Of a stretch of 64,000 nucleotides of DNA, positions 1-64,000 are shown piece by piece. The DNA comes from Caballeronia insecticola (GTDB taxonomy: Bacteria; Pseudomonadota; Gammaproteobacteria; Burkholderiales; Burkholderiaceae). The stretch covers positions 186,001 through 250,000 of the forward strand of contig NC_021287.1 of assembly GCF_000402035.1 (NCBI RefSeq), in the 5' to 3' direction. The notes below the pieces were generated by a model. The model saw only the letters and a list, made by a program, of their open reading frames with translations. It ran no database searches and was not told the origin of the DNA. How positions within the stretch are numbered: the stretch's first letter is position 1; every line of letters begins with the position of its first letter. The position numbers were made by a program, and so were the translations under genes.

Positions 1-44
1 TTGACAGGCGATTTTCTGTCCGGCATGGCGTGATCGGCGTGGTC

Positions 45-1598
45 TCAAGCAAGCGATAGCATCCGCCGATATTGCACCGCCTCGGCTACATGAGCGACGT
101 CGGGCGTTTTGGCGTCGGCGAGGTCCGCGATCGTTCGCACCACCTTGAGTACGCGGTAGTAGGCGCGCGCCGACCAGCCGAAGCGCTCGCCGGCTGCGCG
201 CAGCAACGCCTCGCCGGCTGAATCGGGGCGGCAGACGTCGTCGGCCTCGCGGCCATCGAGTTCGCGGTTGGTCTTGCCTTGACGCTGCGTCTGAATGTCG
301 CGGGCCGCCGCGACGCGCGCCGCGACCACGGCGCTCGACTCGCCTCGCTCGGCGCCGCGCGCGGACAATTCCGCCGGCGTCAGCGCCGGCAGCTCGATCT
401 GAATGTCGATGCGATCCATCAACGGTCCCGACAACTTGCGCAGATAGCGCGCGGCGATATCCGGCGAACAGCGGCAACGCCCGCTCGGATCGCCGCGCCA
501 GCCACACGGGCATGGATTCATCGCCGCGATCAGCTGACATGCGGCGGGAAAGTCCGCCTGCTGCGCCGCGCGCGAAATCGTGATGTGCCCGACTTCGAGC
601 GGTTCGCGCAGCGTCTCGAGCACCTTGCGGTCGAATTCGGGAAGTTCGTCGAGGAACAGCACGCCGTGATGCGCGAGCGTGATCTCGCCCGGCTGCGGCG
701 GATTGCGTCCGCCGACCAGCGCCGCCGAACTCGACGAGTGATGCGGCGCGCGAAACGGCCGCCGCCGCCATTGCTCCGGCGTGAAGCCGATCGAACTCGC
801 AGAAAGAATCGCGGCGGATGTGAGCGCTTCGTCGTCGCTCATGGGCGGAAGGAGGCTCGGCAGGCGCGCCGCGAGCATCGATTTGCCCGCGCCGGGCGGG
901 CCGATCATCAGCAAATGATGGCCGCCCGCCGCCGCCACTTCGAGCGCGCGGCGCGCGGCGGGATGACCGATCACGTCGGCGAGATCGGGCGCGGGCGCGG
1001 CTGTTTGCGGAAGCGTCACGGCGTGCACCGGCCGCAGGCGCGCGTCGGGCACGCCGTTCAGGTGCGCGCAGAGCGCGGGCAGGTCGGCCGCGCCGAAGAC
1101 GTCGATGCCCGGCACCAGCGCCGCCTCCGCCGCGCTCGCAAGCGGCAGATAGATTTCCGGCGCGCGTTCGTCACGTTCGCCACGTTCGCCCGCCGCCGCG
1201 TGATGGCGCGCCGCGCCGCACACCATCGCGAAGGCGCCGCGCATCGGCCGTAACGCGCCGGTGAGCGATAGCTCGCCCGCGAATTCGCGATTCGCCAGCG
1301 ACTCGGCCGGGATTTGCCCGCTCGCGGCGAGAATGCCGAGCGCGATCGGCAGATCGAAGCGCCCCGATTCCTTCGGCAAATCGGCGGGCGCGAGATTGAC
1401 GGTGATTCTGCGGACGGGAAAGTCGAAGCCGCAGTTCTGCAGCGCGGCGCGCACGCGCTCGCGGCTTTCGCGCACTTCGAGATCGGGCAGGCCGACGATG
1501 GAAAAAGACGGCAGCCCGTTAGCGAGATGGACTTCGACGACGACTTCGGGCGCGCGCCCAGGAGCGGGCGCGCGGCTGCGTACCACGGCAAGCGACAT
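45..1598 (-). CDS. comM: YifB/ComM family Mg-chelatase-like AAA+ ATPase
   Basis: A 517-residue protein of the usual ComM length. It has an N-terminal Lon-protease-like fold (about residues 1-170) and a Mg-chelatase-type AAA+ module with Walker A GPPGAGKS at about 233-240 and the downstream LFLDELPEF Walker B region. Near the middle is a cysteine cluster (NPCPCGW then GRCRC) typical of the family. ComM is a hexameric helicase that promotes branch migration during natural transformation in Vibrio and Haemophilus; in beta-proteobacteria the role is inferred. It lies downstream of ubiK on the same strand with a 92-bp gap. Its stop is 44 bp from the window edge, so the next gene is not visible. 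Confidence 0.93.
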   Translation of the reverse strand: MSLAVVRSRAPAPGRAPEVVVEVHLANGLPSFSIVGLPDLEVRESRERVRAALQNCGFDFPVRRITVNLAPADLPKESGRFDLPIALGILAASGQIPAESLANREFAGELSLTGALRPMRGAFAMVCGAARHHAAAGERGERDERAPEIYLPLASAAEAALVPGIDVFGAADLPALCAHLNGVPDARLRPVHAVTLPQTAAPAPDLADVIGHPAARRALEVAAAGGHHLLMIGPPGAGKSMLAARLPSLLPPMSDDEALTSAAILSASSIGFTPEQWRRRPFRAPHHSSSSAALVGGRNPPQPGEITLAHHGVLFLDELPEFDRKVLETLREPLEVGHITISRAAQQADFPAACQLIAAMNPCPCGWRGDPSGRCRCSPDIAARYLRKLSGPLMDRIDIQIELPALTPAELSARGAERGESSAVVAARVAAARDIQTQRQGKTNRELDGREADDVCRPDSAGEALLRAAGERFGWSARAYYRVLKVVRTIADLADAKTPDVAHVAEAVQYRRMLSLA

Positions 1599-1690
1599 GA
1601 TTTCACCTGAAACGGCGCAGCGGCTGCGCCGGCAATGACACTAGAAACTCACGGCTCGCTAGCCGAGGTATGACGGAGCGCTGAGGACGC

Positions 1691-1972
1691 TTAGTCTTGC
1701 GCGGCGGAGCCGCCGCTCGCGAGACGCTGCTCCAGCTGCGCCACGCGCTTTTCGAGCTCTTCGAGACGCGCGCGCGTGCGCACGAGCACCTGCGTTTGCG
1801 TGTCGAATTCTTCGCGCGTGACGAGATCAAGCTTCGAAAAACCTTGCGACAGCATGGCCTTCATGTTCCGTTCGACGTCCTTCGCCGGCGAATTCTTGAA
1901 CAGCTCGCTCATTTTCTGCTGCAGATCGTTGAAAACGTCGTTGGGCTGCTTCATCGTTTTTCTCCCTTGCAC
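1691..1972 (-). CDS. ubiK: Ubiquinone biosynthesis accessory factor UbiK (BMFP/YqiC family)
   Basis: A 93-residue acidic, coiled-coil protein. The first half is an amphipathic helix (DVFNDLQQKMSELFKNSP) and the second half is a heptad-rich coil (RARLEELEKRVAQLEQRL). Length and layout match the BMFP/UbiK family, which forms trimers, binds lipid and assists the soluble Ubi complex that makes ubiquinone. The ATG is preceded by AAGGGAGAAAAACG, a good ribosome binding site. It is probably transcribed leftwards with comM. A 20-bp perfect palindrome (2009-2028) lies about 37 bp upstream of its start. Confidence 0.88.
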   Translation of the reverse strand: MQGRKTMKQPNDVFNDLQQKMSELFKNSPAKDVERNMKAMLSQGFSKLDLVTREEFDTQTQVLVRTRARLEELEKRVAQLEQRLASGGSAAQD

Positions 1973-2008
1973 AAAATTAGTGCATTCGTTGTTAGGTCAG
2001 TGCCCCGA

Positions 2009-2028
2009 AATATCGAATGTTCGATATT
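2009..2028. repeat. 20-bp perfect palindrome, candidate operator
   Basis: AATATCGAATGTTCGATATT reads as two perfect 9-bp arms around a TG centre. It is AT-rich against a GC-rich background. It sits just upstream of ubiK (minus) and about 230 bp upstream of the glnK promoter. The form suits a dimeric repressor; I do not recognise the regulator. Confidence 0.6.
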
Positions 2029-2257
2029 GGTGCGCGCTGCCGACTACCCGGCGCGCCTCGGAGCACCTTCGAGGCGCCGCGATTTTAGCGCCGCAGCGCC
2101 CTCGCGTTTTCCGCCCTTGCCCCTTTTTGCGGGACCTTGCGAGCACTCTAGCAACGAACCCACCCCGGCGCCAGCAGGCGCGGCGCGCGTTAGCCGTTCG
2201 GCAGACCCCGCGCGCGGGAGTTTCCCGAAATCGCTCAAACCCGCATGAATACACGCA

Positions 2258-2273
2258 TGGCATACGAGTTGCA
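2258..2273 (+). promoter_or_regulatory. Sigma-54-type (-24/-12) promoter for glnK-amtB
   Basis: TGGCATACGAGTTGCA has the invariant GG and GC dinucleotides separated by exactly 10 bases and the TTGCA -12 core. That is the RpoN promoter signature. It is 125 bp upstream of the glnK ATG and on the same strand. glnK-amtB is a classical RpoN/NtrC target, which supports the call. The activator site was not identified. Confidence 0.75.
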
Positions 2274-2337
2274 TGGAAGGCGCGGACCTTTTCTGCACGC
2301 TTCTCTGAGCGGCCCGGCAGGGCGGACGTGGCGGTAG

Positions 2338-2736
<399 letters not shown>

Positions 2737-2779
2737 AAAGAAACTTGCGAAGTATTTGGCGATAAGAGGAACCAGAAGA

Positions 2780-4261
2780 ATGCGCAACTTTTTGATGTCA
2801 TTGATGGTGGCCGCCGCGCTGACAGGCGCGAATGTCGGCACAGCCCTCGCTCAGGACGCGTCCGCTCCGGCCGCGGCCTCCGCACCGGCGCCCGATGCCG
2901 CAGCTTCCACCTCGGCAAGCGCACCGTCCAGCGCCAACACGGCGATGGCGTCCTCGGCGGATGCCGCCTCAGCGGCTGCGGCCTCAGGCGCATCCGACGC
3001 CGCGCCCGCCGCGCCGACCGAACCGGTCATGGTCGATTCGTCGAAGATCAGCTCGGGCGACACGGCGTGGATGCTCACCTCCGTCGCACTCGTGCTGTTC
3101 ATGACGATTCCGGGCCTCGCGCTGTTCTACGCGGGCATGGTGCGCAAGAAGAACGTGCTCGCCACGGTGATGCAGAGCTTCGCGATCTGCTGTCTGGTGA
3201 CGATCCTCTGGACCGTCGTCGGCTACAGCATCGCGTTCACGCCGGGCGGATCGTTCATCGGCGGCTTCTCGCGCGTGTTCCTGCACGGCATGGCCTACAT
3301 CAAGGGCGACAAGGCGACGACGCTGACCGTCAGTCACCTCGCCACGACCATTCCGGAGTCGGTGTACTTCGCGTTCCAGCTGACGTTCGCGATCATCACC
3401 CCGGCGCTCATCACCGGCGCGTTCGCCGATCGCATGAAGTTCTCCGCGATGCTCGTGTTCATGACGCTGTGGTCGCTCCTGGTCTACTCGCCGATCGCGC
3501 ACATGGTCTGGGAACCGACCGGCTGGCTGGCATCCGCCGGCGTGCTCGACTTCGCGGGCGGCACGGTGGTTCACATCAACGCCGGTATCGCGGGCCTGAT
3601 GTGCTGTCTGGTGCTCGGCAAGCGTGTCGGCTACGGCCGCGAAGTCATGGCGCCGCACAACCTCGTGCTCTCGCTGATCGGCGCATCGATGCTGTGGGTG
3701 GGCTGGTTCGGCTTCAACGCGGGCTCGGCAGTCGCGGCTGACGGCCGTGCCGGCTTCGCGATGCTCACGACGCAGATCGCCACCGCCTTCGCCGCCTTCG
3801 GCTGGATGTTCGCGGAGTGGATCACGAAGGGCAAGCCGTCGGTGCTCGGCATCATCTCGGGCGCGGTTGCGGGTCTCGTGGCAGTGACGCCGGCTTCGGG
3901 CTTCGTCGGCGTGACGGGCGCGATCGTGATCGGCATCGTCGCGGGCGTGGTCTGCTTCTGGTCGGCAACGTGGCTCAAGCACAAGTTCAACTACGACGAC
4001 TCGCTCGATGCGTTCGGCGTGCACGGCGTGGGCGGGATCATCGGCGCGCTGCTGACGGGCGTGTTCGCGGTGAAGGATATCGGCGGTTTCGACGGCAGCG
4101 TGCTCGTGCAGGCCAAGGGCGTGCTCGTCACGCTGGTCTATAGCGGCGTCGTGAGCTTCGTGCTGCTCAAGGTCATCGACATGGTGATGGGTCTGCGCGT
4201 CACGGAAGAACAGGAACGCGAAGGTCTCGACGTCACGCTGCACGGCGAGCACGTCGAATAA
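2780..4261 (+). CDS. amtB: Ammonium transporter AmtB
   Basis: A 493-residue Amt/Rh channel starting at the ATG after GAGGAACCAGAAG. Residues 1-25 form a cleavable signal peptide ending near ALAQ. About 70 residues of nearly pure Ala/Ser/Pro/Asp low-complexity sequence follow before the first core helix, a longer periplasmic lead than in E. coli AmtB. The core has 11 predicted membrane segments. The twin pore histidines appear to be in GGTVVHINAG and FGVHGVGG. It imports ammonium and is gated by GlnK, encoded immediately upstream. A strong terminator follows. Confidence 0.95.
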   Translation: MRNFLMSLMVAAALTGANVGTALAQDASAPAAASAPAPDAAASTSASAPSSANTAMASSADAASAAAASGASDAAPAAPTEPVMVDSSKISSGDTAWMLTSVALVLFMTIPGLALFYAGMVRKKNVLATVMQSFAICCLVTILWTVVGYSIAFTPGGSFIGGFSRVFLHGMAYIKGDKATTLTVSHLATTIPESVYFAFQLTFAIITPALITGAFADRMKFSAMLVFMTLWSLLVYSPIAHMVWEPTGWLASAGVLDFAGGTVVHINAGIAGLMCCLVLGKRVGYGREVMAPHNLVLSLIGASMLWVGWFGFNAGSAVAADGRAGFAMLTTQIATAFAAFGWMFAEWITKGKPSVLGIISGAVAGLVAVTPASGFVGVTGAIVIGIVAGVVCFWSATWLKHKFNYDDSLDAFGVHGVGGIIGALLTGVFAVKDIGGFDGSVLVQAKGVLVTLVYSGVVSFVLLKVIDMVMGLRVTEEQEREGLDVTLHGEHVE

Positions 4262-4611
4262 GGATTGCGCCGCGACCGGACGCCGCGAGAGGGCGTTCCG
4301 GTTCGCGGTCGAGAACGAGCGCAGCGACTTTGCCCGCCTTCATGGCGGGCATTTTTTTGGCCGATGTTCCGGGCGATGCGCTTTCGTCGTGTTTTCGTCC
4401 AGCGCGGGCGCGGATGCGCGTCCGAAATCTATCGGTCCGATAGCGGAAATTGCGCGAGACGGCCGCGCCACAAGGCTCGGGAAACCTTGGTAATTGACGG
4501 TTCATCCCCAGTTAGGCAGGGCAATTGCTCTACAATCTTTTCCTCCCTGTCGGCCGGAGCGGGCGCGCGAGCGTGCGATGCCGGTCCCATGCAAAGCACC
4601 GCGAGATATCA
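4262..4611. other. Intergenic region between amtB and gshA
   Basis: This 350-bp stretch holds the amtB terminator (4331-4358), a short perfect palindrome CTATCGGTCCGATAG at 4429-4443, and a TACAAT hexamer at 4531-4536 that could be a -10 box but has no good -35 at 17 bp. No gene is supported. Confidence 0.5.
4331..4358 (+). terminator. Intrinsic terminator of glnK-amtB
   Basis: Perfect 7-bp GC stem GCCCGCC / GGCGGGC with a TTCAT loop (4332-4350), followed by A and seven Ts. Confidence 0.88.
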
Positions 4612-5901
4612 ATGGTTCCGCACCTTGTTACGGCGTTAAGTGGCCCGCTGCTCGATCTCGAGCGGAAAATTCTCGAGGCCATGCCCGCGATCGAGCGCTG
4701 GTTCCGTCTCGAATGGCAGGAGCACACGCCGCCGTTCTACTGTTCCGTCGATCTGCGCAACGCGGGGTTCAAGCTCGCGCCCGTCGACATCAATCTCTTT
4801 CCGGGCGGCTTCAACAATCTGCCGCCGGAAGTGTTGCCGCTCGCGGTGCAGGCCGCCATGGCATCCATCGAGAAGATTTGTCCCGATGCGAAAAATCTGC
4901 TCGTCATCCCGGAGCGCCATACGCGCAACGCGTTCTATCTGGAGAACGTCGCGCGGCTGGCGTTGATCATGCGGCAGGCCGGACTCAACGTGCGCTTCGG
5001 CACGCTCGACGAGAACATCCACGGACCGGTGACCATCGCGCTCGCGGATGGGCAGAAGATCGTGCTCGAACCGCTCGAACGCACGCCGCGGCGTCTGGGT
5101 CTCAAGAACTTCGATCCGTGCTCGATCCTGCTCAACAACGATCTCTCCGCCGGCATTCCGCCCGTGCTCGAGAACCTGCACGAGCAGTACGTGTTGCCGC
5201 CGCTGCACGCGGGCTGGGCGGTGCGCCGCAAGTCGACGCACTTCTCCTGCTATGACGACGTCGCGAAGAAATTTGCGAAGCTCGTCGAGATCGATCCGTG
5301 GATGGTGAACCCGTATTTTGCGCACGTGGAAGGCGTCGACTACGAAGCGCGCACCGGCGAGGAAGCGCTCGCCGACGCCATCGACGGCGTGCTCAAGAAG
5401 ATCGCGAAGAAGTATCGCGAGTACGGGATCAGCGAGAAGCCGTATGTCGTCATCAAGGCGGATGCCGGCACGTACGGCAAGGGCGTGATGACCGTGCACG
5501 ACGCGAGCGAAGTCGCCGCGCTCACGAAGCGCGAACGCGCGAAGATGAACGACGCGAAGGAAGGCCTGCAAGTGCACGACGTGATCGTGCAGGAAGGCGT
5601 GCACACGTTCGAGCGCGTGGAAAACGCGGTCGCGGAGCCGGTGGTGTATATGATCGACCGGTATGTCGTCGGCGGGTTTTATCGCGTGCACGAATCGCGT
5701 GAGCGCGACCAGAACCTCAACGCGCCGGGCATGCGCTTCGTCCCGCTCGGCTTCGAGCACACGGCGCTTCCCGACGCGCACGCGAAACCGGGCGCCGCGC
5801 CGCCGAACCGCTTCTACATGTACGGCGTGGTGGCGCGGCTGGGTTTGCTGGCGGCATCGGTCGAGCTCGAAAAGACCGATCCGGAAGCGATTCAGGTCTG
5901 A
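4612..5901 (+). CDS. gshA: Glutamate-cysteine ligase, proteobacterial GshA type
   Basis: A 429-residue protein when started at the ATG at 4612; an in-frame ATG at 4525 would add 29 poorly conserved-looking residues. It resembles the glutamate-cysteine ligase family found in Burkholderia and Acidithiobacillus, not E. coli GshA. Visible marks include the [17 protein letters not shown] stretch, which looks like an ATP-grasp nucleotide loop, and [20 protein letters not shown]. It catalyses the first step of glutathione synthesis, joining glutamate and cysteine. gshB follows after 52 bp in the same direction, which strongly supports the role. Confidence 0.9.
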
Positions 5902-5953
5902 TTCGGCGGCTTGCGGTAAGCTCGCAAGCCGCGCACCGAACAAGCGAATTCTC

Positions 5954-6910
5954 ATGAACATCCTTTTTATCGCCGACCCGCTCGATCGCTTCAAGATCTA
6001 CAAGGACACCACCTACGCGATGATGGCCGAAGCCGCGCGGCGCGGCCACGTGCTCTACGCGTGCGAGCCGCAGCATCTCGCGCTGACGGGCAACAAGGTG
6101 GAAGCGGGCGTGCGGCGCATCGCTATCGTCGGCGATGAAGCGAACAGCGACCGCTGGCCGTGGTACGCGGCCGAACAGGCCGAGCATCTGCCGCTCACGC
6201 ACTTCGACGCAGTGCTGATGCGCAAGGACCCGCCGTTCGACATGGAGTACGTGAATTCCACCTGGCTATTGGAAATTGCCGAGCGTGGCGGCGCGCGCGT
6301 GTTCAACAAGCCGCAGGCGATTCGCGATCACTCCGAGAAGCTCGCCATCGCGGAATGGCCGCAGTTCGTCACGCCGACGCTCGTCACGCGCGACGCGGCG
6401 CGTCTGCGCGCATTCCACGCCGAACACGGCGACGTGATCCTGAAGCCGCTCGACGGCATGGGCGGCATGGGCGTGTTCCGCGTGAAGGCGGACGGCATGA
6501 ACCTCGGTTCCATCGTCGAGATGTTGTCGGAGGACGGTGCGCGCACGGTCATGGCGCAGAAGTTCATCCCCGAGATCACCGAAGGCGACAAGCGCATTCT
6601 CGTGATCGGCGGGCAGCCGGTGCCTTACTCGCTCGCGCGTATTCCGCAGGGCAGCGAAGTGCGCGGCAATCTCGCGGCGGGCGGGCTCGGGCGCGCGCAG
6701 CCGCTGTCGGCGCGCGATCGCGAGATCGCGGAGACGCTCGGTCCGGTGCTGCAATCGCGCGGCTTGCTGCTGGCCGGGCTCGACGCCATCGGCGATTACC
6801 TGACCGAAGTCAACGTGACGAGCCCGACGTGCTTTCGCGAAATCATGGATCAGACGGGCTTCGATGTCGCCGGCATGTTCATCGACGCACTGGAGCGCGC
6901 GGCCCGGTGA
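5954..6910 (+). CDS. gshB: Glutathione synthetase
   Basis: A 318-residue ATP-grasp enzyme of the expected length. The N-terminal [20 protein letters not shown] is the GshB signature, [17 protein letters not shown] is the ATP-binding glycine loop, and [20 protein letters not shown] carries the metal-binding Glu/Asn. It adds glycine to gamma-glutamylcysteine in the cytoplasm. The start at 5954 gives this N-terminus directly; an upstream extension to 5663 would overlap gshA and has no family support. It forms a two-gene operon with gshA. Confidence 0.96.
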
Positions 6911-7231
6911 GTCTGCCGGCGCACGGAGCGCGCGCGGGCGCCGGCTCAAACTCCCGCCAGCGGGACTGTTACAATCGACTTCCCGGCGCCTGCATTTTCA
7001 GGGAGCAATTGCGTTTCAAAGTCGACGCTTTAAAGCCGGTTTAAGAATACGGTCGCAAGCTGATTGCATGAATTCGAAGGTAACGGGCTCGCGTCTTGCA
7101 AGGTGGTTGATTCCGCCGTTTGCGCGCCCACTTTAGAAACATGTTCCGCGACGCTCGCGCGCTTTCGAGCGAACTTCGACGATTTCGTCTGATTTTTATC
7201 GCTTTTTTGTCGCTTAGGGCACTATCCTGAC
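6911..7231. other. Intergenic region between gshB and manX
   Basis: In these 321 bp I see no gene. There is a TACAAT hexamer at 6970-6975 without a matching -35, a 10-bp palindrome GCTTTAAAGC at 7027-7036 and a T-rich tract at 7190-7210. A promoter for the PTS genes is probably here but cannot be fixed by eye. Confidence 0.45.
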
Positions 7232-7723
7232 ATGGCTGGCATCCTGATCATCGCGCACGCTCCTTTCGCCACCGCGCTACGTGAATGCGTGGCGCACATC
7301 TATGGCGGCTTGCCCGCGCGCATCGGCGTTATCGATGTGACGCCGGACTGCGATCCGGTCGAAGTCCGCGCGTTCGCGCGCTCGGAAATCGATCGTCTGA
7401 AGGAAGACAACGGCGCCATCGTTTTGACTGACGTTTTCGGGGCAACGCCCGCGAATATCGCGGCAAGCCTGCACGACGCCGACGTGCGCGTGCTCGCCGG
7501 CTGCAATTTGCCGATGCTGGTGCGCGCCGTCTGCTACCGCGCGACGCCGCTCGACACGCTTACCGAAAAAATTCTGCAAGGCGGCTCGAAAGGCATCCAG
7601 GAACTGGATGACTCCACGCCGCTTAATCCCTGCGCGCTCGCAACCAAAGCGGCCGGTTCGCCCGATCCGGCCTGCTCGGCGAGCGCCGATCTCGTGAGCG
7701 CCAAGGCCACCGCCAGCCACTGA
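7232..7723 (+). CDS. manX: PTS EIIA component, mannose family (ManX-like)
   Basis: A 163-residue single EIIA-Man domain. His9 in AGILIIAHAPFATAL is the phosphorylated residue, and VLTDVFGATPANIA is the conserved phosphate-loop motif. No EIIB, EIIC or EIID gene is nearby, so it is probably a regulatory phospho-acceptor and not part of a sugar importer. The last 40 residues are extended and low in similarity to the domain. ptsH starts 37 bp downstream and ptsI follows, an arrangement common in beta-proteobacteria. There is no obvious Shine-Dalgarno before the ATG. Confidence 0.9.
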   Translation: MAGILIIAHAPFATALRECVAHIYGGLPARIGVIDVTPDCDPVEVRAFARSEIDRLKEDNGAIVLTDVFGATPANIAASLHDADVRVLAGCNLPMLVRAVCYRATPLDTLTEKILQGGSKGIQELDDSTPLNPCALATKAAGSPDPACSASADLVSAKATASH

Positions 7724-7760
7724 CGTCGCTCATTTCATTCATATCGCGCTTCGGAGCATC

Positions 7761-8030
7761 ATGCTGCAACAAGAAACAACCATCGTGAACAAGCTGGGGC
7801 TCCACGCACGCGCATCGGCGAAGCTCACGCAACTGGCGGGCAATTTTCAATGCGAAATCTGGATGAGCCGCAATGGCCGCCGGATCAACGCGAAGAGCAT
7901 CATGGGCGTGATGATGCTCGCGGCGGGCATCGGCAGCACGGTGACGATCGAAACCGAAGGCGCCGACGAAGCCGAAGCCATGCAGGCCATTCTCGCGCTC
8001 ATCGCCGATAAATTCGGCGAAGGACAGTAA
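7761..8030 (+). CDS. ptsH: Phosphocarrier protein HPr
   Basis: An 89-residue HPr. His15 (GLHARAS) is the phosphate carrier and Ser46 (NAKSIMGVMML) is the site used by HPr kinase/phosphorylase. An HprK gene lies at 61667-62635 in this window, so Ser46 is likely to be functional. It passes phosphate from EI (ptsI) to EIIA proteins. It is cotranscribed with manX; an intrinsic terminator stands between it and ptsI. Confidence 0.97.
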   Translation: MLQQETTIVNKLGLHARASAKLTQLAGNFQCEIWMSRNGRRINAKSIMGVMMLAAGIGSTVTIETEGADEAEAMQAILALIADKFGEGQ

Positions 8031-8062
8031 GCGCCGAATTCATCGTTCGCAGAGATGTACAG

Positions 8063-8090
8063 AAAAGCCGCGCACCGACGCGGCTTTTTT
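8063..8090 (+). terminator. Intrinsic terminator between ptsH and ptsI
   Basis: A 10-bp stem AAAAGCCGCG / CGCGGCTTTT with loop CACCGA, ending in six Ts. It lies 32 bp after the ptsH stop and 147 bp before the ptsI start, so ptsI is either read through partially or has its own promoter. Confidence 0.88.
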
Positions 8091-8237
8091 GTATCCGCTG
8101 CCTGAGCGCAAGCGTTCCGGCCTTGCTGCGTCAGGGTGTTCCGGGCTCAACGCCGCATTCGAATCTATAATTGCCGAGCGGCTTGCGCCCGCCGCGGGCC
8201 CCGAGAACCGCGGACATCACAACTAGAGGAGGTGCGC

Positions 8238-9998
8238 GTGTCCTTCACGCTGCATGGAATTCCCGTTTCGCGCGGCATCGCCATCGGGCGCGCTTATCTG
8301 ATCGCGCCGGCGGCGCTCGACGTGGATCATTATCTGATCGAACCCGATCAGATCGACGCGGAAATCGCCCGGTTTCTCGCGGCGCAGGCGGCTGTGCTCG
8401 TGGAACTGGAGACACTGCGCGACGACCTCGCCGCCGACGCGCCCAGCGAGATGAGCGCGTTCATCAATGTCCATACGATGATCCTGAACGACGCCATGCT
8501 CGTGCAGGAAACGATCGACCTGATTCGTACGCGCCGCTACAACGTCGAGTGGGCGCTCACCGAGCAACTGGAAATCCTCGGCGGTTATTTCGACGATATC
8601 GAAGACGAATATCTGCGCGAGCGCAAGGCGGATATCGAGCAGGTCGTGGAACGGCTGCTCAAGGCGCTCGCGGGCGCGCCGACGGCGGCATCGCTCGTCG
8701 TGCACACGGCTGCGAGCAACGGCCACAACGAGATGATCGTCGTCGCGCACGATATCGCGCCCGCCGACATGCTCCAGTTCAAGACGCAGGCGTTCAAGGG
8801 CTTCGTGACCGATCTCGGCGGGCGCACGTCGCATACGGCGATCGTCGCGCGCAGTCTCGGCATTCCGGCGTCGGTTGGCGTGCAGCAGGCGAGCGCGCTG
8901 ATTCGTCAGAACGATCTGATCATCGTCGATGGCGACCATGGCATTGTGATCGTCGATCCGGCGCCGATCGTTCTCGAAGAATATTCGTACCGGCAAAGCG
9001 AGAAGGTGCTTGAGCAGCGCAAGCTGCAGCGCCTGAAGTTTTCGCCGACGCAAACGCTGTGCGGCACGAAAATCGAGTTGTGCGCGAATATCGAACTGCC
9101 GGAGGACGCGCAGGTGGCCGTCGAGGCGGGCGCGATGGGCGTCGGCCTGTTCCGCACGGAATTCCTCTTCATGAATCACAAGGACCAGTTGCCGGAAGAA
9201 GAGGAGCAGTTCGAGGCGTATAAGCGCGCGATCGAGCTAATGAACGGCAAGCCCGTGACGATCCGCACGATCGATGTGGGCGCCGACAAGCCGCTCGACT
9301 CGATGACCGGCGGCGACGGCTACGAGACCGCGCCGAACCCCGCGCTCGGGCTGCGCGCGATTCGCTGGAGCCTTTCCGAGCCGCAGATGTTCATCACGCA
9401 GTTGCGCGCGATCCTGCGTGCGTCGGCGTTCGGCCCGACCAAGATTCTGATTCCGATGCTCGCGCACGCGCAGGAGATCGACCAGACGCTCGACCTGATT
9501 CGCGAGGCGAAGCGTCAACTGGACGAGGAGGGCGTCGCCTACGACCGCAAGATTCAGGTCGGCGCGATGATCGAGATTCCGGCCGCGGCCATCGCCGTGC
9601 GGCTGTTCCTGAGCCGTCTCGATTTCCTGTCGATCGGCACCAACGACCTGATTCAGTACACGCTCGCGATCGATCGCGCGGACAACGCCGTCGCGCATCT
9701 CTACGATCCGCTGCATCCGGCCGTGCTGAATTTGATCGCGTTCACGCTGCGCGAGGCGAAGCGCGCGGGCGTGCCGATTTCGGTGTGCGGGGAAATGGCG
9801 GGCGACCCGTCCGTCACGCGTCTGTTGCTTGGCTTGGGCCTCACCGAGTTCTCGATGCATCCAAGCCAGTTGCTCGTCGTGAAGCAGGAAATTTTGCGAT
9901 CGAGCCTGAAGGCGCTCGAAAAGCCCGTCGCCGACGTGCTCGCCGCCTACGAGCCGAAAGAACTCGAAGCCGCGCTCGCGCAGTTGCAGCGGGCCTGA
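8238..9998 (+). CDS. ptsI: Phosphoenolpyruvate-protein phosphotransferase (PTS enzyme I)
   Basis: A 586-residue enzyme I when started at the GTG at 8238, which follows AGAGGAGGTGCGC; an in-frame ATG at 8136 would add 34 unrelated residues. The phospho-histidine is in LGGRTSHTAIVA. The PEP-binding barrel contains GLFRTEFLFM, NDLIQYTLAIDR and the catalytic cysteine in SVCGEMAGDP. It moves phosphate from PEP to HPr. It ends 7 bp from the convergent moeB stop. An enzyme I-like module also exists in the fused protein at 35236-37824, so the cell has two. Confidence 0.96.
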   Translation: MSFTLHGIPVSRGIAIGRAYLIAPAALDVDHYLIEPDQIDAEIARFLAAQAAVLVELETLRDDLAADAPSEMSAFINVHTMILNDAMLVQETIDLIRTRRYNVEWALTEQLEILGGYFDDIEDEYLRERKADIEQVVERLLKALAGAPTAASLVVHTAASNGHNEMIVVAHDIAPADMLQFKTQAFKGFVTDLGGRTSHTAIVARSLGIPASVGVQQASALIRQNDLIIVDGDHGIVIVDPAPIVLEEYSYRQSEKVLEQRKLQRLKFSPTQTLCGTKIELCANIELPEDAQVAVEAGAMGVGLFRTEFLFMNHKDQLPEEEEQFEAYKRAIELMNGKPVTIRTIDVGADKPLDSMTGGDGYETAPNPALGLRAIRWSLSEPQMFITQLRAILRASAFGPTKILIPMLAHAQEIDQTLDLIREAKRQLDEEGVAYDRKIQVGAMIEIPAAAIAVRLFLSRLDFLSIGTNDLIQYTLAIDRADNAVAHLYDPLHPAVLNLIAFTLREAKRAGVPISVCGEMAGDPSVTRLLLGLGLTEFSMHPSQLLVVKQEILRSSLKALEKPVADVLAAYEPKELEAALAQLQRA

Positions 9999-10005
9999 CG
10001 CGGCT

Positions 10006-10764
10006 TCAACGCGGCACACGCGCGCGGCATACCGGGCAATCCGGCTGTCGCGCGATTTTCATCGTGTTCCATTCCATGCGCAGCGAGTCGAGCATCATGA
10101 GCCGGCCCGCGAGCGTCTTGCCGAAACCGCCGATCACGCGCAACGCTTCCGCCGCCTGCATCGCGCCGATGATGCCGACCGTCGGCGCGAACACGCCCAT
10201 CGTCGAGCAGGCGACTTCCTCGAACGCCTGATCCGGCGGAAACACACACGCGTAGCAGGGCGAATCCGGCGCGCGGAAATCGAAGGTGCTGATCTGTCCG
10301 TCGAAGCGCAATGCCGCGCCCGACACGAGCGGCACGCCGTGCGCCGCGCAGGCCGCGTTGATTGCGTGACGGGTTGCGAAGTTGTCCGTGCAATCGAGCA
10401 CGACGTTGGCTTTGGGCACGTTGGCGTCGAGCCACGCCTGATCGGCGCGCGTCTCGACGGCATGAATGTCGACATCGGGATTGAGCGCGTTGAGCGTCTG
10501 CTTCGCCGATTCGACCTTGAGCGTTCCGACCGAGCGCGTCATGTGCACGATCTGCCGCTGCAGGTTGGTGAGATCGACGGTGTCGCCATCGACTAGCGTG
10601 ATCTTTCCGACGCCCGCCGCCGCGAGATACATGGCCGCGGGCGCGCCCAGTCCGCCCGCACCGACGATGATCGCGTGCGCATCGAGAAAGCGCTGCTGCG
10701 CTTCGATGCCGATTTCATCGACGAGAATATGGCGGGAATAGCGAAGGAGTTGATCGTCGTTCAT
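10006..10764 (-). CDS. moeB: ThiF/MoeB family adenylyltransferase
   Basis: A 252-residue E1-like enzyme. GAGGLGAPAAMYLA is the ATP-binding loop and VVLDCTDNFATRHAIN is the adenylation region; two CxxC pairs (CYAC and CPVC) form the structural zinc site. The family activates the C-terminal glycine of MoaD or ThiS for sulfur transfer. MoeB is the best fit by length and by the four cysteines. No moaD, moaE, thiS or thiG gene is next to it, so the partner is not settled by context. Confidence 0.85.
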   Translation of the reverse strand: MNDDQLLRYSRHILVDEIGIEAQQRFLDAHAIIVGAGGLGAPAAMYLAAAGVGKITLVDGDTVDLTNLQRQIVHMTRSVGTLKVESAKQTLNALNPDVDIHAVETRADQAWLDANVPKANVVLDCTDNFATRHAINAACAAHGVPLVSGAALRFDGQISTFDFRAPDSPCYACVFPPDQAFEEVACSTMGVFAPTVGIIGAMQAAEALRVIGGFGKTLAGRLMMLDSLRMEWNTMKIARQPDCPVCRARVPR

Positions 10765-10858
10765 CGAGCTCGCGCTTGAATGCGCTGTGACTGCTGCGAA
10801 GGGAACGCCGGGGAAGGCGGCGCTTAAGCGGAATATTTTAAGCGCGTGCGCGGGGAAT

Positions 10859-10885
10859 GGCTTCGCGGCGCGGCGCCGCGAAGCC
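10859..10885 (-). terminator. GC-rich stem-loop after ctpA
   Basis: Perfect 11-bp arms GGCTTCGCGGC / GCCGCGAAGCC with a 5-base loop, just beyond the ctpA stop. There is no T-run behind it on the minus strand, so it may stabilise the 3' end more than terminate. Confidence 0.4.
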
Positions 10886-10899
10886 GTGTTGCTGCGGAA

Positions 10900-12486
10900 T
10901 TACTTCGATTGCTGCTGCGCGGTCGGCGACGAAGCCGGCTGCGCGCCCGATGCCGGCGAAGAGCCGGGCGTTGCCGGCAGCGCGGGCTGCGCGACCACCG
11001 GAGCGGACGCCGAACGCGGCGGCTTGTTCTGCGCGAGCTTGCGTTCGCTGTACGACTTCGACTCGACCACCGTCTTGCCTTCCAGCTTGTTCAACGCCTG
11101 CTGCAGCATGAAGTCGTCCGAACTGCCGAACTCGACCGGCTTGCGCTCGCGATCCTTGCGGCGCTGTTCAGGCGTCTTTTTGTCGTTCTGCTCTTCGAGA
11201 AGGCGCAGTTGCTCCAGACGATCCGCTTCGCGCTGTTCCTGCTCCTTCTTCTCGTTCGGGTCCTGCGTGTTCGCGAGGTGATTCGAGTAGTCCACTTCGC
11301 GCGTGACGAGCGCGTCGTCCGGATCGCCGTCCGCGTACTGGTCGACCGGCACGTCGGGGCGCACGCCCTGGTTCTGGATCGACTTGCCGCTCGGCGTGTA
11401 GTAATAGGCCGTGGTCAGACGCAGCGCGCTGTCCGCGGTCATCGGGCGGACCGTCTGCACGGAGCCCTTGCCGAAGGTCGTCTTGCCGACGATCAGCGCG
11501 CGATGATGATCCTGCAGCGCACCCGCCACGATCTCTGACGCCGACGCCGAATAGGCGTTGGTCAGCACGACCATCGGGACCTTCTTGAAGATCTCCGGCA
11601 CGTTCTTGAGCGGATCGGAATCGAAGGAGGGCAGACGGTAGTTGTCGTAGGTGTCGCGGAAAGTTTGCTTCGCGTCCGCGATCTGGCCGTTGGTCGACAC
11701 GACCACCGAGTTGTCCGGCAGGAACGCGCCCGCCACGCCGACCGCGCTCTGCAGCAGACCGCCGCCGTTATTGCGCAGATCGAGCACGAGGCCCTTCAGG
11801 TTCGGTTGCTGGCGCGCGAGGTCTTGCAGCTTGGCCGCGAGATCCGGCACCGTGCGTTCCTGGAAGCTCGTGATGCGGATATAGCCGTAGCCCGGCTCCG
11901 GCACCTTCATCTTCACCGACTGCACGCGGATCAACGCGCGCGTGACGGTGAGCGGGAACGTGCGGTCGTCGCTCTTGCGGAAGATGGTCAGCGTGACCTT
12001 CGTGCCCGGCTCGCCGCGCATTTGCTTGACGGCCTTGTCGAGCGTCATGCCGCGCACGGGCTTGTCGTTGATGCGGGTAATGAGGTCGCCCGGACGGATG
12101 CCTGCGCGGAACGCGGGCGTGTCTTCGATCGGCGAGATCACCTTGATGAGCCCGTCTTCCGACGAGATCTCGATGCCTAGGCCCGCGAAGCGGCCCTTGG
12201 TCTGCTCCTGCAGTTCTTCGTAGTCGGTCTTGTCGAGATAGGACGAGTGCGGGTCGAGGCTCGACACCATGCCCTTGATGGCGGCGGTGAGGAGCTTTTT
12301 GTCGTCGACCGGTTCGACGTATTCGTGCTTGATTTGCCCGAAGACTTCGGCGAAAAGCCTCAACTGATCGAGCGGAAGAGGCGATGATGCGGCTTGCTGC
12401 GCGGACGCGGAAATCTGCAAGGTTGCGAGTGCGCCGGCAGCAACGCCTGCGGCGACCAGGCCGAAATTTTTCAGGTTCTTTCGCAT
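10900..12486 (-). CDS. ctpA: Carboxyl-terminal processing protease, S41 family
   Basis: A 528-residue periplasmic serine protease. Residues 1-32 form a signal peptide; a PDZ domain follows (about 90-175, with GLGIEIS and FRAGIRPGDLI), then the S41 core. The catalytic Ser is in AYSASASEIVAGAL and the general-base Lys in GKTTFGKGSVQT. The tail is charged (NEKKEQEQREADR) then Ala/Pro/Ser-rich. Family members process periplasmic and cell-wall proteins. I chose the ATG at 12486; an upstream TTG at 12507 would add seven residues before the signal peptide. Confidence 0.93.
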   Translation of the reverse strand: MRKNLKNFGLVAAGVAAGALATLQISASAQQAASSPLPLDQLRLFAEVFGQIKHEYVEPVDDKKLLTAAIKGMVSSLDPHSSYLDKTDYEELQEQTKGRFAGLGIEISSEDGLIKVISPIEDTPAFRAGIRPGDLITRINDKPVRGMTLDKAVKQMRGEPGTKVTLTIFRKSDDRTFPLTVTRALIRVQSVKMKVPEPGYGYIRITSFQERTVPDLAAKLQDLARQQPNLKGLVLDLRNNGGGLLQSAVGVAGAFLPDNSVVVSTNGQIADAKQTFRDTYDNYRLPSFDSDPLKNVPEIFKKVPMVVLTNAYSASASEIVAGALQDHHRALIVGKTTFGKGSVQTVRPMTADSALRLTTAYYYTPSGKSIQNQGVRPDVPVDQYADGDPDDALVTREVDYSNHLANTQDPNEKKEQEQREADRLEQLRLLEEQNDKKTPEQRRKDRERKPVEFGSSDDFMLQQALNKLEGKTVVESKSYSERKLAQNKPPRSASAPVVAQPALPATPGSSPASGAQPASSPTAQQQSK

Positions 12487-12755
12487 AGAGGAGTGCGGTC
12501 GGAGCAAATGGGCAGCATCGTAGGTGACGGGCCAGTATACCCGCTCACTTCGAATGGCGACTTAAACGCAACTTAAATGCCTGAGGCTTTTGCGCCTGTC
12601 AGCGTAGGGTGGCGCACGTTTCGGACCATCTGCCGATGCTGCCGGGAAGATGTCAGCGGCGCGCCATATCGAGTGACGCATGCGTGCCTGGCGAACGACG
12701 CGCAGCACGACGGACCGGACGGCGCCGGCCCGTCATGGGGAAAGCATTCGCCCGG

Positions 12756-13502
12756 TCAGCCCGCCTTGCCCTGCTTGGCGACCGCGGCCTGCGCCGCCGC
12801 GATGGCTGCCGGGTCGCCCAGATAGTAGTGCTTGATGGGCTTCAGGTTCTCGTCGAGTTCGTAGACGAGCGGCACGCCGTTCGGGATGTTGAGCCCGACG
12901 ATGTCGTCATCGGAAATATTGTCCAGATACTTGACCAGCGCGCGAATGGAATTGCCGTGCGCCGAGATCACGATCTGCTTGCCCGACTTGATGGCCGGCG
13001 CGATCGACTCGTTCCAGATGGGCAGCACGCGTGCCACGGTGTCTTTGAGGCACTCGGTGAGCGGCAGTTGCTCGCGCGGCACCTTCGCATAGCGCGGATC
13101 GTTGAACGACGCGCGTTCGTCGTCCGGTGCGAGCGCGGGCGGCGGCGTGTCGTAGCTGCGGCGCCAGACGAGCACCTGGTCGTCGCCGTATTTCTTCGCC
13201 GTTTCCGCCTTGTTGAGGCCCGCGAGCGCGCCGTAGTGCCGCTCGTTCAGGCGCCACGAATGCACGACCGGGATGTACATCTGGTCCATTTCGTCCTGAA
13301 CGTGCCAGAGCGTGCGGATCGCGCGCTTCAGCACCGACGTGTAGGCGATGTCGAACGCGTAGCCGGCTTCCTTCAGCAGCACGCCCGCCTGGCGTGCCTC
13401 GCGGTTGCCCTGCTCGGTCAGGTCGACGTCGACCCAGCCGGTGAAGCGATTTTCCTTGTTCCACGTCGATTCGCCGTGGCGGATGAGCACGAGCTTGTAC
13501 AT
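12756..13502 (-). CDS. gpmA: 2,3-bisphosphoglycerate-dependent phosphoglycerate mutase
   Basis: A 248-residue enzyme of standard dPGM length. The phospho-histidine motif [10 protein letters not shown] is at the N-terminus, the second catalytic His is in [12 protein letters not shown], and LNERHYGAL carries the acid Glu and its neighbours. It interconverts 3- and 2-phosphoglycerate in glycolysis and gluconeogenesis. It is divergent from the rhodanese gene and 269 bp upstream of ctpA start on the same strand, with no clear operon link. Confidence 0.96.
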
Positions 13503-13684
13503 GATTTCGGTCGGTCAGTTGGAAAAGCGGAGCGCCGATCGCCCCCTGTCATCCTGCCTGCGAGCGCGAGGCGCCGCCATCGGCCGGACGGCAGAGGCCA
13601 TCGCGGGAAACGGTTATTTTATAATGCCCCGATTGCCCTCATTTCCCTTTCTTGTTTTCCTACTCAATTTCGGCGGCCCTCGAC

Positions 13685-14110
13685 GTGAAGTTCTTCACTG
13701 ATTACACGAATATCGCACTCATCGTCATCGCGCTCGTTTCCGGCGCGCTGCTCCTCTGGCCGGCCATTGCCCGGCGCGGGCGCGGCGGCATTTCCGCCGC
13801 CGAAGCCACTACGCTCATCAACCGCCGCAACGCCGTCGTGGTCGATCTGCGGCCCGCCGCGGAATTTGCGAAGGGCCATTTGCCGGCGGCGCGTAATATC
13901 GAGTTCGCGGAGATTCAAGCAAAAATCGGCCAGATCGCAAAGAATAAGAACAATCCGGTCGTTTTGGTGTGCCAGACCGGTCAACAATCGCAACGCGCGA
14001 GCCGCACCGTGTCTGAAGCGGGCTATGCCGAGGTCCACGTTCTGGAAGGCGGCCTTGACGCCTGGCAGAAGGCCGGCATGCCGGTGGTGAAACAAGGAGC
14101 AGTCAAGTGA
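13685..14110 (+). CDS. Membrane-anchored rhodanese-like protein
   Basis: A 141-residue protein when started at the GTG at 13685 (MKFFTDYTNIAL...), the N-terminus I recall for relatives; an in-frame ATG at 13652 is the alternative. One membrane helix (about 8-27) anchors a single rhodanese domain whose active cysteine lies in VVLVCQTGQQSQRA. Such proteins transfer sulfane sulfur or act in redox chemistry; the substrate is unknown. Its stop overlaps the grxC start (GTGA), so it is translationally coupled to a glutaredoxin, which suggests a thiol role. A TATAAT at 13620-13625 is a possible -10. Confidence 0.85.
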   Translation: MKFFTDYTNIALIVIALVSGALLLWPAIARRGRGGISAAEATTLINRRNAVVVDLRPAAEFAKGHLPAARNIEFAEIQAKIGQIAKNKNNPVVLVCQTGQQSQRASRTVSEAGYAEVHVLEGGLDAWQKAGMPVVKQGAVK

Positions 14111-14367
14111 AGAAGGTCCTGATGTACAGCACGGTCGTGTGCCCGTATTGCCAGATGGCCGAACGTCTTTTAAAGTCCCGCGGGGTCGAAGCTATTGAAA
14201 AGGTTCTGATCGACCGCGAGCCCGGCCGCCGCGAGGAAATGATGACACGCACCGGCCGCCGCACCGTGCCGCAGGTTTATATCGGCGACACGCATGTCGG
14301 CGGCTACGACGATCTTTCCGCGCTCGACCGCAAGGGCGGCCTCGTGCCGCTGCTCGAATCAGCCTGA
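14107..14367 (+). CDS. grxC: Glutaredoxin 3
   Basis: An 86-residue glutaredoxin with the dithiol active site CPYC (VVCPYCQMAERLL), the cis-proline in TVPQVYIG and the GG motif in HVGGYDDL that bind glutathione. It reduces disulfides using glutathione, whose synthesis genes are 8 kb upstream. The GTG start overlaps the rhodanese stop. secB follows 71 bp downstream, a neighbour order common in proteobacteria. Confidence 0.95.
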   Translation: MKKVLMYSTVVCPYCQMAERLLKSRGVEAIEKVLIDREPGRREEMMTRTGRRTVPQVYIGDTHVGGYDDLSALDRKGGLVPLLESA

Positions 14368-14438
14368 CGAACACCACGCATGGCGGCGCCCGCTTCAGCC
14401 GAATCGGCGCCGCCTACGGAATTACCTAGGAAATCAAC

Positions 14439-14909
14439 ATGTCCGACGACAACAACCAGCCGTTTTTCAACATCCAGCGCATCTACCTGAAGGACATGTC
14501 GCTCGAGCAGCCGAATTCGCCCGGCATCTTCCTCGAGCAGGACATGCCGTCGGTGGAAGTCGAGGTCGACGTGAAGGCCGACCGCCTCGCCGAGAGCGTC
14601 TTCGAAGTGCTGGTGACGGGCACCGTCACGGCCAAGGTCACGGACAAGGTCGCGTTCCTGATCGAAGCGAAGCAGGCAGGCATCTTCGACATCCGCAACA
14701 TCCCGGCCGAACAGATCGACCCGCTCGTCGGCATCGCATGCCCGACCATTCTGTTCCCGTACCTGCGCTCGAACATCGCCGATGCGATCACCCGCGCGGG
14801 CTTCCCGCCGATCCATCTCGCGGAAATCAACTTCCAGGCGCTGTACGAGCAGCGCATCGCCCAGATGGCGGGTGCGCAGGAAGGCGCGGCGAACGGCGCG
14901 ACGCACTAA
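14439..14909 (+). CDS. secB: Protein-export chaperone SecB
   Basis: A 156-residue acidic chaperone of family length. It begins with a short polar segment then [20 protein letters not shown], a strongly conserved SecB block; GIFDIRNIP and [10 protein letters not shown] are further signature stretches. The tetramer holds pre-proteins unfolded and hands them to SecA. It lies between grxC and gpsA on the same strand, the typical grxC-secB-gpsA order. Confidence 0.97.
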
Positions 14910-14943
14910 CTTTTCCCCGAATCTGCCGGACCGGAGCCGAGCC

Positions 14944-15942
14944 ATGAAAGTAGCCGTTCTCGGCGCCGGCGCCTGGGGCACCGCGCTTGCGGGCCACCTT
15001 GCGACCCGGCACGACACGAAGCTCTGGGCGCGCGATGCCGCGCTCATCGAATCTCTTTCCCGCGCGCACGAAAACACCCGCTATCTCGCGGGCGTGACGC
15101 TGCCGCCGACGCTCGCCTTCGAGGCGGACTTCGCGGCGGCGCTCGCGCACGCGGCGGCGGACGACGCGCTGTGCGTCGTCGCAACGCCTGTCGCCGGATT
15201 GCGCGCGCTATGCCGTTCGATGCGGCAGGCCGGCATCGTTCCGGCGCATATCGTCTGGCTCTGCAAAGGCTTCGAGGCCGACACGCAGTGCCTGCCCAAT
15301 GAAGTCGTCGCGGCGGAACTGCCGGAGCATCGCAGCCACGGCACATTGTCCGGCCCGAGTTTCGCGCGCGAAGTGGGGCAGGGCTTGCCGGTTGCGCTGA
15401 CGGTCGCGAGCGCATCGGCGGAACTGGGCGCGCGCACGGTCGCGGCGTTTCATCACGGCGCGATGCGCATCTATACCGGCGACGACATCATCGGCGTCGA
15501 AGTGGGCGGCGCGGTGAAGAACGTGCTCGCCATCGCCACCGGCATCTCAGACGGCCTGGGCCTCGGCCTGAACGCGCGCGCGGCGCTGATCACGCGCGGG
15601 CTTGCCGAGATGTCACGTCTGGGCGTCGCGCTCGGTGGGCGCGCCGAGACCTTCAACGGCCTGACCGGACTGGGCGATCTGATCCTCACCGCAACGGGCG
15701 ACCTGTCGCGCAACCGCACCGTGGGCATGCAGCTCGCGAGCGGGCGCACGCTCGACGAAATCCTGGCGGCGCTCGGGCACGTCGCGGAAGGCGTGCGCTG
15801 TGCACGCGCGGTGCTGGCGCTCGCTCAGTCGCGCGGCATCGATATGCCGATCACCCAGGCGGTATGCCGCGTGCTCTTCGAGAACGTGACGCCGCGCGAC
15901 GCCGTGCAGGCGTTGCTCAGCCGGGACGCGAAGGCCGAATAG
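14944..15942 (+). CDS. gpsA: NAD(P)H-dependent glycerol-3-phosphate dehydrogenase
   Basis: A 332-residue enzyme with the N-terminal Rossmann loop [16 protein letters not shown]. The catalytic Lys is in [15 protein letters not shown], and [14 protein letters not shown] is the conserved C-terminal substrate motif. It makes sn-glycerol-3-phosphate for phospholipid synthesis. The start at 14944 follows GGAGCCGAGCC; longer versions of the frame run into secB. It is 34 bp downstream of secB and likely in the same transcript. Confidence 0.96.
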
Positions 15943-15983
15943 CAGCAGCGCCCGCGGCATCCACGTGTGCACGGAGGTGCGAG

Positions 15984-16514
15984 ATGGTCACGCTCGAGGC
16001 GAAGATCGCGGACATCACGACGCTCGACGTCGACGCGATCGTGAACGCGGCGAACAAATCGCTGCTCGGCGGCGGCGGGGTCGATGGCGCGATTCATCGC
16101 CGCGCGGGCAAAGGCTTGCTGCGCGAGTGCGAAACGCTGGGCGGCTGCGAAACCGGCGACGCGAAGATCACCGGCGGCTACGCACTACTCGCCAGGCACG
16201 TGATTCACGCGGTTGGCCCGCGTTGGAGCGGGGGCAATCGTCGTGAAACCGAACTGCTCGCGAATTGCTACCGGCGCTCGCTCGAACTCGCCGACGAAGC
16301 CGGCTGCGCGTCGATCGCCTTTCCCGCGATCAGTTGCGGCATCTATCACTTTCCGCTCGAACAGGCCGTGCCGATCGCGGTGCGCACGGTCATCGAGACC
16401 TTGCCTTCGACGCCTTCGATCAAGCACGTGATCTTCGCGTGCTTCCAGGACAACATGCTCGCGCTCTATCAAGCCGAACTCGACGCTCAGGCGCCGCCCT
16501 CGAAACCCGCCTGA
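15984..16514 (+). CDS. Macrodomain protein, putative O-acetyl-ADP-ribose deacetylase
   Basis: A 176-residue single macrodomain of the MacroD/YmdB type. [26 protein letters not shown] in two blocks gives the catalytic Asn and Asp/Gly-rich loop, and [13 protein letters not shown] is the second phosphate-binding loop. Such enzymes hydrolyse O-acetyl-ADP-ribose and remove mono-ADP-ribose from proteins. The ATG at 15984 follows GGAGGTGCGAG. It is 41 bp after gpsA. Its last 28 bp overlap the 3' end of the convergent trmL. Confidence 0.92.
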
Positions 16515-16957
16515 CGCCACGCTTCGAACGTCACGATCGCCACCGTGTTCGACAGGTTCAGGCTGCGATTGCCGGGACGCATCGGCAGACGCACGCGCTG
16601 CTCTGTCGGGAAGCGTTCGAGCAGATCCGGCGCGAGGCCGCGCGTCTCCGCGCCGAACACGAACCAGTCGCCGGAGCGGAACGCGTGATCGAAGAACGGC
16701 GTCGAGCCGCGCGTCGTGAACGCGAACATGCGCGTCGTATCGGGCGCTTCCTTCGCGAGGAACGCGTCCCAGTTCGCATGCACATTCATTTCGGCGTACT
16801 CGTGATAGTCGAGGCCGGCGCGACGCATCTTCGCGTCGTCGAGGGGAAAGCCGAGCGGCTCGATCAGATGCAGCCGCGCGCCGGTGTTCGCGCACAGGCG
16901 GATGACGTTGCCGGTGTTCGGCGGAATTTCGGGTTCGACGAGAACGACGTTGAACAT
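16487..16957 (-). CDS. trmL: tRNA (cytidine(34)-2'-O)-methyltransferase TrmL
   Basis: A 156-residue SPOUT (trefoil-knot) methyltransferase. It begins [20 protein letters not shown], the TrmL signature with the substrate Asn; VFGAETRGL and [19 protein letters not shown] form the SAM-binding knot. It methylates the wobble base of tRNA-Leu isoacceptors. It sits directly downstream of comF on the minus strand (22 bp) and overlaps the macrodomain gene tail to tail. Confidence 0.94.
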
Positions 16958-16979
16958 GGATTGCAGAAGGTAAAGGAAG

Positions 16980-17765
16980 TTAGTCTTTCGGCGTGCGCAA
17001 CGCCACGAAGTTGGTCACGCGCCGCGCGCCCGCGAACTTGAACGCGCGGGCGAGCGCGTCGAGCGTCGCGCCGGAGGTCATCACGTCATCGACAACGCCG
17101 ATATGCCGGCCGCGCACATCGCCCGAAATGGCGAACGCGTTCGCGACGTTGCGGCGCCGCGTATCGAGATCGAGCCGCGATTGCGCCGACGTGTGCCGTA
17201 CGCGCGCGATCAGCGATGCATCGCTGCGCACGCCCAGTCGGCGCGCAAGCGGCTGCGCGATCGCCCACGCCTGGTTGTAACCGCGCGCGATCAACCGCGG
17301 ACGCGACAGCGGCACCGGCACGATCACATCCGGCCGTGGCAGGCCGCTGTCCTCGAATACGCGATGCAAATGCCGCGCGAACTCGGCGCCCGCCGCGAGC
17401 CGCGCGCGGAACTTCAGTTCGACGGCGAGCGTATCGAGCGGCGCGCGATAGTCGGCAAGCGCGAGCGTGTCGTTGAAAGCGGGCGGCGCCTCGAGGCACG
17501 CGGTGCAATGCGCGCGCACGTCCTCACGTTCGCGCCGCAGATACGACGCAGCCAGCGGCAGCGCACAGGTCGCGCAGCGCAGGCGCTGCTCGTTCCAGTA
17601 CTGCGCGTCGCAACCACCGCACAGCAGCGCTTGCGACAAATTGCCACACAGCGCGCACTGACCCGGCAGCGCGGCGCGGGCGAGCTGGCGCGTGGCCGCC
17701 GCGAACTGGCGAACGCGCGCGGCGATGGGTATTTGAAACGAAAAACGGATGCTGTCGGCTTTCAC
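16980..17765 (-). CDS. comF: ComF family amidophosphoribosyltransferase-like protein
   Basis: About 261 residues if started at the GTG at 17765; the open frame continues upstream into unrelated sequence, so the start is uncertain. The N-terminal half has a zinc-ribbon-like cysteine set (CALC, CGGC, CATC, CTAC). The C-terminal half is a type I phosphoribosyltransferase domain with the PRPP loop GVVDDVMTSGATLDALA. ComF proteins take part in DNA uptake in naturally competent bacteria, and comM, also competence-linked, is at the start of the window. Its exact reaction is unknown. Confidence 0.85.
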   Translation of the reverse strand: MKADSIRFSFQIPIAARVRQFAAATRQLARAALPGQCALCGNLSQALLCGGCDAQYWNEQRLRCATCALPLAASYLRREREDVRAHCTACLEAPPAFNDTLALADYRAPLDTLAVELKFRARLAAGAEFARHLHRVFEDSGLPRPDVIVPVPLSRPRLIARGYNQAWAIAQPLARRLGVRSDASLIARVRHTSAQSRLDLDTRRRNVANAFAISGDVRGRHIGVVDDVMTSGATLDALARAFKFAGARRVTNFVALRTPKD

Positions 17766-17915
17766 GGGGCGTGACTCGGAAAAAACGCGGCCCGAAGTAA
17801 CTAAACATGCGTATTCGTTGCGCTTCAGGAAGCTTTTATGCCTCGTATCAGCACTTCGCATGGGTCGTTTTCGGGATGACCGAGTATACTTCGCACTCTC
17901 CGCGAACAGATCGAC

Positions 17916-18896
17916 ATGTCCCCAACGCCCCCCAAAACTAGCCGTCCGGCCTATGATCCGCGCCGTTTGCGCGCGATCTTCGATGGCCGAGCCGCCGCCT
18001 TCGACGAGGTCGCGTTTCTGCCGCGCGAAATCGCGGAGCGCATGCGCGAGCGGTTGCAATACATCAAGGTTGCGCCGACGCGCATCCTCGATGCGGCGTG
18101 CGGCGTCGGTGCGGACCTGGGTCCTTTGCGGGAGCGTTTTGCCGAAGCGTCGGTGACGGGTGTCGACGTTTCGTCCGCGATGCTCGCGCGTGCCCGCGTC
18201 GCGGAAGCCGCCGAGGCCGATGGCGGCGCAGGCTGGCGGCGCTTTCTGCCCTCGACGCTCGCCAAGGCGTTCGGCGCGCGCGGCCCGCAGCTCGCGCAGG
18301 CCGACTTCGCGGCGCTGCCGTTCGCATCGGGCGCGTTCGAATTGCTGTGGTCGAATCTCGCGCTGCACTGGCATGCGCGTCCCGACCTCGTCTTCCCCGA
18401 GTGGCAGCGCGTGCTGAAGGTCAACGGCCTGCTGATGTTCAGCACGTTCGGCCCCGACACCCTGCGCGAGCTCGCCGCCGCCTATCGCGAGGCGGAGCGC
18501 ACGCTGGGTCTCGCGCCCGTGCCGCACACGATCGATTTCGTCGACATGCACGATCTCGGCGACATGCTCGTGGAGAGCGGCTTCGAAATTCCGGTGATGG
18601 ATCAGGAGGTGCTGACCATCACGTACAAATCGCCCGAATCGCTGCTCGCCGACGTGGCGCGCTGGGGCGCGTATCCGTTCGAGCGCGCATACGAGGGCGG
18701 CCGTGCGGAGACGCGCGCCGTGCGCGACGCGGTTCATCTGGCGCTGGACGCGCGGCGTCGCGACGACGGCACGATCCCGCTGAATTTCGAAGTGATCTAC
18801 GGCCACGCATGGAAGGCGATTCCGCGCACGACGCCGGAAGGACACGGCATCGTGCGGCTGGACGATATCGGCCGGGGTCCGAGAAGAAACCGGTGA
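17916..18896 (+). CDS. SAM-dependent methyltransferase, BioC-like
   Basis: A 326-residue class I methyltransferase. Motif I is RILDAACGVGADLGPL, followed by VTGVDVSSAMLARA and LWSNLALHWHARPDLVFPEWQRVLK, a sequence strongly reminiscent of BioC (malonyl-ACP O-methyltransferase of biotin synthesis). It is longer than E. coli BioC (about 250) because of a C-terminal extension containing GHAWKAIPRTTPEGHG. No bio genes are adjacent, so the biotin role is inferred from sequence alone. It starts 150 bp from comF, divergently. Confidence 0.75.
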   Translation: MSPTPPKTSRPAYDPRRLRAIFDGRAAAFDEVAFLPREIAERMRERLQYIKVAPTRILDAACGVGADLGPLRERFAEASVTGVDVSSAMLARARVAEAAEADGGAGWRRFLPSTLAKAFGARGPQLAQADFAALPFASGAFELLWSNLALHWHARPDLVFPEWQRVLKVNGLLMFSTFGPDTLRELAAAYREAERTLGLAPVPHTIDFVDMHDLGDMLVESGFEIPVMDQEVLTITYKSPESLLADVARWGAYPFERAYEGGRAETRAVRDAVHLALDARRRDDGTIPLNFEVIYGHAWKAIPRTTPEGHGIVRLDDIGRGPRRNR

Positions 18897-19026
18897 ACGG
18901 ATTCGCAGCAGCGGTAAAGAGGGCGGCGGTTATGTCTGAAATTTGCGCGGAAAAGACGCGCAAAAAGGTGCGTCAAAAAGGCGCAGAAGCTTGTGGCGCT
19001 TGGCTTTGCGAGGTTACGACCCTTGC

Positions 19027-19055
19027 TTGTGGATGCCACCCAAGACGCCTATAAT
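19027..19055 (+). promoter_or_regulatory. Sigma-70-type promoter for the DUF2244-cox operon
   Basis: TTGTGG, 17 bp, then a perfect TATAAT at 19050-19055, 88 bp before the DUF2244 start. It is the best housekeeping promoter ahead of the oxidase cluster; the -35 is only half conserved. Confidence 0.65.
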
Positions 19056-19142
19056 GCGTCAGTTTGTCGCCCGGAAGGACACAAATTTGGGCGAATTCCG
19101 AGCAAAAGTATGTGATTGCGTGCGGATCTGATGGAGGCAGCG

Positions 19143-19616
19143 ATGCAGGCCAGCCAGACGCTGACAGATTCGGAGCCGGTCATCAAAGACTGGCTGATGA
19201 AGCGAAACTGCTCGGTATCGCCACGGCAGTTCGTGGGCTTCTATCTGTCGCTTGCGCTGTTTTCGCTGGCAATCGCAACGCCGCTGTTTTTGAACGGCGC
19301 CTGGCTGGTGCTGCCGTTCACCGGAGTCGAGCTGACGGTCGTGGGCGTCGCGTTCGTGATTTACGCGCGCCATGCCGTCGATTTCGAACGAATCCGGCTG
19401 TATCAAAACCGGTTGTTGATCGAACAGATGAATGCCGAAGAGCTGACGCAGTTCGAGTTCAACCCGCGCTGGGTGCGGGTCGAAGCGGGCGCGACGCCGA
19501 GGGAACCGCTCACGATCGTATCGCGCGGTCAATCGGTGAAAATCGGACAACACCTTGCACAGCATCGTCGCGAACAGTTTGCTGCCGAGTTGCGGGCGTC
19601 GCTCAGATGTCGCTGA
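19143..19616 (+). CDS. DUF2244 domain membrane protein
   Basis: A 157-residue protein started at the ATG at 19143, which follows ATGGAGGCAGCG; two upstream in-frame ATGs (19116, 19131) are less well placed. It has two close membrane helices (about 33-75), then a soluble C-terminal half with HAVDFERIRLYQNRLLIEQ, typical of DUF2244. Function is unknown. Family members recur immediately upstream of cytochrome oxidase subunit II genes, as here, so a role in oxidase assembly is a reasonable guess. Confidence 0.85.
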   Translation: MQASQTLTDSEPVIKDWLMKRNCSVSPRQFVGFYLSLALFSLAIATPLFLNGAWLVLPFTGVELTVVGVAFVIYARHAVDFERIRLYQNRLLIEQMNAEELTQFEFNPRWVRVEAGATPREPLTIVSRGQSVKIGQHLAQHRREQFAAELRASLRCR

Positions 19617-19699
19617 TGCGCGCCTTGGAGAGGAGCCGGCAGCAGCGCGGTGCCCACGGGGGGTCGAGGGTTTGAATGGAAAATTTGGGTAAGGATGCT

Positions 19700-21295
19700 A
19701 TGAAAACAATCAAGCGAGCCCTCTCGGGCGTGCTGGCGGCAGGCGCACTGCTGAACGCCGGCGTAGCCCTGGCGGTCAGCGACAGCCCTGGCGGTCCTCG
19801 TGTGAACGAGATCAACTTCCAGCAGCCTGTGACGAAGATCGCCGAGGAGCTCTACGGCCTCCATATCTTCATGCTCATCATCTGTACCGTCATTTTTCTT
19901 GGCGTGTTCGGGGTGATGTTCTATTCGCTCGTCAAGCACCGCAAGTCCAAGGGCTTCAAGCCGGCCAATTTCCACGAAAGCACCACGGTCGAAATCATCT
20001 GGACGATCGTGCCGTTCATCATCGTCGTTCTGATGGCGCTGCCCGCGACGAAGGCCGTCGTCGCGATGAAGGACACGTCCAACGCCGATCTCACCGTCAA
20101 GGTCACCGGCTATCAGTGGAAGTGGGGCTACGACTACGTGAAGGGCCCGGGCGAAGGCATCAACTTCCTCTCGACGCTTTCCACGCCGCGCAGCGAAGTG
20201 AACGGCCAGAAGCCGATCTCCAATCTTTATCTGCAGGAAGTCGACAACCCACTCGTCGTGCCGGTCGACAAGAAGATCCGCATCATCACCACGGCGAACG
20301 ACGTCGTGCACTCGTGGTACGTGCCGGCGTTCGGCGTGAAGCAGGATGCCATTCCCGGCTTCGTGCGCGACACCTGGTTCAAGGCCGAGAAGGTGGGTAC
20401 GTATCGCGGCTTCTGTACGGAACTGTGCGGCAAGGAGCACGCGTACATGCCGGTGGTCGTCGAAGTGCTGTCGGCTGACGACTACGCGAAATGGGTCGAC
20501 GCGCAAAAGAAGAAGATGGCTGCAGGCGCCGACGATCCGCTCAAGACCTACACCATGGAAGAGCTGAAGGCGCGTGGCCAGCAGGTCTACACGTCGAACT
20601 GCGCGGTCTGCCACCAGCCGACCGGCAAGGGCGCGGGCCAGTTCCCGGCGCTCGACGGCTCGAAGATCGCGAACGGCTCGATCGCCGACCATCTGAATAT
20701 CGTGCTGCACGGCAAGGGCGCGATGCCGCCGTGGCAGGGCGTGCTGAACGACGTCGAAATCGCTTCGGTCGTCACGTTCGAGCGCAACAACTGGGGCAAC
20801 CACACCGGCGATCTGCTCCAGCCGAAACAGGTGATCGACGCCAAGGCAGGCAAGATGCCCGAAGGCGGCGGTCAGAAGGCGGCGGGCGGCGAAGCGGCCA
20901 GCGCACCGGAAGCGGCATCGGCGGCGCCGGCTGCAGCCGAAGCGAGCGCACCGGCCGCAGCGCAGGCCGGGCAGTCCGCCGGCTTGCCCGCCAGCATCTA
21001 CTTCGAGACGGGCAAGGACGCACTGCCCGCCGACGCGAATAACGCGGTGCAAGCGGCCGCAGCCTACGCAAAGGCGCATCCCGACGCGAAGCTCGCGTTG
21101 TCCGGCTTCACGGATGCAACCGGCAACGCCGACCTCAACGCCGATCTCGCCAAGCGGCGCGCGCAGGCAGTGCGCGATGCGCTGAAGGCAGCAGGCGTGT
21201 CGGAAGACCGCATCGTGCTGAAGAAGCCCGAGTCCGTTACGGGCGGCACCGATGCGAAAGAAGCACGTCGCGTGGAAATCAGTCCGGCTGCTTGA
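19700..21295 (+). CDS. coxB: Cytochrome c oxidase subunit II fused to cytochrome c and an OmpA domain
   Basis: A 531-residue fusion started at the ATG after GGTAAGGATGCT; an ATG at 19676 would add eight residues. Order: signal peptide (1-25), two helices (about 52-80 and 95-120), cupredoxin domain with CuA ligands His204, Cys239, Cys243, His247, Met250, a class I cytochrome c with CAVCH at 301-305 and GAMPPW as axial Met, an Ala/Pro linker (about 395-430), and an OmpA-type peptidoglycan-binding domain (about 434-531, SGFTDATG and KRRAQAV). It passes electrons from cytochrome c to the CuA centre. The OmpA tail would tie the oxidase to the cell wall. Confidence 0.94.
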   Translation: MKTIKRALSGVLAAGALLNAGVALAVSDSPGGPRVNEINFQQPVTKIAEELYGLHIFMLIICTVIFLGVFGVMFYSLVKHRKSKGFKPANFHESTTVEIIWTIVPFIIVVLMALPATKAVVAMKDTSNADLTVKVTGYQWKWGYDYVKGPGEGINFLSTLSTPRSEVNGQKPISNLYLQEVDNPLVVPVDKKIRIITTANDVVHSWYVPAFGVKQDAIPGFVRDTWFKAEKVGTYRGFCTELCGKEHAYMPVVVEVLSADDYAKWVDAQKKKMAAGADDPLKTYTMEELKARGQQVYTSNCAVCHQPTGKGAGQFPALDGSKIANGSIADHLNIVLHGKGAMPPWQGVLNDVEIASVVTFERNNWGNHTGDLLQPKQVIDAKAGKMPEGGGQKAAGGEAASAPEAASAAPAAAEASAPAAAQAGQSAGLPASIYFETGKDALPADANNAVQAAAAYAKAHPDAKLALSGFTDATGNADLNADLAKRRAQAVRDALKAAGVSEDRIVLKKPESVTGGTDAKEARRVEISPAA

Positions 21296-21390
21296 CATGT
21301 CTCTCGCGCTCTTCGTTCGCCCGTCAAGGCAACCGAAGAGCCGCAAGATGAGCCAAGTGCCCCGAGTATTCGCTTTAGGAGATGATTGTC

Positions 21391-23001
21391 ATGTCTAGCA
21401 TCGGACACGATGTAGGCGCAGGTCACGACCACGCGCACGACCATGCGCACGAGACCCCGCATGGCTGGCGCCGTTGGCTGTTCGCCACCAACCACAAGGA
21501 CATCGGTACGCTGTACCTGTTGTTCTCCTTCATCATGTTCCTCTCCGGAGGCGTGATGGCGCTCGGCATCCGTGCCGAGCTGTTCGAGCCGGGCCTGCAG
21601 ATCATGCGCCCCGAGTTCTTCAATCAGCTGACCACCATGCACGGCCTCATCATGGTGTTCGGCGCGATCATGCCGGCGTTCGTCGGCTTCGCGAACTGGA
21701 TGGTGCCGCTGCAGATCGGCGCATCGGACATGGCGTTCGCGCGCATGAACAACTTCAGCTTCTGGCTGCTGCCGGCCGCGGCCGTGCTGCTCGTCGGCTC
21801 GTTCTTCGTGCCGGGCGGCGCCACCGCCGCAGGCTGGACGCTCTACGCGCCGCTCTCCACGCAGATGGGCCCGGGCATGGACTTCGCGATTTTCGCGGTC
21901 CACATCATGGGTGCGTCGTCGATCATGGGCGGCATCAACATCGTCGTGACCATTCTGAACATGCGCGCGCCGGGCATGACGCTCATGAAGATGCCGATGT
22001 TCGCGTGGACGTGGCTCATCACCGCGTATCTGCTGATCGCCGTGATGCCGGTTCTGGCAGGCGCCATCACCATGGTGCTGTTCGATCGTCACTTCGGCAC
22101 GTCGTTCTTCAACGCGGCGGGCGGCGGCGATCCGGTCATGTACCAGCACATCTTCTGGTTCTTCGGTCACCCCGAGGTGTACATCATGATCTTGCCGGCG
22201 TTCGGGATCGTGTCGCAGGTGATTCCGGCGTTCTCGCGCAAGCCGCTGTTCGGCTATAGCTCGATGGTGTACGCAACCGCATCGATCGCGATTCTGTCGT
22301 TCATGGTGTGGGCGCACCACATGTTCGCGACCGGCATGCCGGTGACGGGCCAACTGTTCTTCATGTACGCGACCATGCTGATCGCCGTGCCGACGGGCGT
22401 GAAGGTGTTCAACTGGGTCGCGACGATGTGGCGCGGCGCGCTGTCCTTCGAAACGCCGATGCTTTTCGCGATCGGCTTCCTGTTCGTGTTCACGATGGGC
22501 GGCTTCACGGGCCTGATCCTGTCGATGGCGCCGCTCGACATCCAGATGCACGGCACTTACTACGTGGTGGCGCACTTCCACTACGTGCTGGTGGCGGGTT
22601 CGCTGTTCGCGCTGTTCTCGGGCTGGTACTACTGGGCGCCGAAGTGGACGGGCTGGATGTACAACGAAATGCGCGGGAAGATTCACTTCTGGGCGTCGAT
22701 GATCTTCTTCAACATCACGTTCTTCCCGATGCACTTCCTGGGCCTCGCCGGCATGCCGCGCCGCTATGCGGACTACCCGGCGCAGTTCACGGACTTCAAC
22801 CAGGTCGCGACCATCGGCGCATTCGGCTTCGGCTTGGCGCAGGTGTACTTCCTGTTCGCGGTTGCGCTGCCCACTTATCGCGGCGGCGGCGAGCTTGAAA
22901 AGGCGAGCGACAAGCCGTGGGATGGTGCGGAAGGCCTCGAATGGACCGTGCCGAGCCCGGCGCCGTTCCATACGTTCGAGCATCCGCCGACGGTTGAATA
23001 A
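21391..23001 (+). CDS. coxA: Cytochrome c oxidase subunit I (aa3 type)
   Basis: A 536-residue heme-copper oxidase catalytic subunit with about 12 helices. The active-site motif HPEVYIMILPAFGI carries the CuB His-Tyr pair, WAHHMFATGMP gives two more CuB ligands, and HFHYVLVAGS holds the two heme ligands. The N-terminus is a His/Asp/Ala-rich metal-binding-like stretch (GHDHAHDHAHE). The ATG at 21391 is 9 bp after GGAG; an ATG at 21382 abuts the GGAG and is less likely. It reduces oxygen to water and pumps protons. Confidence 0.97.
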   Translation: MSSIGHDVGAGHDHAHDHAHETPHGWRRWLFATNHKDIGTLYLLFSFIMFLSGGVMALGIRAELFEPGLQIMRPEFFNQLTTMHGLIMVFGAIMPAFVGFANWMVPLQIGASDMAFARMNNFSFWLLPAAAVLLVGSFFVPGGATAAGWTLYAPLSTQMGPGMDFAIFAVHIMGASSIMGGINIVVTILNMRAPGMTLMKMPMFAWTWLITAYLLIAVMPVLAGAITMVLFDRHFGTSFFNAAGGGDPVMYQHIFWFFGHPEVYIMILPAFGIVSQVIPAFSRKPLFGYSSMVYATASIAILSFMVWAHHMFATGMPVTGQLFFMYATMLIAVPTGVKVFNWVATMWRGALSFETPMLFAIGFLFVFTMGGFTGLILSMAPLDIQMHGTYYVVAHFHYVLVAGSLFALFSGWYYWAPKWTGWMYNEMRGKIHFWASMIFFNITFFPMHFLGLAGMPRRYADYPAQFTDFNQVATIGAFGFGLAQVYFLFAVALPTYRGGGELEKASDKPWDGAEGLEWTVPSPAPFHTFEHPPTVE

Positions 23002-23067
23002 TTAGTCATTCGGTCTGCGAGGCTTCCTGAAAGCGAAGCCTCGCAGCCTGGCATCACAAGAGAAAGC

Positions 23068-23208
23068 ATGACCCTGGATCCACAAAAAAGACGCACGCCC
23101 GAGGAAATCCGCGCGGGCAACAAGCGGCTCGGAATCGTCATGGTGTTGATCGCCGCCGTTTTCTTTGTGGGTATCGTCGTCAGGCAATACCTGTTGTCGC
23201 GAGGGTAG
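23068..23208 (+). CDS. Small cytochrome oxidase assembly-type membrane protein
   Basis: A 46-codon gene below usual ORF cut-offs. It starts ATG ACC CTG GAT CCA and ends TAG at 23206-23208, after an AGAGAAAGC ribosome binding site. The product has a charged N-terminus (KRRTPEEIRAGNKR) and one membrane helix (about 21-42). It lies between coxA and cox11, where relatives annotated as cytochrome oxidase small assembly protein are found; position and shape support this, but the function is inferred. Confidence 0.8.
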   Translation: MTLDPQKRRTPEEIRAGNKRLGIVMVLIAAVFFVGIVVRQYLLSRG

Positions 23209-23217
23209 GTAAGCCAA

Positions 23218-23790
23218 GTGTCCAGTCAGCCGCAAAATCCGCAGGTCGACCGCTCGTTCAACCGGTCGATGCTGGTGAAGCTCTTCGTCGTGGCGGCGCT
23301 GATGTTCGGCTTCGGCTTCGCGCTCGTGCCGATGTACAAGGCGATCTGCCAGATCACCGGCATCAACAATCTCGTGCAGCGCGATGTCGGCGCGCGCGAG
23401 GCGAAGAATACGCAGGTCGATGCGAGCCGCACGGTGTCAATCGAGTTCGATGCGAACGCGCGCGGCCCGCTGCAGTTCAAGCCGGAACAGAACGCGCTGG
23501 ACATTCATCCCGGCGAAGTCATGACGGTGATGTATCAGGTGACCAACGAGCAGAACCGCACGGTGAAGGCGCAGGCAATTCCGAGCTATGCGCCCAAGCA
23601 GGCCACCGAGTATTTCAAGAAGATCGAATGCTTCTGCTTCACGCAGCAGACGCTCGGGCCGAACGAAACGAAGCGCATGCCGGTGGTGTTCGTCGTCGAT
23701 CCGAAGCTGCCGAAGGACGTCAAGACGATCACGCTGTCGTACACATTCTTCGAACTGGACGCGCCGAAGTCTGTGGCCAAGGGATCGTGA
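23218..23790 (+). CDS. ctaG: Cytochrome c oxidase assembly protein Cox11/CtaG
   Basis: A 190-residue protein with a GTG start after GAGGGTAGGTAAGCCAA. One N-terminal membrane helix (about 19-42) anchors a periplasmic immunoglobulin-like domain with the copper-binding motif IECFCFTQQTL. It delivers copper to the CuB site of subunit I, encoded just upstream. Its stop overlaps a GTG of the next small gene, so translation is probably coupled. Confidence 0.95.
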   Translation: MSSQPQNPQVDRSFNRSMLVKLFVVAALMFGFGFALVPMYKAICQITGINNLVQRDVGAREAKNTQVDASRTVSIEFDANARGPLQFKPEQNALDIHPGEVMTVMYQVTNEQNRTVKAQAIPSYAPKQATEYFKKIECFCFTQQTLGPNETKRMPVVFVVDPKLPKDVKTITLSYTFFELDAPKSVAKGS

Positions 23791-23795
23791 CGGCG

Positions 23796-23999
23796 ATGAG
23801 TGCGGACATGCGGAACAAAGGCGGCTTCCTGAAGCTCGTGAAGGCGGTGTTCTGGTCGTTCTTCGGGGTGCGGCGGCGCGCGGATCTGGAGAACGATGCG
23901 GCGCAACTGAACCCGCTGCATCTGATCGCGGCGGGCATTATCGGCGCGGTGTTATTCATCGTCGTGTTGCTGCTGATCGTGCGCGCTGTGGTGGGATAA
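23796..23999 (+). CDS. DUF2970 small membrane protein
   Basis: A 67-residue protein from the ATG at 23796 (a GTG at 23787 overlapping the cox11 stop is possible). It has an amphipathic KLVKAVFWSFFGVRRR segment, then one membrane helix (about 45-65). It matches the DUF2970 pattern seen between cox11 and coxC in beta-proteobacteria. Function is unknown; an oxidase assembly role is inferred from position. Confidence 0.82.
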   Translation: MSADMRNKGGFLKLVKAVFWSFFGVRRRADLENDAAQLNPLHLIAAGIIGAVLFIVVLLLIVRAVVG

Positions 24000-24080
24000 G
24001 TCTGTCACGCCGGGCGCTCGGGTCGGACGCGCGGCGGCATAAGAAAATTCAAGCAACTGGATCGAAGTGGAGAATCAACA

Positions 24081-24938
24081 ATGAGCGGTCAAAACGAGAG
24101 CCCGTACTATTTCGTGCCGCATCCGTCGCGGCATCCGGTCATGGCCGCAAGCGGTTTGCTGATCATGCTTGCGTCGCTGGCGTCGTGGGTGAACGGGCAC
24201 ACCTTCGGTCCGGTCGGCACCTTCATCGGCCTGCTGTTCGTGCTGTTCGTGCTGTGGCACTGGTTCGGCGACGCGATCGGCGAATCCGAAGGCGGCATGT
24301 ACGGCAAGCGCGTCGACGTGTCGTATCGCTGGAGCATGAGCTGGTTCATCTTCTCCGAAGTGATGTTCTTCGCGGCGTTCTTCGGCGCGCTGTTCTACGC
24401 GCGCGCCATCGCAATGCACGAACTCGGCAGCCTCGATTACAAGCTAATCTGGCCAGACTTCACCGCCGTCTGGCCGAACAACGGTCCCGCCGCGCTCGTG
24501 CCGCATTTCCGCGCGATGGTGCCGTGGCCGCTGCCGACCATCAACACGGCGCTGCTGCTGTCCTCGGGCGCGACGCTGACCGTGGCACACCATGCGCTGC
24601 GTGAAGATCATCGCAAGAAAGCGATCATCTGGCTCGGCGCGACCGTGCTGCTCGGCATGATCTTCCTGTTCTGCCAGGGCTACGAATATTTCCACGCGTA
24701 CAACGAACTGAACCTCACGCTCACGTCCGGCGTGTACGGCTCGACGTTCTTCCTGCTGACCGGCTTCCACGGCTTCCACGTGTTCCTGGGCGGTACGATG
24801 CTCGCCGTGGTGATGTTTCGCCTGATCCGCGGCCACTTCACGGCGGAGCACCACTTCGCGTTCGAAGGCGCGGCGTGGTACTGGCACTTTGTGGACGTCG
24901 TGTGGCTCGGGCTGTACGTCGTCGTCTACTGGCTGTAA
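24081..24938 (+). CDS. coxC: Cytochrome c oxidase subunit III
   Basis: A 285-residue protein with seven predicted helices. The signature begins PYYFVPHPSRHPVMAA; MSWFIFSEVMFFAAFFGAL carries the conserved Glu, and TGFHGFHVFLGG and YWHFVDVVWLGLYVVVYWL are the typical C-terminal helices. It stabilises subunit I and supports proton uptake. It is the last plus-strand structural gene before the assembly factors; a GC stem-loop follows. Confidence 0.97.
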   Translation: MSGQNESPYYFVPHPSRHPVMAASGLLIMLASLASWVNGHTFGPVGTFIGLLFVLFVLWHWFGDAIGESEGGMYGKRVDVSYRWSMSWFIFSEVMFFAAFFGALFYARAIAMHELGSLDYKLIWPDFTAVWPNNGPAALVPHFRAMVPWPLPTINTALLLSSGATLTVAHHALREDHRKKAIIWLGATVLLGMIFLFCQGYEYFHAYNELNLTLTSGVYGSTFFLLTGFHGFHVFLGGTMLAVVMFRLIRGHFTAEHHFAFEGAAWYWHFVDVVWLGLYVVVYWL

Positions 24939-24996
24939 GCGGGAATTCGGGCGTGCGCGCGGCGCCGCCCGTCAGAGCATGGAAGTCGTGACCAGC

Positions 24997-25036
24997 ACGC
25001 CGCCCTCGATGAATCGCGGGGCGGCGTCGTCGTTTT
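24997..25036 (+). terminator. Stem-loop after coxC
   Basis: ACGCCGCCC / GGGCGGCGT, a 9-bp perfect stem with a 13-base loop, followed by CGTCG then four Ts. The T-run is short and displaced, so termination may be partial. Confidence 0.45.
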
Positions 25037-25113
25037 GGAGAGGGCTTCGCGGCAATTTCGCGTGACTGCGAAGCGCGACAATTCGTCTCGTAGGGCGGAA
25101 CCCGCGTGACGGG

Positions 25114-25323
25114 TTATCGTCCGAGAGGAATGCCGGTCGACTGGATCCAGCCCATCCAATGCGCGAACAGGATGAACAGGAACAGCGAGATCGACAGCCC
25201 GACGCGCATGGCGAGCGACCACACCATGCGCTTCGTCTTGCCGCGGTCGGTCATCATGAAGTAGAGCGCCGAGCCCAGGCTGCCGATGATAAGGATGAAT
25301 GCAATAGCAACGATGATGTGCAT
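25114..25323 (-). CDS. Twin transmembrane protein (DUF2909 type)
   Basis: A 69-residue protein with two membrane helices joined by a short basic loop (MMTDRGKTKRMVW). Its layout matches the DUF2909 / twin transmembrane family found inside cox clusters. It is the only minus-strand gene in the oxidase island, lying between coxC and the SURF1 gene. Function is unknown. Confidence 0.8.
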   Translation of the reverse strand: MHIIVAIAFILIIGSLGSALYFMMTDRGKTKRMVWSLAMRVGLSISLFLFILFAHWMGWIQSTGIPLGR

Positions 25324-25447
25324 GAAACCAGCCAGCGTTTTGCTCAGGAACCGCGTTGAGCAGTATTGAATTGAATCATCTCATTATCTCACTCGATGGA
25401 ATGTGCCGTGTGCCGCCCAGGCGGATGCCGGCGGTAAGGTTTGCAGC

Positions 25448-26209
25448 ATGAAGATTCGTTTTTGGCCCGCGCTTTTGATTTTGATCGTCGTCGCGGTGAC
25501 GATGCGCCTGGGCTTCTGGCAACGCGACCGCGCGCATCAGAAGGAGGCGCTCAACGCGCAGATCGTCGCCTTCGAGCATGCGCCGGCGCAGCCGGTCGGC
25601 GTCGAGCCGATGCCGCTCAAGTCGATCGAGTTTCATCGTGTCGAGGCGCGCGGCGAGTTTTTGCCGGAGCGGGTCGTGTATCTGGACAATCGTCCGTATA
25701 ACGACCAGCCAGGCTTTTATGTCGTGATGCCGCTTAAACTCGAGGGTGGCGGCTATGTCCTCGTGAATCGCGGCTGGCTGCCGCGCAATCTCGCCGATCG
25801 TACGGGCATCGAGCCGTACGAGACGCCGAAGGGCCTCGTCGATGTACAGGGCATCGCGCGCGCGAATGCGTCGCAGGCGTTCGAACTGGGCAGCGGCGGA
25901 TCGGCGGCGCACAAGGAAATTCGCCAGAACCTGGACATCCGCTCGTATGCCGCCGAAACCGGACTCGCATTTCAGCCGTTCGTGATTCAGCAGACGAACA
26001 ACACCGGCGACAAACTCGTGCGCGACTGGCCCGCGCCGACGCTCGGTGTCGAGCGCAACTACGGCTACATGTTCCAGTGGTGGGGCATGGCGGCCGCGGC
26101 CATCGCGTTCGGCCTGTATGCCGCGTGCCGCGCCGCCAAAAAAGGCGACGCACGCAACGAAGGCGACGAGGCCGACGAAGCCGACGAGGAAGCCGAAAAC
26201 CACGCTTGA
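25448..26209 (+). CDS. SURF1 family cytochrome oxidase assembly protein
   Basis: A 253-residue protein started at the ATG at 25448. Helix 1 is at about 5-21 with the following GFWQRDRAHQKEALN motif, and helix 2 near 215-233 (YMFQWWGMAAAAIAFGLY) closes the family two-helix topology. The middle holds YLDNRPYNDQPGFYVVMPL and LVNRGWLPRN, the SURF1 signatures. It helps insert heme a into subunit I. The C-terminus is an acidic tail rich in Glu/Asp/Ala. Confidence 0.93.
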   Translation: MKIRFWPALLILIVVAVTMRLGFWQRDRAHQKEALNAQIVAFEHAPAQPVGVEPMPLKSIEFHRVEARGEFLPERVVYLDNRPYNDQPGFYVVMPLKLEGGGYVLVNRGWLPRNLADRTGIEPYETPKGLVDVQGIARANASQAFELGSGGSAAHKEIRQNLDIRSYAAETGLAFQPFVIQQTNNTGDKLVRDWPAPTLGVERNYGYMFQWWGMAAAAIAFGLYAACRAAKKGDARNEGDEADEADEEAENHA

Positions 26210-26261
26210 AACTTCGGGCGCACGCCGCGCCCGATCGACCGAACAGAGGCACGTCTCACCG

Positions 26262-26915
26262 ATGCAATCACCACGCTCCACCGCCGCCGCCGACAAGACG
26301 GGCCCGCGGCAACGACAGGCCTCGAAAGGCTCCTGGCTCAACGGCCGCTGGATGCTCCTGCTGCTGGCGCTCGTGTGCGCCGCGCCGGTGATCGCGTCGT
26401 ACCTGATGTACTACGTGTTCAAGCCGGCCGGCGGCACGTCGAGCTACGGCGCGTTGATCGAGCCGCAACGGCCGATTCCCGCGCAACTCGTCGTCACTGA
26501 TGAAAGCGGGCAGCGCCTGCCGTTCAAATCGCTCGAAGGCAAATGGCTGATGGTGATCGTCAACGGCAGCGATTGCGACGAACAGTGCGCCACGCGCCTC
26601 TACTTCATGCGTCAGGTGCGTGCGCTGCAAAGCGGCGAGCGCGAGCGCGTCGTGAACGTCTGGCTGCGCACCGATGACAAACCGGTCTCCGACGTCCTCA
26701 AGACCGCCTATCCGCAGCCCGACACGCGTATGCTGGTCGCGGACGAAAAGGCGATCGCCGCGTGGCTGCCCGCGGGCGACGGCACGAAACTCACGGATCA
26801 CATCTTTCTCGTCGATCCGAACGGCAATCTGATGATGCGCTTCCCGAAGAATCCCGATCCGAAGAAGATCAACGCGGATGTGGCGAAGCTGCTGAAATGG
26901 TCACGCATCGGCTGA
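26262..26915 (+). CDS. Membrane-anchored SCO-like thioredoxin-fold protein
   Basis: A 217-residue protein with one N-terminal helix (about 29-53) and a periplasmic thioredoxin-like domain. It keeps a CxxxC pair (SDCDEQCATRLYF) and a later His in LTDHIFLVDPNGNLMM, the same three-ligand pattern that SCO proteins use for copper, but overall sequence is divergent. It lies between SURF1 and CtaA, so it is probably an oxidase maturation factor. A true SCO gene is at the end of the cluster (28949-29539); the two may act on different steps. Confidence 0.75.
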   Translation: MQSPRSTAAADKTGPRQRQASKGSWLNGRWMLLLLALVCAAPVIASYLMYYVFKPAGGTSSYGALIEPQRPIPAQLVVTDESGQRLPFKSLEGKWLMVIVNGSDCDEQCATRLYFMRQVRALQSGERERVVNVWLRTDDKPVSDVLKTAYPQPDTRMLVADEKAIAAWLPAGDGTKLTDHIFLVDPNGNLMMRFPKNPDPKKINADVAKLLKWSRIG

Positions 26916-26927
26916 AGGTAGACAGGC

Positions 26928-28037
26928 ATGTTCTTACTGCAACTTGGTCTGATCGGCTTGTGCATTGCGCTGCTGCCGCTTTCCTACGTGTGGGTCAAAG
27001 CCGACGACGACAAATTCCGTAAGCTCGTCTGGCTCACGACCTTTCTGACGCTCGACCTCATCATGTTCGGCGGCTTCACGCGCCTGACCGATTCCGGTCT
27101 CGGCTGCCCCGACTGGCCGGGCTGCTACGGCACGTCGTCGCCGTTCATCGCGCATGCGCAGATCGCGGCCGCCTATCAGGCGATGCCCACCGGCCCCGTC
27201 AGCATGGTGAAGGCGTGGATCGAGATGCTGCACCGCTATTTCGCGATGGCGATCGGCGTGCTGATCATCGCGCAGATGGTGATTGCGTGGACGGCGCGCG
27301 TGAAGAAGCGTCCGCTGCACGTGTCGCCGTGGTGGCCGACGGGCATCCTGCTCCTGATCCTGCTGCAGGGCGCGTTCGGCGCGTGGACCGTCACGCTCAA
27401 GCTGCAGCCGGTGATCGTCACGACACATTTGCTGCTCGGACTTGCGCTGCTCGGCGTGCTCGGCTGGCTCGCGGCGCGCATGACGCCGATTCCGTCGCTC
27501 GACACCGCGGCCGCGCGCTGGATGCCTGCCGCCGCGTTCGGCCTGATCTTGCTTGTCGTGCAGATCGCGCTGGGCGGCTGGGTCAGCACGAACTACGCGG
27601 TGCTCGCGTGCACGGACTTTCCGCTGTGCAACGGCCAATGGGTTCCGCCGATGAACTTCGAGCACGGCTTTCACCTATGGCGCGCGCTCGGCATGACCGG
27701 CGACGGCGACGTGATCTCGCAGGACGCGCTCGTCGCGATTCACTGGACGCACCGCACGTTTGCGGTTGTCGTGGTGCTGTATCTGCTGTGGCTCGCGCTC
27801 AGACTGCGACGATTCGAATCGCTGCGCAAGCCAGCCAATGGCGTATTGTTGATGATCGTGATCCAGTTCCTGACCGGCATGTCGAACATCGTGCTGCAAT
27901 GGCCGCTGCCCGTCGCGGTAGCCCATAATGGCGGGGCCGCGATCCTGTTGCTGCTGCTCGTTATGCTAAACTTTCGAATCTCTTCCAGCCGTCCCGGCCG
28001 CGCCGCAGTTCCCGCGCGCGACGTCGTTTCAGCGTGA
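26928..28037 (+). CDS. ctaA: Heme A synthase (COX15/CtaA family)
   Basis: A 369-residue integral membrane protein with about eight helices. Conserved heme-ligand histidines appear in EMLHRYFAM, VTTHLLLG, AIHWTHRTFA and VAHNGGAA. GGFTRLTDSGLGCPDWPGCYG is the family signature with a cysteine pair in the first periplasmic loop; a second pair is in ACTDFPLCNGQW. It oxidises heme O to heme A. It starts 12 bp after the SCO-like gene and precedes ctaB by 9 bp. Confidence 0.95.
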   Translation: MFLLQLGLIGLCIALLPLSYVWVKADDDKFRKLVWLTTFLTLDLIMFGGFTRLTDSGLGCPDWPGCYGTSSPFIAHAQIAAAYQAMPTGPVSMVKAWIEMLHRYFAMAIGVLIIAQMVIAWTARVKKRPLHVSPWWPTGILLLILLQGAFGAWTVTLKLQPVIVTTHLLLGLALLGVLGWLAARMTPIPSLDTAAARWMPAAAFGLILLVVQIALGGWVSTNYAVLACTDFPLCNGQWVPPMNFEHGFHLWRALGMTGDGDVISQDALVAIHWTHRTFAVVVVLYLLWLALRLRRFESLRKPANGVLLMIVIQFLTGMSNIVLQWPLPVAVAHNGGAAILLLLLVMLNFRISSSRPGRAAVPARDVVSA

Positions 28038-28046
28038 CTCCACATC

Positions 28047-28952
28047 ATGGATAGCACGACACTACATTCCCCATTCGGCAGCCGCGTATCGCAATACATT
28101 GCGCTGACCAAGCCGCGCGTCACGCAGCTCGCCGTGTTTTGTGCCGTCATCGGCATGTTCCTGTCCACGCCGGGCATGGTGCCGTGGGACAGACTCATCG
28201 GCGGCGCGATCGGCATCTGGCTGCTGGCCGGCGCGGCGTTCGCAATCAACTGCCTCGTCGAGCAAAAAGTCGATGCAAAAATGCGCCGCACCGCATGGCG
28301 TCCGTCGGCGCGCGGGCAGATCACGTCGACACAAATTCTGACGTTCTCGGCGGTGCTCGGCGGCATCGGCATGTGGACGCTCTACACGTTCACCAATCCG
28401 CTCACGATGTGGCTCACCATCGCCACGTTCGTCGGCTATGCGGTTGTTTATACGTTGCTGCTCAAGCCGTTCACGCCGCAGAACATCGTGATCGGCGGCG
28501 CGTCCGGCGCCATGCCGCCCGCGCTCGGCTGGGCCGCCGTGACCGGCGCGCTTCCCGGCGACGCGTGGATTCTCGTGCTGATCATCTTCGTGTGGACGCC
28601 GCCGCATTTCTGGGCGCTCGCGCTGTATCGCCGCAAGGATTACGAAAACGCCGGCCTGCCGATGCTGCCGATCACGCACGGCGAGAAGTACACGCTGCTC
28701 AACATCTTCCTGTACACCCTCGTACTGTTCGCGGTCACGCTGATGCCGTATATCTCCGGCATGAGCGGCGTGGTGTATCTGGCGAGCGCGGTGGCGCTCG
28801 GCGCCGGGTTCATCGGCTATGCGTGGAAGATGTATCGCGAATACTCGGACGCACTCGCGCGCAGGACTTTCCGTTACTCGATCGTGTATCTGTCGCTGCT
28901 GTTCGGCGCGCTGCTCGTCGATCATTACGTCCGTACGGTGATCGGCGCATGA
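28047..28952 (+). CDS. ctaB: Protoheme IX farnesyltransferase (heme O synthase)
   Basis: A 301-residue UbiA-type prenyltransferase with about nine helices. The first polyprenyl-binding region is [19 protein letters not shown] and the second [34 protein letters not shown] is the N-terminal signature. It makes heme O, the substrate of CtaA encoded just upstream. Its stop overlaps the start of the SCO gene (ATGA), indicating translational coupling. Confidence 0.96.
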
Positions 28953-29539
28953 TGGTCTTTCTGCGTCGTTTCTTTGCGCTGCTGGTTTTTGCGGCGCTGC
29001 TCTCCGCGTGCGAAAAAGCGCCGGACTTCAAGAACCTCGACATCACCGGGAACAAGCAGTTCGGCAGTGAATTCTCGCTGCCCGACACGCACGGCAAGAC
29101 GCGCACCCTTGCAGACTTCAAGGGCAAAGCGGTTGTGTTGTTCTTCGGTTACACGCATTGCCCCGACGTCTGCCCGACGACGCTCGCCGAACTCTCGCAG
29201 GCGATGCAACAACTCGGCGACAAAGCGAAGGACGTGCAGGTGCTGATGGTCACCGTCGATCCGGCGCGCGACACGCCCGACTTGCTGGGCCAATACGTGG
29301 CGGCGTTCAATTCGTCGTATATCGGCTTGCGGCCGGCCAACGACGCGCAACTGGCGCAAGTGGCCAAAGACTTCCGCGTCTACTACGCGAAGTCGCAGGG
29401 CAAGACGCCCGGCGATTACACGATGGATCACACCGCCGCGAGCTATGTGTTCGACCGCGACGGCAAGCTGCGTCTGTTCGCGCGCGACGGTCAGGGCGTC
29501 GAGCCTTGGGTGCACGATCTCAAGTTGCTGATCGACTGA
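28949..29539 (+). CDS. SCO1/SenC family copper chaperone (lipoprotein)
   Basis: A 196-residue protein with a lipoprotein signal (lipobox LLSAC, Cys at about residue 20). The thioredoxin-like domain has the copper motif [17 protein letters not shown] and the distal His in [13 protein letters not shown] proteins metallate the CuA site of subunit II (coxB). It closes the oxidase island and is followed by a strong terminator. Confidence 0.94.
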
Positions 29540-29555
29540 TTGCGACTGAAGCGAC

Positions 29556-29579
29556 AAGCGGCCCACTCGGGCCGCTTTT
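29556..29579 (+). terminator. Intrinsic terminator of the oxidase assembly operon
   Basis: AAGCGGCCC / GGGCCGCTT stem of 9 bp with an ACTC loop and two further Ts, 17 bp after the SCO stop and just before the convergent yciI-type gene. Confidence 0.8.
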
Positions 29580-29583
29580 CACT

Positions 29584-29883
29584 TCAGGCTTCCGAAGAAG
29601 GTTCGGGCAAATTCAGTCCGGGCGCGAGACGCGTCGCCTTGAACTCGGTGATGTCGTAGTGCGCGAGCTTCTGGCGCGCGAACGGATCTTCCGCGAGGAT
29701 CGCATCGAGCCGTTCACGCTCGATGCCCGACGCCAGAATGATGCCGCCCTCGCGCGGCACCTTGGGCCCGGCAATCACGAACACGCCGGCCGCGAAATAG
29801 CGTTCGAGAAACACGCGATGCGCGTCCAGCGCGTCGTCGATTTCGGCGAGCGCGCCGGTGTAACGCAGATTGATCACATACAT
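29584..29883 (-). CDS. YciI family protein
   Basis: A 99-residue alpha+beta dimeric-fold protein started at the ATG at 29883 (MYVINLRYTG), after GGAGAAAGCATCGCC; a longer frame to 30051 lacks family sequence. The conserved His-Asp of YciI is represented by DAHRVFLERYFAAG, and HYDITEFKATR is the C-terminal strand. The family is small, widespread and mostly uncharacterised. It is convergent with the SCO gene. Confidence 0.85.
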   Translation of the reverse strand: MYVINLRYTGALAEIDDALDAHRVFLERYFAAGVFVIAGPKVPREGGIILASGIERERLDAILAEDPFARQKLAHYDITEFKATRLAPGLNLPEPSSEA

Positions 29884-30088
29884 GGCGATGCTTTCTCCGG
29901 TGCGTGAATTCGAGACTTTCTGTCGCGATTCTATCCGCCCCGTGCCGGCCGTGATATTCACATAAACATTCTGTATTTCAATTTGCACCAAGGCCGTGCG
30001 AATATCTTGCGGCTCGGTTTGAATCGAATCGCAGGCCGAATGATCAGGCAATCCCGCAGCAAGAACGCATCATCGAAACAGGAACACC

Positions 30089-30889
30089 ATGCAGCGCAGA
30101 AATTTGCTCAAAGCTCTCACCGCCGTCGCCATGTTGACGAGCGTCGCCGCTCACGCCGATGACAAGGTCATCAAGGTCGGAACGATCGCCGGTCCCGACG
30201 CGCAAATCTGGCAGGTCGTGCAGAAAGTGGCGAAGCGCGAAGGGCTCAACGTGAAAGTGATCGAGTTCAACGACTACATTCAGCCGAACGCCGCCCTCGA
30301 CGCCGGCGATCTCGATGCGAACAGCTTTCAGCACCAGCCTTATCTCGACAGCCAGATCAAGCAACGCGGCTACAAGATCGTGAATGCCGGCCTGACCTAT
30401 ATCTCGCCGCTCAGCGTGTATTCAAAAAAGCTGAAGTCGCTGAAGGATTTGCCGCAGGGCGCAAAGGTCGCGGTGCCGAACGATCCGTCGAACGAGAATC
30501 GCGCGCTGCTGCTGCTTCAGACGCAAGGCGTGATCAAGCTGAAGGCGGGCGCGGGCATCAACGGCAATAGTGCGACGGCGCTCGACGTTGCGGAAAATCC
30601 GAAGAAGATCAAGCTCGTCGAACTCGATGCCGCGCAACTGCCGCGCACGCTCGCCGATGTCGATGCCGCCGCGATCAACACGAACTTCGCGCTCGCGGCC
30701 GGTCTGCAGCCCACGAAGGACGCAATCGCGCTCGAGGACGTGCACAGCCCGTACGCGAACCTGATTGCCGTGCGCGCGAAGGACAAGGATCAGCCGTGGG
30801 TGAAGAAGCTCGTTGCGGCGTATCAGTCCGACGACGTGCGTCAGTTTCTGAAGAGCGAGTTCAAGGGCTCGGTCGTGCCTTCGTTCTAA
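30089..30889 (+). CDS. MetQ/NlpA family substrate-binding protein
   Basis: A 266-residue periplasmic binding protein. Residues 1-23 form a signal peptide ending AAHA; unlike typical MetQ there is no lipobox cysteine, so the mature protein should be soluble. The family pattern is visible in IKVGTIAGPDAQIWQVVQKVAKREGL, NSFQHQPYLD and VAVPNDPSNENRALLLLQ. It probably binds methionine or a related amino acid. No ATPase (metN) or permease (metI) gene is adjacent in the window, so the partner transporter is unknown. Confidence 0.88.
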   Translation: MQRRNLLKALTAVAMLTSVAAHADDKVIKVGTIAGPDAQIWQVVQKVAKREGLNVKVIEFNDYIQPNAALDAGDLDANSFQHQPYLDSQIKQRGYKIVNAGLTYISPLSVYSKKLKSLKDLPQGAKVAVPNDPSNENRALLLLQTQGVIKLKAGAGINGNSATALDVAENPKKIKLVELDAAQLPRTLADVDAAAINTNFALAAGLQPTKDAIALEDVHSPYANLIAVRAKDKDQPWVKKLVAAYQSDDVRQFLKSEFKGSVVPSF

Positions 30890-30911
30890 GTTCGAAAGAC
30901 CGCAGCGATCG

Positions 30912-30938
30912 AACGGCGTCCCGAGGGACGCCGTTTTG
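30912..30938 (+). terminator. Intrinsic terminator of the metQ-like gene
   Basis: An 11-bp perfect stem AACGGCGTCCC / GGGACGCCGTT around a GA tip (the real loop will be larger), then TT. It lies 23 bp after the stop codon. Confidence 0.8.
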
Positions 30939-30955
30939 CGTTGATGCGTCGCCGT

Positions 30956-31882
30956 TCAGTCGACGTACATCCGCTGCAATTCCTTTTGCCACAGCACGCC
31001 CCGTGCGTCATCCTGCACGGGCTTGAAGCCGGCGTGCATGAACAGTCCGCACAAATCTTCCTGCGGTTCGTCGAGCCGACAGCTCACTTGCTCGTAACGG
31101 GCGCCGTGCGCAAAGTTCACGCACGCGGAAACGAGCCGCTCACCCAGCCCATTCCGACGCGCGCCCGGCTCGACGAACAGCAACTCGATGCGCGCTTCTG
31201 ATTCGGAATCCGAAGAAAGCAGGGCAGCACCAACGCGCGTATGGACATCTTGTTCGGCGACCCAGCACGCGATGCGCGGCGTGTTGCTTTGCATCGCGGC
31301 GAGAAAGCGCGACACCCGGCTCGTTGCGATTGCTTCACTGGTGAGCCTCGGCCGGTCGCCCGACGACAGCAGCGCGTAGCGTTCGATTATCCAGCCGAAG
31401 TCTCCGCCGCGCGGCGCGCGTAGCCGCGGCTCCGGGCCCGCGCCGGGCGGCGACAGTAGACGTTCGACATCCGCCATTGCCGTGCATAACTGCTCGATTT
31501 CCGGGACCGACAAATTCTTGAGCAGCGCGGCAGCTTCGGCGGAGACATGCAGGTCGATTTCGTCGACCTTTTCTTTGGCCTCCGGCGTGATCGAGAGCAG
31601 ATGCGCGCGGCCGTCCGACTCGTTTCTGCGGCGCTCGACGAGACCGAGCTTCTGAAAGTTGTTGATCAGCCGGCTCAGGTAGCCGGTATCCAGCCCGAGG
31701 TTGCGCGATAAATCAGCGGCCGTGCTTGCGCGGTGCTGACCCAGTTCGTGCAGGATGCGCACCTCGGTCAGGGAAAGCGAGCTCTTATGCAGCCGCTCGT
31801 GCAGCGCGCCCGTATGACGCGCATAAAAGCGATTGAAGCGGCGTACGGCTTCAACGGCCCGGCTCGGATCAGGATGGCCCAT
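30956..31882 (-). CDS. MarR-type regulator fused to a GNAT acetyltransferase
   Basis: A 308-residue two-domain protein. Residues 1-150 are a MarR winged helix (SLTEVRILHELGQH, DLSRNLGLDTGYLSRLI recognition helix, VERRRNESDGRAHLLSIT wing). Residues 160-305 are a GNAT domain with GARRNGLGERLVSACVNFA, the acetyl-CoA loop. Such fusions are widespread in Burkholderiales; the effector and acetyl acceptor are unknown. A perfect inverted repeat 25 bp upstream suggests autoregulation. Its 3' end faces the metQ-like gene. Confidence 0.9.
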   Translation of the reverse strand: MGHPDPSRAVEAVRRFNRFYARHTGALHERLHKSSLSLTEVRILHELGQHRASTAADLSRNLGLDTGYLSRLINNFQKLGLVERRRNESDGRAHLLSITPEAKEKVDEIDLHVSAEAAALLKNLSVPEIEQLCTAMADVERLLSPPGAGPEPRLRAPRGGDFGWIIERYALLSSGDRPRLTSEAIATSRVSRFLAAMQSNTPRIACWVAEQDVHTRVGAALLSSDSESEARIELLFVEPGARRNGLGERLVSACVNFAHGARYEQVSCRLDEPQEDLCGLFMHAGFKPVQDDARGVLWQKELQRMYVD

Positions 31883-31906
31883 ATATCTAGTCTCTCAAGT
31901 GATTAA

Positions 31907-31929
31907 ATTAGTTTTGAATCCGAACTAAT
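31907..31929. promoter_or_regulatory. Inverted repeat, candidate MarR operator
   Basis: ATTAGTT - 9 bp - AACTAAT, perfect 7-bp arms. The spacing and AT-rich arms suit a MarR dimer, and the site is 25 bp upstream of the MarR-GNAT start. The regulator assignment is inferred from adjacency. Confidence 0.6.
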
Positions 31930-32139
31930 ATGGACATTGTGCCAAAGTCGTACGACCGTGCGAATACGAAAATGCCCGAAAAGTGAGAAACATGCGAGGG
32001 CAGAACCAATTCGGCAAAGTGGATTGCCGGTTGGGGTAAGTCCCGATATCGAGTATGTTTTCGTAACTTCAGATAAACATCATCTAACTGGATGATTTCA
32101 ATCAAATAAATGAAGTTTTGGTGAGGTCGATTCTCAACG

Positions 32140-32167
32140 TTGACTGGTATTATGTTGGTTATATAAT
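32140..32167 (+). promoter_or_regulatory. Sigma-70-type promoter for gntR-nag genes
   Basis: TTGACT, 16 bp, perfect TATAAT at 32162-32167, 31 bp before the GntR start codon. The spacer holds TGGTATTATGTTGG, an AT-rich stretch that could contain a NagR-type operator, though I cannot draw a clean palindrome. Confidence 0.75.
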
Positions 32168-32197
32168 GGGCTCCAATTCGACATATGAGGGCGTTCG

Positions 32198-32932
32198 ATG
32201 GGGCACCGCTGGCACGACTTGACGCCCGATGCGCTGAGCAATACCCCGCTTTATCTTCAGTTGGCCTCGCGGCTGGCCACGGCCATCCACGCGGGAACAT
32301 GGTCGGCCGGCGAGGCGCTGCCGTCGGAGCGCACGCTGTCGGAAGGCGTTGGGGTGTCGCGTATCACGGCGAGAAAGGCTATCGCGCTGCTTGTCGAGCA
32401 AGGGTTGATCCGGCGCGTGCGCGGTGCGGGCAGTTTCATCACCCCGCGCACCGAAGATCCGCTGTCGCGTCTCACCGGGTTCAGCAGAAAGATGGAACAA
32501 CGCGGTTTCACGCCGGACTCGGTCTGGCTGGATCGCGGACTGCGAGCAGCAAATCGTGACGAAACCGTGCGTCTCGGCTTGTCTCCAGGTGCGGCGGTTG
32601 CCAGTCTGCGTCGATTGCGGCGCGCGGACGGCATTGTCATGGCGGTCGAGCATTCGACGCTGCCTGTCGCCGTGGTGCCGGACCCGCTTGCGATCGGCGC
32701 GTCGCTTTATCGGTATTTGGAGGAGCGCGGTTTGGCGGTGGTGCGCGCCTTGCAACATTTCCGTGCCGTGAACGCGGGTGTGGACGTGGCGCGGTTGATG
32801 GGCGTGGCGCCGCGCGCCGCACTGCTCGTGATCACGCGGGTCGGCTATTCGGCCGATCATCGCGCGATCGAGTTGACGGACACCTACTGCCGCGACGACT
32901 ACTACGATTTCGTCGCGGAATTGCATCGATGA
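32198..32932 (+). CDS. GntR/HutC family regulator of the nag locus (NagR-like)
   Basis: A 244-residue regulator. The N-terminal winged helix spans about 10-75 (PLYLQLASRLATAI, LPSERTLSEGVGVSRITARKAI, LIRRVRGAGSFI), and the rest is a UTRA ligand domain (YRYLEERGLAVVRALQHF, RAALLVITRVGYSADHRAIELTDTYCR). UTRA members near nag genes bind glucosamine-6-phosphate or N-acetylglucosamine-6-phosphate. It is the first gene of the locus, 187 bp ahead of nagA, and likely represses it and itself. The ATG follows GAGGGCGTTCG. Confidence 0.9.
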   Translation: MGHRWHDLTPDALSNTPLYLQLASRLATAIHAGTWSAGEALPSERTLSEGVGVSRITARKAIALLVEQGLIRRVRGAGSFITPRTEDPLSRLTGFSRKMEQRGFTPDSVWLDRGLRAANRDETVRLGLSPGAAVASLRRLRRADGIVMAVEHSTLPVAVVPDPLAIGASLYRYLEERGLAVVRALQHFRAVNAGVDVARLMGVAPRAALLVITRVGYSADHRAIELTDTYCRDDYYDFVAELHR

Positions 32933-33119
32933 GCGCCGGAACAGGCGCCGACGTAACGAACCAACACGCACGATCAGCAACCAGCGACAAGCAAGAAGAG
33001 AAAGAGAACGAGAGGACTCAAAGGAAGCCGTTTGCTTCTTCCGCGATGGAAGCCTGCTCGCAGCACGGCGCGAACGGCACTGAACCTCATTTTGGCAGCG
33101 CGCACCTCCAGAGAAATTC

Positions 33120-34223
33120 ATGCTGAAAGGAAACATACTCACTACCGACGGCTGGATCCACGGATCCGTCCGCTTCGAGAACGGCCGCGTGACGGCGCTC
33201 GAAGGCCATATCGCCGATCCGCTCGCCAACGATGCGCCGTACATCCTGCCCGGCTTCATCGACCTGCATGTGCATGGCGGCGGCGGGCGCGACATCATGG
33301 AAGGCGGCGATGCGGCGGACACCGTCGCGCGCCAGCACGCGCAGCACGGCACGACAAGCCTGCTCGCCACCACGATGACCGCGCCGCGCGACGAACTCAT
33401 GGCAGTCGTCGCAGGCCTGGGCGAACAGGCCAAGCGCCGTGCCGCCGGCGGCGCGCGCGTGCTCGGCGTGCATCTCGAAGGCCCGTACATCAATCCCGGC
33501 AAGCTCGGCGCGCAGCCGGACGCGGCCGCCGTCGCGGTGCGCGAAGAGGTGCTGAAGTATCTCGAACTCGCGCCGATCCGCGTCGTCACGATCGCGCCGG
33601 AAATCTCCGGGCATCTCGGCATCATCGCGGATCTGGCGGCGCGCGGCGTGCGCGTGCAACTCGGCCATTCGCTCGGCACCTATGACGACGCCGTCAACGC
33701 GCTCAAGCACGGCGCGCGCGGTTTCACGCATCTGTTCAACGCGATGTCGCCGCTGCATCACCGCGATCCCGGTATGGTCGGCGCGGCGCTCGCGCATGCC
33801 GAATACGCCGAACTGATTCCTGATCTGCTGCATGTGCATCCGGGCGCCATCCGCGCCGCGATGCGCGCGATCCCGCGTCTTTACGTGGTGACCGACAGCA
33901 CGTCGGCGGCCGGCATGCCCGACGGCGAATATCGCCTCGGCAGCCAGCACGTCACCAAATGCATGGGCGGCGTCCGACTCGCGGACGGCACGCTCGCCGG
34001 CAGCACCCTGACCATGGATCAGGCGCTGCGCAATCTCGTCTCGCTGGGCATTCCGCTCGCGGACGTCTCGAATCGCCTGTCGCGCTTTCCCGCCGACTAC
34101 CTCGGACTCGAAGATCGCGGCTGCATCGCGCGCGGCGCATGGGCCGATCTCGTCGTGTTCGACCGGGACCTCGCGCTGACGGCCACGTATGTCGAAGGAG
34201 AATCAATTGTCGAATATGCTTAA
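33120..34223 (+). CDS. nagA: N-acetylglucosamine-6-phosphate deacetylase
   Basis: A 367-residue amidohydrolase. GFIDLHVHGGGGRDIMEGGD has the first metal-binding His-x-His, GVHLEGPYINPGKLGAQ the catalytic-site Glu, QLGHSLG and GFTHLFNAMSPLHHRDPG the further His residues, and VTDSTSAAGMPDG the catalytic Asp. It removes acetate from GlcNAc-6-P made by the NagE PTS transporter. The next gene (SIS domain) begins within its last codons. Confidence 0.96.
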   Translation: MLKGNILTTDGWIHGSVRFENGRVTALEGHIADPLANDAPYILPGFIDLHVHGGGGRDIMEGGDAADTVARQHAQHGTTSLLATTMTAPRDELMAVVAGLGEQAKRRAAGGARVLGVHLEGPYINPGKLGAQPDAAAVAVREEVLKYLELAPIRVVTIAPEISGHLGIIADLAARGVRVQLGHSLGTYDDAVNALKHGARGFTHLFNAMSPLHHRDPGMVGAALAHAEYAELIPDLLHVHPGAIRAAMRAIPRLYVVTDSTSAAGMPDGEYRLGSQHVTKCMGGVRLADGTLAGSTLTMDQALRNLVSLGIPLADVSNRLSRFPADYLGLEDRGCIARGAWADLVVFDRDLALTATYVEGESIVEYA

Positions 34224-35223
34224 TGAGGCGCTGGAGTCCGCGGATGTCGTCGCGGCCCAGCTCGCCGACACCTCGCGCATCGAAGCGCTCGCCGTCAAGC
34301 TCGCCGAACAGCCGCGCCATGTCGCGCTGACGGTCGCGCGCGGCAGTTCCGATCACGCCGCGAGTTATTTCGCCAGCCTGACGATGAGCCGCATCGGCGT
34401 GCCGGTGGCTTCGTTGCCGATGTCGGTCGCCACGCTCCAGCAAGCGCCGCTGCGCGTGTCCGGCCAACTGGCCGTCGCGTTTTCGCAGTCGGGCAAGAGC
34501 CCCGATCTCGTCGGCACGATGCAGGCGCTGCGCGATGCGGGCGCGTTCACGGTCGCGGCGGTCAACGTCGCGGGTTCGCCGCTCGAAAACGCGTGCGAAT
34601 ACTTCCTGCCGCTGCTCGCCGGTCCCGAACTTTCGGTCGCCGCGACCAAGAGCTATATCGCGATGCTGTCGCTGTCGGCCATCGTGATCGCACACGTTCA
34701 GCGCGACGTCGAATTGCTCAAGGCACTCGACTCGCTGCCGGAGAAGCTGCGCGCCGCGGGCAAGCTCGACTGGACGCGCGCGGTGAACGAACTGAAGGGC
34801 ATCGACCGCATGATCGTGATCGGCCGCGGTCTCGGCCTCGCGATCGCGCAGGAAGCGGCGCTCAAGCTCAAGGAGACGTCGGGCATTCAGGCCGAAGCGT
34901 TTTCGAGCGCGGAAGTGCGTCACGGGCCGATGGAAATCATCGACCGCGACTATCCGCTGCTCGTGTTCGCGCCGCGCGGGCCGGAGCAGGCGGGCCTCGT
35001 GCAACTCGCCGCCGACATGCGCGCCCGTGGCGCGCGTGTGCTGCTCGCGGCGCCCGACGACATCGCGGATGCGGATTTGCCGCTCGTCGCGACCGATCAC
35101 CCGGCGCTCGATCCGATCGCCGCAATCCTTTCGTTCTATGTGATGGCCGCGGGTCTGGCCGCCGCGCGCGGGCGCAATCCCGACGCGCCGCGCCACCTGA
35201 ACAAGGTCACCGAAACCCATTAA
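34207..35223 (+). CDS. SIS-domain glucosamine-6-phosphate deaminase (NagB-II type)
   Basis: About 338 residues with two SIS domains. The likely start is TTG at 34207, six bases after GAAGGAG; ATGs at 34189 and 34216 are alternatives, and all but the last overlap nagA. VARGSSDHAASYFASL and FSQSGKSPDLVGTM are the first sugar-phosphate site, EAFSSAEVRHGPMEIID the catalytic Glu/His region. It resembles the isomerase half of GlmS without the glutaminase domain, the NagB-II form that replaces classical NagB. It should convert GlcN-6-P to fructose-6-P plus ammonia. Confidence 0.88.
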   Translation: MSNMLNEALESADVVAAQLADTSRIEALAVKLAEQPRHVALTVARGSSDHAASYFASLTMSRIGVPVASLPMSVATLQQAPLRVSGQLAVAFSQSGKSPDLVGTMQALRDAGAFTVAAVNVAGSPLENACEYFLPLLAGPELSVAATKSYIAMLSLSAIVIAHVQRDVELLKALDSLPEKLRAAGKLDWTRAVNELKGIDRMIVIGRGLGLAIAQEAALKLKETSGIQAEAFSSAEVRHGPMEIIDRDYPLLVFAPRGPEQAGLVQLAADMRARGARVLLAAPDDIADADLPLVATDHPALDPIAAILSFYVMAAGLAAARGRNPDAPRHLNKVTETH

Positions 35224-35235
35224 GCGAGAAAGCCG

Positions 35236-37824
35236 ATGCGTCGCGCCGAGGAGTCTCTGTTGAATCACCCCATCGAAAATCCGAATGACGTCGTTCTGCT
35301 CGCGCCGTTCACCGGCCCGGTCGTGCCGCTCGCCGACGTGCCCGACCCCGTGTTCGCCGAAGGCATGTTCGGCGACGGCATCGGTATCGATCCGCTCGAC
35401 AACGCGCTCGTCTCGCCCTGCGACGGCACGGTCACGCATCTCGCGCGCACGCATCACGCGGTGACGCTGCGCACGAAGGAAGGCGCGGAAATTCTCGTGC
35501 ACATCGGCATCGACACGGTCGGGCTGGGCGGCAAGGGTTTCGCGCCGATGATCGAACAGGGTGCGACGGTGCGCGCCGGGCAGCCGCTCATCGAGTTCGA
35601 TGCCGATTTCGTCGCGCAGCACGCGCCGAGTCTCGTCTCGGTGATCGCGATCGCCAACGGCGATGCGTTCGAGGTTATCGAGCGCGCCGGGCGCGGCGTG
35701 CTCAAAGCGGGCGCCCGCCTGCTGGTTCTGCGCGCCAAGCAGGGCGAGAAAGCGGACACCGCACGCTCCGGCACGCTCATCATGGAAGAAGCGCGCCGCA
35801 GCCTGACGCTCGCGCATGCAGGCGGTCTGCACGCACGGCCGGCGGCGCGGGCGCGCGAAGCAGCGCGCGGCTTCGACGCGAAAGTCGAAGTGCGCTACGA
35901 AGGCCGCAAGGCGGCGGTGGAAAGCGTGGTCGGCCTGCTCGGCTTAGGCGCGGGCGAGGGCGCGACCATCGAACTGGTTGCGATCGGCGGGCAGGCGCAA
36001 CAGGCGGTCGACGCCGTCGCCGCCGAATTGCTGCGTGCGGCGCAGGGCGAAGTCGAAGAGACGCCGGCGCGCGCGAAGTCGCCGGCGCCCGTCGCGCGGG
36101 CAGCCGCGTCCACGCAGCCGTTGCCGCCGAACACGCTCGCGGGCGTGTGCGCGGCGCCGGGCGTCGCGGTCGGCACGCTGGTGCGCTGGGACGACAAGGA
36201 GATCGTGCCGCCTGAGCAGGCGAGCGGCTCGTCGGCGGCGGAAAGCCGGACGCTCGATAAAGCCATCGCGCAGGTCGATGCCGAACTCGGCGAAACCGTG
36301 CGCACCGCGTCGCAGCGCGGCGCGATCGGCGAAGCGGGCATTTTCGCGGTGCATCGCGTGCTGCTCGAAGACCCGACGCTCGTCGATGCCGCGCGCGACC
36401 TGATCAGCCTCGGCAAGAGCGCGGGCTTCGCGTGGCGCGAGGCAATCCGCGCGCAGATCGCGCTGCTCAACAATGTCCACGACGAACTGCTCGCCGAACG
36501 CGCAGCCGATCTGCGCGACATCGAAAAACGCGTGTTGCGCGCGCTCGGGCTCACCAACACGGCGGCGCTCGAATTGCCGAAGGAAGCCGTGCTTGCGGCC
36601 ACGGAGTTCACGCCGTCCGATCTGTCGTCGATCGATCGCACGCGCGTCACGGCGCTCGTCATGGCGCGCGGCGGCGCGACGTCTCATGCGGCGATCATCG
36701 CGCGGCAAATCGGCCTGCCGACGCTCGTCGCGATCGGCGACGCGCTGCACGCGATTCCCGACGGCACGCAAGTGGTCGTGGATGCATCGACGGGACGGCT
36801 CGAACACGCGCCGACTCAGCTCGACGTCGAACGCGCCCGCGCCGAACGCGAACGTCTGGCCGGCGTGCGCGAAGCGAACCGGCGCATGTCGCAGCAGGCT
36901 GCGTCGACGAAAGACGGCCGCGCGATCGAGGTCGCCGCGAACATCGCCACGCTCGACGACGCGAAGGCCGCCGTCGAGAACGGCGCCGACGCGGTCGGCC
37001 TGTTGCGCACGGAACTGCTGTTCATCCACCGCCAGTCGGCGCCGACGACCGCGGAGCATACGGAGAGCTATCAGGGCATCGTCGATGCGCTGGCCGGGCG
37101 CACCGCGATCATCCGCACGCTCGATGTCGGCGCGGACAAGGAAGTCGATTATCTGACGTTGCCGCCCGAGGAAAACCCGGCGCTCGGCCTGCGCGGCATC
37201 CGTCTCGCGCAAGTGCGCCCCGATCTGCTCGACGACCAGTTGCGCGGCCTGCTCGCGGTGAAGCCTGTCGGCGCCGTGCGCATTCTTCTGCCGATGGTCA
37301 CCGATTCCGGCGAACTGCAACGTCTGCGCGTGCGCATCGACGAACTCGCGCGCGAAGCCGGCCGGACCGAGCCGATCGAAGTGGGCGTGATGATCGAGGT
37401 GCCGTCGGCGGCGCTGCTCGCCGATCAGCTCGCGAAGCACGCGGATTTCCTCTCCATCGGCACTAACGATCTCACGCAGTACACGCTCGCGATGGACCGC
37501 TGCCAGCCCGATCTCGCCGCGCAGTCCGACGGCCTGCATCCGGCCGTGCTGCGTCTCATCAAGACGGCGGTGCAGGGCGCGGAGAAGCACGGCAAGTGGG
37601 TCGGCGTATGCGGCGCGCTCGGCGGCGATCCGCTCGCGGCGCCGCTCTTGATCGGCCTCGGCGTGACCGAGTTGTCGGTCGATCCCGTGTCCGTGCCCGG
37701 CATCAAGGCGCGTGTGCGCAATCTCGATTACCAGCTTTGCCGTCAGCGCGCCGAGGATTGCCTCGCGCTCGAATCGGCACAGGCAGTAAGAGCGGCAAGC
37801 CGCGAAATCTGGCCGCAGGACTAA
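35236..37824 (+). CDS. PTS EIIA-HPr-enzyme I fusion protein for GlcNAc
   Basis: An 862-residue fusion: EIIA-Glc type domain (about 18-165, His89 in ILVHIGIDT), HPr domain (about 188-270, His199 in GLHARPAA, and a Ser at 230 in the VESVVG position), Ala/Pro linker, then enzyme I (about 300-860) with phospho-His484 in RGGATSHAAII, GLLRTELLFI, and the catalytic Cys in GVCGALGGDP. It takes phosphate from PEP to EIIB of NagE in one chain. The ATG at 35236 has a weak ribosome binding site; a TTG at 35260 follows GAGGAG and may be the real start. Confidence 0.94.
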   Translation: MRRAEESLLNHPIENPNDVVLLAPFTGPVVPLADVPDPVFAEGMFGDGIGIDPLDNALVSPCDGTVTHLARTHHAVTLRTKEGAEILVHIGIDTVGLGGKGFAPMIEQGATVRAGQPLIEFDADFVAQHAPSLVSVIAIANGDAFEVIERAGRGVLKAGARLLVLRAKQGEKADTARSGTLIMEEARRSLTLAHAGGLHARPAARAREAARGFDAKVEVRYEGRKAAVESVVGLLGLGAGEGATIELVAIGGQAQQAVDAVAAELLRAAQGEVEETPARAKSPAPVARAAASTQPLPPNTLAGVCAAPGVAVGTLVRWDDKEIVPPEQASGSSAAESRTLDKAIAQVDAELGETVRTASQRGAIGEAGIFAVHRVLLEDPTLVDAARDLISLGKSAGFAWREAIRAQIALLNNVHDELLAERAADLRDIEKRVLRALGLTNTAALELPKEAVLAATEFTPSDLSSIDRTRVTALVMARGGATSHAAIIARQIGLPTLVAIGDALHAIPDGTQVVVDASTGRLEHAPTQLDVERARAERERLAGVREANRRMSQQAASTKDGRAIEVAANIATLDDAKAAVENGADAVGLLRTELLFIHRQSAPTTAEHTESYQGIVDALAGRTAIIRTLDVGADKEVDYLTLPPEENPALGLRGIRLAQVRPDLLDDQLRGLLAVKPVGAVRILLPMVTDSGELQRLRVRIDELAREAGRTEPIEVGVMIEVPSAALLADQLAKHADFLSIGTNDLTQYTLAMDRCQPDLAAQSDGLHPAVLRLIKTAVQGAEKHGKWVGVCGALGGDPLAAPLLIGLGVTELSVDPVSVPGIKARVRNLDYQLCRQRAEDCLALESAQAVRAASREIWPQD

Positions 37825-37909
37825 TCGTCCGGTTTGTGGCGAGCTTCGCGGAAGCCTTTTAGCATCCCCCGACGCAGTAACGACAAGACTTATATTTTTG
37901 GAGAATCCG

Positions 37910-39709
37910 ATGGACGCCAACCCGTTTGCAAAGATGCAGCGACTAGGCCGTGCGCTGATGCTGCCGATCGCCGTACTACCGGTGGCCGGCCTGCTGCTGC
38001 GTCTCGGCCAGCCCGATGTCTTCAACATCAAGATGATCGCCGACGCCGGCGATGCGATCTTCACCAACCTGCCGCTGCTGTTCGCGATCGGCGTGGCGGT
38101 GGGCTTCGCGAAGGACAACAACGGCACGGCGGGTCTCGCCGGCGCAATCGGCTATCTCATCGAGATCGCCGTGATGAAGGACATCAACGACAAGCTCAAC
38201 ATGGGCGTGCTGTCGGGGATCGTCGCAGGTATGGTCGCGGGCTATCTGTACAACAAGTACAAGGACATCAAGCTGCCCGAGTATCTGGCGTTCTTCGGCG
38301 GGAAACGCTTCGTGCCGATTGTCACCGGGGTCGCGTGTCTAATACTCGGCATCGTGTTCGGCTACATCTGGCAACCGGTGCAGGCGGCGATCGATGCCGC
38401 GGGCGGCTGGCTCACCACGGCGGGCGCGCTCGGCACGTTCGTCTTCGGCGTGCTGAACCGCATTCTGCTCGTGACGGGTCTGCATCACATCATCAATTCG
38501 CTCGCGTGGTTCGTGTTCGGCTCGTTCACGCCGCCCGATGGTGGCGCGGTCGTCCACGGCGACCTGCACCGCTTCTTCGCAGGCGACAAGACCGCGGGCG
38601 GCTTCATGACGGGCTTCTTCCCGATCATGATGTTCGGCCTCCCGGCTGCCTGTCTCGCGATGTTCCACGAAGCGCCGAAGGAGCGCCGCGCGGTCGTCGG
38701 CGGCCTGCTGTTCTCGATGGCGCTGACCGCGTTCCTCACGGGCGTGACCGAGCCGATCGAATACAGCTTCATGTTCCTGGCGCCGGTGCTCTACGCGATC
38801 CACGCGGTTCTGACGGGCCTTTCGCTCGCCATCTGCTCGGCGCTCGGCATCCATCTGGGCTTCACGTTCTCGGCGGGCGCGATCGACTATGTGCTGAACT
38901 ACGGTCTGTCGCAACGCGGCTGGATGGCGATTCCGCTCGGCCTCGTGTACGGCATCGTCTATTACGGCCTGTTCCGCTTCTTCATCCGCAAGTTCAACAT
39001 GGCGACGCCGGGCCGCGAACCGGCCACGACCGACGCTGAAACGGACGCGCAGACGACCGTCGACGGCGGTCTGATTCCGCCGGTGCCAGGCATGGCGGCG
39101 ACGTCCGCTTCGGCGACGCGTGCATCGAAGTACATCGCGGCGCTGGGCGGCGCGTCGAACCTGACGTTGGTCGATGCCTGCACGACGCGTCTGCGTCTGT
39201 CGGTGGTGAATACGGAGAACGTCTCGGAAGCGAAGCTGAAGAACATCGGCGCGCGCGGCGTGCTCAAGCGCGGCGCGACCAACGTGCAGGTGATCATCGG
39301 ACCGGAAGCGGATCTGATCGCCGATGAAATTCGCGGCGAACTGGAGCATTCCTCGACGCGCGGTGCGACGCCTGCATCGTCCGCGCCGGCTCAACCGGCC
39401 GCCGTTGCAGCGGCAGGCAGCGCCGATCAGACGCAAGGTCCGCTGGATCCGGATCCGCTGCGCTGGCTGGCGGTGTTCGGCGGCGCGACCAATATCGCCT
39501 CGCTCGACGCGGTCGCCGCGACGCGCCTGCGCGTGGTCGTGCGCGATCCGTCGTCGGTGGATCGTCAGCGTTTGTCGTCGCTGGACGTGGCGTGGGTGTC
39601 GGCGGATACGTTCCACATCGTCGTGGGCGCGGCAGCCCCGCGTTACGCCGCGCAGCTGGCCTCGCGTCTGCCGGGCAACGGCGGCGGCGCGGCACCGCTG
39701 CCGGCATGA
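37910..39709 (+). CDS. nagE: N-acetylglucosamine-specific PTS EIICB component
   Basis: A 599-residue transporter started at the ATG after TTTTGGAGAATCCG. The EIIC channel (1-365) has about ten helices with GLHHIINS and GVTEPIEYSFMF, the sugar-binding block. EIIB follows (about 404-478) with the phospho-Cys424 in LVDACTTRLRL. An Ala/Pro linker leads to a second EIIB-like domain (about 513-588, GGATNIASLDAVAATRLRV) in which the cysteine is absent. It imports and phosphorylates GlcNAc; the upstream fusion protein donates the phosphate. Confidence 0.95.
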   Translation: MDANPFAKMQRLGRALMLPIAVLPVAGLLLRLGQPDVFNIKMIADAGDAIFTNLPLLFAIGVAVGFAKDNNGTAGLAGAIGYLIEIAVMKDINDKLNMGVLSGIVAGMVAGYLYNKYKDIKLPEYLAFFGGKRFVPIVTGVACLILGIVFGYIWQPVQAAIDAAGGWLTTAGALGTFVFGVLNRILLVTGLHHIINSLAWFVFGSFTPPDGGAVVHGDLHRFFAGDKTAGGFMTGFFPIMMFGLPAACLAMFHEAPKERRAVVGGLLFSMALTAFLTGVTEPIEYSFMFLAPVLYAIHAVLTGLSLAICSALGIHLGFTFSAGAIDYVLNYGLSQRGWMAIPLGLVYGIVYYGLFRFFIRKFNMATPGREPATTDAETDAQTTVDGGLIPPVPGMAATSASATRASKYIAALGGASNLTLVDACTTRLRLSVVNTENVSEAKLKNIGARGVLKRGATNVQVIIGPEADLIADEIRGELEHSSTRGATPASSAPAQPAAVAAAGSADQTQGPLDPDPLRWLAVFGGATNIASLDAVAATRLRVVVRDPSSVDRQRLSSLDVAWVSADTFHIVVGAAAPRYAAQLASRLPGNGGGAAPLPA

Positions 39710-39733
39710 TGGATTGCTGAACCTGTTGTAGCG

Positions 39734-39758
39734 AAACGGCGCCTGCGGGCGCCGTTTT
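39734..39758 (+). terminator. Intrinsic terminator of the nag operon
   Basis: AAACGGCGCC / GGCGCCGTTT stem of 10 bp with loop TGCG and one more T, 25 bp after the nagE stop. Confidence 0.82.
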
Positions 39759-39821
39759 CATGTCGGCGCATGAAAACGCATAAGTGCGGATGCGGATGTG
39801 GATGGAGACGCGGCGCCAAAG

Positions 39822-39853
39822 AAAAAGCCCGCCGTCGGGAGACGGCGGGCTTT
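39822..39853 (-). terminator. Intrinsic terminator of rpoH
   Basis: On the minus strand AAAGCCCGCCGTC / GACGGCGGGCTTT forms a 13-bp perfect stem with loop TCCC, running into five Ts. It lies 38 bp beyond the rpoH stop. Confidence 0.88.
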
Positions 39854-39890
39854 GCAATTACCGCTGTTACTGCTGAAGCACAGTCATGAG

Positions 39891-40832
39891 TTACGCGTAG
39901 TCGTGCAGCGCCGAGCGCATCTTCTTCATCGCGCTCGCCTCGATCTGGCGAATGCGCTCAGCCGATACGCCGAACTCGTCGGCCAGTTCGTGCAGCGTCT
40001 TGCCGCCCGAGCCGTCGTCCTGCACGTCGAGCCAGCGCGCCTTGATGATGCGGCGGCTGCGTTCGTCGAGCGACTCCAGCGCGTCGGCCAAGCCGTCGCT
40101 TTGCAGCTTGTCAAACTGGCGCGCGGCGATGACGTTGGTCGGCTCGTTGTGCGAGTCAGCCAGATAGGCGATCGGCGCGAAGGCTTCCTCGCCGTCGTCG
40201 ACCTGGCCTTCGAGCGCGATATCGCCGCCCGACAAGCGGGTTTCCATTTCCGCGACTTCCTCGCGCTTCACGTTCAGCTCGTTCGCCAAGCCTTCGATTT
40301 CATCTGGCGTGAACGCCGAATGACTGGTCTTGTGGCTGCGGAGGTTGAAGAACAGCTTGCGCTGCGCCTTGGTCGTCGCGACCTTCACCATGCGCCAGTT
40401 GCGCAGGATGTACTCGTGAATCTCGGCCTTGATCCAGTGCATGGCATACGACACCAGGCGCACGTTTTGCTCCGGATCGAACCGCTTTACGGCCTTCATC
40501 AGACCGATGTTGCCTTCCTGAATCAGGTCCGCGTGCGGCAGGCCGTAGCCCAGATAGTTGCGGGCGATCGAAACAACCAGGCGCAAGTGCGACAGCACGA
40601 GCTGACGCGCCGCGTCCAGATTGCCTTGTTCGCGGAATTCGGTGGCGTACTGACGTTCCTCTGCCGGCGACAGCATCGGAATACGGTTCACTGCTTGTAT
40701 GTATGAGTCGATGTTGCCAATCTGGCCGGTCAACATGGACGACTGTGCGTACGTCAGCGCGCCTGCCGAAGATCCCTTGGCAGGTGCCGAGCTCAATACA
40801 TTCGGAAGGGTCATCGCATTGGTCACGCTCAT
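39891..40832 (-). CDS. rpoH: RNA polymerase sigma factor RpoH (sigma-32)
   Basis: A 313-residue heat-shock sigma factor. Region 2 is seen in LVLSHLRLVVSIARNYLGYGLPHADLIQEGNIGLMKAV, split here into its core helices, with promoter-melting YAMHWIKAEIHEYILRNWRM. The RpoH-specific box QRKLFFNLR follows, and region 4 ends with LADEFGVSAERIRQIEASAMKKM. The ATG follows GATAAGGAGCTT. Upstream are a sigma-E-like promoter and a perfect CIRCE element, so it appears to sit under both envelope-stress and HrcA control. Confidence 0.97.
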   Translation of the reverse strand: MSVTNAMTLPNVLSSAPAKGSSAGALTYAQSSMLTGQIGNIDSYIQAVNRIPMLSPAEERQYATEFREQGNLDAARQLVLSHLRLVVSIARNYLGYGLPHADLIQEGNIGLMKAVKRFDPEQNVRLVSYAMHWIKAEIHEYILRNWRMVKVATTKAQRKLFFNLRSHKTSHSAFTPDEIEGLANELNVKREEVAEMETRLSGGDIALEGQVDDGEEAFAPIAYLADSHNEPTNVIAARQFDKLQSDGLADALESLDERSRRIIKARWLDVQDDGSGGKTLHELADEFGVSAERIRQIEASAMKKMRSALHDYA

Positions 40833-40896
40833 AAGCTCCTTATCGACAATTCAGTGCCCGATGCCGCTATGCAGCAACGGCAAATCAAACACGATA

Positions 40897-40923
40897 TTAG
40901 CACTCCCGTTTAGCGAGTGCTAA
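40897..40923. promoter_or_regulatory. CIRCE element (HrcA operator) upstream of rpoH
   Basis: TTAGCACTC - 9 bp - GAGTGCTAA, an exact match to the CIRCE consensus. HrcA binds CIRCE and represses heat-shock genes. It is 65 bp upstream of the rpoH ATG and covers the expected start point of the sigma-E-like promoter. Confidence 0.92.
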
Positions 40924-40926
40924 GGA

Positions 40927-40954
40927 TTAGAGGGCTCGGAAACGTGTGAGTTCC
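40927..40954 (-). promoter_or_regulatory. Sigma-E-like promoter for rpoH
   Basis: Minus strand GGAACTC, 16 bp, TCTAA. This matches the RpoE consensus (GGAACTT, 16, TCTGA/TCTAA) in hexamer and spacing. E. coli rpoH also has a sigma-E promoter, which makes the call plausible. Confidence 0.65.
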
Positions 40955-41194
40955 CACAAAAGCTATCGAATTTGTGTGGCTGATAGGACAGTCTGTTGCG
41001 AGATATTGTGGTCGAATTTACCGATATGGCGCGAACTGTCGAATTGATTACCGTGTTTGCGCGCCGCAGCGAAAGAATATTCAGCAAAACCTGAACTGTT
41101 GCTGCGATTTCTGCAATTCTTTTAGAACATAACTAGAATCGGCCAAACGTTATAGTTTGTGAAACACGCCGTCATCCGAGAATATGGGGTGCTC

Positions 41195-41761
41195 ATGGAT
41201 AAAAAAAAGAGTTTGTGGCCTGCTTCAATGCTCCGTCTGGCAACTTGCGCGACGCTCGGCCTCGCGTCCGCGGCGGCTCATGCGGACCGCTTCGGCGTTC
41301 AGTTCGCGGCCGGTGTGGCCGATCGTGACATCAAAAAGGTGGATCTCGGCGTGGCCTGGGACCCGGGCCTCACCTGGTGGGAGATCGGCGGCTTCCATTT
41401 CACGCTGATCGGCGAAGGCCACGTGTCCTACTGGCATTCGACCGAGGATAACGCGGTCAACCCGAATATCTGGGAGTTCGGCATTACGCCGGTCGTGCGC
41501 TTCGTGAAGAGCGCGGGCTACTTCCGGCCGTTCATCGAGGCGGGCGTCGGCGTGCGGCTGCTCTCGCATGCGCGCATTACGCAGGACTTCACCGTTTCGA
41601 CGGCGTTCCAGTTCGCCGATATGGTCGGCGTCGGCATGATCTTCGGCGACAAGCAGAACTATCAGGCGGGCTTCCGGTTTCAGCACTTGTCGAACGCCAG
41701 TATCAAAGAGCCCAATCCTGGTATAAATTTCAGCCAGCTATATCTGCAATACAACTTCTGA
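41195..41761 (+). CDS. pagL: Lipid A 3-O-deacylase PagL (acyloxyacyl hydrolase family)
   Basis: A 188-residue outer-membrane beta-barrel enzyme started at the ATG at 41195. Residues 1-29 form a signal peptide (MDKKKSLWPASML... ending AAAHA). Catalytic His-Ser are in FRFQHLSNASIKEPNPG, the PagL signature, and the protein ends with an aromatic YLQYNF typical of barrels. It removes a 3-O acyl chain from lipid A in the outer membrane. The adjacent rpoH is divergent, and a shared stress link is possible but not shown. Confidence 0.9.
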   Translation: MDKKKSLWPASMLRLATCATLGLASAAAHADRFGVQFAAGVADRDIKKVDLGVAWDPGLTWWEIGGFHFTLIGEGHVSYWHSTEDNAVNPNIWEFGITPVVRFVKSAGYFRPFIEAGVGVRLLSHARITQDFTVSTAFQFADMVGVGMIFGDKQNYQAGFRFQHLSNASIKEPNPGINFSQLYLQYNF

Positions 41762-41832
41762 CGGGGCGCCGGCGCATCGGTTCCCCGGCGCAAGGCCGTG
41801 ACCCAAGGTCCTGACCCAAGGGGAACCGACAG

Positions 41833-42216
41833 ATGCCGGCAAAAACCATTGAGGCCATCCGCGGCCTCGAGCGCGATCGCTTCCGGGCGATGGTCGAGGG
41901 CGACGGTCCGGCGCTCGATGCGCTGCTGGCTGAAAACGTCAGCTACGTGCACACGAACGGCAAGCGCGAGACGAAGCGCCAGTTCATCGATGCCATCACC
42001 GCGGGCCGCCGGCGCTATCGGCAGATCGAGATCCAGTCGCAAGATGTGTTGCCCGCCGGGCGCGACACCTGTCTGGTTTCCGGCCGCGCGCTGATCGAAA
42101 TGGAATCGAAGAACGGCGCGCTGCTCTTTCCCATCGCCTACACGGCCGTGCATGTGCAGACCGACGGCCAGTGGCTTCTGCTCGCACTGCAAGCGACGCG
42201 CGTCGCCCTCGAATAG
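41833..42216 (+). CDS. NTF2-like (SnoaL/DUF4440) family protein
   Basis: A 127-residue cone-shaped NTF2-like protein. It begins with the helix pair IEAIRGLERDRFRAMVEGDGPALDALLAEN, split by the usual turn, followed by VSYVHTNGKRETKRQFIDAI and alternating beta strands ending WLLLALQATRV. Members are small enzymes or binding proteins; nothing here fixes a substrate. The ATG follows AAGGGGAACCGACAG, 71 bp after pagL. Confidence 0.82.
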   Translation: MPAKTIEAIRGLERDRFRAMVEGDGPALDALLAENVSYVHTNGKRETKRQFIDAITAGRRRYRQIEIQSQDVLPAGRDTCLVSGRALIEMESKNGALLFPIAYTAVHVQTDGQWLLLALQATRVALE

Positions 42217-42243
42217 CGCTGCGCGCGTCGTTCCCTACAGTTT

Positions 42244-44222
<1,979 letters not shown>

Positions 44223-44300
44223 TTACGCTAGACGTAGCGATAGGGGCCGCGCTAGGCGGCCCGAAATAATTCGGAGGGAGGAGACTTGGGTGAAGCGCAT
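44223..44300 (-). CDS. leuL: Leucine leader peptide of leuA
   Basis: A 25-codon frame, ATG at 44298-44300 to TAA at 44223-44225. It has five leucines: CTC at codon 9 and CTA at codons 16, 20, 22 and 24. CTA is very rare in this GC-rich genome, so four in nine codons is striking. The peptide begins MRFTQVSSLRIIS and ends LRLA. Leucine-codon runs before leuA are the hallmark of attenuation by leucyl-tRNA supply. The expected transcription start is within a few bases of the ATG, so translation may be leaderless. Confidence 0.75.
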   Translation of the reverse strand: MRFTQVSSLRIISGRLARPLSLRLA

Positions 44301-44308
44301 GCGTTCGA

Positions 44309-44337
44309 CTTTAAACCAGCGTTGAATAGCGTGTCAA
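44309..44337 (-). promoter_or_regulatory. Sigma-70-type promoter for leuL-leuA
   Basis: Minus strand perfect TTGACA (44332-44337), 17 bp, TTAAAG (44309-44314). The start point would fall near 44301-44303, about 395 bp ahead of leuA. Confidence 0.75.
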
Positions 44338-44362
44338 ATGACTATTTCGCTGATCGTTGCCA

Positions 44363-45334
44363 TTACACAGGTTTGCGCACGACATCGGCGATCACTTCGA
44401 CCTGACGCACGAGCGCGGGCGGGACCGGCACGTCGCCGCGCAGCACGCACTCGATCCAGCGCGCGGTGGTGGCGGCGTCGAGCGCCTCGGGTAGTTCGAC
44501 GGGCGGCGCATCCGGCTGGGAATGCTCGGGCGAGATCAGCGTTTCGACATGGCCGTCGTGGAACCAGTCGACCTGTACCTGACGCCGCGTATCCGCGACG
44601 GCTTCGCCTTCCGTGCCGCGCGCGAGCAGTGCGCCGCCCGCCGCCGCATCCGGATGCTCGGTGAACAGCCCGGTGAGACTCTCGCGATATTCCGGATGCG
44701 TGTAGTTGACGAGCCGCAGGCCCGGATCGGCAAACGGCTGAAGAATCTTGACGAGCGTATGCGTGGAGTTGCGCACGCCCATCCGGCGCCTCAAGGCCAG
44801 AAGCCGCGCGAGCTTCGGCGCCAGCACGGCGACCGGCGCGAAGGCGAGCCGGCGCGACGCGAGACTGTCCTCGATTTCGTCGTGTGAGGTCGCATGCGCG
44901 ATGCCGAGTTCGGCGAAGATTTCCGCGCTCGTCACGCGGCCGGGATCGTCGGTCACGCCGTGCACCAGCACCGGCACGCCTTCGCGCGCGAGCAGCATCG
45001 ACAGCAACGGGACGAGGTTCGGCGTCCGGCGCGCGCCGTTGTAGCTCGGAATCGACACGGGCCGCGCATGTTCGCGGCCATCCTGAACGTGCAGCGGCTC
45101 GAACGACCGATGCGCCGCCGAAAGCATCGCGGCGAGTTCGGCGGACGTCTCGCCCTTCACGCGATAGGCAAGCAGCACGGCGCCGAGTTCGAGATCGGAG
45201 ACGCGGCCATCGAGCATGGCTTCGTAGAGCGCGTAGGTATCGTCGCGCGAGAGGGCACGCGCGCCGTTCGGCCCGCGGCCGATTTCTTTGATATAGCGTG
45301 CGCAGGCAAAAGTGGGGGCAGCAGTGTCATTCAT
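44363..45334 (-). CDS. ybiB: YbiB/TrpD2-type DNA-binding phosphoribosyltransferase-fold protein
   Basis: A 323-residue homolog of anthranilate phosphoribosyltransferase that belongs to the YbiB (TrpD2) group. The N-terminal helical domain has LSRDDTYALYEAMLDGRVSDLELGAVLLAYRVKGE in its usual form, and NGARRTPNLVPLLSMLLAREGVPVLVHG replaces the GTGGD loop of true TrpD. E. coli YbiB binds nucleic acid without enzymatic activity and is linked to the SOS response. The ATG at 45334 has no clear Shine-Dalgarno. A longer frame to 45613 has no family sequence. Confidence 0.85.
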   Translation of the reverse strand: MNDTAAPTFACARYIKEIGRGPNGARALSRDDTYALYEAMLDGRVSDLELGAVLLAYRVKGETSAELAAMLSAAHRSFEPLHVQDGREHARPVSIPSYNGARRTPNLVPLLSMLLAREGVPVLVHGVTDDPGRVTSAEIFAELGIAHATSHDEIEDSLASRRLAFAPVAVLAPKLARLLALRRRMGVRNSTHTLVKILQPFADPGLRLVNYTHPEYRESLTGLFTEHPDAAAGGALLARGTEGEAVADTRRQVQVDWFHDGHVETLISPEHSQPDAPPVELPEALDAATTARWIECVLRGDVPVPPALVRQVEVIADVVRKPV

Positions 45335-45638
45335 CGGAGGGGTGCGCGATCGGGCGCTCACTTCCGTAATGTGAGCGATGCCGCCGCGCGTATAGGATGC
45401 GGGAGACTCATTCAGTACCGCATTTGAGATGCGCTGGCAAGTTGCGTCGCTCGAACGCTTCGCCGCGGTTCGGCGTGAAGCACGCGCGCCGAAGGCTCCC
45501 CGAAAGCTCGCAAACCCGCGTCCGACAAGCGTCGCCACGATTCTCCGTCGCACGTTAAACTCCCTTTTCTCGCGAGCGGTCCGCACCCGCGCACGCGCCC
45601 ATGAATCTGGCATTTGAAAACAGCAACAGGAGAGCGGG
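45335..45638. other. Divergent intergenic region between ybiB and the FAH gene
   Basis: These 304 bp contain an inverted repeat CGCTCAC - 9 bp - GTGAGCG at 45355-45377, close to the ybiB start, and a ribosome binding site AGGAGAGCGGG for the FAH gene. I see no clear promoter hexamers and no supported gene. Confidence 0.5.
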
Positions 45639-46337
45639 ATGACTTACGTGTTTTCTCCGGCACCGGCGGCAGCCGTGCCCGTCGACGGTACGAACGAGCA
45701 GTTTCCGGTGCGCCGCATCTACTGCGTCGGGCGCAACTACGAAGCGCACGCGCGCGAGATGGGCCACGATCCGGATCGCGAGCCGCCGTTCTTCTTCAGC
45801 AAGCCCGCCGATGCCGTGCTGTACGTCGCGCCGGGTGCGACCGGCGAGTTTCCGTATCCGTCGCAGACCAAGAATCTGCACTTCGAGATGGAACTCGTCG
45901 CCGCGATCGGCAAACAGGGCCGTGACATTCCCGTCGATCAGGCGCTCGACTATGTCTACGGCTACGCGCTCGGCCTCGACATGACGCGCCGCGATCTGCA
46001 AGCCGAAGCGAAAAAGCTCGGCCGCCCGTGGGACACGGCGAAAGGCTTCGACCGTTCGGCGCCCATCGGCCCGATTCATCCGGTCTCGAAGGTCGGGCAT
46101 CTGGAAAAGAGCGCGATCTGGCTGACCGTCAACGGCGAGCAGAAGCAGCGCTCGGACATCTCGCAACTGATCTGGTCGGTGGGCGAGACGGTCGCGTATC
46201 TGTCGACGCTCTTCGAGCTGTTCCCCGGCGATCTCATCTTCACCGGCACGCCCGAAGGCGTCGGCGCGGTCGTGAAGGGCGATGTGCTCAAGGGCGGCGT
46301 GGACGGCATCGGCGAATTCTCCGTGCGCGTCGTCTGA
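45639..46337 (+). CDS. Fumarylacetoacetate hydrolase family protein
   Basis: A 232-residue FAH-fold protein. YCVGRNYEAHAREMG is the N-terminal catalytic His region, PPFFFSKPADAVL and LHFEMELVAAIGK carry the metal-binding Glu residues, and GDLIFTGTPEGVGAVVKGD is the C-terminal signature. Together with the adjacent maleylacetoacetate isomerase it could serve tyrosine or gentisate breakdown (fumarylpyruvate hydrolysis); 232 residues suits the small fumarylpyruvate-hydrolase type more than full-length FAH. Confidence 0.9.
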   Translation: MTYVFSPAPAAAVPVDGTNEQFPVRRIYCVGRNYEAHAREMGHDPDREPPFFFSKPADAVLYVAPGATGEFPYPSQTKNLHFEMELVAAIGKQGRDIPVDQALDYVYGYALGLDMTRRDLQAEAKKLGRPWDTAKGFDRSAPIGPIHPVSKVGHLEKSAIWLTVNGEQKQRSDISQLIWSVGETVAYLSTLFELFPGDLIFTGTPEGVGAVVKGDVLKGGVDGIGEFSVRVV

Positions 46338-46341
46338 GCTC

Positions 46342-46992
46342 ATGAACATGAAGCTCTACAGCTATTTCCGCAGTTCGGCGGCGTATCGCGTGCGCATCGC
46401 GCTGAATCTGAAGGGACTCGACTACGAGTACGCGGCGGTGCATCTGCTGCGCGACGGCGGCCAGCAGCTCAAGCCCGAATATCGCGCGCTCAATCCGGAC
46501 GGCATCGTGCCGACGCTCGTGGATGGCGACGACGTGCTCACGCAATCGCTCGCGATCATCGAGTATCTGGAGGAGACGCATCCGGAGCCGCCGCTGCTGC
46601 CGAAGAATCCGTCCGATCGCGCGTTCGTGCGCGCGGTCGCGATGCAGGTCGCGTGCGAGATTCATCCGCTCGATAACCTGCGCGTGCTCAAGTACCTGAA
46701 GCATCAGGTCAAAGTGCCGGACGAAACGAAAGATGCGTGGTACAGGCACTGGGTCGAGGCCGGTTTCGACTCGCTCGAAAAGCGTCTCGCGAGCGACAAG
46801 CGCGTCGGCGCGCTGACCTTCGGCGACACGCCGACCGTCGCCGATCTGTGCATCGTGCCGCAGGTGTTCAACGCGCGGCGCTTCGGCATCGACACGAGCC
46901 GTTTCCCGACGATCGAGCGCATCGCCGATCACGCCTGCACCATCGACGCCTTCGCGCGCGCAGCGCCTGGCCAGCAGCCGGACGCCGAATGA
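46342..46992 (+). CDS. maiA: Maleylacetoacetate isomerase (zeta-class GST)
   Basis: A 216-residue glutathione transferase. The N-terminal thioredoxin fold begins KLYSYFRSSAAYRVRIALNLKGL, where the zeta-class serine motif is seen, and LNPDGIVPTLVDGDDVLTQSLAIIEYLEE holds the glutathione site. It isomerises maleylacetoacetate or maleylpyruvate using glutathione. It begins 4 bp after the FAH stop and its own stop overlaps the LysE start, so the three genes form a tight operon. Confidence 0.93.
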   Translation: MNMKLYSYFRSSAAYRVRIALNLKGLDYEYAAVHLLRDGGQQLKPEYRALNPDGIVPTLVDGDDVLTQSLAIIEYLEETHPEPPLLPKNPSDRAFVRAVAMQVACEIHPLDNLRVLKYLKHQVKVPDETKDAWYRHWVEAGFDSLEKRLASDKRVGALTFGDTPTVADLCIVPQVFNARRFGIDTSRFPTIERIADHACTIDAFARAAPGQQPDAE

Positions 46993-47621
46993 CGGCAGTG
47001 CTTTCTGCGGGCGCGTTGTCGAGTTATTTGTCGGGCATGGGGCTGGGCGCGAGTTTGATCGTCGCGATCGGCGCGCAAAACGCGTTCGTGCTGCGGCAGG
47101 GCCTGAAGCGGCGGCACGTCGGCATCGTGGTGTCGATCTGCGCGGTCGTCGACGTGCTGTTGATCGCGCTCGGGGTCGCTGGAATGGGCGCGCTGATCGC
47201 GCGTGCGCCCGTTTTGCTCGACGTGATTCGCTGGGCCGGCGCGGTCTTCGTGTTTCTGTACGGCCTGCGCGCGTTCATCGCGGCGTGGCGCGGACCGGGG
47301 CATTTGAACGCCTCGGACGGCGACTCGCAGACGGCGATCGGCGCGGCCTCCACCGTGCTCGCGCTGTCGCTGCTCAATCCGCACGTTTATCTCGACACCG
47401 TTGTGCTGCTCGGCGGCATCGGCGCGCGTCGCGGCTGGCCGGGCAACGCGTGGTTCGCGGCGGGCGCGATGTGTTCGTCGGTTCTCTGGTTCACTACGCT
47501 CGGCTACGGCGCGCGTCTTCTGGAACCGTGGTTCGAGAAGGACATGTCGTGGCGCGTGCTCGACGTGATCGTCGGCTGCGTGATGATGTGGATCGCGGCG
47601 TCGCTCGTTTTCGCGCGATAA
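46989..47621 (+). CDS. LysE/ArgO family amino acid exporter
   Basis: A 210-residue membrane protein with six predicted helices. GLGASLIVAIGAQNAFVLRQGLKRRH is the LysE/ArgO N-terminal signature, in two overlapping blocks, and LSLLNPHVYLDTVVLLGG is the conserved central motif. Relatives export lysine or arginine. The ATG overlaps the maiA stop (ATGA), an odd functional pairing for an aromatic-catabolism operon. A bidirectional terminator starts at its stop codon. Confidence 0.9.
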   Translation: MTAVLSAGALSSYLSGMGLGASLIVAIGAQNAFVLRQGLKRRHVGIVVSICAVVDVLLIALGVAGMGALIARAPVLLDVIRWAGAVFVFLYGLRAFIAAWRGPGHLNASDGDSQTAIGAASTVLALSLLNPHVYLDTVVLLGGIGARRGWPGNAWFAAGAMCSSVLWFTTLGYGARLLEPWFEKDMSWRVLDVIVGCVMMWIAASLVFAR

Positions 47622-47650
47622 AAAAGGGCGTTCGCCGGAACGCCCTTTTT
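47621..47650. terminator. Bidirectional terminator between lysE and ftsY
   Basis: AAAAAGGGCGTTC / GAACGCCCTTTTT forms a 13-bp perfect stem with loop GCCG. The A and T tracts make it work for both convergent genes. Confidence 0.9.
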
Positions 47651-47677
47651 CGTTTTGTTTGCCCGCGTGCCTGGGCT

Positions 47678-48985
47678 TCAGCCAAGCAGCGCGTCCGCGA
47701 ATTCTTCCGCGCTGAACGGCTGCAAGTCTTCGACTTTCTCGCCCACGCCGATGAAATACACCGGAATCGGGCGCTGCCGCGCGATCGCCGCGATGATGCC
47801 GCCTTTTGCCGTGCCATCCAGCTTCGTGACGATGAGACCGGTCAGGCCCAGCGCGTCGTCGAACGCCTTCACTTGCGCGAGCGCGTTCTGACCCGTGTTC
47901 GCATCGATCACGAGCAGCACTTCGTGAGGCGCGTCGGGCATGGCTTTGGCGATGACGCGGCGCACCTTGCGCAGCTCTTCCATCAGATGCAGTTGCGTCG
48001 GCAGGCGGCCGGCGGTGTCGGCCATCATCACGTCGATCTTGCGCGCGCGTGCCGCACCGACCGCGTCGAAGATGACGGCGGCCGCATCGCCGCTTTCCTG
48101 CGCGATCACCGTGACGTTGTTGCGCTCGCCCCAGACGGTCAACTGCTCGCGCGCGGCGGCGCGGAAAGTGTCGCCGGCGGCGAGCAGCACCGACTGATTG
48201 AAGTGCTGCAGATGCTTCGCCAGCTTGCCGATGCTGGTCGTCTTGCCGGCGCCGTTCACGCCCGCGATCATCATCACGAGCGGTTGGGCGCGGCCGAGCA
48301 TCAGCGACTTTTCGAGCGGACGCAGCAGGTCGATCAGCAGATCGCGCAGCGCGGCCTTCACCTGCGACGCGTCGGTCAGACGCTCCGAGCGCACTTTTTC
48401 CCGTAGCGATTCGAGCAGGAATTCGGTCGCGTCGACGCCGGCGTCGGACATCAGCAGCGCGGTTTCGAGCTCTTCGTACAAATCCTCGTCGATTTTCGCG
48501 CCGACGAAGATGCCGGTCAGGTTCGAACTCGTCTTCGAGAGACCGTGGCGCAAACGGGAAAGCCACGATTTCTTCGCGGCGGGATCCGGCTCGGGCGGCG
48601 GCACGAACTCTTCGCTCGCGAGATCGGTTGCGGGCGCGCGCGACCATTGCGACTGCGTCCGGCCTTGCCAGTATTCCTTCGATTCCTCTGCGCTTTCTGC
48701 CTTTTGCGACGGCGGGGCGGCGGGTTTGGCGGGCGCGGGCGCAGAAGGCGCAGAAGGCGCGGGCGCCGGTGCGGGCACAGGCTGCGCAGGCACCGGTGCA
48801 GCAGACTCGGCCTTTTCGCGCGCGGCTACAGGCGGCGCTTCCGGCGGCGCCTCGGCTGCGAGCGCCTGCCGTTCCAGCTCGTCGTCGGAAAGCTCTTCGT
48901 CGTCAAGCGCCTCGGCGGATTCGTCCTGAGGCGTGTCGAGCGGCCCGTCAGCCGGCTTTTTGAATCGTTTGAAGAAGCTGAACAT
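47678..48985 (-). CDS. ftsY: Signal recognition particle receptor FtsY
   Basis: A 435-residue SRP GTPase. The first 140 residues are acidic and Ala/Pro/Glu-rich (membrane-targeting A domain), followed by the N helical bundle and G domain with GVNGAGKTTSIGKLA (G1), DTAGRLPTQ (G3) and TKLDGTAKGG (G4). It docks ribosome-SRP complexes at the inner membrane. I start at MFSFFKRFKKPAD (48985); the frame extends to 49114 through a hairpin region without family sequence. It is divergent from rsmD, as in many proteobacteria. Confidence 0.95.
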   Translation of the reverse strand: MFSFFKRFKKPADGPLDTPQDESAEALDDEELSDDELERQALAAEAPPEAPPVAAREKAESAAPVPAQPVPAPAPAPSAPSAPAPAKPAAPPSQKAESAEESKEYWQGRTQSQWSRAPATDLASEEFVPPPEPDPAAKKSWLSRLRHGLSKTSSNLTGIFVGAKIDEDLYEELETALLMSDAGVDATEFLLESLREKVRSERLTDASQVKAALRDLLIDLLRPLEKSLMLGRAQPLVMMIAGVNGAGKTTSIGKLAKHLQHFNQSVLLAAGDTFRAAAREQLTVWGERNNVTVIAQESGDAAAVIFDAVGAARARKIDVMMADTAGRLPTQLHLMEELRKVRRVIAKAMPDAPHEVLLVIDANTGQNALAQVKAFDDALGLTGLIVTKLDGTAKGGIIAAIARQRPIPVYFIGVGEKVEDLQPFSAEEFADALLG

Positions 48986-49018
48986 GAGTGTCTGACGATG
49001 ATGCGCGCACGAGGCCCG

Positions 49019-49072
49019 CGCACGGGGATAGGAGCCGCGTATTTTATCAGGCGTAGCTCCTATCCCCGTGCG
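49019..49072. repeat. 17-bp perfect inverted repeat between ftsY and rsmD
   Basis: CGCACGGGGATAGGAGC at 49019-49035 is repeated as its exact reverse complement at 49056-49072, with a 20-base AT-rich loop. The loop contains TGATAAAAT on the minus strand, which resembles an extended -10 for ftsY. It is 33 bp upstream of the ftsY start. Confidence 0.8.
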
Positions 49073-49198
49073 GTCCCCGGCACGGTGCGCGCGTGTGGTA
49101 ACGTTGGCTTTCATTGCCCGCGCCCGTCGATTGTCGATTGAAAAACATGCCGGCGCGCCATCGGGCGCGGTCGTGCGTCCGGCTCAAACATCGCATTT

Positions 49199-49825
49199 AT
49201 GTCTCGCTCGTCCGCTACTCGCTCCACTTTGCCCAGCCATACGCCGTCGCGCGGAGGCAAACCGCACACGATCCGCATCATCGGCGGTGACTGGAAGCGC
49301 ACGCCGCTGCCCGTGCTCGATCTCGACGGCCTCCGGCCCACACCGGATCGCGTGCGTGAGACGCTGTTCAACTGGCTCGGCCAGGATCTCGCGGGACAAC
49401 GCTGTCTCGACCTGTTCGCGGGCAGCGGTGCGCTCGGTTTCGAGGCGGCGTCGCGCGGCGCTGCGCGCGTGTTGATGGTCGAGCGCAGCGGCCGCGCCGC
49501 CGCGCAGATCCGGGCGAATCAAACGAAACTCGGCGCGCGCAATATCGAGATCGCGGAAGCCGATGCATTGCGGCTCGCCTCGAGCCTCGCGCCCGGTTCG
49601 TTCGATGTGATCTTTCTCGACCCGCCGTTCGGCGATCAGGCGTTACTCATGCGCGCACTGGAACTGGCCGTGCCGCTCGCTTCGGCTGATGGCGCGATCT
49701 ACGTCGAATGCGGCGATCCGCTCGACGTCGCGACCATCGATGCGCTCGCGGGCTGGTCCGTGGTGCGCGAGGGCAAAGCGGGCGCCGTCCGCTATCATTT
49801 GCTGCGCCGCGAAAATGAGGAATAA
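49199..49825 (+). CDS. rsmD: 16S rRNA (guanine(966)-N(2))-methyltransferase RsmD
   Basis: A 208-residue methyltransferase of family length. IRIIGGDWKRTPLPV and RPTPDRVRETLFNWLG are N-terminal signatures; LDLFAGSGALGFEAASRGA is motif I and VIFLDPPFGDQ is the DPPF catalytic motif. It methylates G966 of 16S rRNA in the small subunit. coaD follows on the same strand, the common rsmD-coaD order. Confidence 0.95.
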   Translation: MSRSSATRSTLPSHTPSRGGKPHTIRIIGGDWKRTPLPVLDLDGLRPTPDRVRETLFNWLGQDLAGQRCLDLFAGSGALGFEAASRGAARVLMVERSGRAAAQIRANQTKLGARNIEIAEADALRLASSLAPGSFDVIFLDPPFGDQALLMRALELAVPLASADGAIYVECGDPLDVATIDALAGWSVVREGKAGAVRYHLLRRENEE

Positions 49826-49939
49826 TGCGCGTTCCTGATTTGGCGTAGCCGGGCCCAGAGCCTAAGCGTCACGGGGAAACGAGGCAGAGTTGGTCGTCGC
49901 AGCCACGCGGCCCAATGTAAATTAGAAGAGGAGAAGCTC

Positions 49940-50443
49940 ATGGTTGTCGCCGTGTACCCGGGAACGTTCGACCCGCTTACTCGCGGGCATGAGGATATCG
50001 TCCGGCGCGCATCGAGCATTTTCGATCAGCTCGTCGTGGGCGTTGCGGACAGCCGCGCGAAGAAGCCGTTTTTCACGCTGCAGGAGCGGCTCGACATCGC
50101 GCATGACGTGCTAGGGCACTATCCGAACGTGCAGGTGAGCAGTTTTACCGGGCTGCTGAAGGATTTCGTGCGCAAGAACAATGCGCGTGTGATCGTGCGC
50201 GGGCTGCGTGCCGTGTCGGATTTCGAATACGAATTCCAGATGGCCGGCATGAACCGCTATCTGCTGCCCGACGTCGAGACGATGTTCATGACGCCGTCCG
50301 ATCAGTACCAGTTCATCTCCGGCACCATCGTGCGCGAGATTGCGCAGCTTGGCGGCGACGTGAGCAAGTTCGTGTTTCCATCGGTGGAAAAGCGGCTGAT
50401 CGACAAAGTCGTTATCCTGTCGCAGGACCCCGCGGCGCCCTGA
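49940..50443 (+). CDS. coaD: Pantetheine-phosphate adenylyltransferase
   Basis: A 167-residue nucleotidyltransferase. [21 protein letters not shown] contains the TxGH nucleotide motif in two blocks, and [19 protein letters not shown] is the C-terminal ISSTxVR equivalent. It performs the fourth step of coenzyme A synthesis. The ATG follows AGAAGAGGAGAAGCTC. It lies between rsmD and a ferredoxin gene. Confidence 0.96.
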
Positions 50444-50519
50444 GCGCCGTTCCCGCGCGCGTTCAATCTCGCAGGCGCGCGGGCGTCATGCCGGTTTCGA
50501 CACCGGCGCAAGAGAGTGA

Positions 50520-50780
<261 letters not shown>

Positions 50781-50806
50781 GCCCTTCGCGCGCTTTTGCC
50801 AATGTC

Positions 50807-51874
50807 TTAGCCGATCAGTTCCGTAAGCGCCGCGACGAGCGTATCGCATTCGGCGGGCGTGCCGATCGAAATGCGCAGATGCTGATCGATGCGCGGCAGC
50901 CTGAAGTGGCGCACGAAGATTTCCTTCGCCTTGAGCGCGGCGGCGAGCGTCGCGGCGTCGTGCGCCGGATGTTTCGCGAACACGAAATTCGCCGCCGACG
51001 GCACGACATCGAACCCCAACGCCTGTAATTGCGCCGTCAACCGGTCGCGGCTCGCGGCCACCTTCGCGCAGCTTTCCTCGAACCACGCCTGATCTTCGTA
51101 CGACGCGAGCGCCGCCGCCTGCGCTAAGCGATCGAGCGGATACGAATTGAAGCTGTCCTTCACGCGCGTGAGCGCCTCGATCAGCGCCGGATCGCCGAAC
51201 GCGAAGCCCACCCGCATGCCCGCGAGCGAGCGCGCCTTCGACGTGGTGTGCACGACGAGCAGATTCGGATACGTGTCGATCAGGCTGATCGCCGACTGCG
51301 CGCCGAAATCGACATACGCTTCATCGATGATCACGGGCACATCCGGATTCGCCTTCAGCAGCACTTCGATCTCGGCGAGCGGCAGCGCGCGGCCCGTCGG
51401 CGCGTTCGGGTTCGGCAGTAGCACGCCGCCGTTCGGCGCGCGGTAATCGTCGACATCGATGGCGAAATCCGCGTTCAGCGGCATCGTCTCGTATTCGACG
51501 CCGTACAACTGCGCATAGACCGGATAGAAGCTGTACGTAATGTCGGGAAAGCGGATCGGCCGGTCACGCTTGAGCAGCGCCTGGAACGCGTGCGCGAGCA
51601 CTTCGTCGGAGCCGTTGCCCGCGAACACCTGTTCGATGCGCAGGCCGTGATGCTTCGCCACCGCCTCGCACAGCGCGAGTGCGGTCGGATCGGGATACTT
51701 GCGCAGCGACGCGCCGTCGTCACCCAACTCGCGGCGAATTGCTTCGACCACGCGCGGCGACGGCGGATACGGATTCTCGTTGGTGTTGAGCTTGACGGGA
51801 TGCGCCAGCACAGGTTGCTCGCCCGGCACATAAGGCGTCAGTCGATGGACAATATCGCTCCAGAAACGGCTCAC
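50807..51874 (-). CDS. hisC: Histidinol-phosphate aminotransferase
   Basis: A 355-residue PLP enzyme started at the GTG at 51874, seven bases after GGAG; a GTG at 51886 would add four residues. [16 protein letters not shown] is the N-terminal signature, [12 protein letters not shown] the phosphate loop, [14 protein letters not shown] and DEAYVDFG the substrate and PLP-ring contacts, and [19 protein letters not shown] the Schiff-base lysine. It makes histidinol phosphate. It is not next to other his genes; relatives have a second hisC in the his operon, so this may be a paralog. Confidence 0.93.
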
Positions 51875-51902
51875 AGTCGGCTCCACATTCGGTTTCGAAT
51901 CT

Positions 51903-52502
51903 TCAGTTGCGATGCAGGTTCATCATCGCGCGCTCGGTTTCGCCCGCGACGACGAAGGGCATGACCGCGAGCGCGCGTTCGATCGACTGATCGATCACGT
52001 CCTGCTCTTCGCGGCGCGGCGGCTTCAGCACGAAATTCGCGACATCCGGCTTGGCGCCCGCGCGCGCGCCTTCGGGAATCAGATCACGCGGATGCCCGAT
52101 GCCGATGCGCAGCCGCCAATACTGCTGCGACGACAAATGCGCGGAAATGTCCTTGAGCCCGTTGTGTCCGCCGCTGCCGCCGCCGAGCTTCATCTTGACG
52201 GTGCCGGGCGGCAGATCGAGTTCGTCGTGCGCGACGAGGATTTCGTCGGGCAGGATCTTGAAGAACTGAGCGAGCGCGACGACGGATTGCCCCGAGCGGT
52301 TCATATACGTCTGCGGTTCAAGCAGATGCACTTCATGGCCGTGTAGCCGGCCTTTGCCATAGAAGCCGTGGAAGCGGCGTTCGTCGCGCATCGTGGCGCC
52401 TGCGTCGCGTGCGAACTGGTCGACGAACCAGAAGCCCGCGTTATGCCGCGTCGCGGTGTATTCGGCGCCCGGATTGCCCAGGCCGACGATCAGCTTGATC
52501 AT
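51903..52502 (-). CDS. pth: Peptidyl-tRNA hydrolase
   Basis: A 199-residue Pth1. [22 protein letters not shown] has the catalytic His and Asn in two blocks; [20 protein letters not shown] carries the catalytic Asp and [15 protein letters not shown] the third motif. It recycles tRNA from stalled peptidyl-tRNA. rplY lies upstream on the same strand with a terminator between them. Confidence 0.96.
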
Positions 52503-52546
52503 GTCGAATCATTGCGAGTCCGGTGCGACTCGCTTGGTAGGGTGCG

Positions 52547-52581
52547 AAAAAAAACCCGCCGGGGCTTGCGCTCCGGCGGGT
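52547..52581 (-). terminator. Intrinsic terminator of rplY
   Basis: On the minus strand CCCGCCGG / CCGGCGGG (8 bp plus A-T) is followed by eight Ts. It separates rplY from pth. Confidence 0.9.
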
Positions 52582-52633
52582 CACGTCGACCGTTCGCGAG
52601 AACGGATCGAGAGGATAGCGGTGTACCGCGTGC

Positions 52634-53254
52634 TTACTCGGCCGCGGGCTTTTCGCCTTCCGCAGCATCGCCCGCCGTATCCGACACGACAGCGGCCGGA
52701 ACCGTTGCCGATGCGACGACCGGGTTTTCAGCCACGATTGCGACCGTCAGGCTCACGCCCTTCGGCAGCGGGATGTCCTTCGCGTGCATCGTCTGACCGG
52801 CTTCGATCTTCGCCAGATCGATTTCCAGGAACTCGGGCAGGTCTGCCGGCAGGCATTCCACTTCCAGTTCCGTCACGACGTGCGTGATCACCGCGCCAGC
52901 CAGCTTCACGGCCGGATTGGTTTCCTGGTTCATGAAGTGCAGCGGCACCTTGGTGTGCAGCTTCTTCTTCGCGTCGACGCGCTGGAAATCCACGTGCAGC
53001 ACCAGTTGCTTGAACGGGTGATATTGCACGTCGCGCAGCAGAACCTGTTGCGACTTGCCAGCCACGTCGAGTTCGAGGATCGACGAATGGAACACTTCTT
53101 TCTTCAGGGCGTGCCACAGGGCGTTATGGTCCAGTTCGACCAGTTGAACGTCCGTTTCACCACCGTACACGATACCCGGGGTCTTACCCGAGTTGCGCAG
53201 GCGGCGGCTCGCACCCGTACCTTGCTTGCTACGCTCGAAAGCGACGACTTTCAT
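52634..53254 (-). CDS. rplY: 50S ribosomal protein L25/general stress protein Ctc
   Basis: A 206-residue long-form L25. The N-terminal 5S rRNA-binding domain (about 1-95) begins [20 protein letters not shown]; the C-terminal TL5/Ctc domain follows (about 100-190), and the tail is Ala/Val-rich. The ATG at 53254 follows AAGGAGTCAAAA. A longer frame to 53365 runs into the prs terminator. It lies downstream of prs, the usual prs-rplY-pth order. Confidence 0.95.
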
Positions 53255-53363
53255 TTTTGACTCCTTGATCTGCCCGCGACCAGGCAGGGAAACCGGGACC
53301 ATCGAAAAAATGTGATCCCACAACAAGCGGCGCGAGCCTACGTCCGATTCGCGCCGATCACGC

Positions 53364-53390
53364 AAAAACGCGAAGCGGTTGCTTCGCGTT
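53364..53390 (-). terminator. Intrinsic terminator of prs
   Basis: On the minus strand AACGCGAAGC / GCTTCGCGTT (10 bp, loop AACC) runs into TTTTT overlapping the stem end. It lies just after the prs stop. Confidence 0.85.
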
Positions 53391-53405
53391 CCTTGCCAAT
53401 TCTGT

Positions 53406-54359
53406 TCAACCTTCGGCGAAGAGCGACATCACCGAGTCGCCGCGCCGGATTCGCGAGAATGTCTCCGCGAGCAGACCCGCGCTCGACAGCGGGCGGATCT
53501 TCGAGCACGCCAGCGATTCAGCCGACAGCGGAATGGTGTCCGTGACGACGAGTTCGTCGAGCTGCGACGACGCGATGCGTTCCGCCGCGCCGCCCGACAG
53601 CACCGGGTGCGTCGCGTAGGCGAAAACCTGCGTCGCGCCGCGGTCCTTCAGCACTTGCGCGGCCTTGCACAGCGTGCCTGCGGTGTCGACCATGTCGTCC
53701 ATGATCACGCAAGTGCGGCCTTCCACTTCACCGATGACGTTCATCACCTCGGCGACATTCGCCTTCGGACGGCGCTTGTCGATGATCGCGAGGTCCGTGT
53801 TCAACTGCTTGGCGAGCGCACGCGCGCGCACCACACCGCCGACGTCCGGCGACACAACCAGCAGATGATCATGGTTTTGCTTACGCAGATCGCCGAGCAG
53901 CACGGGCGTTGCGTAGATGTTGTCGACGGGGATGTCGAAGAAACCTTGAATCTGGTCGGCGTGAAGGTCCATGGTGATCACGCGATCGACGCCGGCAATT
54001 TCCAGCATGTTCGCGACGACCTTCGCCGAGATAGCCACGCGCGCGGAACGCGGACGGCGGTCCTGGCGCGCATAACCGAAGTAGGGGATGGCTGCGGTGA
54101 TCCGGCCGGCGGATGCGCGCTTGAGCGCATCGACCATGATCATCAGTTCCATCAGGTTGTCGTTCGTCGGAGCGCAGGTGGACTGCAGAACGAATACGTC
54201 TTTGCCCCGAACGTTTTCCTGAATCTCGACCATGATCTCGCCGTCTGAAAAACGGCTGACCATTGCTTTGCCGAGAGGAATTCCAAGGATCTTGACGACT
54301 TCCTGGGCAAGCGCGGGATTTGCGTTGCCAGTAAAAACCATCAGGCCGTCACTGCTCAT
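53406..54359 (-). CDS. prs: Ribose-phosphate pyrophosphokinase
   Basis: A 317-residue PRPP synthetase. [19 protein letters not shown] is the N-terminal signature, [14 protein letters not shown] the ATP-binding flexible region, and [18 protein letters not shown] the PRPP-binding loop. It makes PRPP for nucleotides, histidine and tryptophan. Two tRNA-Gln genes lie immediately upstream on the same strand, so all may share a transcript. Confidence 0.97.
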
Positions 54360-54410
54360 CGTGCACCTGTCTGCGGCTGGAGGCGAGAGGAAAAACGCGA
54401 GAAAAAAGAA

Positions 54411-54488
54411 TGGCAGGGGAGGAAGGACTCGAACCCTCGCATGCCGGAATCAAAATCCGGTGCCTTGACCAACTTGGCGACTCCCCTA
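54411..54488 (-). tRNA. tRNA-Gln (anticodon TTG), copy 1
   Basis: A 78-base cloverleaf with the CCA end encoded. Acceptor TAGGGGA pairs with TCCCCTG (U1-G72 wobble, as in tRNA-Gln), anticodon arm CCGGA TTTTGAT TCCGG gives TTG, and the T arm is GAGGG TTCGAGT CCTTC. Identical in sequence to copy 2. Confidence 0.96.
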
Positions 54489-54520
54489 CACTGACTTTTT
54501 GAGTCTTGCCGGATAAAGAA

Positions 54521-54598
54521 TGGCAGGGGAGGAAGGACTCGAACCCTCGCATGCCGGAATCAAAATCCGGTGCCTTGACCAACTTGGCGACTCCCCTA
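54521..54598 (-). tRNA. tRNA-Gln (anticodon TTG), copy 2
   Basis: Identical 78 bases to copy 1, displaced by exactly 110 bp. The spacer is also similar (CTGACTTTTTGAGTCTTGCCGG against CTAACTTTTAGTCTTGCCGG), indicating tandem duplication of a 110-bp unit. Confidence 0.96.
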
Positions 54599-54652
54599 CA
54601 CTAACTTTTAGTCTTGCCGGAAAGTGTAGGACATACCCGACAAAACAAAATC

Positions 54653-55534
54653 CTATGACGCAAAAGCGAAGAGAGGATGAAAGTCCAGACTTGCTGCCAC
54701 TACACTTTTCCAGCTTGCCGGCAACTTGGCTTGCGCCAATTCTGCTTCAGCTCGGCTGGTGAAAGCGGCAAACACGCTTGCTCCCGATCCGGTCATTCGC
54801 GCTGGTGCGAGATTGGAAAACCAATCGAGCACCTTTGCAACTTCTGCGTACTTCTTAGCAACTACAGCCTGCATGTCGTTATGACCGAAGCCGTCTGGCC
54901 AGTTTGAGTCTGACCTTTGCGCTGCAAGAAAGTCCGTCATTGTGGCGACTTTCGTGTTCCGCGTCAAGCTTTCTTCGGAGAAAATCGCCGCGGTGGGGAC
55001 GTGAACCGCAGGAGTCACCACCAGGAAGAAACGTTTCGGCAATTTGACTGCCTGAAGCGCCTCGCCCACACCCTCTGCGAATGCATTCTGCCCGAAGACA
55101 AAAAACGGCACGTCCGCGCCGAGTTGCAAGCCCAGATTCTGCAGAACCTCACGCGAAAGATCAATTTCCCAGAGACGATTTAACGCAAAAAGTGACGTTG
55201 CTGCGTCAGAACTGCCTCCGCCCAGGCCTGCGCCCATCGGCAGACGCTTATCGATCTCGATTTCGACGCCGAACGGCGTGCCCGTGTGCTGCTGGAGCAG
55301 CCGCGCCGCGCGAACGATCAAATCGTCGGCTTCGGGGACGCCCGGCACATCCGTCTTGCGTTTGATCACGCCGTCGTGGCGTCGCGTGAAGTGCAGGCGA
55401 TCACCCCAGTCGAGCAACTGGAAGACGGTCTGCAGCGTGTGATAGCCATCCGGACGGCGGCCCGTGATGTGCAGAAAAAGGTTCAGCTTCGCGGGCGCGA
55501 GGCAGTCACGGAGCGAATCGTTGGATGAGGACAT
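54653..55534 (-). CDS. ispE: 4-Diphosphocytidyl-2-C-methyl-D-erythritol kinase
   Basis: A 293-residue GHMP kinase. [22 protein letters not shown] is the N-terminal signature with the catalytic Lys, in two blocks, [17 protein letters not shown] is the ATP loop, and [12 protein letters not shown] is the third GHMP motif. It performs the fourth step of the MEP isoprenoid pathway. lolB is directly upstream (29 bp) and the tRNA genes follow. Confidence 0.96.
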
Positions 55535-55563
55535 GCGCGGCGCAGTGACAAATGCAAAAGACG

Positions 55564-56193
55564 TTATTGATCGAGCACCAGCTTGATGTCGAGCGGCGGT
55601 CCGTTGCGCGAAAGATTCACGCGCTTCACGCCCGTCGCGGGCGCGTCGGCGTAGGCCAGGTAGTCGATCGTCCAGCCGTCCTGCTTGATCTCCTTCGGAC
55701 GGCCGTTATTCGCCTCGGGATCGAGCGTGGTCTGCGCGCGCGAAGTCGGCGCTGCCGACGGCTGCAGCCAGTAGCGCAAGCCTTCCACCGGCAGCGCGAA
55801 ACCCAGCGTGTTCTGCATGAGTTCGGAGACGTTGTCGGCGTTCACCGGCTGGCGGTTCGGCAACTCGAGCGTGGCAAGCGACGGCGACGACGTGACGATC
55901 GCCATCGTCTGGCCGAGCGGGTTGCGTAGCTGCAGCGTGACGGTATCGCCCGTTTCCTGCCAGTCGAAGTTGCCGTAGGCGTTGCGCTGCACGCCGTTCT
56001 GATCGTTGTACTGCACGGCGAAGCGTCCGTGATACGCGCGGCTCGTCTGCGTCGTGAGCGATGTGGATGCGTTCGTCGTGGTCGGCACGCGCGGCTGTAC
56101 CGCACAACCCGACAGCACCAGCGCGGCGAGTGTCGCCGCGCCGAGCGCACCGCGTCGGAGCGATGCGCCGGTCATGAAATCGAATGCCATCAA
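55564..56193 (-). CDS. lolB: Outer-membrane lipoprotein insertion factor LolB
   Basis: A 209-residue lipoprotein with signal sequence and lipobox LVLSGC (Cys at about 30). The mature part has [41 protein letters not shown] and [22 protein letters not shown], the LolB beta-barrel pattern. It receives lipoproteins from LolA and inserts them in the outer membrane. The first ATG (56193) overlaps the stop of the TPR gene, so translation is coupled. It lies upstream of ispE, the usual lolB-ispE order. Confidence 0.92.
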
Positions 56194-58049
56194 AGATCGT
56201 TTACCTGGAGTCGTTTTAGTGTTTTGACGAGCGTGTCGTTGTCCGGTTCAAGCTTCTGCGCCTGCCGCCAGGTGGCGCGCGCCTGATCCTGCTGTCCCGA
56301 CTTCCACTGGACTTCGCCCAGATGCGCGCCGATTTCGGCGTTCGGCTGAAGGTCGTAGGCGTTCTTCAGGATCTTTTCCGCTTCGGCCGCGTTGCCCTGA
56401 CGGAAGCGCGCCCAGCCGAGACTGTCCATGATGAACGCGTCGTTCGGCGCGAGCGACACCGCCTTTTCGATCAGCTTGACCGCTTCATCGAGCCGCTGAT
56501 TGCGATCGACGAGCGAATAGCCGAGCGCGTTGTACGCCTGCGGATTGTTCGGCTGCATGCGCATCAGCGAGCGCAACTGCGTTTCCATGACGTCGTAATG
56601 ACCGTTCTTTTCCGCGGCCATGGCGTAGTCGTAGGCGAGATCGGGGTCGTCCGGGAACGCGGCGACGGCCTTCGCCAGATTCGCTTCCGCTTCCTGATAG
56701 CGATGCGCCTCGAACAGGATCGCCGAATCGGTGCGGGCGAGCATGGCGAGATCGCGCGGATCGGAACTTTGCAGGCTGCCGAGCAGCGCGCGGGCTTCGT
56801 CGATCTTGCCTTGCTTCGCGAGCAATTGCGCGCGCGTGACCTGTGCCGGCAGATACTGCGGGCTCGTGCGCGGAATCTTGTCGAGCCACTGGCTCGCGGC
56901 GGCATCGTTCTTTTGCTCGAGCGCGAGCTGTGCGAGATAGATGTACGCCTGACCGGGATCCGCGCCGGGCGTGTCCTCCGCCGTCTTCGCGTAGAGGTTC
57001 AGATAGTCCTGCGCCTTGTCGAACTGCTTCTTCTGGACGCTGATGAGCGCAAGCGCCATCAACGGCGTCAGATCCTTCGCGTCGTTCTTGCGCATGATCT
57101 CGAACTGCTTCTGCGCGTCGTCGAGCCGGTCGGCCGACAAGTACAACTGCGCGAGCGCGAGCCGTGCGTCATGCGACTTCGGATTCTTGTCGAGATACTT
57201 CTCGAACGAAGCGATGCCTTCGTTGCGCTCGTCCGGTCCCATGCGCGCGAGCGTCAGCGCGGCGGGCAGATAGTCGGGGCGCAGTTGCAGCGCCTTTTCG
57301 AGCGATGCCTTCGCGCCCGGCGGATCGTCGGCGATCAGTTGCTGGCGTGCGAGCGCGAGTTGCGTTTCGGGCCGGTCCAGATCGTTTTTCGTCAGATCTT
57401 TGAGCACGTTCAGCCCACCGACGCGATTCGGCCCGCGTGCGAGCAAACTTTGCAGCGACAAAATGGCCTCGCCGCGCTGTTCCGGCGACACCTTGGCGAG
57501 CTCGCCTTCGAGCGTGGCCCGCGCGTCCTCCGGCTTGCCGGCGACGATCAGCAGCGACGCGCTCAACTGCGCCGCGCGCTCCGAATGCGGCGCAAACTGC
57601 TGCCAGAGTTGCGCCGACGTGAGCGCATCGTTCGGGCTTTGCGCCGCGATGGCGATTTCGGTCGCGCGTTGCGCAAAGCGCGGGTCATGCGTGTCGCGGG
57701 CGAGCGCGAGATAAGTCTGGTACGCAGGCGCCGGCTGGCCGCGCTGCAGCGCCACTTCTGCCGCGAGCACCTGAAACACGATCTGGCTGGACATTGCCAC
57801 GCTTGGCAGATCCTGCGATTCCGAGCCGCTCACCGGCGCGGTCAGCACGTCGGCGGCGCTTTGCGCGTCGGACTCGTCTTCGGCGCTCGGGACGGGCGTC
57901 GCGTTGGGCACCTGGCCGTACGCGGGCGCGAATGCAAGCGCGGCCATCGCGAACGCAACGGCGCTCGCAATGCGCGACATCGGCGCGGCGACGGAAGGGG
58001 CCGAGGCGGCCTGACGCTTCGCAAACAACTTCATGACGAAGGGGTTCAT
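56190..58049 (-). CDS. Periplasmic tetratricopeptide repeat protein
   Basis: About 619 residues from the ATG at 58049 (an ATG at 58034 is equally possible). A basic N-terminus and hydrophobic stretch with AYGQ at about residue 45 look like a signal peptide. Residues 100-600 are TPR units, for example [21 protein letters not shown] and [31 protein letters not shown] read in segments. TPR proteins scaffold complexes; the partner is unknown, though coupling to lolB suggests envelope biogenesis. It is divergent from mutM, 85 bp away. Confidence 0.88.
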
Positions 58050-58134
58050 GGAAATCCAGACAATGTTTCGGTCGATTGTAACGCGGTCGCTAAAATACCG
58101 GCACACTCGCCCAAGCAAGTCTCTCTCCAGAAAA

Positions 58135-58965
58135 ATGCCCGAACTGCCGGAAGTCGAAGTCACCCGCCGGGGAATCGAACCGTACGTCGCCGGACGGCGT
58201 GTCGAACATGTCGACGTGCGCACGCCGGCGCTGCGCTGGCCCATCCCGAAGCATCTTCCGAAGACGCTCGGTCACCTGAAGATCGAGAAGGTCGAGCGGC
58301 GCGGCAAGTATCTGCTGTTCGAGACTGTCGAAGGCTGGCTGATCGTTCATCTCGGCATGACCGGCACATTGCGGGTCCTGCGCCATGTCCCGAAGCCGCC
58401 GGAAGCGGCGAAACACGATCACGTCGATATCGTGTTCGACGATTTCATCCTGCGCTTTCGCGATCCGCGGCGCTTCGGCGCCATTCTCTGGCATCCGCGC
58501 GCGGACGGCGACGTGCTCGATCATCCGCTGCTCGCGGATCTCGGCGTCGAGCCGTTTTCGCCGGAATTCTCCGGCACGCTGATGTTTCGCGAGACGCGCG
58601 GACGCAAGGTGTCGGTGAAGCAGGCGCTGCTCGCGGGCGGAATTGTCGTCGGCGTGGGCAATATTTATGCGTCCGAGAGTCTTTTTCGCGCAGGAATCCG
58701 GCCGACGACCGCAGCCGGGCGCATCTCGCTCGTGCGCTACGATCTGCTCGCGGATGCCGTGCGCGTGACGCTTGCCGCGGCCATCGAGAAGGGCGGCAGC
58801 ACGCTGCGCGATTTCGTCGGCAGCAACGGCGAATCGGGCTACTTCCAGCTCGACTACTTCGTTTATGATCGCGCCGGATTGCCGTGCCATGTCTGCGGCA
58901 CGGCAATCCGCCAAATCGTTCAGGGCCAGCGTTCGACGTATTTTTGTCCGCGCTGCCAACGCTAA
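58135..58965 (+). CDS. mutM: Formamidopyrimidine-DNA glycosylase
   Basis: A 276-residue Fpg. The N-terminal [12 protein letters not shown] supplies the catalytic Pro2 and Glu3, RRGKYLLF the conserved Lys, and [10 protein letters not shown] plus TYFCPRCQR the C-terminal zinc finger. It excises 8-oxoguanine from DNA. mutY follows 6 bp downstream, so the two GO-repair glycosylases form an operon. Confidence 0.97.
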
Positions 58966-58971
58966 ATCTCC

Positions 58972-60033
58972 ATGCTCGCTCTCACCGATTTCTCCGCGCG
59001 TCTGATCGCGTGGCAACGCATTCACGGCCGCCACGATCTGCCATGGCAGAACACGCGCGATGCGTATCGCATCTGGCTGTCGGAGATCATGCTTCAGCAG
59101 ACGCAGGTCTCGACCGTCATTCCGTATTACGCGCGCTTCCTCGAACGTTTTCCGACGGTGACGGCGCTCGCCGACGCACCCATCGACGACGTCATGGCGC
59201 TGTGGGCCGGCCTCGGCTATTACTCGCGCGCGCGCAATCTGCATCGCTGTGCGCAGGTCGTCGCGTTTGAACATGGCGGCGCGTTTCCGCAATCGGTCGA
59301 TGAACTCGCGGAGTTGCCGGGCATCGGCCGTTCGACGGCGGCGGCGATCGCGTCCTTCGCATTCGGCGCGCGCGCGACGATCCTCGACGGCAACGTGAAG
59401 CGCGTGCTCGCGCGCGTCTTCGGCGTGGAAGGCTTTCCGGGCGAAAAGCGCGTCGAGAATGCGCTGTGGACGCTCGCCGAATCGCTGCTGCCGGACGCCG
59501 CGCACAAGGACGACGTCACCGCCTACACGCAAGGCCTGATGGATCTCGGCGCGACGCTCTGCGTGCGCGGCAAGCCGGACTGCGCGCGCTGTCCGTTCGC
59601 CGCGGATTGCGTGGCGAAAGTCGAGGGACGCCAGCGCGAATTGCCCGCGGCGCGTCCGAAGAAAGCGGTGCCGACGCGTAAGACATGGATGCTCGTACTC
59701 AAGGACGGCGACTCGATCCTGCTGGAGAAACGTCCACCGACGGGCATCTGGGGCGGTTTGTGGAGCCTGCCCGAAGCGGCCGACGAAGCGGCGCTCGCGG
59801 CCGTCGCGCACAGTCTCGGCGGCGACGAGCATCTGCAGCGTCTCGCGCCGCTGACGCACACGTTCACGCACTTCAAGCTGGACATCGAGCCGCGGCTGGG
59901 CGAGGCGCGTGGCGTGCCGCGCGAGTTGACGAGCGCGGAAACCGTGTGGGCGCCGCTCGCGCGCATCGATTCGTTCGGCCTGCCCGCGCCCGTGAAAAAA
60001 CTGCTCGACGCGCTGACCGGCTCGCTGATCTAA
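58972..60033 (+). CDS. mutY: A/G-specific adenine glycosylase
   Basis: A 353-residue MutY. SEIMLQQTQVSTVIPYY contains the catalytic Glu, LPGIGRSTAAAIASFAFG is the helix-hairpin-helix, and CVRGKPDCARCPFAADC the [4Fe-4S] cluster. A C-terminal NUDIX-like domain (about 230-350) recognises 8-oxoG. It removes adenine mispaired with 8-oxoG. Its stop overlaps by 4 bp the convergent LON-domain gene. Confidence 0.96.
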   Translation: MLALTDFSARLIAWQRIHGRHDLPWQNTRDAYRIWLSEIMLQQTQVSTVIPYYARFLERFPTVTALADAPIDDVMALWAGLGYYSRARNLHRCAQVVAFEHGGAFPQSVDELAELPGIGRSTAAAIASFAFGARATILDGNVKRVLARVFGVEGFPGEKRVENALWTLAESLLPDAAHKDDVTAYTQGLMDLGATLCVRGKPDCARCPFAADCVAKVEGRQRELPAARPKKAVPTRKTWMLVLKDGDSILLEKRPPTGIWGGLWSLPEAADEAALAAVAHSLGGDEHLQRLAPLTHTFTHFKLDIEPRLGEARGVPRELTSAETVWAPLARIDSFGLPAPVKKLLDALTGSLI

Positions 60034-60662
60034 AGCAGTTGATGGTGCTGCATGTAGTGATGCACCACGTCGATCCGCGCGCCCGCGTCCATCAGTTCCA
60101 TGAGCTTCTGACGGGCGCGCATCGGAATCGGCAGGACTTCGGCGAGACGGTTGGACACCCAGGTGGGATCGTCGAATAGATAAGGCTCGATGAACGGCAG
60201 ATTCTGCGGCTCGCGTTCCCTGATGGTATCGATGATCCGCTCCAGCACTTCCGCGCACGCGCCGAATTTGGCGAGCGTTTCGGCGCCTTGCAGCGGCTGA
60301 TCGTCGCCGAGCAGTTGCGCGGTGCCGACGACCAGATTGCTCGGTTCCACGCGATGATCCGTCAGCTTGAAGCGTTGCGTGCCGCGCGCCTGCACGAGCA
60401 GCAAGCCGAAGGTATCGACATCGCATTCGGAGATTTCGGCCAGACAGCCGATGCTCTCCGGCACCGACGGATCGCCCGGCGACGCCACTTCGTGACCGCT
60501 TTTCAGCAGGCACACGCCGAACGGCGTTTTCTCGCGCAGGCACGAGCGCGCCATGTCGAGATAGCGCGCCTCGAAAATCTTGAGCGGCAGCAGGCCGCCG
60601 GGAAACAGGACGGTGTGAAGCGGAAACAGCGGCAAGTCGGCCAAAACAGGATTCGCGGACAT
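60030..60662 (-). CDS. LON peptidase N-terminal substrate-binding domain protein
   Basis: A 210-residue stand-alone LON-N protein started at the ATG at 60662 after TGGAGGAGCGCG; an upstream frame to 60746 overlaps rapZ and is not supported. LADLPLFPLHTVLFPGGLLPLKIFEARYL is the LON-N signature, in pieces, and GCLAEISECDVDTFG follows. There is no ATPase or protease domain. Such proteins may deliver substrates or act as regulators; the function is unknown. rapZ is upstream on the same strand. Confidence 0.9.
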   Translation of the reverse strand: MSANPVLADLPLFPLHTVLFPGGLLPLKIFEARYLDMARSCLREKTPFGVCLLKSGHEVASPGDPSVPESIGCLAEISECDVDTFGLLLVQARGTQRFKLTDHRVEPSNLVVGTAQLLGDDQPLQGAETLAKFGACAEVLERIIDTIREREPQNLPFIEPYLFDDPTWVSNRLAEVLPIPMRARQKLMELMDAGARIDVVHHYMQHHQLL

Positions 60663-60696
60663 CGCGCTCCTCCAGGGTGGACCGCCGTCGTGGCGA

Positions 60697-61593
60697 TCAG
60701 GTTCGCGTGTGGGCCGCGTCGTCATCCACCGGGATGGGCGCGTCACGATGCCGCACGATCACGTTCGCCTTCTCGCGAAAGCGCGCGGCAAGCGCCTCCG
60801 CAATGAACACCGAGCGATGCTGGCCGCCCGTGCAGCCGATCGCGACAGTGAGGTAACTGCGGTTGTCGTCGCGAAAACGCGGCAGCCATTTGCCGACGAA
60901 TCCGCCGATATCGTCGATCATCTCGCCGACCATCGGTTGCGCGGAGAGGAAATCGATGATCGGCTTGTCGCGGCCCGTGAACGGACGCAGTTCGCGGTCG
61001 TAGTACGGATTCGGCAGCGTGCGCACGTCGAATACGAGATCGGCGTCGAGCGGTACGCCGCGCTTGAAGCCGAACGATTCGAACATCAGCGTGAGATCGG
61101 CCGCCTCGGTTTCGACGAAGCGCTTGACCCACGCACGCAGGACGTTCGCGCGCAGATTGCTGGTGTCGATCTGATGGCCGTATTCGGCGAGGCCCGCGAC
61201 CAATTCGCGCTCGCGCTCGATTGCCTCGCCGAGCGAATTCAGCAGACCGACGTCGGCTTCGCGCATCGGCGGGCCGGACAGCGGATGACGGCGGCGCGTC
61301 TCGGAAAAGCGCTGAATGAGCGACTGCGTGCTCGCGTTCAAGAAGAGCACGCGCAGGTCGTAGTCGTTTGACAGCTTGTGGATGATAGCCGGCACTTCGT
61401 CGAGCGAAAGGCTCGAGCGTGCATCGATCGCGACCGCGAGGCGCGTCTGGCCTTCTTTCGCGAGATAGTCGGCGAGTTCGGGCAAAAAGCGCGGCGGCAG
61501 ATTGTCGACGCAATAGTAGCCGCCGTCTTCCAGCGCGTTCAGCGCAACGGACTTGCCGGAACCGGAGATGCCGGTGATCAGAATGATACGCAT
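60697..61593 (-). CDS. rapZ: RNase adapter protein RapZ
   Basis: A 298-residue Rap[21 protein letters not shown] is the Walker A region, and [18 protein letters not shown] the C-terminal signature. In E. coli it binds glucosamine-6-phosphate and guides RNase E to GlmZ sRNA; in beta-proteobacteria without GlmZ the role is open. It neighbours hprK, ptsN and hpf, the conserved RpoN-PTS cluster. Confidence 0.94.
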
Positions 61594-61666
61594 GGGAGTC
61601 GACTCGTTCGCTTTATAGTAGCACCTGCATCTGATTCGAATCCGGCGCGAAACAATCTCGGCGGCT

Positions 61667-62635
61667 TCAGATCAGCTTGCCGGGAAACTGGCTGTCCGGG
61701 TCCTGCATGGCGAGCCGCTGACGATCCATGAAGTCGCGCAGGGTATCGATGCCGCGCAATTGCAGGATCGTATTGCGCACCGCGGCCTCGACCAGCACGG
61801 CGAGATTTCGTCCCGCCGCCACCTGAATGGTCACCTTGCTGATCGGCAGGCCGAGCACGTCGACCGTCTGACTTTCCAGCGGCAGACGCTGAAATTCACC
61901 GTCCGGCCGGCGCACGAGCTGCACGATCAGCTTGAGCTTCATCTTCCGGCGCACGGCGGTTTCGCCGAAAATCGTCTTGATGTCGAGCAGGCCGAGACCG
62001 CGCACTTCGAGCAGATTTTGCAGCAGGGGCGGGCAGCGTCCTTCGACGAAGTCCGGGCCGAGACGCACGAAATCGACGGCATCGTCCGCTACCAGACCGT
62101 GGCCGCGGCTGATGAGTTCCAGGCCAAGTTCGCTCTTGCCGAGACCGGAGTCGCCGGTGAGCAGCACGCCCATCCCGAGAATGTCGATGAACACGCCGTG
62201 CAGCGTCGCGCGCGGCGCGAGAATGCGCGACATGTACGCACGCAGGCTGTCGATCACGGCCGCCGCCGACATACGCGTGGTGAACAGCGGCGTGGACGAG
62301 CGCGTGCAGCGCAGAACGAGTTCGGGCGGCGCGCCGACTTCTCCCGCGACCACCAGAAACGGCGGTTCGAGCGCGATCAGCTCCGCCATGTGGCGCGAGC
62401 GGTCTTCGTCGGACTGGCGCTGGTAGTAGTTGATCTCGGCGTCGCCGAGCACCTGGATTCGGTTCGGGTGAATCAGATTCAAGTGGCCGACGAGATCGGC
62501 GCTGGACGTCGCGTTCGCGACCGTCTCGCTCGAGAAACCGCGCTCCCAGCCTTCGTGCCCCGTGAGCCAGCTGAGCTTCAGAGCGGCGGCGTTATCGTCG
62601 AAAATGCTTTGGGCGTTGATGCTGGACGTATCCAT
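61667..62635 (-). CDS. hprK: HPr kinase/phosphorylase
   Basis: A 322-residue HprK. Walker A is [15 protein letters not shown] at about 161-175, [16 protein letters not shown] is the HprK signature, and [19 protein letters not shown] the C-terminal motif. It phosphorylates and dephosphorylates Ser46 of HPr. The HPr at 7761-8030 keeps Ser46, and the HPr domain of the nag fusion has a Ser at the equivalent place, so there are two possible substrates here. Confidence 0.95.
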
Positions 62636-62821
62636 GAGACCGGAACTCCGTAGGAAGCCGGGAGCAGCCTTCGCGGAACGACGAAGCGGGTTGCTTCGAT
62701 ACGCCGCATGGCGCTGTGTTTGACCGATTGTGCCCCAGAAGCTTCGCGTAGGCGAGGCGCGCCGGGCGCCTAAGCGGCGCTGCGCAAGCCTCGGACGCGG
62801 TTCGCCAGATTCGTGCGGCGG

Positions 62822-63277
62822 TTACGGTTGCCATTGCGTGAGCACTTGATAAAGCGCTTCACGATTTTCTTCCTTGTGCAGACGCTCGCGCGCCTCGCTG
62901 TCGGAGAGCAGTTGCGCGATCTCCGAGAGAATTTCAAGATGCTGCTGCGTGGCCTGTTCGGGCACGAGCAGAAAGATCAGGAGCGATACCGGCTGGCCGT
63001 CGGGCGATTCGAACGCGACAGGCTCGGCCAGACGCACGAAAGCGGCCAGCGGCTGCTTGAGCCCTTTGATGCGGCCATGCGGAATGGCGACGCCTTCGCC
63101 CAGGCCCGTGGAGCCGAGGCGTTCACGAGCGAAGAGATTGTCGGTGACGACACTGCGGGCGACGCCGTTCTGGTTCTCGAAAATGAGGCCCGCCTGCTCG
63201 AATACGCGTTTCTTGCTGGTAACGGCTAGTCCGAGAACGACGTTCTCGATGGGAAGAAATTTGGCTAAACGATTCAT
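62822..63277 (-). CDS. ptsN: PTS nitrogen EIIA (PtsN)
   Basis: A 151-residue EIIA-Ntr started at the ATG at 63277 (MNRLAKFLPIENVVLG). The phospho-His is in GVAIPHGRIKGLKQP and VSLLIFLLVPEQATQQHLEIL is the conserved core. It reports PTS phosphorylation state to nitrogen and potassium control. It lies between hpf and hprK. A TATAAT on the minus strand at 63418-63423 could be its -10 but lacks a good -35. Confidence 0.95.
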   Translation of the reverse strand: MNRLAKFLPIENVVLGLAVTSKKRVFEQAGLIFENQNGVARSVVTDNLFARERLGSTGLGEGVAIPHGRIKGLKQPLAAFVRLAEPVAFESPDGQPVSLLIFLLVPEQATQQHLEILSEIAQLLSDSEARERLHKEENREALYQVLTQWQP

Positions 63278-63739
63278 GTTGGCAGGCTGATGCGTGGCCT
63301 GATTGCTCCTCATCGTGGCTGCTGTCTGAAAGCGCTCACGGCGATGTGAAACGAAAAGTGCGCTGGCGGCGTTTCCCTGCAGCGTTCCTGTCGCGCGACC
63401 CCGAAAATAACCGGACCATTATAGAACAGGCCCAACTGCGATGGTGCGCCGCGCCATTGCGCGGATTGCAACTCAATGTGCAGTACAAAACCCTGAAAAT
63501 CAATGGCTTGAACCACTTCGCGACGAAAATCCAACAAAAAAGCCGCCGGGAATGGCGGCTTCGGTACGGTGAATATTCGTCGTGAACGTTTCCGGGCATT
63601 CGAGGAAAGCCTCGAAACTCGTCCGCCGTCGGTTGACGGCGGGATTTGCCGGCGGGTTTTGCTGCATGAATCGTTCAGTTCGAGATCGGCTCGCGCTTAA
63701 GTCCTATGCTCGGTTCGCAAGCCTCACCGTTATGCCCCT
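63278..63739. other. Intergenic region between hpf and ptsN
   Basis: This 462-bp region holds the hpf terminator (63536-63561), a second stem-loop CCGCCGTC - GGTT - GACGGCGG at 63623-63642 without a T-run, and the possible ptsN -10 at 63418-63423. No gene is supported. Confidence 0.5.
63536..63561 (-). terminator. Intrinsic terminator of hpf
   Basis: On the minus strand AAGCCGCC / GGCGGCTT with loop ATTCCC runs into six Ts. Confidence 0.85.
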
Positions 63740-64000
63740 TCAGGGCGACGGCGCTTCCAGGCTTTCCGGTTCGCTCCGATACTTCACGGCCTCGTGAGCA
63801 TGACCCTGAATCTTGTCCTTGTGCTTGATGACCTGCCGGTCCAGCTTGTCGACCATGAGATCGATGGCCGCGTACATATCAGCGTCACAACTCTCGATAA
63901 AAATGTCCTTGCCCTTCAGATGCAGATTGATTTCCGCCTTCTGCCTCTTTTCCTTTTCCCTATGATTGTCGACCGAGAGGACAACGTTGCCGTCGATAAC
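63740..64000 (-). CDS. hpf: Ribosome hibernation promoting factor HPF, 3' part
   Basis: The last 87 codons of a gene cut by the window edge; the start lies beyond 64000. The translation begins [18 protein letters not shown] and includes [36 protein letters not shown] and [10 protein letters not shown], the S30AE core of HPF/YfiA. It binds and dimerises idle ribosomes. The stop is TGA at 63740-63742. It heads the hpf-ptsN-hprK-rapZ cluster, where rpoN would be expected next. Confidence 0.92.

Follow-up and report, generated by a model that had tools for sequence, protein, structure and literature searches.

In enteric bacteria leucine is well known to control leuA at the RNA level, and the leader peptide of leuL, with its leucine control codons, precedes leuA there. 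Leader-peptide control can also be Rho-dependent, as in tnaC, which is catabolic and answers free tryptophan via nascent-chain arrest. For Actinobacteria, the excerpted text of two papers describes leucine control of leuA at the RNA level as known and its mechanism as unsettled (PMC1262725, PMC8079986). According to such excerpts, leuL1 of Streptomyces lividans is a leucine-rich leader before leuA that is leaderless and has no typical Rho-independent terminator (PMC8079986), the leuA leader of Corynebacterium glutamicum contains four consecutive Leu codons (PMC4046766), and changes in the leuA leader of Streptomyces coelicolor were inconsistent with classical attenuation (PMC1262725). In the LEU element of Actinobacteria, as described in PMC1262725, leuA is likewise preceded by a leader ORF containing leucine codons, and rnTrpL/peTrpL of Sinorhizobium meliloti is described as an attenuator RNA whose first bases are the leader ATG (PMC7298713).

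The leader studied here lies in a 64,000-nt stretch of Caballeronia insecticola DNA (NC_021287.1, positions 186,001 to 250,000), called the window below; all coordinates are those of the window and the features lie on its minus strand. A leader ORF of 25 codons with the stop codon TAA (44223..44300, ATG at 44300) encodes the peptide MRFTQVSSLRIISGRLARPLSLRLA and ends 0.3 kb upstream of leuA, which starts at 43908. This leuA (42244..43908) encodes a 2-isopropylmalate synthase of the TIGR00970 (leuA_yeast) type, with a score of 709.9 bits against a cut-off of 697.4. The initial annotation had described a frame with one CTC and four CTA codons, and these are indeed present, CTC at codon 9 and CTA at codons 16, 20, 22 and 24. 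It had also called CTA rare in the surrounding DNA, which agrees with our count of 3 among the 225 Leu codons in eight neighbouring genes of the window. In the 6.96-Mb genome there are 5 occurrences of the pattern CTANNNCTANNNCTA, as against 214 for a reversed-pattern control. The -35 element TTGACA proposed earlier (44332..44337) stands, while the -10 element, first given as TTAAAG at a spacing of 17, is better read as TAAAGT (44308..44313), 18 nt from the -35 element and 7 nt before the ATG, because this pair is the only promoter-like site within 43800-44900 (0.1 in shuffles) and TTGACA with TAnnnT is kept in all 74 leaders of the first set described below. The preceding ybiB-type gene ends at 44363, 25 nt ahead of the leader promoter.

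It may be noted that in comparison with enterobacterial leuL the present leader shares the leucine control codons before leuA, but it appears leaderless by its promoter spacing, we found no intrinsic terminator or supported antiterminator for it, and it has no Rfam match. Searching Rfam over the whole window at the gathering cut-off returned only two tRNAs, located elsewhere than the leader, and a search of 43850-44400 at E up to 1 returned no match. A search of PMC open-access text for literature on this leader found nothing. The actinobacterial leaders, going by the excerpts, resemble it in being leucine-rich, placed before leuA and free of a typical Rho-independent terminator; they are transcribed leaderless, as the present one appears to be. 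Their peptide differs, and the excerpts mention neither a CTA bias nor the hairpins 1-3 and C-rich spacer described below. Both the GTGGC..GCCAC and the LPIG patterns, known from the distant relatives treated further on, are missing from the window.

The set used to follow the leader in relatives comprised the window and 73 of the best 80 leuA loci, out of 527 encoding a relative (74 leaders in total); the divergent loci L053, L068 and L078-L082, which have CTA-containing leaders of their own, were excluded. A further 20 leaders came from genomes already matched by a covariance model of the leader, with at least 2 CTA codons required, so that these 20 are not independent of the CTA counts; all 20 yielded a leader. 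Four of them (L192, L195, L204, L210) repeat loci of the first set, which leaves 90 distinct leaders. Leader length was 24 or 25 codons across the 74 leaders. The initial annotation had suggested looking for conserved Leu codons before leuA in Burkholderiaceae, and these were found: at the four main Leu positions CTA occupies 296 of 296 cells in the first 74 leaders and 357 of 360 cells in the 90 distinct ones. By comparison, the leuA genes at the 74 leader loci contain 2271 Leu codons, only 2 of which are CTA. One of the conserved CTA codons lies between stems 1 and 2, where base pairing does not explain it.

The promoter is equally well kept, with an exact TTGACA and a TAnnnT 17-18 nt away in 74/74 leaders. 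The distance from the end of the -10 element to the ATG is 6-7 nt in 73 of the first 74 leaders, in all 20 further ones and in 89 of the 90 distinct ones, the exception being L044, where it is 9 nt. No SD tetramer (GGAG, GAGG or AGGA) was found 4-18 nt upstream of the leader ATG in any of the 90 distinct leaders. The spacing, from which the transcript start is derived, and the missing SD fit a leader ORF that has no 5′ UTR. The leaderless start proposed in the initial annotation accords with this, and the transcript would begin at or near the leader ATG.

With strict filters, the covariance model gave a single match in each of 125 genomes out of 299 from Burkholderiaceae, and these belong to 5 of 25 genera. 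In all 112 comparable genomes (13 were not comparable) the match sits 176-332 nt upstream of leuA on the same strand. The earlier claim that leuA is preceded by a leader peptide carrying leucine control codons is supported. For reference, leuA of the TIGR00970 type is present in 231 of the 299 genomes at E up to 1e-120. In genera g3 and g10, whose LeuA is about 61-67% identical among the matches listed, the covariance model found no match. This is a real leucine leader; on these comparative grounds we consider it very likely that it senses leucine, and the CUA codons would with high probability be the sensing element. The leader may be described as a deeply conserved, apparently leaderless form of probable leuA control in Burkholderia and relatives, with near-invariant CUA codons and no shared intrinsic terminator. 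As an observation on the side, codons 10 and 11 (44273-44268), CGA and ATT, are near-fixed within CTCCGAATTA (72 and 73 of 74) and fall outside every supported stem.

The first 161 nt of the leader fold much more stably than shuffles (z = -5.0). The initial annotation had placed two stem-loops over the last CTA codons, which holds for stem 2 (44207..44239, nt 62-94), which includes codons 22 and 24 (the final pair of CTA codons), has the stop codon in its loop and a 3′ arm that lies past the ORF, and does not hold for stem 1 (44244..44262, nt 39-57), whose loop contains CTA codon 16. Hairpins 3 and 4 exist downstream in addition to these two. Stems 1 and 2 are formed in 98.1% of cells over 36 distinct sequences, with four pairs changing on both sides; none of 500 shuffles reached the observed value in four of five measures, and for the fifth, the number of pair types, 39 of 500 did. 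With the divergent leaders included, compensatory changes affect four of the six pairs of stem 1, whose arms read GGCCGC/GCGGCC, GGCCGA/TCGGCC and AGTTGC/GCAACT; L193 is mis-parsed in this count. For stem 2 much of the sequence never varies; the paired fraction over distinct arms (.945) only equals the shuffle maximum because most of the stem is invariant, and its support comes from few pairs. Stem 3 (44174..44206) has a variable loop. Of 73 leaders (L018 is missing from this count), 47 form the stem with its full seven pairs, and 25, mostly from one genus, have T-A where the others have C-G at a single pair; 23 of these 25 share one arm combination. Covarying stems, which the initial annotation had proposed to look for, were thus found as compensatory changes in stems 1 and 3; hairpins 1, 2 and 3 are conserved, with clear compensatory changes for 1 and 3. 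In a free helix scan stems 1-3 rank high in the joint set, where a chance-looking helix between a pyrimidine stretch and GAGGG came first. Further downstream, hairpin 4 (GUCGUCAGC ... GCGAGGGUC, 44084..44132) is a predicted fold of the orthologous stretch in relatives; its form is kept with changed letters, no U-tract was seen, and the base of the hairpin pairs with the GAGGG of a 58-codon ORF. A pairing of its GUCGUCAGC with the leader was rejected, being by eye not kept between genera.

Two parts of the leader RNA are rich in C and poor in G. The first is the 5′ part of the leader (nt 4-38, 44263..44297), with C.425 and G.119 and more C than G in 90/90 leaders, a C-G excess reached by 0.2% of leuA control windows. 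This part could possibly provide one half, the first, of a Rho loading site, or it may simply be a 5′ end kept free of structure, as leaderless initiation may need. The second is the spacer after stem 3 (44133..44173), pyrimidine-rich, G-poor and mostly unpaired, with GCAGTTCC repeats, a candidate rut site. Here C exceeds G in 74/74 leaders (median C/G 2.7; C.38, G.15), the mean unpaired probability is.65 against.39 and.37 in the flanking parts, YC steps make up.258 against.142 in leuA windows, and the mean C-G excess is reached by 0.35% of control windows. A ranking of all windows by C-G is less clear: only 30 of the 74 leaders have their largest value between 10 and 120 nt past the leader stop, and the median of the leaders is attained by 8% of control segments. 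Richness in C with few G predicts Rho sites only weakly. The composition fits a split Rho loading site and could reflect other needs.

Since the spacer is C-rich, G-poor and mostly unpaired in all 74 leaders, we favour leucyl-tRNA sensing coupled to Rho-dependent termination, that is, a leucine-sensing leader-peptide attenuator of leuA on a leaderless message, and consider this account somewhat more probable than its rivals taken together; for Rho as the effector by itself the chances are roughly even. We infer the leucine response, the stalling and the role of Rho as follows. Transcription would start at the leader AUG or no more than one or two bases away, where a ribosome would initiate with no Shine-Dalgarno site. 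With ample leucyl-tRNA for CUA the ribosome would run through and exit at the stop codon inside hairpin 2, upon which hairpins 1-3 would close and the C-rich RNA of the leader 5′ half and the spacer would be exposed; Rho would then load on it and halt RNA polymerase ahead of leuA. When leucine is short, ribosomes would stall and queue on the CUA codons, hairpins 1 and 2 would stay open, and the queue would cover the 5′ C-rich part, so that Rho is excluded and leuA is made. How a stalled ribosome would block Rho is a guess, and it weighs against the Rho proposal that a ribosome stalled on the late CUA codons does not cover the spacer. The likeness to tnaC is the possible Rho effector downstream of a short ORF; the difference is that starvation sensing is proposed here and Rho is only a candidate. 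The leader offers a testable case of a leader peptide that works without an intrinsic terminator, and a link to the LEU element, whose mechanism is unsettled.

This link comes from more distant relatives (other genera of the family, Oxalobacteraceae and a Pararobbsia-type group), which have a second CTA-containing ORF, mostly ending in LxLPIG, followed by GTGGC...GCCAC crossed by a second, covarying helix, a candidate for an a-b-a'-b' pseudoknot. The crossing helix was found in 46 of 47 places, all of them chosen by the GTGGC..GCCAC pattern, with no chance control; five of the places were known from a first scan, several are one genome twice, and base-stem matches are sometimes trivial. Many distant relatives also have a stem between the Leu run and the SD, and several by inspection carry both leaders. 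Judged by the description excerpted from PMC1262725, this betaproteobacterial pseudoknot unit resembles the LEU element. Within the 74 loci, LPIG is found in none, and GTGGC..GCCAC in 6 of 13 Paraburkholderia-type, 1 of 35 Caballeronia-type and 0 of 26 Burkholderia loci. LEU-like units were noted at L123, L125, L127, L133, L171-L190, L078-L082, L118-L120 and others. In other Burkholderiales families, Leu leaders ending in LLLRPART, LLRLAR or similar were seen by inspection (L154, L160-L162, L166-L170); they differ in sequence, and several lie near a -10-like site and look leaderless.

The genome encodes a second LeuA elsewhere, of the E. coli type and 29% identical to that of the window, and it too is preceded by a leader (L211, G000:C1:1841446-1841529, minus strand), which has 28 codons, CTA in 5 of 6 Leu codons and TATAGT 6 nt before the ATG, and looks leaderless. 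This leader and its relatives (L212-L217) form a hairpin with CTA in the loop, and by eye no U-tract terminator was seen at the second leader. It was matched in 7 of 100 family genomes, all 7 from its own genus, of which 8 genomes were sampled. A more specific and tentative form of the Rho account, which we regard as possible though rather doubtful, would be a ribosome-occlusion Rho attenuator with a split site, half of it in the leader ORF and half past three hairpins, where ribosomes stalled on the first half switch leuA on, a like design stands before both unlike leuA genes, and an ancestor had this leader in tandem with an LEU-type pseudoknot that was largely lost in the Burkholderia-type lineage.

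Among the alternatives, control of translation survives best, and even so we think it unlikely: the state of the leader would alter access to the Shine-Dalgarno region of leuA, a possibility also considered for the LEU element of Actinobacteria. The window fold has a hairpin over this region (CUCUCUCG/CGAGAGAG, 43919..43955), in which the partner of the leuA SD is a neighbouring segment that does not include the leader codons, and the pseudoknot of distant relatives, often with its Leu-run:SD stem, points in the same direction. But the CTCTCT..AGAGAG pattern of this hairpin occurs in 14 of 35 Caballeronia-type loci and in none of the 13 Paraburkholderia-type or 26 Burkholderia loci, though the leader is kept there. 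The motif CGCUACG close to leuA, which could pair with the 3′ arm of stem 2, counts for this reading by its presence in 28 of 35 Caballeronia-type loci and against it by its presence in 1 of 13 Paraburkholderia-type loci and 0 of 26 Burkholderia loci, again with the leader kept in all; its pairing with stem 2 was rejected on these counts.

Classical attenuation, as proposed in the initial annotation, with mutually exclusive hairpins and an intrinsic terminator, was not supported: no shared terminator was found and the candidate antiterminator shows no covariation, and we rate it as improbable. In this scheme the 3′ arm of stem 1 (GCGCGGC) would pair with the 5′ arm of stem 3 (GCCGCGC) as an antiterminator competing with stems 1 and 3, and stem 3 would be the terminator. 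The pairing is complete (7/7) in 63 and nearly so (6/7) in 11 of the 74 leaders, but shuffles equal the observed covariation values, and by eye it is gone from divergent leaders where stems 1 and 3 differ (L206, L207, L193, L196, L197, L202). In addition, the geometry suggests that the antiterminator arm, which must be free, would be masked by a ribosome whichever CUA codon it occupied. The alternative pairing of the 5′ arm of stem 1 with the end of stem 3 was dropped, as all 7 pairs form in only 24 of 73 leaders. No U-tract follows stem 3 in the window, where terminator-like sites number 0 (1.0 on average in shuffles), and a U-rich stretch after the spacer was rejected as a terminator on this basis. 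Across the lineage no common intrinsic terminator was found; weak sites occur in 18 of 81 leaders, 16 of these among the 74, and eight of the 16 are Paraburkholderia loci with 5-7 bp at 182-196 nt after the stop. Folding the RNA behind five ribosome positions gave no replacement for hairpin 3 common to the three groups; hairpin 3 was lost at only one position, in two groups when the ribosome front stood at nt 90, because the cut took away its 5′ arm. Here the leader also departs from rnTrpL/peTrpL, which has tryptophan codons and mutually exclusive terminator and antiterminator structures.

Still less probable is an arrest of the ribosome by the nascent peptide (SLRLA), or a short RNA or peptide acting in trans like peTrpL/rnTrpL of Sinorhizobium. 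A near-constant C-terminal peptide across leaders would suit this, as would the excerpted finding that rnTrpL begins with its leader ATG (PMC7298713), but the CTA conservation fixes the codon itself beyond the residue, the middle of the peptide varies, with RLSA or RLAA in place of RLARP, and some leaders have SLSLA or PLRLA. A chance ORF with no function, for which its small size is the only argument, can be practically dismissed given 125 of 299 genomes with the leader and near-invariant CTA codons.

Between the leader and leuA lies the 58-codon ORF mentioned above (MHAASRTF..., 44081-43905), which has GAGGG before its ATG and a stop that overlaps the leuA start. All 35 Caballeronia-type loci and 11 of the 13 Paraburkholderia-type ones have a similar start, and the ORF is possibly a remnant of the second leader ORF seen in distant relatives. 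The two tRNA genes of the window (54414-54597) have equal scores and are 110 nt apart.
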